A model generated the notes under the pieces. The model saw only the letters and a list, made by a program, of their open reading frames with translations. It had not been told where the DNA came from and ran no database searches. From Spirochaetota bacterium (GTDB lineage Bacteria > Spirochaetota > Spirochaetia > Treponematales > UBA12059), in the NCBI GenBank assembly GCA_018816345.1, contig JAHIWG010000015.1, positions 1 through 33,821 of the forward strand: DNA of 33,821 bases, read 5' to 3'. The translations under genes and the position numbers were made by a program. Below, piece after piece: positions 1 through 33,821 of the stretch (the stretch's first letter is position 1; each line of letters opens with the position of its first letter).

Positions 1-4
1 AAAA

Positions 5-948
5 GTGTTCCCCGCGGACGCGGGGATGAACCGAGGATCAGAACACCGTACCGAAAGAAAAAATAGTGTTCCCCGCGGACGCGGGGATGAACCGCTCCGG
101 AGGCCAGGCCCGACGGCGGCATGACCGTGTTCCCCGCGGACGCGGGGATGAACCGACGGCTGACGTCCTCGATAAAATGCGTGGCGAGTGTTCCCCGCGG
201 ACGCGGGGATGAACCGCGCAACTCCTCGGGCGACATCCTCGTCTATCCGTATTCCCCGCGGACGCGGGGATGAACCGGGACGTCTACGCCCTGTTCCTGG
301 TCAGTAACCGTGTTCCCCGCGGACGCGGGGATGAACCGTCGACGCGTAGCGGCGTAATCGGTACGGCCGCGTGTTCCCCGCGGACGCGGGGATGAACCGG
401 GCTTCGATAGAGACTCACCCGTGATCGCCGCGTGTTCCCCGCGGACGCGGGGATGAATCGGCTCATATCGAGCTGGGCGGCAAACTCTACGCGTGTTCCC
501 CGCGGACGCGGGGATGAACCGAGGTCATTATTGACGCCCGCCCCACGCAGATAGTGTTCCCCGCGGACGCGGGGATGAACCGGGGCGTCCCCTGGTTTAT
601 CAATATCTACATATGTGTTCCCCGCGGACGCGGGGATGAACCGGACGTCTGGCTCCTCGCCTACCGGGATAGCTTGTGTTCCCCGCGGACGCGGGGATGA
701 ACCGGAGGCCCAATGAAAACGAAGGTATTGTGGATCGTGTTCCCCGCGGACGCGGGGATGAACCGGCTCCTTCACGTCTCCACCTGCGAGAGCGCCAGTG
801 TTCCCCGCGGACGCGGGGATGAACCGGATGGATAGTCGCGGGCCTTGTGGCCGGCGTGGTGTTCCCCGCGGACGCGAGGATGAACCGGGGGCCTATATGG
901 CTAAGAGTTCTCTCGGTATGTGTTCCCCGCGGACGCGGGGATGAACCG
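5..948 (+). CRISPR. Type I-E CRISPR array, 16 repeats and 15 spacers, trailer end
   Basis: A 29-base repeat beginning GTGTTCCCC and ending GGGGATGAACCG recurs every 61 bases, starting at 5, 66, 127, 188, 249, 310, 371, 432, 493, 554, 615, 676, 737, 798, 859 and 920. All 15 spacers are 32 bases and no two are alike. Repeat length, spacer length, the inner CCCCGCG/CGCGGGG hairpin and the ACCG end match the E. coli type I-E repeat class. By analogy with E. coli the array reads on the plus strand with its leader to the left, outside the window. Three repeats carry one change each: 249 (third base A), 432 (ends GAATCG) and 859 (GCGAGG in the stem). The change next to the last repeat fits an old trailer end. 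No leader or cas gene is seen to the right, and the array may continue leftward past base 1. Confidence 0.97.
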
Positions 949-949
949 G

Positions 950-1195
950 ATAACGATACGCTCCGCTAGCAGCTGGTAACGATTTCCCGCGCGCTCTGAA
1001 GGTTCGAGGTTCGCCGCCTCGGCGCTTATTCTGTACGATCCTACGATATCGAATGCGTCGTAATAGCAGGAGAACAAGTCGATCCCGACACCCATGCCTC
1101 CTTGCCGTCGATACGACTTCGTCGACGCGCTCGTATCTCGAATAAGTCTCGAGGACCGTCGCGCCGCCCATCATGACCCCGACGAAGCCTTCCAT
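950..1195 (-). pseudogene. Possible frameshifted gene remnant beside the CRISPR trailer
   Basis: The 353 bases between the array and the nitrilase gene (949-1301) hold no intact gene. On the minus strand an ATG at 1195 opens about 33 codons (MEGFVGVMMGGATVLETYSR...). Coding-like sequence then continues in another frame from about 1095 (MGVGIDLFSCYYDAFDIVGS...) until it runs into the array. Joined by one frameshift near 1095-1100, the two parts give about 80 plausible residues. The second frame has AGGAGG only one base before its ATG, too close to be a normal ribosome binding site, so decay or a frameshift is more likely than two genes. I do not recognise the family. The stretch is less G+C-rich than its neighbours and could simply be non-coding. 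Confidence 0.3.
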
Positions 1196-1301
1196 AACGT
1201 TGGGATACTAGTGCGCGCTTGTTAAACGACCGAGCGGCAATACCGCGAAATCGCGCCCGCCCAGGCGGCAGTTCAACGGCGAGGCCGTTCGTCTCGCGGC
1301 G

Positions 1302-2207
1302 TCAGCGTCCGACCATCCTAGCCCGGTTCAAGATATACCGGTCCGCGCCTATCCGGTTCTCCGTCTCCCAGGCCCGCAGGTACTCGTCTCGCATCGGCGG
1401 TATCCAGAATCCGGCTTGGGCGGGCCTATGCGCTCGAGGGCCCAGCTCGAGGTCAGCTATGGCGAGGTCGTCGGAATCCTCTCCAGCCGCGCGCGCGAGT
1501 ATCCGGCCGTCACGGCCGACGATCATGGTCGCGCCTACGAGCCGGCGCTCCACCGTCTCGCCGCGCGAGAGGCCGCGCCTCGTCGTAACGCGCCCGACCA
1601 GCGACGCGTGCACGACGGGCAGGCCGGCTAAGGCAGCGAAGGCCGCCGGGGTAGACCTGCAGAGCCGGTCGTTATACGCGTCCAGCTCGAGGTTTTCGGT
1701 GCCTACCGGAAGGCTCCACCAGCACGAGCCCGCGAGCGCGACGAGGACGTCCGGGCCCAGCTCGGAGAGCGTCTTATTCCGGAGCAGCTCCCAGCACATC
1801 GCGAGGCCGAAGGGACCGCAGGTACGGGCTGCGTCGCCGGGAGCGTAATACGCGTTCTCGAACTGGGTCGGCAGGTCCTTCCTATGCCTGAAGACGGCCC
1901 CGGACGGGTCGACGAGGACCATGGCGTTGTATACGTCCCCGCCCTCGATCTCGAGGAACGAGCCGGCTACGGCGACGCTCGTCGCTACCGACTCGGCCTT
2001 GAGCCTATCGAGCGCGCCCGAGTCCCGGTTGCGACCGGGCACGGCGAGCATATCGTCCCCTATGAACACGCCCGAGGTGAAGAATTCCGGGAGGACGACG
2101 ACGTCGGCCCCCTGCCCGGCCGCGCGACGTATTAGCGCCACGGCCCTATCCAGGTTAGCCTCGACTTCGCCCTGCTCAACTCGTAGCTGCGCCGCAGCGA
2201 ATCTCAT
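1302..2207 (-). CDS. Carbon-nitrogen hydrolase (nitrilase superfamily)
   Basis: Predicted cytoplasmic amidohydrolase of 301 residues, a normal length for the family. The Glu-Lys-Cys catalytic triad is visible: Glu41 in VVLPEFF, Lys110 in FRHRKDLP and Cys138 in LAMCWELLRN. The start AAQLRVEQGEVEANL is the usual first strand and helix of the fold. These enzymes hydrolyse C-N bonds of amides, nitriles, carbamoyl compounds or N-acyl groups; the substrate cannot be read from this sequence. The ATG is preceded by GGGGGAGGG at good spacing. It lies 36 bases downstream of the radical SAM gene on the same strand, so the two are probably co-transcribed. The tail after residue 260 (RAHRPAQAGFWIPPMRDEY) has no motif I can assign. 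Confidence 0.9.
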   Translation of the reverse strand: MRFAAAQLRVEQGEVEANLDRAVALIRRAAGQGADVVVLPEFFTSGVFIGDDMLAVPGRNRDSGALDRLKAESVATSVAVAGSFLEIEGGDVYNAMVLVDPSGAVFRHRKDLPTQFENAYYAPGDAARTCGPFGLAMCWELLRNKTLSELGPDVLVALAGSCWWSLPVGTENLELDAYNDRLCRSTPAAFAALAGLPVVHASLVGRVTTRRGLSRGETVERRLVGATMIVGRDGRILARAAGEDSDDLAIADLELGPRAHRPAQAGFWIPPMRDEYLRAWETENRIGADRYILNRARMVGR

Positions 2208-2243
2208 AGCGCCCTCCCCCGCGACCCGGTCGCCGCGTCTTCC

Positions 2244-3377
2244 CTAGGCCGTGGCCCGGCCGGCGTCGGCCCGGCACGAACCTAGGCTCGCGACCCAGCC
2301 TCTCTTGTTCCACAGGGCGCAACCGCCCCTGGTCTCCGTGAGCTCGGCGTGGCGGGAGCGTATCTCCCGCATCAGGGGCGAGGCCAACGCGGCCGCCAGG
2401 CCCTCGGCGCCGGCGTTGGAATCGGAGAACGGCGCGAAGGGGCAGGCCTCCAGCGAGCCGTCGGCGGCGAGGTGGATGAAGCCGCGGCCGGCGGCCAGGC
2501 AACCGCCGAAGGCCTCCTCGTCGCCGGGAAGGGACACCGTCATGAAGGGCCTGCGCGAGAAGCGCGTCGCGTCGTCGAGCAGGGCCTTCTGGCGCGCCTC
2601 GAGGACGAGGCCGTCGGTGCCGGGCTGTACCGGCACGTACTCTATCAGGAACAGGACCGACGCGCCGAGCTCCGCCACGCGGCCCAGGAAGGCGTCGGAC
2701 AGCGCGAGGTCGGCGTTGCGCGATGTCAGGGTCACCGACAGGCCGAAGGGGGCGCCTCGGCGCTTGAGCCCGGCCGCCGCCGCGAGGGCCTTCTCGTGGA
2801 TGCCTTCGCCCCGCCGCGCGGCGGTGAAGGCCTCGTCCCCCTCGACGCTGAATATCGGCACCATGCCGCTCCGCGCGAACAGGGCCTCGGCCGTCTCGTC
2901 GAACAGCGTGCCGTTCGTGAAGACGGCTACGGCGGGCCCGCGGAGGCCGGCTATCCGCTCGAGCAAGTCCATGCGGACGAGAGGCTCGCCCCCCGCGACG
3001 AGGAAGGTGCCTACGCCCATCTCCGCCGCCTCGCGGAACAGCTCTTCGAAGCGCTCGTCCGAGAGCTCGGGGGCCGCTCCCGGTCTCAGGGCCTTGGAAT
3101 AGCAGCCGGCGCAGTCCAGGTTGCAGCGCCTCGTCACCGAGGCTATCAGGATTCCGGGGACGGACCTCCCAGCCGCCGCGGCCGCGGCGCGCTTCCGGGC
3201 CTGGCCCCCCTGGAAGGCCGCGGTAGCCGCGAGGCGGACCGCGGAGCGGACCGATCCGGCTAAGCCGCGGAGGCCGCCCGAGAGCGCCGCGGGCGATAGC
3301 GCCCGGCTCATGGCGGCCCGCCGCGCTCGTCGGAAGAAAGCGCCGTTGCGCTCGTCGAAAACGGAGAATGGTTCCAT
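2244..3377 (-). CDS. Radical SAM protein with SPASM/twitch-like C-terminus
   Basis: A 377-residue protein. The CxxxCxxC motif that binds the SAM-coordinating 4Fe-4S cluster is CNLDCAGC (Cys85, Cys89, Cys92), followed by the GGEP motif (129-132) that contacts SAM. The C-terminal part has Cys293, then Gly307 and Cys312 in the CxnGx4C pattern of SPASM/twitch domains, with further cysteines at 353 and 368, so at least one auxiliary iron-sulfur cluster is likely. About 70 residues rich in Ala and Arg precede the core. SPASM proteins often modify peptides, but no precursor peptide gene is visible nearby, so the substrate is unknown. The start is supported by GGAGGG just upstream. The nitrilase gene follows at once, which suggests a shared pathway. 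Family assignment is firm; role is not known. Confidence 0.9.
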   Translation of the reverse strand: MEPFSVFDERNGAFFRRARRAAMSRALSPAALSGGLRGLAGSVRSAVRLAATAAFQGGQARKRAAAAAAGRSVPGILIASVTRRCNLDCAGCYSKALRPGAAPELSDERFEELFREAAEMGVGTFLVAGGEPLVRMDLLERIAGLRGPAVAVFTNGTLFDETAEALFARSGMVPIFSVEGDEAFTAARRGEGIHEKALAAAAGLKRRGAPFGLSVTLTSRNADLALSDAFLGRVAELGASVLFLIEYVPVQPGTDGLVLEARQKALLDDATRFSRRPFMTVSLPGDEEAFGGCLAAGRGFIHLAADGSLEACPFAPFSDSNAGAEGLAAALASPLMREIRSRHAELTETRGGCALWNKRGWVASLGSCRADAGRATA

Positions 3378-3442
3378 CGTCCCTCCATGCGGGCAGCCCG
3401 GGCCCGCGTTACGCGCCGCCCCGACGGCCTACCCGCCTCGTC

Positions 3443-3491
3443 GTATCTAGATACCGGCCAGTCCCGCCTTGGCGGCGACCGCGGCCGGTAT
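3443..3491. promoter_or_regulatory. Nested inverted repeats between the LuxR and radical SAM genes
   Basis: Three elements sit together. A perfect 12-base palindrome GTATCTAGATAC lies at 3443-3454. A perfect 9-base inverted repeat, ATACCGGCC at 3451-3459 and GGCCGGTAT at 3483-3491, has a 23-base spacer. Inside that spacer is a second dyad, CCGCC-TT-GGCGG. The structure lies 44-92 bases past the luxR-type stop and 66 bases or more upstream of the radical SAM start, so it could be an operator for the neighbouring regulator or a structured leader. No U-tract follows the stem on the minus strand, so a standard intrinsic terminator is less likely. The palindrome is AT-rich against a G+C-rich background. 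Confidence 0.45.
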
Positions 3492-3534
3492 TCAGTCTAT
3501 AAGGAGATCGAAGGCAGCGTCCAGCTCGCCGCGA

Positions 3535-4257
3535 TCAGTCGGGTCCGTCCCCGTCCAGGGCCTCGCGGCGGGAACGCACGCCGAGCTTCTCGAAGACGCG
3601 GGCCATGTGGGTCTCCGCGGTGCGCCTACCTATCGCGAGGGCCGAGGCGACCTGGCCTATGGTGAGCGGCTCGGCGCACAGCGCCAGCACCGCCGCCTCG
3701 CGGGGGCTCAGGGCCGGCAGCGCGCCACGTACGCGCTCGGCGGTCCAGGCCGCGTAATCAGCCCGGCCAAGCCGTTCAGCGACGGCCAGCAGGTTGTTGA
3801 GCTGGGCGTTGAGCGCGTCGAGGGCCTCGCAGTCGGAGGCGCCGAACGAAGGCCCTCGCCTAGAGCGCTGGACTGAAATATTCAGGGGTAGCGCCGGCCG
3901 GAAAGGGCTCAGCCCGTAGGCGAGGTCAAGGCCTCGGCCGAAATCCCGCATGAATTCCGTCTCGCCGTAATCCAGCCAGGGGACCACGTCCCTGCCGCTC
4001 CGCGCGGCGAGCGCCTCGTCGTAGCCTATGAACGGGACCCGCGTGCGGAAGTAGTCGTTATAGTCGCGCCTCGCGCGCTCGTCCCAACCGTCGCAGGCCA
4101 CGCATCGGAGCTCCCTGTCGAAGACGCCTACGCCCGCGTCGCACGGTACGAGTCTCGCGGTCCCGGCCATGAACGCCGCGAGGAGCGCCGAACGCGTCGA
4201 CGCGCCGCCGGCCTCGAGTACGCATTCGTGCACGGCCTTCCACACCCGCTCATCCAT
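3535..4257 (-). CDS. LuxR-family transcriptional regulator
   Basis: A 240-residue DNA-binding regulator. Residues 182-233 (LSPREAAVLALCAEPLTIGQ...) form a LuxR/GerE-type helix-turn-helix: LSPRE opens the first helix, and TAETHMARVFEKLGVRSRREA carries the recognition and dimer helices. The N-terminal 170 residues look like a GAF- or PAS-like sensor, but no ligand motif is clear and no response-regulator receiver domain is present. It is followed on the same strand, after 157 bases containing inverted repeats, by the radical SAM and nitrilase genes, which are plausible targets. There is no Shine-Dalgarno site before the ATG; instead a perfect TATAAT ends 7 bases upstream, so the message may be leaderless. 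Confidence 0.88.
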   Translation of the reverse strand: MDERVWKAVHECVLEAGGASTRSALLAAFMAGTARLVPCDAGVGVFDRELRCVACDGWDERARRDYNDYFRTRVPFIGYDEALAARSGRDVVPWLDYGETEFMRDFGRGLDLAYGLSPFRPALPLNISVQRSRRGPSFGASDCEALDALNAQLNNLLAVAERLGRADYAAWTAERVRGALPALSPREAAVLALCAEPLTIGQVASALAIGRRTAETHMARVFEKLGVRSRREALDGDGPD

Positions 4258-4264
4258 GCGATGG

Positions 4265-4270
4265 ATTATA
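4265..4270 (-). promoter_or_regulatory. -10 box directly before the luxR-type gene (leaderless candidate)
   Basis: On the minus strand the sequence reads TATAATccatcgcATG, so a perfect -10 hexamer ends 7 bases before the start codon. Transcription would begin at or next to the ATG. No purine-rich ribosome binding site is present. No good -35 hexamer is seen at 16-18 bases (GTATGA at 17), so an activator or another promoter may be needed. Confidence 0.5.
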
Positions 4271-4353
4271 GCGCAAGAATACGTAAATCATACGGATACC
4301 GTCGCGGCCGCGGCGAGGCTAGTGTCAGGGCATAGCGATTCAGGGAGGCTTCT

Positions 4354-4896
4354 ATGAGGAAACGAGGGCTAAGCGGGGCGGTGATACTGGCGCTGGCGGC
4401 GGGCGCCGCCTTCGGACAGGCGACGCAGGCCGAACAGCCCATACCGCTGTTCCAGGACGCCGGGCTGATGACGGGGCTCATCCTGGAGGCGACGGGATTC
4501 GGCTTGGTCGTAGGCGGCGGGGCGGCGGCGGCGGTCTCGCTCGACGCCGCCCTGGTCATGATGCAGATAGCCCCGATCTGCTCGGCCGCTGGAGCCTGGG
4601 TCAGCCAGGGCAAGATGGAAAGCTATACCGAGCTATGGCTATCCCGGGGCCTGGAGTTCGACGCCGAGGCGCTCATCAGGAAATCGCGGGCCGCCGCGAT
4701 AGGGACGAGCGCCTTCGCAGCCTGCGCCCTCGTCCTGCCCTTGCTCGGCGAGATAGGCGCCTACTTGTCGCTAGCCTGCTCCGGCGTCGCGGTAGGCTGG
4801 GACATGTACGCGTTCTATACGGCGAGGGGCGTCTGGCACCGCGGGATAAACGAGGCGATACTCGGCTCCGGGATCGACTGGAAGGCGTACCGGTAA
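4354..4896 (+). CDS. Hypothetical exported membrane protein
   Basis: A 180-residue protein of unknown family. The first 21 residues are a good signal peptide (MRKRG, then a hydrophobic Ala/Leu core ending AAFGQA). Three further hydrophobic stretches follow at about 40-62, 64-83 and 112-148, so it is probably a small inner-membrane protein, or a surface protein with hydrophobic helices. GGGAGG lies six bases before the ATG. The next gene, a lipoprotein, begins 21 bases after the stop on the same strand, so the two are likely one envelope operon. No catalytic motif is visible. Confidence 0.75.
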   Translation: MRKRGLSGAVILALAAGAAFGQATQAEQPIPLFQDAGLMTGLILEATGFGLVVGGGAAAAVSLDAALVMMQIAPICSAAGAWVSQGKMESYTELWLSRGLEFDAEALIRKSRAAAIGTSAFAACALVLPLLGEIGAYLSLACSGVAVGWDMYAFYTARGVWHRGINEAILGSGIDWKAYR

Positions 4897-4917
4897 TCGG
4901 CGCGGAGGCATAGGAAC

Positions 4918-5355
4918 ATGAAGCGAATGATCGCGGCGACGACCCTTCTCCTAGGGCTCGCCTTCTCCCTCGCGGGATGCCAGCTGCTCTTCGAGCCCAA
5001 GGGAGAGCTATACGTCTCCGTCGACGGGGTCTACGGGTCGGTGACCTGCGAGCTATACCGAATCAGCTACCTGGAACCTGGGCGCAGCGCCGATACCGGC
5101 GAGAACATCTACGGCGCCATGGCGAGGCGGCAGACCGTCTCGGGGCGGGAATGGATGGTATTCGAGATACCCAAGGGCCGCTGGGACATCTATATGCAGT
5201 ATCTAACGCGCGGCGCGTTCTATAGTACCGCCTCGGATCGTAATACGGTGAACCTCGAGCTGAACGAATGGGCCGCCCTCTGGCTCCCGGCCGGCGATTG
5301 GACGAGCACGCGGGAATACTCCGGCGACGGCGCGGTGAGCATACCCGGGCTATGA
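4918..5355 (+). CDS. Small lipoprotein of unknown function
   Basis: A 145-residue protein with a bacterial lipoprotein signal: MKRM, a hydrophobic core, then lipobox LAGC with Cys21 as the lipidation site. The mature part is rich in Tyr and Trp and alternates polar and hydrophobic residues (GELYVSVDGVYGSVTCELYRI), which suggests a beta-sandwich. It is probably anchored to the inner or outer membrane facing the periplasm. It follows the membrane protein gene and ends in a hairpin shared with the convergent GNAT-YoaP gene. No family is recognised. Confidence 0.78.
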   Translation: MKRMIAATTLLLGLAFSLAGCQLLFEPKGELYVSVDGVYGSVTCELYRISYLEPGRSADTGENIYGAMARRQTVSGREWMVFEIPKGRWDIYMQYLTRGAFYSTASDRNTVNLELNEWAALWLPAGDWTSTREYSGDGAVSIPGL

Positions 5356-5360
5356 GCCCG
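5346..5360. terminator. Hairpin over convergent stop codons, possible bidirectional terminator
   Basis: CGGGCT-atg-AGCCCG is a perfect 6 bp stem with a 3-base loop. It covers the TGA of the plus-strand lipoprotein gene (5353-5355) and the TAG of the minus-strand GNAT-YoaP gene (5350-5352), whose ends overlap by six bases. No T-run follows on either strand, so intrinsic termination would be weak. The position between converging genes is the main argument. Confidence 0.35.
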
Positions 5361-6150
5361 CCCTCGCCGTCAGGAGCTTCTTGAATTTATCGGCGGGCAT
5401 GGGCTCCCACGCTATGAGCTCCTCGCCGAGGAAGACGGACACGATGCCGAAGGGCGAGGGCAGGGCCCTGGCCTTCGCGAGGGTGTCGACCTCGACGAGC
5501 CGGGTCTCGACGCCCAGCTCGGCGGCGGCCTCGGCCATCTCGCGGGCGTAGGCGGGGACGTGCGGGCATTGGGGCGACCAGAAGATAGTCACGCCCGTCC
5601 CGCCTTCCAGCCTGCACGCCCGGGACGCCGCGGAGAAGCGCGGTCGAGGGGCCGCGGGATCCAGCCGCTTGGCGAGGAGTACGACCTCCCCCCCGAGGAC
5701 CTCGTCGACGGCCTCGTAGCCCTTCGCCCGGAGGTACTTGCCGTCGGAGAGGAAGGGTAGCTTCTTCTTGCCGGCGATGAAGCAGACGCCCGCGTCGCCC
5801 GTCCCCGGCCCGCGACCGAGCCCCGCGAGGGCGTCCTCCTCGCAGGCCGAGAGGAGCCGAGAGCCGAGGCCCGCGCCCTTATAGGCGCCGGCCACCCAGA
5901 AGCATTGCGCGAAGGTCCAGCCGGGAGCCTCGACGGGGAACCAGGCCGACTCCGCCGGGCCGTACTCGATGAAGACCTTGCCTCGGACGTCCGCCTTCTT
6001 GAAGCGGTGCCCCTCGGGAAAGCGCGCCGCGAGCCAGGCCTTCTTGGCCGCGGCCCTCGCCTTATTGTCGGCGTCGTTGCCTATGGCGCAGCAGACGTGC
6101 TCGCGCTCGATGTTTCCCGCGTCGACGTCGATGATGCGTACTGTTTCCAT
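5350..6150 (-). CDS. GNAT acetyltransferase with C-terminal YoaP-type domain
   Basis: A 266-residue two-domain protein. Residues 1-165 are a GNAT N-acetyltransferase domain. The acetyl-CoA-binding stretch is FWVAGAYKGAGLGSRLLSAC (84-103), with the R/Q-x-x-G-x-G pattern as KGAGLG. Residues 185-266 (GVTIFWSPQCPHVPAYAREM...) resemble a thioredoxin-like fold with a single Cys (Cys195) and match the arrangement of YoaP-type proteins, where a GNAT domain precedes a YoaP domain. The acceptor substrate is unknown. The start has GGGAGGAG just upstream. It lies 28 bases downstream of the trmO-like gene on the same strand, so they may be co-transcribed. Architecture is confident; biological role is not. 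Confidence 0.83.
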   Translation of the reverse strand: METVRIIDVDAGNIEREHVCCAIGNDADNKARAAAKKAWLAARFPEGHRFKKADVRGKVFIEYGPAESAWFPVEAPGWTFAQCFWVAGAYKGAGLGSRLLSACEEDALAGLGRGPGTGDAGVCFIAGKKKLPFLSDGKYLRAKGYEAVDEVLGGEVVLLAKRLDPAAPRPRFSAASRACRLEGGTGVTIFWSPQCPHVPAYAREMAEAAAELGVETRLVEVDTLAKARALPSPFGIVSVFLGEELIAWEPMPADKFKKLLTARAGS

Positions 6151-6178
6151 GCTCTCCTCCCGGCCCGCGGCGCGGCGG

Positions 6179-6652
6179 CTAGAACTCGAAATTCGCGAAG
6201 AAGGCCGCGGAATCCTCGATGCACTCGGGCCACTCCCCGAACCAGGGGGCCACGCGGACCTCCCTAGCCCGGTCGCAGACCGGGATATAGGGCTTGACGT
6301 CGAGGAGGGGCGTGCCGTCGAAGGCGTCGATGTAGTCTAGCACGACGAGGCCCTTCTCCGCGTCTATTGATACGATGCCGCAGCTCGTCAGGGCCACGGG
6401 GTTCGGCCGGTACTCGGAGCGGCAGGCGAAGACGCCGGCCCTCACGCCCGGTGCGTAGGGGAGCTCGCAGGACAGCGTACCCCGGTATTCCGGCGAGTCC
6501 ATCCTGTCGGCCCACCAGAGGGCGTTGATCCTGCCGAATTCCGACAGCGCCAGCAGGCCCTCGCGGTACGCCCCGTCGATCTCGAGCGCGTAGTAGCCCC
6601 TCCCGTCGTCGGCCCTGACGCGCCCTATGGCGCGTAGCGTCATTTCTTTCAT
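6179..6652 (-). CDS. TrmO/TsaA-family tRNA methyltransferase-like protein
   Basis: A 157-residue protein of the TsaA/UPF0066 family. In E. coli the longer member TrmO uses S-adenosylmethionine to methylate N6-threonylcarbamoyladenosine at position 37 of threonine tRNAs. Family signatures are GVFACRSEYRPNPVALTS (73-90, the equivalent of RSPxRPNPIGLS) and DAFDGTPLLDVKPYIP (109-124). It is a short form: it has the beta-barrel core but not the C-terminal domain of E. coli TrmO, so tRNA binding may differ. AGGAGG precedes the ATG at good spacing. The GNAT-YoaP gene follows on the same strand. Substrate is inferred from family only. Confidence 0.8.
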   Translation of the reverse strand: MKEMTLRAIGRVRADDGRGYYALEIDGAYREGLLALSEFGRINALWWADRMDSPEYRGTLSCELPYAPGVRAGVFACRSEYRPNPVALTSCGIVSIDAEKGLVVLDYIDAFDGTPLLDVKPYIPVCDRAREVRVAPWFGEWPECIEDSAAFFANFEF

Positions 6653-6871
6653 AGCATCCTCCTATCGGCGATTCGATACGGGAAGCATAGCGAGGGCGAG
6701 CCCGGCCTTCCCGACGGCGATTGCTCGGCGGGGCGCCCGAAACGCGGCGTCTGCCTCGTTCGACGCTCGGCCCGACCGAAATTGCGGACTTCTCTCCGCC
6801 GGGGCGAGGGCGGCCCCGTACGCGCTTGCGCTCCGGACGCCGTCCCGCTATCGTGGTCCTCGGAGGCACCG

Positions 6872-7393
6872 ATGGAATACAGGCTCGAGCGCGCGAGGCC
6901 GTTCGTACTAGTCGGCATGAATTTCTTCGGCAACCCCTTCAGGTCGGCCGGCGCGTGGGACGAGGACAACGAGATCGGCTCCCTATGGAAGCGCCTCATG
7001 GCCTATCTCGCGGCGGACCCGGGCGCGGTGGCGGCCCTCCCGAGAGGCGATCCCGCCTGGTTCGAGGCTCACGTGCTCCACCCGTCGAGCGCGGTCAACG
7101 GGGACTACGAGGTCTTCATAGGCGCGGAGACCGCGGAGCCGCTCGCCTCGCCAGCGGCCTGCGTGGTCAAGGTCCTGCCCGCGGCCGACTACGCCGTGGC
7201 GACGCTGCGCGGCGACGAGATGACGCCGGGCTGGGAGGAGCGGCTGGCCGCGGACGCGCTCGCTCGCTACGGCCGGCCGCTCGCGCGGGGATGGGGCCTC
7301 CAACGGTACGACTCGCGCTTCAAGGGCCTCGGGGACCCCGGCTCGGCGTTCGAGGCGTGGTCTCCGCTAGTCCCCCCGGATACCGCGCGTTGA
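6872..7393 (+). CDS. GyrI-like small-molecule-binding domain protein
   Basis: A 173-residue stand-alone domain of the GyrI/AraC effector-binding type (SOUL-like fold), which binds small or hydrophobic ligands. Features are the opening MEYRLERARPFVLVGMNFFG strand, the central YEVFIGAET strand near residue 80, and the PAADYAVATLRG strand-turn near 101-112. The ATG at 6872 has GGAGG five bases upstream and is preferred to earlier in-frame starts. Its stop overlaps the TTG start of the AraC-type gene (TTGA), so the two are translationally coupled. In many regulators this domain is fused behind an AraC helix-turn-helix; here it is a separate gene placed first. A sensory partner role is inference. 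Confidence 0.72.
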   Translation: MEYRLERARPFVLVGMNFFGNPFRSAGAWDEDNEIGSLWKRLMAYLAADPGAVAALPRGDPAWFEAHVLHPSSAVNGDYEVFIGAETAEPLASPAACVVKVLPAADYAVATLRGDEMTPGWEERLAADALARYGRPLARGWGLQRYDSRFKGLGDPGSAFEAWSPLVPPDTAR

Positions 7394-8202
7394 ACGACGA
7401 CGAACGGCGCCTCGCCTCGATATCAAGGGCCCTCGACCTCGTCGAGTCGCGTCTACGCGACCGCCTCGACGTGGCCGCGATGGCCGGGGCCGCCTGCTAT
7501 TCCATGTTCCACTTCGTCCGCGTCTTCACGGAGCTCACCGGCCACGGCCCGTACGACTACCTGATGCGGCGCCGCGTAGCCGAGGCCGCGGAAGAGGTCG
7601 TATCGGGTGAGCGCCCGCTTATCGACATAGCGCTCGAGTACGACTTCGAGTCGCCCGAGGGGTTCGCGAGGGCGTTCAGGCGCTGCTTCGGCCTGTCCCC
7701 GAGCGAGGCCCGCAAGGCGCGGCGCTACCCTTCGGGCCTAGCCCGCCTGGCGATCTCAGGCCAGTACGCGAAGCGCCTCCTGGCTTCCGGGCTCAAGGCC
7801 TCTCCGTCAGAGGAGCCCGCGCTCTCGATCGCCGGCTCGATGGCGGACGCCGACGGCCCGTTCGCTATCGGGACCGAGATCGTCGTCGTCGGGTTCGCGG
7901 GGGAGGGTCTTGCAGGGCGGGCCCCTTCGGCCTTCGCGGGTCGGGCGCTCGGCCCCGAAGAGCCCGCGCCCGCCTTCCCCGCCGTCTCTACCGTCGTAGC
8001 CGGCGGCCCGGCCGTCGCAGCTTCAGTCGCGTCGGCCAGGGATTCGCCGCGCCGCGCTCGGATCGACGTCGGGCTCGCGAGGGACTACCTCTATCGCACC
8101 GCCATTCCCGTCGCGGGAGCCTTCCCCCGGGGGGACGTAGAGCTCATACGCCTCGGCCCCGACGGCGGCCCGGTCGAGCTCGTCGTCCCCCTGAGCGGCT
8201 AG
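7390..8202 (+). CDS. AraC-family transcriptional regulator
   Basis: A 270-residue regulator with an N-terminal AraC double helix-turn-helix, about residues 9-110. The second motif is IDIALEYDFESPEGFARAFRRCFGLSPSEARK, close to the family consensus (A...GF.S...F.R.F....G.SP..YR). The C-terminal 120 residues are divergent but end in VELIRLGPDGGPVELVVPL, like the last strands of GyrI effector-binding domains. The start is taken as TTG at 7390, overlapping the upstream TGA; the first in-frame ATG would remove the first helix. The longer reading frame upstream overlaps the GyrI-like gene and is not credible. It probably senses a small molecule, shared with or passed from its coupled neighbour. Confidence 0.8.
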   Translation: MNDDERRLASISRALDLVESRLRDRLDVAAMAGAACYSMFHFVRVFTELTGHGPYDYLMRRRVAEAAEEVVSGERPLIDIALEYDFESPEGFARAFRRCFGLSPSEARKARRYPSGLARLAISGQYAKRLLASGLKASPSEEPALSIAGSMADADGPFAIGTEIVVVGFAGEGLAGRAPSAFAGRALGPEEPAPAFPAVSTVVAGGPAVAASVASARDSPRRARIDVGLARDYLYRTAIPVAGAFPRGDVELIRLGPDGGPVELVVPLSG

Positions 8203-8224
8203 CTATCTTCGCCGGCCCTCGAGC

Positions 8225-9145
8225 CTAGCGCCAGGCCCTAGCCGTTCCCAGGAGCAGCGGAATATCGCGATCTATCACCGTTAGCATGGAAGGATTCGTG
8301 CCCTGGGGAACCGACAGCGAGGCCCAGTGCGACTCCGCCTCGTCCACGAGGCCCCGCTTGAAGAGATAGAGGCCCCAGTTCAGCTCGGCGGCCCATAGTA
8401 TCGTCTCGTCGACGCCGGCCGTTGCCTTGACCGACTCGTATAGAGCCGGTATCGAGTCATCGTTCGCCTCTATCTCGTCCTTGATGAAGGTATCCATGAG
8501 GTTGGCCCGCTCTAGGGGGTCCAGGGCCTCCGAGACCTTATGTTTTCCCAGGTTGAGGTTGCCGGCGAAGACCAGGTGACCGTCGGGCCTTGGCACAACC
8601 TGCCGGGACAGCGTCGTATTGTGGTCGAGCATGAGGCCGAGGCCGACGTTGCGAAGCGCCTTGGTCTCCTTGTCCTCGGTCCTGAATTTAGCGGAATTCG
8701 TCAGGTAGTCGAGGGCGAAGTCCTGGTCGGCGAGTATTCCCTCGCGTAGCTTGAACTGGCTCACGATGACGATGAGCGGGCTTTCGCCGCCGTAGACGCC
8801 TCCTATCGCGACGACCCTGAGATCCCCGGGGGCGCCTAGCTTGGGCAGGCCGGCGAAGAGGGCCTTGGAGAGCTCGCCGATCGGCTCGACCCCTAGCTTG
8901 GCGTAAAAGTCGAACCACCCGTCGAGCGATAGCATGGCCGCCGCCGCGGCCTGGGGCGACACGTTCCAGGTATCGGGCGATTCGACTATGTCACGGAGCC
9001 ATAGCTCCCCGGGAGCGAGCTTTAGCGTCTTAAGCTCGCTGACGATGGCCTGAAGCTTCCCGTCGGCTGCTTGGGGCTGCGGAGGCGAGGAAACGCAGGA
9101 AACTAGCGCGAGGGCGGTGCATAGCAAGAACGGGATTTTCTTCAT
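8225..9145 (-). CDS. Lipoprotein of unknown function
   Basis: A 306-residue protein with a lipoprotein signal: MKKIPFLLCTALALVSC, with Cys17 as the lipidation site, then a Ser/Pro/Gln-rich tether (VSSPPQPQAADGK). The mature part alternates alpha and beta. Its last 60 residues (TILWAAELNWGLYLFKRGLV...) resemble a helical hairpin of the TPR type, but no repeat is clear enough to claim. AAAGGAAG precedes the ATG. It stands alone, convergent with the AraC gene and divergent from the thioredoxin-like gene. Function is unknown. Confidence 0.75.
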   Translation of the reverse strand: MKKIPFLLCTALALVSCVSSPPQPQAADGKLQAIVSELKTLKLAPGELWLRDIVESPDTWNVSPQAAAAAMLSLDGWFDFYAKLGVEPIGELSKALFAGLPKLGAPGDLRVVAIGGVYGGESPLIVIVSQFKLREGILADQDFALDYLTNSAKFRTEDKETKALRNVGLGLMLDHNTTLSRQVVPRPDGHLVFAGNLNLGKHKVSEALDPLERANLMDTFIKDEIEANDDSIPALYESVKATAGVDETILWAAELNWGLYLFKRGLVDEAESHWASLSVPQGTNPSMLTVIDRDIPLLLGTARAWR

Positions 9146-9318
9146 GGTGGCTTCCTTTACTCTTTTGGATTACATTGCGTTATACTCACGCTCGACTGTA
9201 GCATAATACGGCACGGCGGGCTATGCGAAAATCGCCCCACGCCGTCTCGGCCATGAGGGTCGCCGCCGCTCCGGAAACGGCGGCATCCTGAGGGGACTAC
9301 GGTACGCCGGAGGGAGCC

Positions 9319-9681
9319 ATGGAGCCGGTAGGGTCCTACGAGCGGATACTCAAGCTGATAGAAGGCGGCGGCGCCGTCGCCTTCTACGTGTCGACGCCTG
9401 GTTGTGGAGTATGCAGGAGCCTCAAACCGAAGGTAGAACGTCTCATCGGCGATAACTTCCCGGACCTGGCCCTGTACTACGTCGACGCCGAGGCCCTGCC
9501 GGAGGCCCGGGGACAGCTCTCGGCCTACGCGATCCCGGTCGTGCTCGCCTATTTCGGCGGTCGGGAATGCGTCCGCATGGCCCGCAACTTCGGCATCGCC
9601 GAACTGGGGGCGACCATAGACCGCTATTACGGGCTCTACGTCGGCCCGGCAGGACCGACTCTCCGAGCCTCTGACGATTAA
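9319..9681 (+). CDS. Thioredoxin-like protein
   Basis: A 120-residue thioredoxin-fold protein with a redox-active CGVC motif (Cys29, Cys32) and the conserved cis-proline at Pro73 (YAIPVV). The sequence lacks a signal peptide, so it should be cytoplasmic. It would reduce disulfides or serve as a thiol sensor. CGVC replaces the usual CGPC of thioredoxin 1, which normally shifts the redox potential. GGAGGGAG precedes the ATG. The 173-base gap before it contains a 7 bp GC-rich hairpin (GCCGCCG...CGGCGGC, about 9261-9283) but no riboswitch I recognise. It is 126 bases upstream of the threonine operon and separate from it. Confidence 0.85.
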   Translation: MEPVGSYERILKLIEGGGAVAFYVSTPGCGVCRSLKPKVERLIGDNFPDLALYYVDAEALPEARGQLSAYAIPVVLAYFGGRECVRMARNFGIAELGATIDRYYGLYVGPAGPTLRASDD

Positions 9682-9738
9682 TCTCCAGGGGCGTCTTCGC
9701 GGAGCTCATAAGCGTCGGGTGGTTTACCAGCCTCCCCC

Positions 9739-9750
9739 GATAATGTTATC
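9739..9750. promoter_or_regulatory. AT-rich dyad upstream of the threonine operon
   Basis: GATAA-tg-TTATC is a perfect 5+5 inverted repeat in the only AT-rich part of the region before thrA, 58 bases from its ATG. It may be an operator or part of the promoter. A weak TTTCGT-17-TAAGAC pair follows it. No leader peptide rich in Thr or Ile codons and no attenuator is seen. Confidence 0.3.
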
Positions 9751-9807
9751 ATCAGTAGAAACAATTTCGTTCGGACCACCAATCCGATAAGACCCTGGAG
9801 CGCTCCC

Positions 9808-11934
9808 ATGCCTATGCTATACGTACACGATCCCGCCCTCTTGGCCTCGCTATGCGTCCCTGCGATCACCGGGTCGGGTCGCGAGCCGTCAGAGCCCCTC
9901 TTCATAGCGGTGAACGGCGGGACCGACGATTTCGACGTAGCGCAGCCGGCAGGCCTAGGCACCGCGGTCCGGGTCGACGCGAGCTCCCTCGTCGTAAGGA
10001 GGGCGGACTCGTCGATAGACGCCGAGGCGACGAGGGCGCGCTGCTCCGGGTTCGCGGTACCGCGCCTGGCGGCCTTCCGCTGCTCCCTCGACGAGGCCGC
10101 GGTGCTCTCGTCATGCCTGGGGCTCGGGCTTACGGTAGCCTGCGAGCGAGGCGGCGCGCGCCAATGCGACAGGGCCATAGTCCCCGAGGCGCGCGAGGTG
10201 GCGAGCCTTTCCTTCGAGGAGGCCGCGGAGCTATCGCGCTTCGCCGACACGGGCGTAGACCCGTCGATCGTAGGCCCGCTGGCCCGCTACCGCGTACCGG
10301 CCCGCGTGCGCGCCTTGGCCGGCCCGGGCGCGTACGCGCGGCCGGACGCGACGGGAGGCACCCTTATCGATGAGAGCTCCGACTCCCGCAACGGCCCGGT
10401 AAAGGCTATCGCCAGGCAGTACGGAGTCGCGATGCTCTCGGTCTCGGGAGCCTGCCTTCCCGGCATGGCCGGCATGGCGGCCCGCGTCTTCGAGTCGGTC
10501 GCCCGCGCCGGCGCCAGCGTCCTACTGATAACCCAATCGTCGAGCGAGTACTCCATATGCTTCTGCGTCGGCTCGGGCGACGAGGCCGTCGCGCGCGCGG
10601 CCGTAGAGGGCGAATTCCGGGCCGAGCTCGAGGCGAAGGAGCTCGACCCGGTAGGCGTCGCCCGCGACCTGGCGATCCTGACGCTGATAGGCGACGGGAT
10701 GCGCCGCATCAAGGGCATCGCCGGCAAGTGCTTCACTCAGCTGGCCAGGGCCGACGTCAATATCGTCGCCATAGCCCAGGGCTCGTCGGAACGCTCCATC
10801 TCGGCTGTCGTGGCCGGGGAAGGGGTCGACCGAGGCGTCCGGATGATATACCAGGCCTTCTTCGACTCGGCCATGCCGATAGACCTCTTCGTCATCGGCT
10901 GCGGCAACGTCGGGTCCGCCCTACTCAGTCAGCTCGCGGCCCAGGCCGGCCGGCTGGAGGGCCACGACGTGGCCGCGCGCGTGGTGGCCGTCGCCAACTC
11001 CAGGCGGATGCTCGTGTCCAGGGAAGGCGTGGACCCCGCGGCGTGGAAGGGCTCGCTCGACGCGGACGGAGTCGACCTCGACCTGGGGGTCCTCCTGGCC
11101 ATGGGTTCGTCGCTCGCGAACCCCGTGCTCGTCGACTGCACCGCGGGCGACGCCATACCGGGCGCTTATCCCGATTTCATGCTCGCGGGGTTCCACGTGG
11201 TGACCCCTAATAAGCGCGGCAACGCGGGCCCGATGGACCGCTACCTGGCCCTGAAGGCCATGGCGCTCCGCCATCGCAGGAAGTATCTCTACGAGACGAC
11301 GGTCGGAGCCGGGCTGCCGGTCATCGAGAACCTGCAGAACCTCCTCCACGCGGGGGACTCGCTCGAGAGCTTCTCCGGCATACTCTCGGGCTCGCTATCC
11401 TTCCTGTTCGGCAGGCTCGAGGACGGCGTCACGTTCTCGGCGGCGGTGCGCGAGGCCATGGAGAAAGGCTTCACCGAGCCCGACCCGCGGGACGACCTGT
11501 CCGGCGCGGACGTCGCGCGCAAGGTCCTGATACTGGCGAGGGAGGCGGGGCTCTCGATGGAGCTCAAGGACGTCGCTCTCGAGGGCCTCGTGCCGGAGCC
11601 GTTCATGGCGCTAAGCAAGGACGGGTTCCTGAGCCGGCTGGCCGAGCTGGACCCGTCTTTCGAGGCCCTGCGCGCTAAGGCGGCGGCCGAGGGCAAGGCC
11701 TTGCGCTTCGTAGGATCGATAGAGGGCGGGCGCGGCCGCGTCGGGCTCCAGGCGGTCGGCCCCGACCATCCCCTGCGAGCCGTAAAGGGCGGCGAGAACG
11801 CGCTGGCGTTCACGACGCGCTACTATAAGCCGGTGCCGCTCCTCCTACGAGGGTACGGAGCCGGCGCGACCGTGACCGCGGCCGGCATATTCGCCGACAT
11901 ACTCCGCACCCTCAACTGGATTCGGGAGGCATAG
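9808..11934 (+). CDS. thrA: ThrA-like homoserine dehydrogenase with vestigial aspartokinase domain
   Basis: A 708-residue protein with the ThrA layout (E. coli ThrA is about 820). The C-terminal half (about 358-708) is an intact homoserine dehydrogenase: NAD(P)-binding FVIGCGNVGS, VVTPNKRGNAG with the catalytic-region Lys469, and ETTVGAGLPVIENLQ, GSLSFLF and EPDPRDDLSG. Residues 205-350 hold two ACT domains (ISAVV, SICFCV strands) that normally bind threonine. The N-terminal 200 residues match only the tail of aspartokinase (LSFEEAAELSRFADTGVDPS aligns with SYQEAMELSYFGAKVLHPR). The KFGGTS nucleotide/substrate motif is missing, so kinase activity is not expected. thrB starts one base after the stop. 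GGAG lies eight bases before the ATG. It should reduce aspartate semialdehyde to homoserine, with aspartokinase supplied elsewhere. Confidence 0.9.
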   Translation: MPMLYVHDPALLASLCVPAITGSGREPSEPLFIAVNGGTDDFDVAQPAGLGTAVRVDASSLVVRRADSSIDAEATRARCSGFAVPRLAAFRCSLDEAAVLSSCLGLGLTVACERGGARQCDRAIVPEAREVASLSFEEAAELSRFADTGVDPSIVGPLARYRVPARVRALAGPGAYARPDATGGTLIDESSDSRNGPVKAIARQYGVAMLSVSGACLPGMAGMAARVFESVARAGASVLLITQSSSEYSICFCVGSGDEAVARAAVEGEFRAELEAKELDPVGVARDLAILTLIGDGMRRIKGIAGKCFTQLARADVNIVAIAQGSSERSISAVVAGEGVDRGVRMIYQAFFDSAMPIDLFVIGCGNVGSALLSQLAAQAGRLEGHDVAARVVAVANSRRMLVSREGVDPAAWKGSLDADGVDLDLGVLLAMGSSLANPVLVDCTAGDAIPGAYPDFMLAGFHVVTPNKRGNAGPMDRYLALKAMALRHRRKYLYETTVGAGLPVIENLQNLLHAGDSLESFSGILSGSLSFLFGRLEDGVTFSAAVREAMEKGFTEPDPRDDLSGADVARKVLILAREAGLSMELKDVALEGLVPEPFMALSKDGFLSRLAELDPSFEALRAKAAAEGKALRFVGSIEGGRGRVGLQAVGPDHPLRAVKGGENALAFTTRYYKPVPLLLRGYGAGATVTAAGIFADILRTLNWIREA

Positions 11935-12933
11935 ATGATACGCGTATTCGCGCCGGCGACGTCGGCTAACTTGAACGTCGGATTCGACTCGCTCGGGGTA
12001 GCTCTGTCCCCATTAACGACCGCGGCGCCGCCCCAAGCTCTGTTCCAAGCTCTGTCCCCGTCAATAGCCCTGGAGACGGCGGGGCTCGGCGACGAGGTGC
12101 GGATCGAGGCGGCCGAGGCCGACTCCTTCCCGGTGACCGGCCCCTACGCGGCCGAGATCAGAGGGCCGAACATAGTAACCAGGGCCCTCCTGCGCGTGCG
12201 CGAGCTATCCGGCCGCGCCGGGAACGCATCGATAGAGCTGCATAAGGGCATGCCGGTAGGCTCGGGCCTCGGCTCGAGCGCGGCCAGCGTAGTCGCCGCG
12301 GTAATGGCCTGCGACGAGTTCTACGGGAATCCCCTCGGGCCCGACGGAAGGATAGCGCTGATGGGCGAGCTCGAGGCCGAACTGTCGGGGGGGCTCCACT
12401 GGGACAACATCCTCCCGTGCGCCCTCGGGGGCCTAAGGCTCGGCTCCTCTCGGCTACCCGTTCCGGCCGGCTGGGTCTGGCTCGTCGCCTACCCGGGTAT
12501 CCGCCTGGAGACGAAGGCGATGCGGTCAGTGCTTCCCGCCTCCGTCTCCCTCCGCGAGGCGGTCGAGCGGGCGGGCGGGCTGGGGCTCTTCGTGGACGCC
12601 CTCCACCGGGGAGACGGCCTCGCCGCGGCCGCCCTCATGACCGACCATATCGTCGAGCCGCGAAGGTCCCCCATGATCCCTGGCTTCGGCTCGCTCAAGG
12701 AGGCCCTGCGTGGCGCGGGAGCGCTAGCCTCCGGGATTTCGGGCTCCGGCCCGACCGTCTTCGCCGTGTTCGACGACGCGGACGCCGCGGAAGCAGGCCT
12801 CGCAGCCGCGGGCGCCTGGGCGGCGGGAGTCGCCGAAGCCGCGAACGGCTCGGCCGCCGGCGCGTTCGCCAGGCTGTGCCGCGTCGACGAGGCGGGGGCT
12901 CGCGTTGTCGAGCCCGCGAGTAAGGAGCGATAG
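11935..12933 (+). CDS. thrB: Homoserine kinase
   Basis: A 332-residue GHMP-family kinase that phosphorylates homoserine for threonine synthesis. The ATP-binding motif is PVGSGLGSSAAS (107-118). Other matches to E. coli ThrB are APATSANLNVGFDSLG, GELEAELSGGLHWDNILPCALGG, WLVAYPGI and SGISGSGPTVFAVFD. It is about 22 residues longer than E. coli ThrB. Most of the excess sits at residues 27-42 (LTTAAPPQALFQALSP), encoded by an in-frame 48-base insertion bounded by an 11-base direct repeat. That loop joins early strands away from the ATP motif, so activity is probably kept. It follows thrA directly and thrC begins one base after its stop. Confidence 0.93.
   Translation: MIRVFAPATSANLNVGFDSLGVALSPLTTAAPPQALFQALSPSIALETAGLGDEVRIEAAEADSFPVTGPYAAEIRGPNIVTRALLRVRELSGRAGNASIELHKGMPVGSGLGSSAASVVAAVMACDEFYGNPLGPDGRIALMGELEAELSGGLHWDNILPCALGGLRLGSSRLPVPAGWVWLVAYPGIRLETKAMRSVLPASVSLREAVERAGGLGLFVDALHRGDGLAAAALMTDHIVEPRRSPMIPGFGSLKEALRGAGALASGISGSGPTVFAVFDDADAAEAGLAAAGAWAAGVAEAANGSAAGAFARLCRVDEAGARVVEPASKER
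12001..12059. repeat. Short repeat element inserted in frame in thrB
   Basis: GCTCTGTCCCC occurs exactly at 12001-12011 and 12049-12059, 48 bases apart. Between them is a tandem near-repeat, CCAAGCTCTGTT (12033-12044) and CCAAGCTCTGTC (12045-12056). On the other strand this reads as GGGGACAGAG- and GGAACAGAG-type units separated by CTTG. That resembles short repeats I recall near IS200/REP-type (Y1) transposase genes in other bacteria; this link is from memory and unverified. It adds 16 codons to thrB without breaking the frame. I noticed no second copy in this window. Confidence 0.6.
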
Positions 12934-12934
12934 C

Positions 12935-14209
12935 GTGGAATTCTTCAACCTGAGGCGACCTTCGGAACGCGCGTCGTTCGCCGAGGCGGCTAGGCGCGGG
13001 CTCGGCTCGGACCAGGGGCTGTTCCATCCCTCGGCCATACCGACCGTCGACGCGGAAGCCGCTCTGGCCGCTCCGCGGTCGGCGCGGTATAGGACGCTCC
13101 TGTCGCCCTTCCTCTCGCCCGACTTCACGCCGGAGGAAATCGACCGGATGGTAGCGGCCGCCTTTACCTTCGAGGCTCCCGTCGTCCGGGCAGGAGGATC
13201 GTTCGCCCTCGAGCTATTCCACGGGCCCACGCTGGCGTTCAAGGATTTCGGCGCGCGATTCATGGCTCAGTGCCTATCCCGGATCAAGGGCGACGCGCCC
13301 ATGACCATACTGACGGCCACCTCGGGCGACACGGGCGCCGCGGTAGCCAGCGCCTTCCAGGGCGCGCCGGGAATCAGGGTCGTCGTGCTGTACCCCGAGG
13401 GCAGGATTAGCCGGCCCCAGGAGCAGCTATTCTGCACCATAGGCGGCAACATAGCCACGGTCGCGGTAAAAGGCAGCTTCGACGACTGCCAGGCCCTCGT
13501 GAAGGCCGCGTTCGACGACGCCTCGCTCGCCTCGGCCATAGGCCTTAACTCAGCCAACTCCATAAACGTCTCGAGGCTCGTCGCGCAGGTGCTGTACTTC
13601 TGGGACCTTTGCGCGGCCGTGCCCGCGGATAGCAGGGCCGGGGGGCTCGTCGTATCGGTCCCGTCGGGCAATTTCGGGGACCTCACCGCCGGGCTGATGG
13701 CCAAGGCCATGGGCGCGCCGATCTCGCGCTTCGTCGCCGCCACCAACGCCAACGACACCGTGCCGCGCTACCTTAGGAGCGGCCGCTGGGAACCCCGGGC
13801 CACAGTCTCCACCGCCTCCAACGCCATGGACGTCAGCCGCCCGAGCAACTGGCCTCGCGCCGAGCGGATACTGGGAGACTACGGCTGGTCGCTCGACGCC
13901 GTATCGGTCGGCGAGGCGGGCACGGTAACGGCCCTTCGCGACCTGGACGCGCTCGGGTATACGGGAGAGCCGCATTGCGCCGTCGCCTACGACGCCCTGA
14001 GGCGCTCCCTACGGCCGGGCGAGGCGGGAGCCTTCCTGTGCACCGCCCACCCGGCTAAATTCGCCGACGCAGTAGAGTCCGTCCTTGGGCGGCGCCTGCC
14101 CGTGCCGCCCGCGATAGCCGCGGCCATGTCGAGGCGGAACCTGTCTATACGCATGGAACCGGACCCGGAGAAGCTTAGGGCCTACCTTCTAGAGGGCGCC
14201 GCGGACTAG
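12935..14209 (+). CDS. thrC: Threonine synthase
   Basis: A 424-residue PLP enzyme that turns O-phosphohomoserine into threonine. The PLP lysine is Lys103 in FHGPTLAFKDFGARFMAQ; TATSGDTGAAVASAF and VSVPSGNFGDLTAGLMAKAMG are the phosphate- and cofactor-binding stretches. Length and sequence match the E. coli-type class. The start chosen is GTG at 12935, with AGGAG seven bases upstream and two bases beyond the thrB TAG; an in-frame ATG at 12905 lies inside thrB and has no such site. It is the last gene of the thrABC operon, facing the C25-like gene about 60 bases on. Confidence 0.94.
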   Translation: MEFFNLRRPSERASFAEAARRGLGSDQGLFHPSAIPTVDAEAALAAPRSARYRTLLSPFLSPDFTPEEIDRMVAAAFTFEAPVVRAGGSFALELFHGPTLAFKDFGARFMAQCLSRIKGDAPMTILTATSGDTGAAVASAFQGAPGIRVVVLYPEGRISRPQEQLFCTIGGNIATVAVKGSFDDCQALVKAAFDDASLASAIGLNSANSINVSRLVAQVLYFWDLCAAVPADSRAGGLVVSVPSGNFGDLTAGLMAKAMGAPISRFVAATNANDTVPRYLRSGRWEPRATVSTASNAMDVSRPSNWPRAERILGDYGWSLDAVSVGEAGTVTALRDLDALGYTGEPHCAVAYDALRRSLRPGEAGAFLCTAHPAKFADAVESVLGRRLPVPPAIAAAMSRRNLSIRMEPDPEKLRAYLLEGAAD

Positions 14210-14270
14210 GCTGTGCCTAGAGGCCAAGAGGCTTGGAGGCCAGGATGTTTGGATGCGTGGCGGGCGCCGC

Positions 14271-15503
14271 TCACTCGCCGAGCGATTCGGAGAAGCGGAC
14301 GAGCCCCTCGAACAGCTCGGGCTCGTCGGAGAACGGCTCGGGTATCTCCGAGGGCAGGCCGCGCGCGGTAGTCGCTCCGCTCGCCGCGTATCCGTTCGTC
14401 GCGTATCCTCGCGCCTTGGCCCCGGGCAATCTGACGACGGGGCAACCTAAGACGGCCATGCCCAGGAACCACTCGTCGCTCTCTACGCCGTACAGGTTGT
14501 ACCAGTCCGCGTGGGCCTGGGCCCAGGTACGGCCGCGAGCCAACGAACGATGGAATTCGACCGGGTAGTAGTTGCCGCCTATCTTCGTCGAGCCTTGCAC
14601 GGCTAATCCGTACGGCGTCTCGGTCAGGTAGCGCATGCCCAGGTTGGGGGAGACGAAGCGCGCCGCCTTGCAGTTGAAGAGGTTGTAGAAGAGCCCCTGC
14701 GGCGGGGCTTCCGGGATATCGCTAATGGTAAAAGGCTCGTAGCCGGCCGGTACCGCGAAGAACAGCGTATCGGGCGACGCGTGCACCCACTGATATACGT
14801 AGGCCGAGGGCCTCGACGACAGCTTGGAAACGTAGCCGGCCCGGTCGGTGTCTGCCTCTCCCTCGAAGATGACGACGCGGGGAAAGATACGCTCCAGGCC
14901 GAAGCCGCTACCGCGCCTATAGCCTTGCCAATCGTCGTCCTTGAAGATAAAGGCCTCGTCGGAATCGGCAGAGGCGCCTGAGCGGTACTCGTGGAGCTTC
15001 CGGAAGTAGAACGCGAGCTCCTCCGCGGAGCCAGAGACTCGCGAGACCGGCTTCCTGGCCAGGAGGGGCCCGTGGCTATCGAATATCCCGTCGCCGTCCG
15101 CGTCGTACCAGGCGCAGCCCTCGTCGGCGAAAAAGAGATCCACGGGGAAGGTCTCGATATTTCCGAACGCCTCCATCCTAAAGGTGGCGTACGGCAGGTC
15201 GCCGACCAGGAAGGCCGGGTCCCGCTCGGCGCCTACGGACCAGACTGCGGCCCGGAGGGCGGGCGCGCCTCCGCCCGGGAAGCGGATGACGCGCGCCTCG
15301 TGGCCGGCGGCTTCGAGGTCCTCCAGGTACTGTACGAGGCTGGGCTCGAGCTCCTGATAGATCGCGTCCTCGACGACGACCGTAACGCCGACTCCCGCCT
15401 CGCCCCCGAACCACGCGTCTAGGTAAAGATTGGAGCAAGCGCACGCCGAGGCGATTCCTAGCGCCGCTAGCAACGTCGGCGCTATACGGAAATTCCTGAC
15501 CAT
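14271..15503 (-). CDS. Gingipain-like (peptidase C25-type) lipoprotein
   Basis: A 410-residue exported protein. The N-terminus has a hydrophobic core ending IASACACS, so it is probably lipidated at Cys21 or Cys23. The pattern resembles caspase-fold C25 proteins: AFLVGDLPYATFRM, then an acidic segment WYDADGDGIFDSHG (132-145), a candidate catalytic His241 in QWVHASPD, and Cys278 in NLFNCKAARF. LAVQGSTKIGGNYYPVEFHR and the GRTWAQAHADWY helix follow, as in the family. It would act in the periplasm or on the cell surface. Activity is not certain, because the usual His-Gly is His-Ala. An in-frame TAG lies just upstream of the ATG, so the start is fixed. No ribosome binding site is near; a -10 box TAGGAT ends six bases before the ATG. 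Confidence 0.65.
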   Translation of the reverse strand: MVRNFRIAPTLLAALGIASACACSNLYLDAWFGGEAGVGVTVVVEDAIYQELEPSLVQYLEDLEAAGHEARVIRFPGGGAPALRAAVWSVGAERDPAFLVGDLPYATFRMEAFGNIETFPVDLFFADEGCAWYDADGDGIFDSHGPLLARKPVSRVSGSAEELAFYFRKLHEYRSGASADSDEAFIFKDDDWQGYRRGSGFGLERIFPRVVIFEGEADTDRAGYVSKLSSRPSAYVYQWVHASPDTLFFAVPAGYEPFTISDIPEAPPQGLFYNLFNCKAARFVSPNLGMRYLTETPYGLAVQGSTKIGGNYYPVEFHRSLARGRTWAQAHADWYNLYGVESDEWFLGMAVLGCPVVRLPGAKARGYATNGYAASGATTARGLPSEIPEPFSDEPELFEGLVRFSESLGE

Positions 15504-15509
15504 AGCGTA

Positions 15510-15515
15510 ATCCTA
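15510..15515 (-). promoter_or_regulatory. -10 box directly before the C25-like gene (leaderless candidate)
   Basis: The minus strand reads TAGGATtacgctATG, so the -10-like hexamer ends 6 bases before the start codon and transcription would start at the ATG. There is no Shine-Dalgarno site at normal distance. A weak -35 (TGGCGT) lies 17 bases upstream. The divergent PilZ gene shows the same layout. Confidence 0.4.
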
Positions 15516-15567
15516 GGCCACCCGATCCCCGAACGCCAGTCGCCGCGCAAAATTTCCTCCTTATTCT

Positions 15568-15596
15568 TTGCCAAGCCTCGGACGGTAGCCTAGAAT
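15568..15596 (+). promoter_or_regulatory. Sigma-70-type promoter ending six bases before the PilZ gene
   Basis: TTGCCA (15568-15573), a 17-base spacer, then TAGAAT (15591-15596). The sequence continues aattgcATG, so the predicted start site falls on the ATG at 15603 and the message would have no leader. No ribosome binding site is visible, which agrees. The match to consensus is 4/6 and 5/6 with ideal spacing. Confidence 0.6.
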
Positions 15597-15602
15597 AATT
15601 GC

Positions 15603-16790
15603 ATGAAGCGTACGAAGCGCCCGATGAGCCTCGTAATCTTTCCTCTTATCTACCTCGCCGCCCCGGCCGCCGTCATAATCCAGGCCGCCGCGGTCAACAT
15701 GGTGCCGCTAAGCGGGCCCGGCAGCCTATTCTCCAGGCTGGGCTTCCTCGACGCGCTGGTACTGCTCTGCTACCCCGTATCGGCGCTCGCCATCCTATCG
15801 GTACGGCGGGCGGGCTGGTGGATATTCATAGCCGCCTCGTCTTGGCTCATAGCAAACAACGTGGCGGCCTTCGCGCTCAACCCGCTCGTTTCGCCCTTGT
15901 CGACGCTTCTATTCGACGCGGCGCTCGTCGCGGCGGCGGCTATGTTCTTCCGCCGGCACGCGATAGCGCCGTATTTCAATCCGCGGCTCCGGCCCTGGGA
16001 AAGCCCGCCGCGCTACCGCCTCGACGTATCGGCGGCGATCGCCATAGACGGCGCCGAGACGCCTATTCGGGTCGTCGACCTATCGCGAGGAGGCGCCTTC
16101 GCGGTCCCGCTGGCCCTCCCGGCGCCGCGCGTCGGCACTCACGGGGAGTTCAGCCTCAGGGTCGCCGGCGCCGCGTACCGTATACCCGCCGCGGTCGTCC
16201 GCCGCCAGGCCATGCCCTCGGGCGATACCGGCTACGGGATCATGTTCACCGGCGGGCGCGGCCTCGAGTCGGTAACCGAGGCGATGGAGGCCAGCCTACG
16301 CGGCCTGCCGCTCGACCCCGTCCCGGTCGGCGCCGACCAACGCGCCTCGCGCCGTTTCTCTTTCATGCCGGCAATGACCATAGAGGCGGCCGGGCCCTCG
16401 GCCTCGCCTACCGCGGCCTCGCTCGACGACCTGTCCCGCGGAGGGCTCGCGGCGCGCGTACTGTCCGGAGACCTAGAGGGCGAGGCCGCGATCGCCGCCG
16501 GCGCCGCCGCGGTAGCGGTCCTAGAAGGCCGCCGGGCGCTGCGCTTACCCGGGACCGTCGCCTGGTCCCACGAGGAAGGAGGCGCGACGCGTTTCGGCCT
16601 CCGTTTCGGGCGGCTGGATAGGAGGAGCAGGACTACCTTAAGACGATATCTACGATTCCTCCGGCGCGTGGGGGCCGAGGAGCGCATGCCCGACCCGGCC
16701 GCCATGGAAGCCGTGCTCGAGGAGACTCTGGAGCGCAGCCCGTACCGGGCCGTCGCCTGGTTCAGGCGCAGATTAGGCCTACGCTCCTAG
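15603..16790 (+). CDS. Membrane protein with two PilZ domains
   Basis: A 395-residue protein. Residues 8-116 hold about four membrane helices. Two cytoplasmic PilZ-type domains follow, each with the c-di-GMP signature of an Arg-rich entry and a D/NxSxxG turn: RYR (137-139) with DLSRGG (159-164), and RRFSF (250-254) with DLSRGG (276-281). PilZ domains bind cyclic di-GMP and pass the signal to partners, often controlling motility or envelope functions. Having both motifs intact suggests two ligand sites. The first start at 15603 is preferred because it sits where transcription should begin; a second Met is residue 8. It stands alone, divergent from the C25-like gene. Confidence 0.85.
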   Translation: MKRTKRPMSLVIFPLIYLAAPAAVIIQAAAVNMVPLSGPGSLFSRLGFLDALVLLCYPVSALAILSVRRAGWWIFIAASSWLIANNVAAFALNPLVSPLSTLLFDAALVAAAAMFFRRHAIAPYFNPRLRPWESPPRYRLDVSAAIAIDGAETPIRVVDLSRGGAFAVPLALPAPRVGTHGEFSLRVAGAAYRIPAAVVRRQAMPSGDTGYGIMFTGGRGLESVTEAMEASLRGLPLDPVPVGADQRASRRFSFMPAMTIEAAGPSASPTAASLDDLSRGGLAARVLSGDLEGEAAIAAGAAAVAVLEGRRALRLPGTVAWSHEEGGATRFGLRFGRLDRRSRTTLRRYLRFLRRVGAEERMPDPAAMEAVLEETLERSPYRAVAWFRRRLGLRS

Positions 16791-16877
16791 CGCGGCATCC
16801 GAGGCCTAGCGCGAGTACCGTCGACCGGCCTCGTCGTCCAGCCTCTCGCCTCGCCGACTGTTTCGCCGAAGGCCCTA

Positions 16878-16920
16878 GTCAACACAAAAGGTTGACATAT
16901 ACGCAACAGCGTTGTACGGT
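16878..16920 (+). promoter_or_regulatory. Promoter with overlapping operator-like dyads
   Basis: A perfect -35 hexamer TTGACA lies at 16892-16897, with a poor -10 (TACGGT, 16915-16920) after 17 bases. Two dyads overlap it: GTCAAC-7-GTTGAC (16878-16896) covers the -35, and CAAC-agc-GTTG (16904-16914) lies in the spacer. They share the CAAC/GTTG half-site, as expected for one dimeric repressor bound twice. The weak -10 suggests low basal expression. It drives the hydrolase gene starting at 16957. Confidence 0.5.
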
Positions 16921-16956
16921 CGATTATAGTACCAGTCCCTTGGGGAGGCTCCAATC

Positions 16957-18882
16957 ATGGACAAGGCATTGAAAGCCGCGCGCAGGCGTTACGGCCTCGC
17001 GTTCCTAGCCTGCATCGCCGCCGCGGCCGCCGCCCTCGCCGTGGCCGCCTACCTGGAGTCGGGCTTCGGCTCGGTAGAGGTCGCTAAGGTCAGGATCCCC
17101 ATAACGACGAGCGACGGCGCCTCGGCCTACATTCCCGGCAAGCTATACCGACCGCTATCCGCCCGATCCGCGACGCCGGCTCCTGCGGTACTAGCCCTGC
17201 ACGGCTACCAGAACGACAAGGACACCTCGGCCGCGTACGCGATGGAGCTGGCCCGACGCGGTATCGTCGCCCTGACGATAGACCAGTTCGGCCACGGCGC
17301 CAATCCCGTAGGCCTCCGAGAGCGCGGCTACGACGAGGCGAAAGGCGGCCCGGCGCGCTTCAAGCTATTCATGAGCTTCTCCAGGCTGAACGGCGACGGG
17401 GTCCCCGGGATAGTCGACTCCTCGATGGGGGCTAGCCGGGCGTTCCGGTGGCTGGCGGGGCTCGAGTTCGTGCGGGCCGACCGAATAGGGCTTACCGGCC
17501 ACTCGATGGGAACATGGAGCGCCGTGACCGCGGCCTTGGAGAACCCGACCCACGCCGCCGTGGTCCTGCAGTGCGGCGAGGCCTACGGCCCCGTCCGCGA
17601 CGAGGCCGGCGCGGTCCGGCTCAAGAACGTACTAATGCTGCAGGCGCGCTTCGAAGAGTTCGATTATTTCCGCGATTACGCGCTGACGACCGGCGCGCTG
17701 AACCAGACGGAGAAGCGCTACAAGACCTTCGCCGGGCAGGACGGCCCGATCGAATGGAACCGGACCTACGGGGACTTCGCCGACGGCAGCGCGCGCCGGA
17801 TGGAGCTCCTCGAGACGGTCCACCGCGGAGTGACCCATAGCGGCGCGGGCATGTCGGCGGCCATGGACTGGCTCGTCCGCGCCCTCCGCGCCGATACCGG
17901 GCTCGATTCCCGGGACCTCGTCTTCTTAGCGAGGGAGCTGCTCCTCGGCGCCGGGCTCGTGATAGCGGCCCTGTCCCTGATGCCGCTATGCTCGTTGCTC
18001 CTGTCCACGAGGTTCTTCGCCTCGGTCGCGCGCCCGCTCCCCGGGCGCTACGTAGCGTCCCGCGCTAGCTGGAGGAAGAACGCCGCGATAAGCGTAGCGC
18101 TCAGCGCCCTCCTCTACCCCTTCCTGACGCAGCTGGGCCACGGCCTCTTCCCGTACCCCGACGGCGTCTTCAAGACGCTGATGGCGGGCGGCCTGATACT
18201 CTGGCTCGACGCTCTCGCCGTCATCGCCTTCCTTACCTTCATCCGCTGGTACCGGAAAGGCGAGGGAAGGAGGCTCGGCGTTACCCTGTACGACCTCGGG
18301 GTATCGTTCGCCGAGGGGGAAACCGGCATAGACTGGGCCGCGATAGGCAAGATCGTCTTGATGGCGATCATCATGTTCTCGTCGCTCTACGCGCTGAACG
18401 CCCTTTCCTATGCCGTCCTCTCGACCGACCTCAGGTTCATCTGGCCCTTCTTAAGGCCGTTCACCCCGGGGAGATTCCTGCAGTTCCTGCTGTACCTGCC
18501 GTTCTTCCTCGCGTTCTTCCTGATGAACGGCGGCGTCAGGCTATTCGGCCAGATGCGCCTCCCGGAAGCCGGGGGCCCGGCCAGGACGCAGTGGGTATGG
18601 TGGGCAAAGAACGTGACGGTGATGCTCGGCGGGCTCGTTATCGTCGCCGTATTCGAGTACGCGCCCTTCTTCCTCGGCTTCGGGACCGGATGGGCGCTCT
18701 TAGGTCTATCGCTGTTCGACGGGCCCTTCATGAGCGCCTTGGTACTGATAATCCCGCAGTTCTTCGTGCTTTTCTTCGTCGCGACGTACTGCTTCAGGAA
18801 GACGGGCACCGTCTACCTGGGCTCCCTCGTAACGGCGATGATGGTAGCCTGGATCACCTGCGGCGGGGCCGCGTACTTCTAG
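16957..18882 (+). CDS. Alpha/beta hydrolase fused to a multi-pass membrane domain
   Basis: A 641-residue two-part protein. An N-terminal membrane anchor (12-32) is followed by an alpha/beta hydrolase domain (about 40-310). His82 in LALHGYQND marks the oxyanion region, Ser183 in GLTGHSMGTWSA is the nucleophile and His294 in GVTHSG is a likely catalytic His. The C-terminal half (about 322-641) has roughly eight hydrophobic helices and no transporter motif I know. The hydrolase part resembles dienelactone hydrolase/prolyl-oligopeptidase-like esterases and should face the periplasm if the N-terminal segment is a signal anchor. GGGAGG lies eight bases before the ATG. It is a single-gene unit with dyads over its promoter. 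Substrate is unknown; a lipid or cell-wall ester is a guess. Confidence 0.8.
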   Translation: MDKALKAARRRYGLAFLACIAAAAAALAVAAYLESGFGSVEVAKVRIPITTSDGASAYIPGKLYRPLSARSATPAPAVLALHGYQNDKDTSAAYAMELARRGIVALTIDQFGHGANPVGLRERGYDEAKGGPARFKLFMSFSRLNGDGVPGIVDSSMGASRAFRWLAGLEFVRADRIGLTGHSMGTWSAVTAALENPTHAAVVLQCGEAYGPVRDEAGAVRLKNVLMLQARFEEFDYFRDYALTTGALNQTEKRYKTFAGQDGPIEWNRTYGDFADGSARRMELLETVHRGVTHSGAGMSAAMDWLVRALRADTGLDSRDLVFLARELLLGAGLVIAALSLMPLCSLLLSTRFFASVARPLPGRYVASRASWRKNAAISVALSALLYPFLTQLGHGLFPYPDGVFKTLMAGGLILWLDALAVIAFLTFIRWYRKGEGRRLGVTLYDLGVSFAEGETGIDWAAIGKIVLMAIIMFSSLYALNALSYAVLSTDLRFIWPFLRPFTPGRFLQFLLYLPFFLAFFLMNGGVRLFGQMRLPEAGGPARTQWVWWAKNVTVMLGGLVIVAVFEYAPFFLGFGTGWALLGLSLFDGPFMSALVLIIPQFFVLFFVATYCFRKTGTVYLGSLVTAMMVAWITCGGAAYF

Positions 18883-18897
18883 GCTGGACGCCCCGCG

Positions 18898-20100
18898 TCA
18901 GTCGCACGAAACGAGGGCGGCGAGGCCGCCCTCCGAGGTTTCCTTGTAGATCTTAGGAAGGTCGTTGCCCGTGCGGTTCATCGTCTCCACTATCGTGTCG
19001 AAGCCTATCCTATGGCGCCCGTCCGACAGGAGCGCGTAGGTATTGGCGTCCAGAGCGCGGGACGCCGCGAAGGCGTTGCGCTCTATGCACGGAATCTGCA
19101 CGAGCCCTCCTACCGGGTCGCAGGTCAGGCCGAGGTGGTGCTCCAGGCCCATCTCGGCGGCGTACTCTATCTGGTTAGGCGTGCCGCCGAACAGCTGGGC
19201 GGCGGCCGCCGCGGCCATGGCGCAGGCGGTGCCTATCTCGCCCTGGCATCCGACCTGCGCCCCGGAGATGGAGGCGTTATGCTTTACCAAGTTGCCTACG
19301 AGGCCCGCGGTCGCTATCGCCCTGAGTATCTTGGCGTCGGAGAAGCCTCTCTGGGTAGCCATGCCGTACAGCACGCCGGGCAGGACGCCGCAGGAACCGC
19401 AGGTCGGCGCGGTGACGACGCGGCCGCCCGCGGCGTTCTCCTCGGCCACGGCCAGGGCGAAGGCGTACAGCATCGAGCGACGCTTGAGCGAGCCGCGGAA
19501 GCCCTGCGCGCGCTCGAAATACGACGAGGCCTTGCGCGGAAGCCGCAGCCCGCCGGGGAGCACGCCCTCCGCCTCTATGCCGCGCTCGACCGCGGCGCGC
19601 ATCGCCGCCCAGGCCTCTCCCAGGTGGTCCCATAGGCCAGGCCCCTCGCGCTCCTCGACGTATTCCCAGAAGGTCTGGCCCGTCCTATGCAGCCGCGCGA
19701 GTATGTCGCCCATCGTCGTAGCCTCGTAGATAGCCGCCACCGTCGCGATAGGCGCGCCCTCCTCGACTATCTTGCCGCCCCCGACGCTATAGACCGTACG
19801 CTCGGCCAGTATCGATCCGTCGGCCGCCAGGGCCCGGAGGCTCATGGCGTTAGTATGGAACGGCTTCATGACGTCGGGCCGCCACTCGATGGCCAGCGGC
19901 CTCGGCGAGAAGGCCGCCGATATGGCGACGTCGGTCAGGTGGCCGCGGCCGGTCGCCGCGAGGCTCCCGTACAGCGTAGCGCCGAAGGAGGCGGCTTCCC
20001 CGTTATCGTCGGAGAAGCGCTCCGCGGCGGCGCGCGGCCCCATCGTATGGCTGGACGACGGCCCGAAGCCTATCCTGTAGATATCCCTGATAGTCTCCAT
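18898..20100 (-). CDS. sdaA: L-serine ammonia-lyase, iron-sulfur type, single chain
   Basis: A 400-residue enzyme that deaminates L-serine to pyruvate and ammonia with a 4Fe-4S cluster. The N-terminal motif IYRIGFGPSSSHTMGP and the APTCGSCGVLPG motif are typical. Counting from the ATG, Cys285, Cys327 and Cys338 show the 42- and 11-residue spacing of the cluster ligands known in the Legionella enzyme. A cysteine is also the penultimate residue (SCD end), as in that enzyme, where it occupies the fourth iron site. The ATG at 20100 has GGGAGG six bases upstream; a GTG just before it is possible but too close. metK ends 40 bases upstream on the same strand, so co-transcription is possible. Confidence 0.94.
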   Translation of the reverse strand: METIRDIYRIGFGPSSSHTMGPRAAAERFSDDNGEAASFGATLYGSLAATGRGHLTDVAISAAFSPRPLAIEWRPDVMKPFHTNAMSLRALAADGSILAERTVYSVGGGKIVEEGAPIATVAAIYEATTMGDILARLHRTGQTFWEYVEEREGPGLWDHLGEAWAAMRAAVERGIEAEGVLPGGLRLPRKASSYFERAQGFRGSLKRRSMLYAFALAVAEENAAGGRVVTAPTCGSCGVLPGVLYGMATQRGFSDAKILRAIATAGLVGNLVKHNASISGAQVGCQGEIGTACAMAAAAAAQLFGGTPNQIEYAAEMGLEHHLGLTCDPVGGLVQIPCIERNAFAASRALDANTYALLSDGRHRIGFDTIVETMNRTGNDLPKIYKETSEGGLAALVSCD

Positions 20101-20140
20101 CACCGGCCTCCCGCCTCGATTGATCCCGCGCCGCGTCGGC

Positions 20141-21310
20141 CTAGCGGATAGACGCCTTGAGCTCGGCGGCCTTGTCGGTCTTCTCCCACGGGAAGCCGTC
20201 GCGGCCGAAATGGCCGTACGAAGCGGTGCGGAGGTAGATCGGCGCCTTGAGCCCGAGCGTCCTCACGATGCCGGCCGGGGACAGGTCGAAGGTCTTCCTT
20301 ACGGCGGCCGCGATGGCGTCCTCGTCGGCCATGCCGGTGCCGAACGTCTCGAGCATCACCGACACGGGGAAGGGCACGCCGATGGCGTACGCTAGCTGCA
20401 CCTCGCAGCGTTCCGCCAGCCCGGCCGCGACCACATTCTTGGCGACGTAGCGCGCCATATACGCGGCCGAGCGGTCCACCTTGGACGGGTCCTTGCCGGA
20501 GAAGGCGCCGCCGCCGTGGCGTCCCATGCCGCCGTAGGTGTCGACGATGATCTTGCGGCCGGTCAGCCCCGAGTCGCCCATGGGCCCGCCCACGACGAAG
20601 CGCCCGGTAGGGTTCACGTAGTACTTGGTATCGGCGTCCAGGAGCCCGGACGGGCCAAGGACCGGCTTTATTATGCTCTCTATTACGGCTTCCTTAAGCT
20701 CGCCGTAGGGGATATCGGGATCGTGCTGGTGCGATACGACTATCGCGTCGGCCCGGATCGGCTTATGGCCGTCGTATTCCAGGGTCACCTGGCTCTTCGA
20801 GTCGGGCCGCAGCCAGGGCAGCTCCTTCGACTTGCGGAGGTCCCTCGCGCGGAGCAGGAGCTTATGCGCGTACATTATGGGCGCGGGCATGAGCTCCGGC
20901 GTCTCGTCGCACGCGAAGCCGAACATCATGCCCTGGTCGCCCGCGCCCTGCTGGCCCTCGTACTCCTTGAGGCCGTGCCCCTCCACGCCCTGGTTAATAT
21001 CCTGGGACTGGGAATGGATGGTATTGAGGATGGCCATCGACTCGTAGTCTATGCCGTAGTCGGGATCGGTGTAGCCTATCTCCTTGACGACGTCGCGGAC
21101 GAGGGTCTGGATGTCCACGTAGGTATCGGTCGTGATCTCCCCGCCCACGAGCACCATGCCCGTAGTCGCGAAGCATTCGCAGGCGACATGGCTCTCCGGG
21201 TCGTCCCTGAGGCACGAGTCCAGCACCGCGTCCGATATCTGGTCGCAGAGCTTGTCCGGATGGCCTTCGCCGACGGACTCCGAGGTGAATAGCTTTCGCT
21301 TGTCTGACAT
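20141..21310 (-). CDS. metK: S-adenosylmethionine synthetase
   Basis: A 389-residue enzyme that makes S-adenosylmethionine from methionine and ATP. Signatures are [19 protein letters not shown] at the N-terminus, [20 protein letters not shown] and the phosphate loop [19 protein letters not shown]. Length is standard. The ATG at 21310 has GGGAGG eight bases upstream; the longer in-frame start at 21376 adds residues that do not fit the family. The leader has a 5 bp hairpin with a TTCGG loop (21345-21359), but I see no SAM riboswitch fold. glpK diverges from it across 217 bases, and sdaA follows downstream. Confidence 0.97.
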
Positions 21311-21439
21311 AAGGGGTTCCTCCCTTTTAGCTGAATTCCTCGCCCGGGCCCGAAGCCCGCAGCGAACCGCCCGCAATACGGAATAAATCGGCGGAGCGCG
21401 GCCGCAACTACGAGCCGACGCGCTTATTAAGTATCATGA

Positions 21440-21496
21440 AAAACGGGCGATTCTTCAATAGCCCCGTTTTACAAACCGGAGAATCGGCCCTATACT
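21440..21496 (+). promoter_or_regulatory. glpK promoter with operator-like dyad
   Basis: TTTACA (21468-21473), a 17-base spacer and TATACT (21491-21496) make a strong sigma-70 promoter, with the ATG 32 bases beyond. An inverted repeat AAAACGGG (21440-21447) and CCCGTTTT (21463-21470) has a 15-base spacer, and its right arm overlaps the -35. A bound repressor there would block the promoter. The dyad lies between two divergent genes, so it is unlikely to be a terminator. It is not an obvious GlpR-type site. Confidence 0.65.
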
Positions 21497-21527
21497 GACC
21501 GAACATCTAGGACACCGGAGCTTCGTC

Positions 21528-23018
21528 ATGCAGCAGAACGATACCTACATCCTCGCTCTCGACCAGGGAACCACGTCGTCCCGCGCGATCGTCTTCAACC
21601 AGAACGGCATAGTCATAGGCATCAAGCAGATACCCTTCAACCAGATATACCCGAAGCCGGGCTGGGTAGAGCACGACCCCTTCGAGATATGGCAGACCCA
21701 GTACGACGCGGCCGTCGGGGCCATAGACGCCGCCCAGATCATGCCGTCCCAGATAGCGGCCATAGGCATCACCAACCAGCGCGAGACCACGGTCGTCTGG
21801 GACAAGCATACGGGGAAGCCCGTGCATAACGCCATCGTCTGGCAGTGCAGGCGCTCGTCGTCGATATGCCAGGAGCTCAAGGCCATGGGCTTCGAGAAGG
21901 AGATCCGCTCAAGGACGGGGCTCCTCCTGGATCCGTACTTCTCGGGCACGAAGCTCGTCTGGATGTTCAAGGAGATCCCCGGGCTCCGAGAGAGGGCCGA
22001 GCGAGGCGACCTCATGTTCGGCACCGTCGACTCCTGGCTGATATATAACCTTACCGGGAAGCACGTCACCGACGCCACCAACGCCAGCCGCACGCTCCTT
22101 TTCAATATACACGAGGGGCGATGGGACCAGGACATCCTCAAGATGCTCAAGATACCCGCGGCCATACTGCCCGAGGTCAAGGCCAGCTCCGACGACTTCG
22201 GCTATACGCGGAAGGACCTGTTCGGCTGCGAGATCCCGGTCACCGGCTGCGCGGGAGACCAGCAGGCGGCCCTCTTCGGCCACGCCTGCTTCGAGGTGGG
22301 CGCCAGCAAGAACACCTACGGCACCGGCTGCTTCGCCCTGATGAACACCGGGGCGACCCCGGTCGAGTCTAAGCACAACCTCCTGACGACCGTCGCCTGG
22401 GACCTGGGCAAGGGCTACACCTACGCGCTCGAGGGCTCGGTCTTCATAGCCGGCGCGGTGATCCAGTGGCTCCGCGACGAGATGCGCGTGCTGTCGGACT
22501 CGGCGGAGAGCGAGCGCCTGGCCCGCATGGTCAAGGACACGGGCGGCGTCGTCATGGTGCCCGCCTTCGTCGGCATGGGCGCCCCGTACTGGGACCCGGA
22601 GGCCCGGGGCGCGACCCTCGGCGTCACCCGCGGCACGACGAAGGCCCACTTCGTCCGCGCCGCCATCGAGTCCATCGCCTACCAGTCGCGGGACCTGCTC
22701 GTCGCCATGGAGCGCGATTCCGGCGCGGCCATACCCTTCATCAAGGCCGACGGCGGCGCCAGCGCGAACAGCTTCCTCATGCAGTTCCAGGCCGACATAC
22801 TCGACAAGCCCGTGATCCTGCCCGAGGTCGGGGAGGTCACCGCCCTCGGCGCCGCCTACCTGGCCGGGCTCAAGATAGGCTATTGGTCCAGCATGGAGGA
22901 AGTGGAGCGCAACTGGCGGCGCAAGCGGGACTTCATGCCGGAGATGGCCGGCGAGACCCGTAGCCGCCTGCTCGAGCGGTGGGCGAAGGCGGTCGAGGTC
23001 ACGCGGCTCTTCAAGTAG
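21528..23018 (+). CDS. glpK: Glycerol kinase
   Basis: A 496-residue FGGY-family kinase that phosphorylates glycerol to glycerol 3-phosphate. The phosphate-binding DQGTTSSR loop is at residues 12-19; WQCRR and the substrate region GTVDSWLIYNLTG, GDQQAALFGHACF and GTGCFALMNTG follow in order, and DGGASANSFLMQFQAD is the adenosine motif. Length is normal. GGAG lies seven bases before the ATG. No glpF or glpD is adjacent, so it stands alone under its own promoter. It is highly conserved and can serve for species placement. Isoleucine is coded mostly by ATA here. Confidence 0.97.
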   Translation: MQQNDTYILALDQGTTSSRAIVFNQNGIVIGIKQIPFNQIYPKPGWVEHDPFEIWQTQYDAAVGAIDAAQIMPSQIAAIGITNQRETTVVWDKHTGKPVHNAIVWQCRRSSSICQELKAMGFEKEIRSRTGLLLDPYFSGTKLVWMFKEIPGLRERAERGDLMFGTVDSWLIYNLTGKHVTDATNASRTLLFNIHEGRWDQDILKMLKIPAAILPEVKASSDDFGYTRKDLFGCEIPVTGCAGDQQAALFGHACFEVGASKNTYGTGCFALMNTGATPVESKHNLLTTVAWDLGKGYTYALEGSVFIAGAVIQWLRDEMRVLSDSAESERLARMVKDTGGVVMVPAFVGMGAPYWDPEARGATLGVTRGTTKAHFVRAAIESIAYQSRDLLVAMERDSGAAIPFIKADGGASANSFLMQFQADILDKPVILPEVGEVTALGAAYLAGLKIGYWSSMEEVERNWRRKRDFMPEMAGETRSRLLERWAKAVEVTRLFK

Positions 23019-23019
23019 G

Positions 23020-24540
23020 CTAGCGCCCGGCCGCTCCCACCACGGCCTCGAGGGCCATGAGCGACGAGCGGTACTCGGCGAGGGTCCCGTAGGCCTCGGC
23101 GAGCCCGCCGAGCGCCTCTATCATCAGCGACAGGTACTCGGACTCCGAGCCCGCTCCCGCCTGGATGGTCGCGCGCATCTGCGCGAGGTCCGCGGCCCAG
23201 CCGTCCTGCCTGAGCGCCGCGTACTCCAGCCTGGCCTTCCCCAGCTCTATGCCCAGGAAGGTCTCCCTGACGTAGGCCCGTATGGAGCGCTCGGCGTCGG
23301 CCTTCTGGGCCTCGGCCTCGGCTAGCTGGGCCCTCGCCTTGGCCGCCTCGCCCGACTTCACCGCGTTCCCGAATATGTTGCCCGAGGTGCCTAGGCTGAA
23401 CGTCAGCTGGTAGTCGTCCTGGCCGTACCAATCGGTCTCCAGGAAGGGGAAGCGCGGGCCGCCGTAGGATAGCTCTACCCGTAGGCCGATGTCCGGCAGG
23501 CCCTTGGCCTCCTTCTCCGCGAGGTCCCGGAGGCCGCGCTTCGCGTCTAGCATAGCGGAGACCAGGGCCAGGTCGTAGCTGCCCTCCATGGCCAGGGCCT
23601 GGGCCTCGGGCTCGGCCCAACGGGGCGCGCCGGCCGCCGGTACGCCCAGGAGGAGCTCCCCGGAAGAAAGGGCGCGCAGGCCGGCCATGGACGCGAGCTC
23701 CGAGACGAGGCGATCCCGCTTCTCGTCGAGCTTAACCGCGGCTATGCCTATCTCCTTGAGCTTGATACGCGCGCTCGCGAGGTCAGCCGGGGTCAGGAAG
23801 CCCGCGGCCGCGCTCTTCTCGGCTATGTCCACGAGCCTCGCGCCTATCCTGGCCTGCAGGTCCAGGATCCCGCCCGCGCGGCCCAGATAGCAGAGCGCGT
23901 CCCAGCTGGCGCGCAACTTAACCGCCAGCTCGCGCTCGGCCTTGCTCCTCTGTAGCGATGCCGCGCCGAGCCCCGCGCGCGCCAGGTCCACGCCCAGCGC
24001 TATCTTGCCCCAGGTATACAGCGGCACCTCGCCGATAAGCTTGAAATTATACTGGGTGCTCTCCATGCCCTTGTAGATGATGACGTCCCGCGGCGGCACG
24101 GCCACGCCCTGGAAATCGCCTAGCTGCCCCGCCGTCAGCGTAATCGGCCCGAGCGGGTTGCCTATGTAGCTCCCCGACGTCTCCGCCTTCAGGGTAGGCA
24201 GGCGCCGCGCCTTGGCCCCGACGAAGTCCGCCTCGGCCGCGGCCTCCGACTCCATGGCCGCCCTGAGCCCGGGGTTGCCGCTCGCCGCCAGCGCCAGGAG
24301 GTCTTCCAGCGAGTAAGGCGCCTCGGGCGAGCCTCCCGCCCGCGCCGTCGTCAGCCTGGACAGGGCCTGCGTCGGCTCCAAGGGAGCGCTAAAGTCTATA
24401 GCCTCCCCGTACGCCGCCACCGCCGCCTCGTACTCCGAGGCGAACGGGTCGGCGGGGAGGCCGCCCGCGCTTTGTGCGAAGGCTGACAAAACAAATATTT
24501 GAAACATCGTTAACACAGTGACTAGCTTGCTGTTAATCAT
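23020..24540 (-). CDS. TolC-family outer-membrane efflux protein
   Basis: A 506-residue protein with a signal peptide (MINSKLVTVLTMFQIFVLSAFA, cut before Gln23). Two long helical repeats of the outer-membrane efflux protein type follow; the conserved entry is YSLEDLLALAASGNPGLRAAMESEAAAEADFVGAKARRLPTLKAE (the usual L..A...NP.L......AA....A....LP). It should trimerise as the exit duct of the RND pump encoded upstream. Its ATG overlaps the stop of the Ig-like lipoprotein gene (ATGA), so it is translationally coupled. The bases coding its signal peptide are clearly AT-richer than the rest of the gene. It is the last gene of the operon, convergent with glpK with one base between the stops. Confidence 0.9.
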   Translation of the reverse strand: MINSKLVTVLTMFQIFVLSAFAQSAGGLPADPFASEYEAAVAAYGEAIDFSAPLEPTQALSRLTTARAGGSPEAPYSLEDLLALAASGNPGLRAAMESEAAAEADFVGAKARRLPTLKAETSGSYIGNPLGPITLTAGQLGDFQGVAVPPRDVIIYKGMESTQYNFKLIGEVPLYTWGKIALGVDLARAGLGAASLQRSKAERELAVKLRASWDALCYLGRAGGILDLQARIGARLVDIAEKSAAAGFLTPADLASARIKLKEIGIAAVKLDEKRDRLVSELASMAGLRALSSGELLLGVPAAGAPRWAEPEAQALAMEGSYDLALVSAMLDAKRGLRDLAEKEAKGLPDIGLRVELSYGGPRFPFLETDWYGQDDYQLTFSLGTSGNIFGNAVKSGEAAKARAQLAEAEAQKADAERSIRAYVRETFLGIELGKARLEYAALRQDGWAADLAQMRATIQAGAGSESEYLSLMIEALGGLAEAYGTLAEYRSSLMALEAVVGAAGR

Positions 24541-25350
24541 GGGACCAATTCCAATGTAAGCGTCACATCTGGTTCCAGCCTGTTCTTGCCACCGGAAGTA
24601 GGCAGATTTTCATCGACAAGTATCTCAATGGCTATCTTGCCGTTTTCCTGTTCATCGGCATTCCCTGCCGCATCGCCAATATCAACGATATCCGCCATCT
24701 CCCAGGTCACTGTACCGAGATCGAAGTGCCCATCGGTCGTTGTCTCTCCTACCGTCTGAGAGCTGGAGATGTCGCGATAAACGGTACCACCAGGTGCTGG
24801 CGCGGTTAAAAGAATCTCGATACCGTTATAGTACACGCGGGTCGCTGGGGCCGCGCCATCGCTCACCCGCCCCCTAGCGGTCGCGCTGAACCGCCAGCGC
24901 TGCATCGTAATGTCATTTACCCTAGGAACCGCGACAGACTCGATATTCTTAATAATCTTGACAAGTATAAAGGCGTCCTCGTAATCCCCGTCCGACGGCT
25001 TTAACCCATCTCTATCGACATCCTTGTCTGTTTGAATTTTTTGACTATCGATACTCATCGTACTCGGGACGACGGAGGCATTCATCGTATCCAAATCAGT
25101 ACCATCCGCAGGATCGTTCGCCCGGTAGTTCTCCCGAACAAATAGAATACGAACGGGTGCATTATTATGACTCGCGTGGATCGTCCTATTCGGCTTCATC
25201 GGAAATCGCACCGTAGCTACCCACCGGCCATCATTATCGGTCGTCGCGGTCGAAGTCAGGGCGGTAGGGTAGATGATGTTCGTAAAATTCCCCGATTCGT
25301 CATATGACCAGGATTCCGCGACGTAGAAGTTAACCGCTACGCCCGCCAAT
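24470..25350. other. Segment of low G+C across a gene junction
   Basis: Two full sequence lines counted here (24961-25080) give 50% and 45% G+C, against roughly 65-70% on both sides. The left edge is near 24470-24480, inside the TolC signal-peptide region. The right edge is near 25330-25380, inside the second Ig-like domain of the lipoprotein gene. Codon choice changes with it (ATT, TTT and AAA appear). Both reading frames stay open, so the segment probably arrived by recombination that replaced part of two genes. Confidence 0.65.
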
Positions 25351-25901
25351 CCCTTGTCGTCCTTCCAGTCCAGCACCGTCCCCGCGAGCCGGCCCTCGTT
25401 CCAGAGATCCTCTATGGCGATCTGGGGCAGCTGGTTGGTGACGTCGGAGACGACGAACAGCGGCACGGGATTCTTCCAGATGCCGTAGTCGGGATGATAG
25501 ATCAGGAGATAGACCTCGGCTCGGTCGGCGGTCTTGCCGTACTCGGAGAAGAATTTCTCCCAGATGAAGCCGGTGAAGTCGTAGGCGCCGTCGGCGTCGG
25601 TGACGGTGCTCTGGAAATAGGCGAACGCTGTCTTCGCCGAGCCGTCGGGCAGGGTGGTATCGTCGCCGTCGACGTACGCGGCGTAGTCGGCGTCCCTGGC
25701 GGCGAGGTCGGTATAGAGGAAGACCTTGGCGTCGCCGACGCCGGTAGTCGTGCCGTCGGCCCAGGCCTCGGAGTCGATGACCGTGCCCTGTATCGACGAG
25801 CGGAAGACGACGGAGCACGAGGCGAAAAAGAGGAGCGCCAGGGCTCCCGCGATGATGGCGGGCAGCGGCGGGGCCGCCCGGTACGACGATGGCTTATTCA
25901 T
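24537..25901 (-). CDS. Ig-like-repeat lipoprotein inside the efflux operon
   Basis: A 454-residue lipoprotein: hydrophobic N-terminus ending LFFASC, with Cys29 as lipidation site. The mature part looks like three beta-sandwich domains of the carboxypeptidase-regulatory/Ig-like type, each with a G-x-V start and a TDxDG turn: about 38-130 (GTVIDSEAW...TDADGAYDFTG), 174-235 (GTVLDWKDD...TTDNDGRW) and 344-405 (GRVSDGAAP...TTDGHFDLG). The ATG at 25901 is chosen; it overlaps the end of the RND gene by eight bases, and an in-frame TTG nine bases earlier is less likely. It overlaps the TolC gene start by four. Lipoproteins are unusual between RND and TolC genes, so a structural or adhesion role tied to the pump is a guess. 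Confidence 0.82.
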   Translation of the reverse strand: MNKPSSYRAAPPLPAIIAGALALLFFASCSVVFRSSIQGTVIDSEAWADGTTTGVGDAKVFLYTDLAARDADYAAYVDGDDTTLPDGSAKTAFAYFQSTVTDADGAYDFTGFIWEKFFSEYGKTADRAEVYLLIYHPDYGIWKNPVPLFVVSDVTNQLPQIAIEDLWNEGRLAGTVLDWKDDKGLAGVAVNFYVAESWSYDESGNFTNIIYPTALTSTATTDNDGRWVATVRFPMKPNRTIHASHNNAPVRILFVRENYRANDPADGTDLDTMNASVVPSTMSIDSQKIQTDKDVDRDGLKPSDGDYEDAFILVKIIKNIESVAVPRVNDITMQRWRFSATARGRVSDGAAPATRVYYNGIEILLTAPAPGGTVYRDISSSQTVGETTTDGHFDLGTVTWEMADIVDIGDAAGNADEQENGKIAIEILVDENLPTSGGKNRLEPDVTLTLELVP

Positions 25902-28900
25902 GTACTTCAATCTCCATCGCGGACGATGCCGCGGATCGCATGAACGTAGTCCCCTTCTCGAGGATCTCGTAGAGGACGGGTATCAGGACGAGGGTGATTA
26001 TCGTGGACGAGAGGAGCCCGCCGAAGATGGCCTGCCCCAGGGGCGCGTACACCTCGGAGCCGTTGCCGTGGGCGAGGGCCATGGGCAGGACGCCGAACAG
26101 GGTGGTCATCGCGGTCATGAGGATGGGCCGCAGGCGGTTGGCGCAGCCCTCGACGATGGCGCTCCGGAGCTCCATGCCGTAGTTGGCGCGCAGCTGGTTT
26201 ATATAGTCGACCATGACTATGGCGTTGTTGACGACCGTGCCGCCCAGGGCGATCAGCGCGAGCATCGCGATTATGGACAGCGACGACCCGAAGGCGTAGA
26301 GGCCCAGCACGACGCCTATGAGGCAGAACGGTATGGAGGCCATGATGACGAGCGGCTGCATGAAGCGCTCGAACTGGATGACCATGACGGAATAGACCAG
26401 GAAGACGCTTATGGCCAGCATCAGCGACAGGCTCGAAAGGGAGTCCCCTATCAGCTTGCTGGTACCGGAGGTGCGGTATTTCACGCCGAACGGCAGGGTC
26501 GTGCCGGCCATCGCGCGGGCCATCCTAGCCGTCACGCCCGATTGGTCGTCGGTCCTCAGGTAGCCGCGGACCTCCACCGAGAAATTGCGGTCCTTGCGGT
26601 CTATGCTCGTCAGGGCGGGCCTGGCCTCGAGGGTGGAGAACGCGGCGAAGCTGATGTAGCGGCCGTCGCGCGTGCGTATCGCGATGCGGTTGAGCACGTC
26701 CTCGTCGATTCCCTCGTCGGCCACGTTAGAGGTCACCCTGATGGGGAAGTCGTCTGATCCGACGCGGAGCGTGCCCACGTCCATGCCGCCGAACAGTATG
26801 CGGCTCGTGATCCCGGCCTCGTACGGCGTGACCCCCAGGGTGCCCATGTACGACTGGCTCAGGTCGGCGTACAGCTGCTCGGAGTCAGACCGGGCCGACA
26901 GCTCCGTCTTGATTACGTCCGGGTCCTCGGACAGGAACGCCCTGGCCAGGCGGGCGGTCTCGGTCACGGCGTCCAGGTCGGTGCCGTATATCTCCATCTG
27001 GTAGCCCTGGCCGCCCGTACCCATGGCCAGCAGGGAGTCGAAGCCGCCGTTCAGCACGGTCGTGTCGCAGTCGGGCAGGCGCCTCGCCAGCTCGTCCCGG
27101 ACTATGGGCAGGATCTCCTGGATGGTGCGGCCGCGGTCCTCGCTGGGCACGAGGCGTATGCGCGCGAAGGCCCGGTTGGGAGAGCCGGTTATGGTGATCG
27201 CGTTCCCCGCGCCGACGTAGTACACGGCGGCCTCTATCTCCGGGACGAGCGAGGCCACGATGGCGTCGGCCTCGTCGACCTTGGCCATGGTCCGCTCCAG
27301 CGTATAGCCGGATGGCGTCTCGAAGTGTATCTCGAACTCGCCCGTATCCGTCGGCGGGAGGAAGCTTATCTTCAGGATGGAGAGGAGCGCGACGCTCGCC
27401 CCCAGGAGGGCGACCGCGGAGAAGATGGTGAACGCCTTGTTCCCGAGCGCCGCACCGAGCAGGCGGCGGTAGGCCCGCTCCAGCCTATCGAAGCCGGCGT
27501 CGATATACCCCTCGAGGGCCTTGAGCGCCCTGGGCCTGCGCATCTGGTCCTCGCGCTTGAGGACCAGGGACGACAGCCACGGCACCACGATGACCGACAC
27601 GAGGGCGGACGCCGCCAGCGCGAACACTATGGCCAGCGAGAGGTCGTTCATGATGACGCCGATGATGCCAGTCAGGAACAGGAGCGGCGCGAAGACGCAG
27701 ATGCTCGTGGTCGTCGACGCGAGCACGGCCCCGCCGACCTCGCCCGCCCCGGCCAGCGAGGCGGCCCGGCGGTCGCCCGTCTTCTTGAACTTCTGATAGG
27801 TGTTCTCCAGCACCACGATGGAGTTATCCACGATCATGCCTATCGCGACGGTCATGCCGGAGAGGGACAGCAGGTTCAGCGACCTGCCCGTGCCGAAGAG
27901 CCCGAGTATGGCGAACAGGATCGACAGCGGGATCGACAGGCCTATGATGACCGTCGCGCGGAAGTCGTGGAGCACGAACAGGATGACGAAGATCGTCAGA
28001 GCGAGGCCCGTGGCGGCCGACTGTATGACCGTCTGGAGCGAGCGCAGCGTCGTCTCGCTCTGGTCGCTTATCACGGTGAACTCGACGGAGCCGCCCGATT
28101 CCCGCCGTATCTCCTCGAACACCGCGACGGCGGCCGCGACTATCTTGACGGTATCGCCCTCGTCCCGCTTCAGGACGTCCACCATCACGTAGTCCTCGCC
28201 GCCTGAGCGGACGCGCACGCTCCGCGCGGCCGGTTCCAGCGAGATGGCCGCGACGTCCTTGAGGAAGATGAACGAGCCGTCGCCGTACCCCACCGTCATG
28301 TTGGCGAGCTCGTCGACGTCCGAGAAGGCGCCGGCGGTCGTGAACGACAGCTCGCGGGAACGGTACATGGCGCTGCCCGCGGGCACGTTGAGATTGTTGT
28401 AGCGCAGCGCCTCGTACACCGAGAGCGCCGATATGCCCCGGGACTCCAGCTCCGTCACGTCGAGGGTAATCCTCGCCTCCCTCTTGGAGCCGCCGACCAG
28501 GTTGATCTTGGAGACGCCCGGGATCCTCGCCAGGGACGGGCTCACGCGCGTCTCCAGGTACTCGGTAAGCGCCTCCGGGTCCATCTCGCCGGACACGCGC
28601 ACCGAGAAGATCGGCAGGAAGGCGCTGGCCTCGGTCACGTATATCACCGGGTTGCCCTGGATGCCCCCGGGCAGGTCGTCGGATACGGCGTTGAGGAGCT
28701 CGCGGATCTGCGGCAGCTTCTGGCGCACGTCCACGTCGGCGCGGAACTCCATGGTAACGACGGAAAACGAGTCGGAGCTGTTCGAGGTGAGCTCCGACAG
28801 GCCCGGCAGGGTCGACATCTGGTTCTCGATGAGCCTAGAGATGTCGCGCTCGACGTCCTTGGCCCCGGCGCCGGGGTAGACCGTCACTATGGAGGCGGCC

Positions 28901-29028
28901 GGCAGCGAGACCGGCGGTATCATCTCGGAATTGAGCGACGAGCCCGCTATTACCCCGAAAACCAGGAGGCCGACGAGCAGTATCGTCACGATGGCGGGAT
29001 GCTTTACCGAGAAATCGGAGAGCATCAT
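25894..29028 (-). CDS. RND-family efflux transporter (AcrB-like)
   Basis: A 1044-residue inner-membrane pump of the hydrophobe/amphiphile efflux type. It begins with a first helix at about 11-30 (AIVTILLVGLLVFGVIAGSS), then a large periplasmic loop with YPGAGAKDVERDISRLIENQ, helices at about 335-460, a second loop and helices at the C-terminus ending in GGTVVNNAIVMVDYINQL. In helix 4 the proton-relay site is GMIVDNSIVVLEN (Asp401-Asn402), where AcrB has Asp-Asp; Asp-Asn is common in relatives. It uses the proton gradient to export drugs or other amphiphiles. The ATG at 29028 overlaps the stop of the adaptor gene (ATGA). A longer in-frame start lies inside that gene and is rejected. Confidence 0.95.
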   Translation of the reverse strand: MMLSDFSVKHPAIVTILLVGLLVFGVIAGSSLNSEMIPPVSLPAASIVTVYPGAGAKDVERDISRLIENQMSTLPGLSELTSNSSDSFSVVTMEFRADVDVRQKLPQIRELLNAVSDDLPGGIQGNPVIYVTEASAFLPIFSVRVSGEMDPEALTEYLETRVSPSLARIPGVSKINLVGGSKREARITLDVTELESRGISALSVYEALRYNNLNVPAGSAMYRSRELSFTTAGAFSDVDELANMTVGYGDGSFIFLKDVAAISLEPAARSVRVRSGGEDYVMVDVLKRDEGDTVKIVAAAVAVFEEIRRESGGSVEFTVISDQSETTLRSLQTVIQSAATGLALTIFVILFVLHDFRATVIIGLSIPLSILFAILGLFGTGRSLNLLSLSGMTVAIGMIVDNSIVVLENTYQKFKKTGDRRAASLAGAGEVGGAVLASTTTSICVFAPLLFLTGIIGVIMNDLSLAIVFALAASALVSVIVVPWLSSLVLKREDQMRRPRALKALEGYIDAGFDRLERAYRRLLGAALGNKAFTIFSAVALLGASVALLSILKISFLPPTDTGEFEIHFETPSGYTLERTMAKVDEADAIVASLVPEIEAAVYYVGAGNAITITGSPNRAFARIRLVPSEDRGRTIQEILPIVRDELARRLPDCDTTVLNGGFDSLLAMGTGGQGYQMEIYGTDLDAVTETARLARAFLSEDPDVIKTELSARSDSEQLYADLSQSYMGTLGVTPYEAGITSRILFGGMDVGTLRVGSDDFPIRVTSNVADEGIDEDVLNRIAIRTRDGRYISFAAFSTLEARPALTSIDRKDRNFSVEVRGYLRTDDQSGVTARMARAMAGTTLPFGVKYRTSGTSKLIGDSLSSLSLMLAISVFLVYSVMVIQFERFMQPLVIMASIPFCLIGVVLGLYAFGSSLSIIAMLALIALGGTVVNNAIVMVDYINQLRANYGMELRSAIVEGCANRLRPILMTAMTTLFGVLPMALAHGNGSEVYAPLGQAIFGGLLSSTIITLVLIPVLYEILEKGTTFMRSAASSAMEIEVHE

Positions 29029-30104
29029 TTCGGCGCGTCTCCCTTCCCGACCACGGAGACGACCGAGCCCTCGCGCGCGAAGTACTGGCCTTCCACGATG
29101 AAGTCCCGCTCGGCCCACCCCTCGGGCACGACGAAGGCGTCGTCGGACGAGTCCCCGGGCGAGAACGCTTCGCTCACGGCCTTGCCGTCCTCGACTCGCC
29201 AGAGCCTGCCGCCGCTGATCGCCTCGAAGGGCAGGCTATATACGCCGCGCCACCTGGCCAGCTCGAATTCGACCGAGACGAACATGCCCGGGCGGAGCAA
29301 GTCGGGCTCGCCGCCTATTGATACGGAGACCTCGAAGTTCTTCGTCTCGGCGGAGACGAACGGGCTGACGCTGCGCACCGCGCCCCGGAACTCCCCGCCT
29401 CCCGGCCTTCGGACGGTAATCCGCATGGATTCCCGCCGTCTCGCGAATTCCTCGTAATAGCGTTCCGGGACGCGGGCGCGTACTATCAGGTCCCCGAGGT
29501 CGCCTATCGTGACGAGGGGTCGCTCCGGGGAGGCTATCGACCCCGCGGAGAGGTGCTTTATCAGCACTATCCCGTCGACCGGGCTCTTCACGTTGGCGTA
29601 GTCCAGCTGTATCCTCGCCAGCTCGTACTGCGACGAGTAGGCCTCGTACTGCCCCTTGGCCTGCTCGTAGCTCTGCTGGGTGGCGGCGTTGGCCCGGTAG
29701 AGCTGGCCGAGCCGCTCGTAGGACGACTTGGCCGACAGATAGGCGGCCTCCGCCTGCTGCATCTGCAGCTCGAAGCGCTGGGCGTCGATCCGGGCGACTA
29801 TGTTCCCCTTCTTGACGGGCTGGCCGACCTCTACGAGCATCTCCTGGAGCGCTCCGGAGACGAGCGGGAGGATGGTGACCATCGTCTCCGACTCGACGTG
29901 GGCGTTCAGCTTGAGCGACTTCACGAGGTCCCCGTACTCGGGCCTCATAGTCCGCACGGGCAGGGGAGGCGCTTCCGGAGGAATGACGACCGCCCCCTTC
30001 GCGACCGCCCGGAATCCCAGGGCGCCCGCAACGATGGCCAGAGGGACGAGCCAGCGCAGTATCCTGATCGCCTTGCCCAGCTTCTTCTTAGGTCGGCTCT
30101 CCAT
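29025..30104 (-). CDS. RND periplasmic adaptor (membrane-fusion protein)
   Basis: A 359-residue adaptor that bridges the RND pump and the TolC channel. Order: membrane anchor (18-36), lipoyl half (about 72-107, EVGQPVKKGNIVARID), coiled-coil hairpin (108-168, AEAAYLSAKSSYERLGQLYR), second lipoyl half (172-200, NVKSPVDGIVLIKHLSAGS), then a beta-barrel domain (RPGMFVSVEFE). It has no lipobox, so it is held by the N-terminal helix. It starts 12 bases after the TetR gene and overlaps the RND gene by four. A GAGGAAT site precedes the ATG. Confidence 0.92.
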   Translation of the reverse strand: MESRPKKKLGKAIRILRWLVPLAIVAGALGFRAVAKGAVVIPPEAPPLPVRTMRPEYGDLVKSLKLNAHVESETMVTILPLVSGALQEMLVEVGQPVKKGNIVARIDAQRFELQMQQAEAAYLSAKSSYERLGQLYRANAATQQSYEQAKGQYEAYSSQYELARIQLDYANVKSPVDGIVLIKHLSAGSIASPERPLVTIGDLGDLIVRARVPERYYEEFARRRESMRITVRRPGGGEFRGAVRSVSPFVSAETKNFEVSVSIGGEPDLLRPGMFVSVEFELARWRGVYSLPFEAISGGRLWRVEDGKAVSEAFSPGDSSDDAFVVPEGWAERDFIVEGQYFAREGSVVSVVGKGDAPK

Positions 30105-30116
30105 ATTCCTCGCCCC

Positions 30117-30728
30117 TCACTCGAAAATCGGCGATCCGCGCATGGCCTCCGCGCCGGAGGGCGTAAGTATCCCGCCGACGAAGGCCTTGAGCGAATCCTT
30201 TAGTATATCGAGCCTCGTGAACGGCTCGTCGTCTATGCTATCGAGCACGGTGAGGCCGACCACGACGTTCGTTATGGCGTAGGTCAGGCGTCGGGCGGTG
30301 AACTCCGGCCGCACTATCCCCTCGTCGATGGCGTCCTGGACTATCTCCTCGATGAAGGCCTGCAGCTTCGACTGGAGCTCGGCCTTGAACCCGGGCAGGT
30401 CCGGGCGCGCGGCGAACGGGGACCTGACGATCATCCTGCCCGCGCTCTTGAGCTCCGAATAGGCCCGCTCCACGATTGCGTTGAGCTTTGGGACGAAGGA
30501 AAGCGAGCCGTCTCCGGCAATCTCCTGGAGGAGGGCGAGCGTCCGCCCGGTCCAGGCCGCGGCGGCGTCGTCTATCAAGGCGAATTTGCCGTTGAAATGG
30601 TTATATACCGTCTTGCGGCTCACGCCCGCGAGGTCGGCCGCCGCTTCCACGGTAAGGCCCTCCGGCCCGCTATCGCGTATAATCACCGTCGCGGCGTCTA
30701 GGATCCTATCTCTCGTTACATCGATCAT
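30117..30728 (-). CDS. TetR-family repressor of the efflux operon
   Basis: A 203-residue regulator. The helix-turn-helix is at about 24-55 (GLTVEAAADLAGVSRKTVYNHFNGKFAL), a good TetR match; the rest is the usual helical ligand-binding and dimer domain. ATG at 30728 has AGAGGTG seven bases upstream; longer in-frame starts read through the promoter and are rejected. It is first in the operon, 12 bases before the adaptor gene. A 7+7 inverted repeat lies between its promoter and its start, so it very likely represses itself and the pump until a pump substrate binds. Confidence 0.93.
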   Translation of the reverse strand: MIDVTRDRILDAATVIIRDSGPEGLTVEAAADLAGVSRKTVYNHFNGKFALIDDAAAAWTGRTLALLQEIAGDGSLSFVPKLNAIVERAYSELKSAGRMIVRSPFAARPDLPGFKAELQSKLQAFIEEIVQDAIDEGIVRPEFTARRLTYAITNVVVGLTVLDSIDDEPFTRLDILKDSLKAFVGGILTPSGAEAMRGSPIFE

Positions 30729-30742
30729 CAGGGACACCTCTC

Positions 30743-30796
30743 TACACACATTACTCGCTACGTGTGTAATATGTCCCTTGATTGTATAAATTTCAA
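30743..30796 (-). promoter_or_regulatory. Efflux operon promoter and TetR operator
   Basis: On the minus strand, TTGAAA (30796-30791), a 17-base spacer and CATATT (30773-30768) form a sigma-70 promoter. Immediately downstream, TACACAC (30768-30762 on that strand) and GTGTGTA (30749-30743) form a perfect 7 bp inverted repeat with a 12-base spacer. A dimer bound there would cover the transcription start. On the plus strand a TATAAA (30785-30790) may serve the divergent adenosine-kinase gene, so the repressor could affect both. Confidence 0.7.
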
Positions 30797-30906
30797 TGCC
30801 TTGGAGCGGAAATTCGTACCAATCGCCGTTGTCCGCCGAGGCGCCGAGCCGAGCGAGCTTGCGACGGCATCGATTCGCGGTTAAACTTGCGGCCCGGAGG
30901 ACGCAT

Positions 30907-31401
30907 ATGGAAACGAGCATCGCCGCCGTCCAGCTCGAGTGGACGAAGGACGCGAACATCGTCGTCGGACAGTCGCACTTCATAAAGACGGTAGAGGATA
31001 TCGCGGAGATCATGGCCGGGTCCGTCCCCGGGGCCAAGTACGGCCTCGCCTTCAACGAGGCGTCCGGCCCCTGCCTCGTCAGGACCGAGGGCAACGACGC
31101 GTCGCTGATAGAGGACGCAAAGGCCTGCGCGCTCGCCACCGGAGCGGGACACACCTTCTACCTCGTCATAGGTCCGGGGGCCTACCCGATTAACGTCCTC
31201 GATAGGATCAAGGCCTGCCCCGAGGTATGCCGCGTCTTCTGCGCCACCGCCAACCCGCTCCAGGCGATAGTCGCGAGGACGGGCCAGGGCTCCGGGATCC
31301 TCGGCGTCATAGACGGCTTTTCTCCCGCCGGCATCGAGGACGCGGAAGGCCGGGCCGACAGGATCGGCATGCTCAGGCGCTTCGGTTATAAATTCGCGTA
31401 G
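30907..31401 (+). CDS. Adenosine-specific kinase family protein
   Basis: A 164-residue protein of the Ado_kin (DUF355) family, first studied in the archaeon Pyrobaculum. Matches are QLEWTKDANIVVGQSHFIKTVEDI near the start, GLAFNEASGPCLVRTEGND, GHTFYLVIGPGAYPINVL and the conserved VFCATANPLQAIVARTGQGSGILGVIDG. Family members are proposed to phosphorylate adenosine to AMP, though members in bacteria are little tested. The ATG at 30907 has GGAGG six bases upstream; longer in-frame starts are not supported. It is 33 bases before the dehydrogenase gene and may share its message. Confidence 0.9.
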   Translation: METSIAAVQLEWTKDANIVVGQSHFIKTVEDIAEIMAGSVPGAKYGLAFNEASGPCLVRTEGNDASLIEDAKACALATGAGHTFYLVIGPGAYPINVLDRIKACPEVCRVFCATANPLQAIVARTGQGSGILGVIDGFSPAGIEDAEGRADRIGMLRRFGYKFA

Positions 31402-31434
31402 GCCGCTCGCGGCGACGACCCAACGGAGGACGAT

Positions 31435-32319
31435 ATGCAGGTTTCAGGCTCTTCGGTAGCGTTCATAGGCACGGGCGTCATGGGCGCCAGCATGGCGGGC
31501 CATCTCCTAAAGGCCGGCGCCAAGCTCGCGGTATACAATAGGACCAAGTCCAAGGCGGACGCCCTCGTGGCGGCGGGCGCCGTATGGGCCGGCTCGCCGG
31601 CCGCCGCCGCCGCGGGAGCCGACGTCGTTTTCACGATGGTCGGCTTTCCCTCCGACGTCGAGGAGGTATACCTCGGCCAGGACGGCATAGTGGCCGCCGC
31701 GAGGCCCGGCGCCGTGCTCGTCGACCTCACGACCAGCGACCCCGCGCTCGCGGTCCGCGTCTCCGCGGCCGCTAAGGCGGCGGGCAAGGCGGCTATCGAC
31801 GCGCCCGTATCGGGCGGCGACACGGGCGCCAGGAACGCGACCCTCTCCATCATGGTAGGCGGGGACGAGGCCGCCTTCGCCGCGGTCAAGCCGTTCCTAG
31901 ATGTCATGGGTAAGACGGCGGTGCTACAGGGGGGGCCGGGCGCGGGCCAGCACACCAAGATGGCCAACCAGATATCCGTGGCGGCCTCGCTCATAGGAGC
32001 CGTGGAATCGATGAGCTACGCCAAGAAGGCGGGCCTAGACCCCCTGCGCGTCCTCGACAGCATAGGCGGCGGGGCGGCCCAGAGCTGGCAGCTCGTCGGC
32101 ATGTCTCCCAGGATGCTCGCCGGCGACTTCGCGCCCGGTTTCTATTCCAAGCACTTCCTCAAGGACCTGCGCATAGCCCTCGATTCGGCCAAGTCCATGG
32201 GCGAGAGGCTACCGCTTCTAACCCTCGCGGAGAGCCTCTTCCAGAGGATGCAGGAAGCGGGCTTCGGGGAGCTCGGAACCCAGGCCCTCTATCGTCTCTA
32301 CGGCGAAGGGCGTCAATAA
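31435..32319 (+). CDS. NAD(P)-dependent beta-hydroxyacid dehydrogenase
   Basis: A 294-residue enzyme of the 3-hydroxyisobutyrate dehydrogenase / tartronate semialdehyde reductase family. The Rossmann motif is FIGTGVMGASMAGHLLKAG (10-28). APVSGGDTGARNATLSIMVGG (123-143) is the substrate signature, and Lys175 in GQHTKMANQ is the catalytic lysine. It oxidises or reduces a beta-hydroxy acid; which one cannot be read. GGAGG precedes the ATG. The DUF2804 gene starts on the last base of its stop codon (TAATG), so these two are coupled. Confidence 0.9.
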   Translation: MQVSGSSVAFIGTGVMGASMAGHLLKAGAKLAVYNRTKSKADALVAAGAVWAGSPAAAAAGADVVFTMVGFPSDVEEVYLGQDGIVAAARPGAVLVDLTTSDPALAVRVSAAAKAAGKAAIDAPVSGGDTGARNATLSIMVGGDEAAFAAVKPFLDVMGKTAVLQGGPGAGQHTKMANQISVAASLIGAVESMSYAKKAGLDPLRVLDSIGGGAAQSWQLVGMSPRMLAGDFAPGFYSKHFLKDLRIALDSAKSMGERLPLLTLAESLFQRMQEAGFGELGTQALYRLYGEGRQ

Positions 32320-33404
32320 TGGCCGGCGAGCCGGGCCAACAGGATCGGCCCAGGTACTCCCGAACCCTCGCCGATCCCCCGCGGAGCGTCGTCCTGGACG
32401 GGGAATTCATCCTCGGCTGCTTCAACGCCCCGCCCGAGCTGGCCAACATGCTGGACGTGCGCAATCCCTACCATTATCCCGTGCCGCGCTGGGTCAAGGA
32501 TTTCAGGTGCAAGGAGTGGAAGGCCTTCCAGTTCGGCGACAAGCGCTGGTTCTTCTTCACCGCGCTCTACGAGGCCAAGAGCTTCGGCCTGACGCAGTTC
32601 ACCGCCTGGGATCGGGAGAAGGGCCGGTGCTACGAGACGAAACGGCTCATCCCCTTCGCGAGCTTCGGCATCGGCGACAGGCTGGACGGCGAGAGGCCGG
32701 GCTACAGGGATAGACGCTCCGCTGTACGGTATTCGTTCGACCTGACGGGAGGCTCGATACTCGTAGAGGCCAGCCGCGCCAAGAGCGCCTGGGGCAAGCC
32801 GTTCTCCGGGTCGTTCTCCTTCGCCTACAACGCCCGCCAGACCGCCCCGTCCTCGGTATGCCTGCCGCTCGGCCTGAATCGCGCCATGTACTCGACGAAG
32901 GTGCTCATGCCGATGCAGGGCTGGTTCGAGGCCGACGGGGAGCGCTTCGAATTCGGCTCTCCCGACGCGATGGGCATCCTGGACGACCACAAGGGCTTCT
33001 ATCCCTACGCGATGCGCTACGACTGGGTTACCGGTTACGGGCAGGACTCCAAGGGCCGCCGCGTCGGCTTCAACCTGACGGACAACCAGGTCCGCGACCC
33101 GTCCGCCTACAACGAGAACGTCCTGTGGATCAATAGCAGGGTCTTCCCCCTGCCGCCCATCAAGGTCACCAGGCCCAACGGCCCCGAGAAGCCGTGGCAT
33201 ATCCAGGATACCGAGGGACTCGTGGACCTGACGTTCAAGCCCGAGCGCAAGAACGACATGAAGCTCAACCTCCTGCTCGCCGCCATCGACTACCACGGCC
33301 CCTTCGGCTCGTTCGAGGGCACCCTTCGCTCGGCCGACGGCGCCGAGAAGGTCGACGCCCAGGGACTCTTCGGCATGGGCGAGGAGAAGTACCTGAGGGC
33401 CTAG
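32319..33404 (+). CDS. DUF2804 family protein
   Basis: A 361-residue protein of the uncharacterised DUF2804 family. Recognisable stretches are CLPLGLNRAMYSTKVLMPMQ, FGSPDAMGILDDHKGFYPYAMRYDW and TGYGQDSKGRRVGFNL, rich in aromatic residues as in lipocalin-like beta-barrels. It has no signal peptide, so it is probably cytoplasmic. It overlaps the dehydrogenase gene by one base (TAATG), indicating coupled translation. Function is unknown; a role with lipid or fatty-acid-like ligands is a guess from the fold. No catalytic motif is seen. Confidence 0.82.
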   Translation: MAGEPGQQDRPRYSRTLADPPRSVVLDGEFILGCFNAPPELANMLDVRNPYHYPVPRWVKDFRCKEWKAFQFGDKRWFFFTALYEAKSFGLTQFTAWDREKGRCYETKRLIPFASFGIGDRLDGERPGYRDRRSAVRYSFDLTGGSILVEASRAKSAWGKPFSGSFSFAYNARQTAPSSVCLPLGLNRAMYSTKVLMPMQGWFEADGERFEFGSPDAMGILDDHKGFYPYAMRYDWVTGYGQDSKGRRVGFNLTDNQVRDPSAYNENVLWINSRVFPLPPIKVTRPNGPEKPWHIQDTEGLVDLTFKPERKNDMKLNLLLAAIDYHGPFGSFEGTLRSADGAEKVDAQGLFGMGEEKYLRA

Positions 33405-33415
33405 GAAGCCTCGTG

Positions 33416-33821
33416 ATGGATACCGGGCGCTTTCGCACCGTAGACGTCGCCCGCGCCGCCGGCGTACACCCGAACACGGTCAGGCTCTACGTCGAATGGG
33501 GCTTCCTCGCGGAGCCGGAGCGGGCGGCTAACGGCTACCGGCTCTGGACGTCCGAGCACCGGGACCAGATGGTCTTCGCCAGGCTCGCCATGCACGGCCT
33601 CTGGCCGGGGCGGCTCATCAGGGAATCGGCGCTCGCGCTCGCGCGCCGGGCCGCGACGGGCGACCTCGCCGGGGCCCTCTCCGACGCTCGCCGCCACGCC
33701 GGCCTCGTCGACGACGAGATACGGCGCGCCGAGGGCGCGGCGGCCTTCCTCGAGCGCTGGGCCGCCGGAGACGTCGACGCGGCCTCGGACGACGAGTGGT
33801 TCGGCCCCCGCGAGGCGGCCG
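33416..33821 (+). CDS. MerR-type transcriptional regulator, cut by the window end
   Basis: At least 135 residues, continuing past the right edge. The N-terminal helix-turn-helix and wing are clear: FRTVDVARAAGVHPNTVRLY (about 5-24), then VEWGFLAEPERAANGYRLWT (25-44). Residues after 70 look like the start of a helical domain (RRAATGDLAGALSDARRHAG). The ATG at 33416 follows the DUF2804 stop by 11 bases, with an AGGA site; a GTG just before it is possible. It probably belongs to the same operon and may regulate it. The effector domain lies outside the window. Confidence 0.82.
   Translation, partial: MDTGRFRTVDVARAAGVHPNTVRLYVEWGFLAEPERAANGYRLWTSEHRDQMVFARLAMHGLWPGRLIRESALALARRAATGDLAGALSDARRHAGLVDDEIRRAEGAAAFLERWAAGDVDAASDDEWFGPREAA

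Follow-up and report, generated by a model that had tools for sequence, protein, structure and literature searches.

A probable relic of a RAYT-associated short repeat in the homoserine kinase loop of a spirochete

How a homoserine kinase came to carry a short block of repeated DNA in its coding sequence, and whether that block descends from a mobile element, is the question raised by thrB in the window, i.e., the whole 33,821-nucleotide stretch of a Spirochaetota genome analyzed here. A sequence-only reading had proposed that a repeat of the type tied to Y1/REP transposases was inserted into this gene in frame. We found that observation partly confirmed and its interpretation partly supported. 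The features concerned are the following.

9808-11934: hom; thrB starts directly after it, and thrC lies on the other side of thrB
11935-12933, plus strand: thrB, homoserine kinase (GHMP kinase), 332 aa, intact (ORF, Pfam, PDB match, Foldseek)
12000-12011, minus strand: motif copy 1, GGGGACAGAGCT on that strand, sitting on conserved A-L-S-P codons
12012-12075, plus strand: extra DNA of ~60 bp compared with empty-site relatives, boundaries approximate (alignments; pLDDT < 50 for encoded residues 28-48)
12033-12056, minus strand: tandem 12-bp unit of the GRACAGAGCTTGG type, two copies (repeat search, family D10)
12048-12059, minus strand: motif copy 2, whose 15-mer GGGGACAGAGCTTGG matches a sister-species site

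The thrB product has both the GHMP kinase domains (Pfam GHMP_kinases_N/C) and the fold of Homoserine kinase ThrB, with the homoserine kinase 4rpf as its top PDB match (E=2.7e-57) and as a Foldseek match of its predicted structure (E=5e-27), the homoserine kinase 4p52 also being matched outside the loop. As had been claimed, the reading frame is unbroken over all 332 aa despite the repeat region. Comparison with thrB of relatives, which the earlier reading had recommended, did reveal an empty site: in the aligned proteins of G005, G001, G022 and the MAG locus L053, all apparently of the same genus or family (L053 may be the same as G022), a short turn (for instance GVALKPLDGTLGDEV) stands in place of the GVALSPLTTAAPPQALFQALSPSIALETAGLGDEV of the window thrB. 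At the level of sequence, these alignments show that relatives without the motif have a loop shorter by ~20 aa (~60 bp), rather than by the 16 residues and 48 bases first put forward; deleting 48 bp from thrB would still leave 4 extra residues. In an AlphaFold model (21 sequences; mean pLDDT 84), residues 28-48 have pLDDT < 50 and lie between strands 20-23 and 52-59. Because these residues are disordered and the rest of the model matches 4rpf and 4p52, the insertion is predicted to lengthen a surface turn of an otherwise normal GHMP-fold enzyme. The thrB match in G022 (L106) and in L053 reads through one in-frame TGA. An artefact of assembly or binning, for which the fragmentation of the source genome (175 contigs) might be invoked, is hardly credible here, as the frame is intact, syntenic hom and thrC flank the gene on the same contig, and the stretch lies away from the contig ends and does not belong to a high-copy repeat.

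Within thrB, an exact 12-bp direct repeat, AGCTCTGTCCCC, occupies 12000-12011 and 12048-12059 (11-bp core GCTCTGTCCCC at 12001-12011 and 12049-12059); extension brings it to 17 bp at 88%. The exact 11-base repeat said to bound the insert is therefore present, and is in fact 12 bp, but its bounding role did not hold up: since copy 1 sits on conserved A-L-x-P codons, the insert is not cleanly enclosed by two foreign copies. The tandem 12-base unit was borne out, its copies at 12033-12056 reading CCAAGCTCTGTT and CCAAGCTCTGTC. The repeat alone is weak evidence, because an exact repeat of at least 12 bp within 60 bp also occurred in 13/300 synonymous recodings of thrB and in 11/130 coding 1-kb pieces of the same genome. 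Such figures lend weight to a rival explanation, replication slippage, in which a loop of variable length underwent a local tandem duplication, GCTCTGTCCCC was already present by chance in the native A-L-x-P codons, and any likeness to the repeats of RAYT (REP-associated tyrosine transposase) genes is accidental. It is also favored by the position of copy 1 on conserved codons, by the lack of a copy family in the own genome, and by the same loop of G002 ThrB, which has an independent 15-bp tandem duplication (EGSPQ). We asked whether the latter might be a second mobile repeat and decided against this, since the genus has no copies of it beyond these two; this unrelated repeat indicates that the loop also lengthens by plain local duplication. 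Against slippage, rare codons run throughout the thrB stretch, copy 1 included: residues 22-44 score lowest in codon usage of all 312 windows along the gene, with atypical GCT (x3), CCA, TTA and TCA codons, and the codons of copy 1 are atypical as well (GCT 8%, CCA 6%, TTA 2%).

The second line of evidence against slippage is what the motif matches elsewhere in the genus. Pfam Y1_Tnp is present in five sister species, and the best NCBIfam match of their RAYT genes is REP_Tyr_transpos. Within about 100 bp upstream, the RAYT genes of G001, G002, G005 and G007 carry the motif GGGGACAGAGCTTG or the hairpin GGGACAGAGCTT...AAGCTCTGTCCC (folding z=-5.3 for the hairpin at L048), with one G005 gene having the variant GGGGACAGACCCC instead; all RAYT genes found with the motif belong to sister species (L045, L046, L048 and L049, with the variant at L044). 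The 15-mer GGGGACAGAGCTTGG of thrB copy 2 is identical to a site near one of these genes (L045:900), and its 14-mer to RAYT-flanking sites at L045:1385 and L048:1381. These identities show that the thrB motif GGGGACAGAGCTTG has the very sequence found flanking RAYT genes, or forming hairpins at them, in sister species. With ~2 background copies per Mb, we estimate the chance of such a motif falling in a 60-bp target at ~1 in ten thousand. The 14-15 bp match, this estimate and the rare codons together make slippage, in our judgment, rather unlikely, albeit a serious contender.

The own genome offers less. It contains 9 exact GGGGACAGAGC sites, 2 of them within thrB; the 7 elsewhere, for which codon usage would give an expectation of ~2.6 in coding DNA, have contexts unlike repeat units and do not amount to a dispersed family. 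No other exact GGGGACAGAGCTT was found in this genome, and its third AGCTCTGTCCCC, which encodes ELCPR of an iron-sulfur motif, was put down to chance. The exact tandem pattern GGRACAGAGCTTGGRACAGAGCTTGG gave 0 matches in 84,980 species genomes, a collection from which the own genome is possibly absent, so no other species among those genomes shows this block. In contrast to the few own-genome sites, GGGGACAGAGC has 97 copies in G004, 39 in G005, 21 in G001 and 20 in G007, and the reversed control pattern has 0 in those four genomes; that the unit lacks other copies is thus nearly true of the own genome and clearly untrue of the genus. A similar split was seen for the Y1 transposase that the earlier reading had wished to see sought. 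A PF01797 search of the own genome gave no match, and a sister RAYT as query retrieved a single divergent homologue (G000:C92:16552-17007, 30% identity), with DDGIQL in place of the NHVHL of intact RAYTs and both HUH histidines lost; no GGGGACAGAG occurs in the 12 kb around it. Judged by its sequence, this homologue, the only candidate found for a cognate transposase in the own genome, is probably inactive as one. It adjoins a parA-like gene, is open over 187 codons, and has possibly been kept for another role.

In sister species, whose genomes are fragmented, the motif sites cluster around RAYT genes with p values of 1e-10 to 1e-21, which assume independent sites and would be inflated if single events had produced multiple copies: 1) in G007, 13/17 GGGGACAGAGCT lie on one 46.7-kb contig with RAYT (p=2e-21); 2) in G005, 8/34 sites lie on 18.7 kb around RAYT; 3) in G001, 9/21 on 21 kb; and 4) in G002, 5/10 within 15 kb. 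Most sites fall in protein-coding genes, among them those for YidC, ManC, Tex and an RnfB-like protein. On the G007 contig (G007:C276; L233-L235), 24 GGGGACAGAG sites surround the RAYT gene, nearly all in long ORFs and on both strands, and like crowding was seen on G001:C103, G002:C14 and G005:C125. We find this crowding in genes near RAYT more striking than the thrB case itself.

G004 has in-frame arrays or pairs of the motif that encode SSVP- or ALSP-type peptides, at the following places.

L086:3354-3568 (G004): TonB
L088:3233-3411 (G004): ABC transporter
L094:8839-8870 (G004): RlmJ

Array periods are 18, 21 or 27 bp. The peptides encoded in the ABC-transporter linker and in a proline-rich TonB linker are SSVPSA-type repeats; in RlmJ, two ALSP units occupy a length-variable loop, which exceeds that of the PDB relative 4blu by several residues. 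Beyond these, G004 has ~40 single copies within native coding DNA, in every reading frame and on either strand, vs. ~6 expected from codon usage (a Markov expectation for the G004 sample is unreliable, as many of its contigs read as N). Because such single sites are often on native codons, the motif sites are not all insertions. This excess, and the conservation of some intragenic sites between species, might suggest that selection has built up a chi-like or uptake-like DNA signal in the genes of the genus, with two copies of the signal simply being in thrB. We regard this as very unlikely: the copies of the other species are not scattered but gather around RAYT, the number in the own genome is close to chance, and the 20-aa insertion would be left unexplained. 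Known uptake sequences, moreover, have counts far above those of this motif. At two loci, L091 (G004:C471) and L229 (G006:C62), hom adjoins thrC with no thrB between them, and in G004 two GGGGACAGAGC units lie between the two genes; the idea that repeat insertion caused the loss of thrB in G004 was dropped, as thrB is likewise missing between hom and thrC in G006.

Compared with known systems, the thrB stretch fits one class in part. GGGGWSAS is the consensus reported for RAYT/TIRYT flanks (PMC3733652), and GGGGACAG, which occurs twice in thrB, fits it; like those repeats, the motif in sister species forms inverted repeats at the flanks of Y1 transposase genes and is scattered as dimers and clusters. 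The thrB units differ in being direct rather than inverted, and in a host without an intact transposase or other copies. DNA folding of the insert (z = +0.7, both strands) found no palindrome or hairpin of the REP kind. The claimed likeness to Y1/REP transposase repeats accordingly stands as to the motif at RAYT genes of sister species; it is not supported as to a copy family in the own genome and a palindromic insert. Intragenic GTAG/CGTC REPs occur in genes of known enzymes, and the 20-30 aa that they contribute are proposed to lie in loops or linkers (PMC3733652). The thrB case, also a known enzyme gene with a short repeat, lacks a palindrome bearing a GTAG or CGTC end; a GTAG just ahead of copy 1 (gggGTAGctctg, about 11998-12001) has no palindrome joined to it. 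As in Rickettsia palindromic elements (PMC10969869), there is an in-frame peptide insertion in a housekeeping protein; however, those are ~150-bp palindromes in multiple copies in the host genome, vs. an insert of ~60 bp at a single locus here. With both published classes as precedents, the in-frame insertion of such a repeat, which had been called uncommon, is not without parallel.

Taking these data together, we favor the view that the thrB loop probably holds a relic of a RAYT-associated, GGGGWSAS-type short repeat. Speaking for it are the RAYT-linked enrichment of the motif, the empty sites, the atypical codons, the disordered loop and the ALSP/SSVP units in G004; speaking against it are own-genome copies near chance, no intact RAYT, no hairpin, copy 1 on conserved codons and the local duplication in G002. 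As the own genome has few copies and a HUH-less RAYT homologue, and the thrB copies are direct without a hairpin, we restrain our reading to the stretch probably being either the remnant of an insertion or the product of tandem growth that began from a RAYT-type motif. We surmise that a RAYT-mobilized unit or half unit may have landed in the part of thrB that encodes the loop joining strands 1 and 2, at a site containing CCCC/GGGG, and would then have been copied in tandem with 12- and 36-bp spacing, 48 bp in total. Its survival would be owed to the absence of a stop codon in the frame used, to a net length that is a multiple of three, and to a loop tolerant of length change. An active RAYT may since have been lost from the lineage, leaving the divergent homologue without HUH histidines, or may never have been resident. 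The extra peptide (around LTTAAPPQALFQALSPSIALETAG) most likely acts as a neutral spacer.

For the genus as a whole, we tentatively postulate, as possible rather than probable, that the RAYT-cognate motif spreads mainly within tens of kb of the transposase and lodges in protein genes, with some species expanding in-frame arrays of it into linkers (TonB, ABC transporter) and loops (RlmJ, ThrB). If true, a REP-type transposase would be a source of new peptide segments in core proteins. The genus is suited to the study of this insertion process, since sister species retain the intact transposase, the hairpins and the in-frame arrays, and the thrB case adds a core-metabolism enzyme of an uncultured spirochete to the short list of proteins with RAYT-type repeat DNA.
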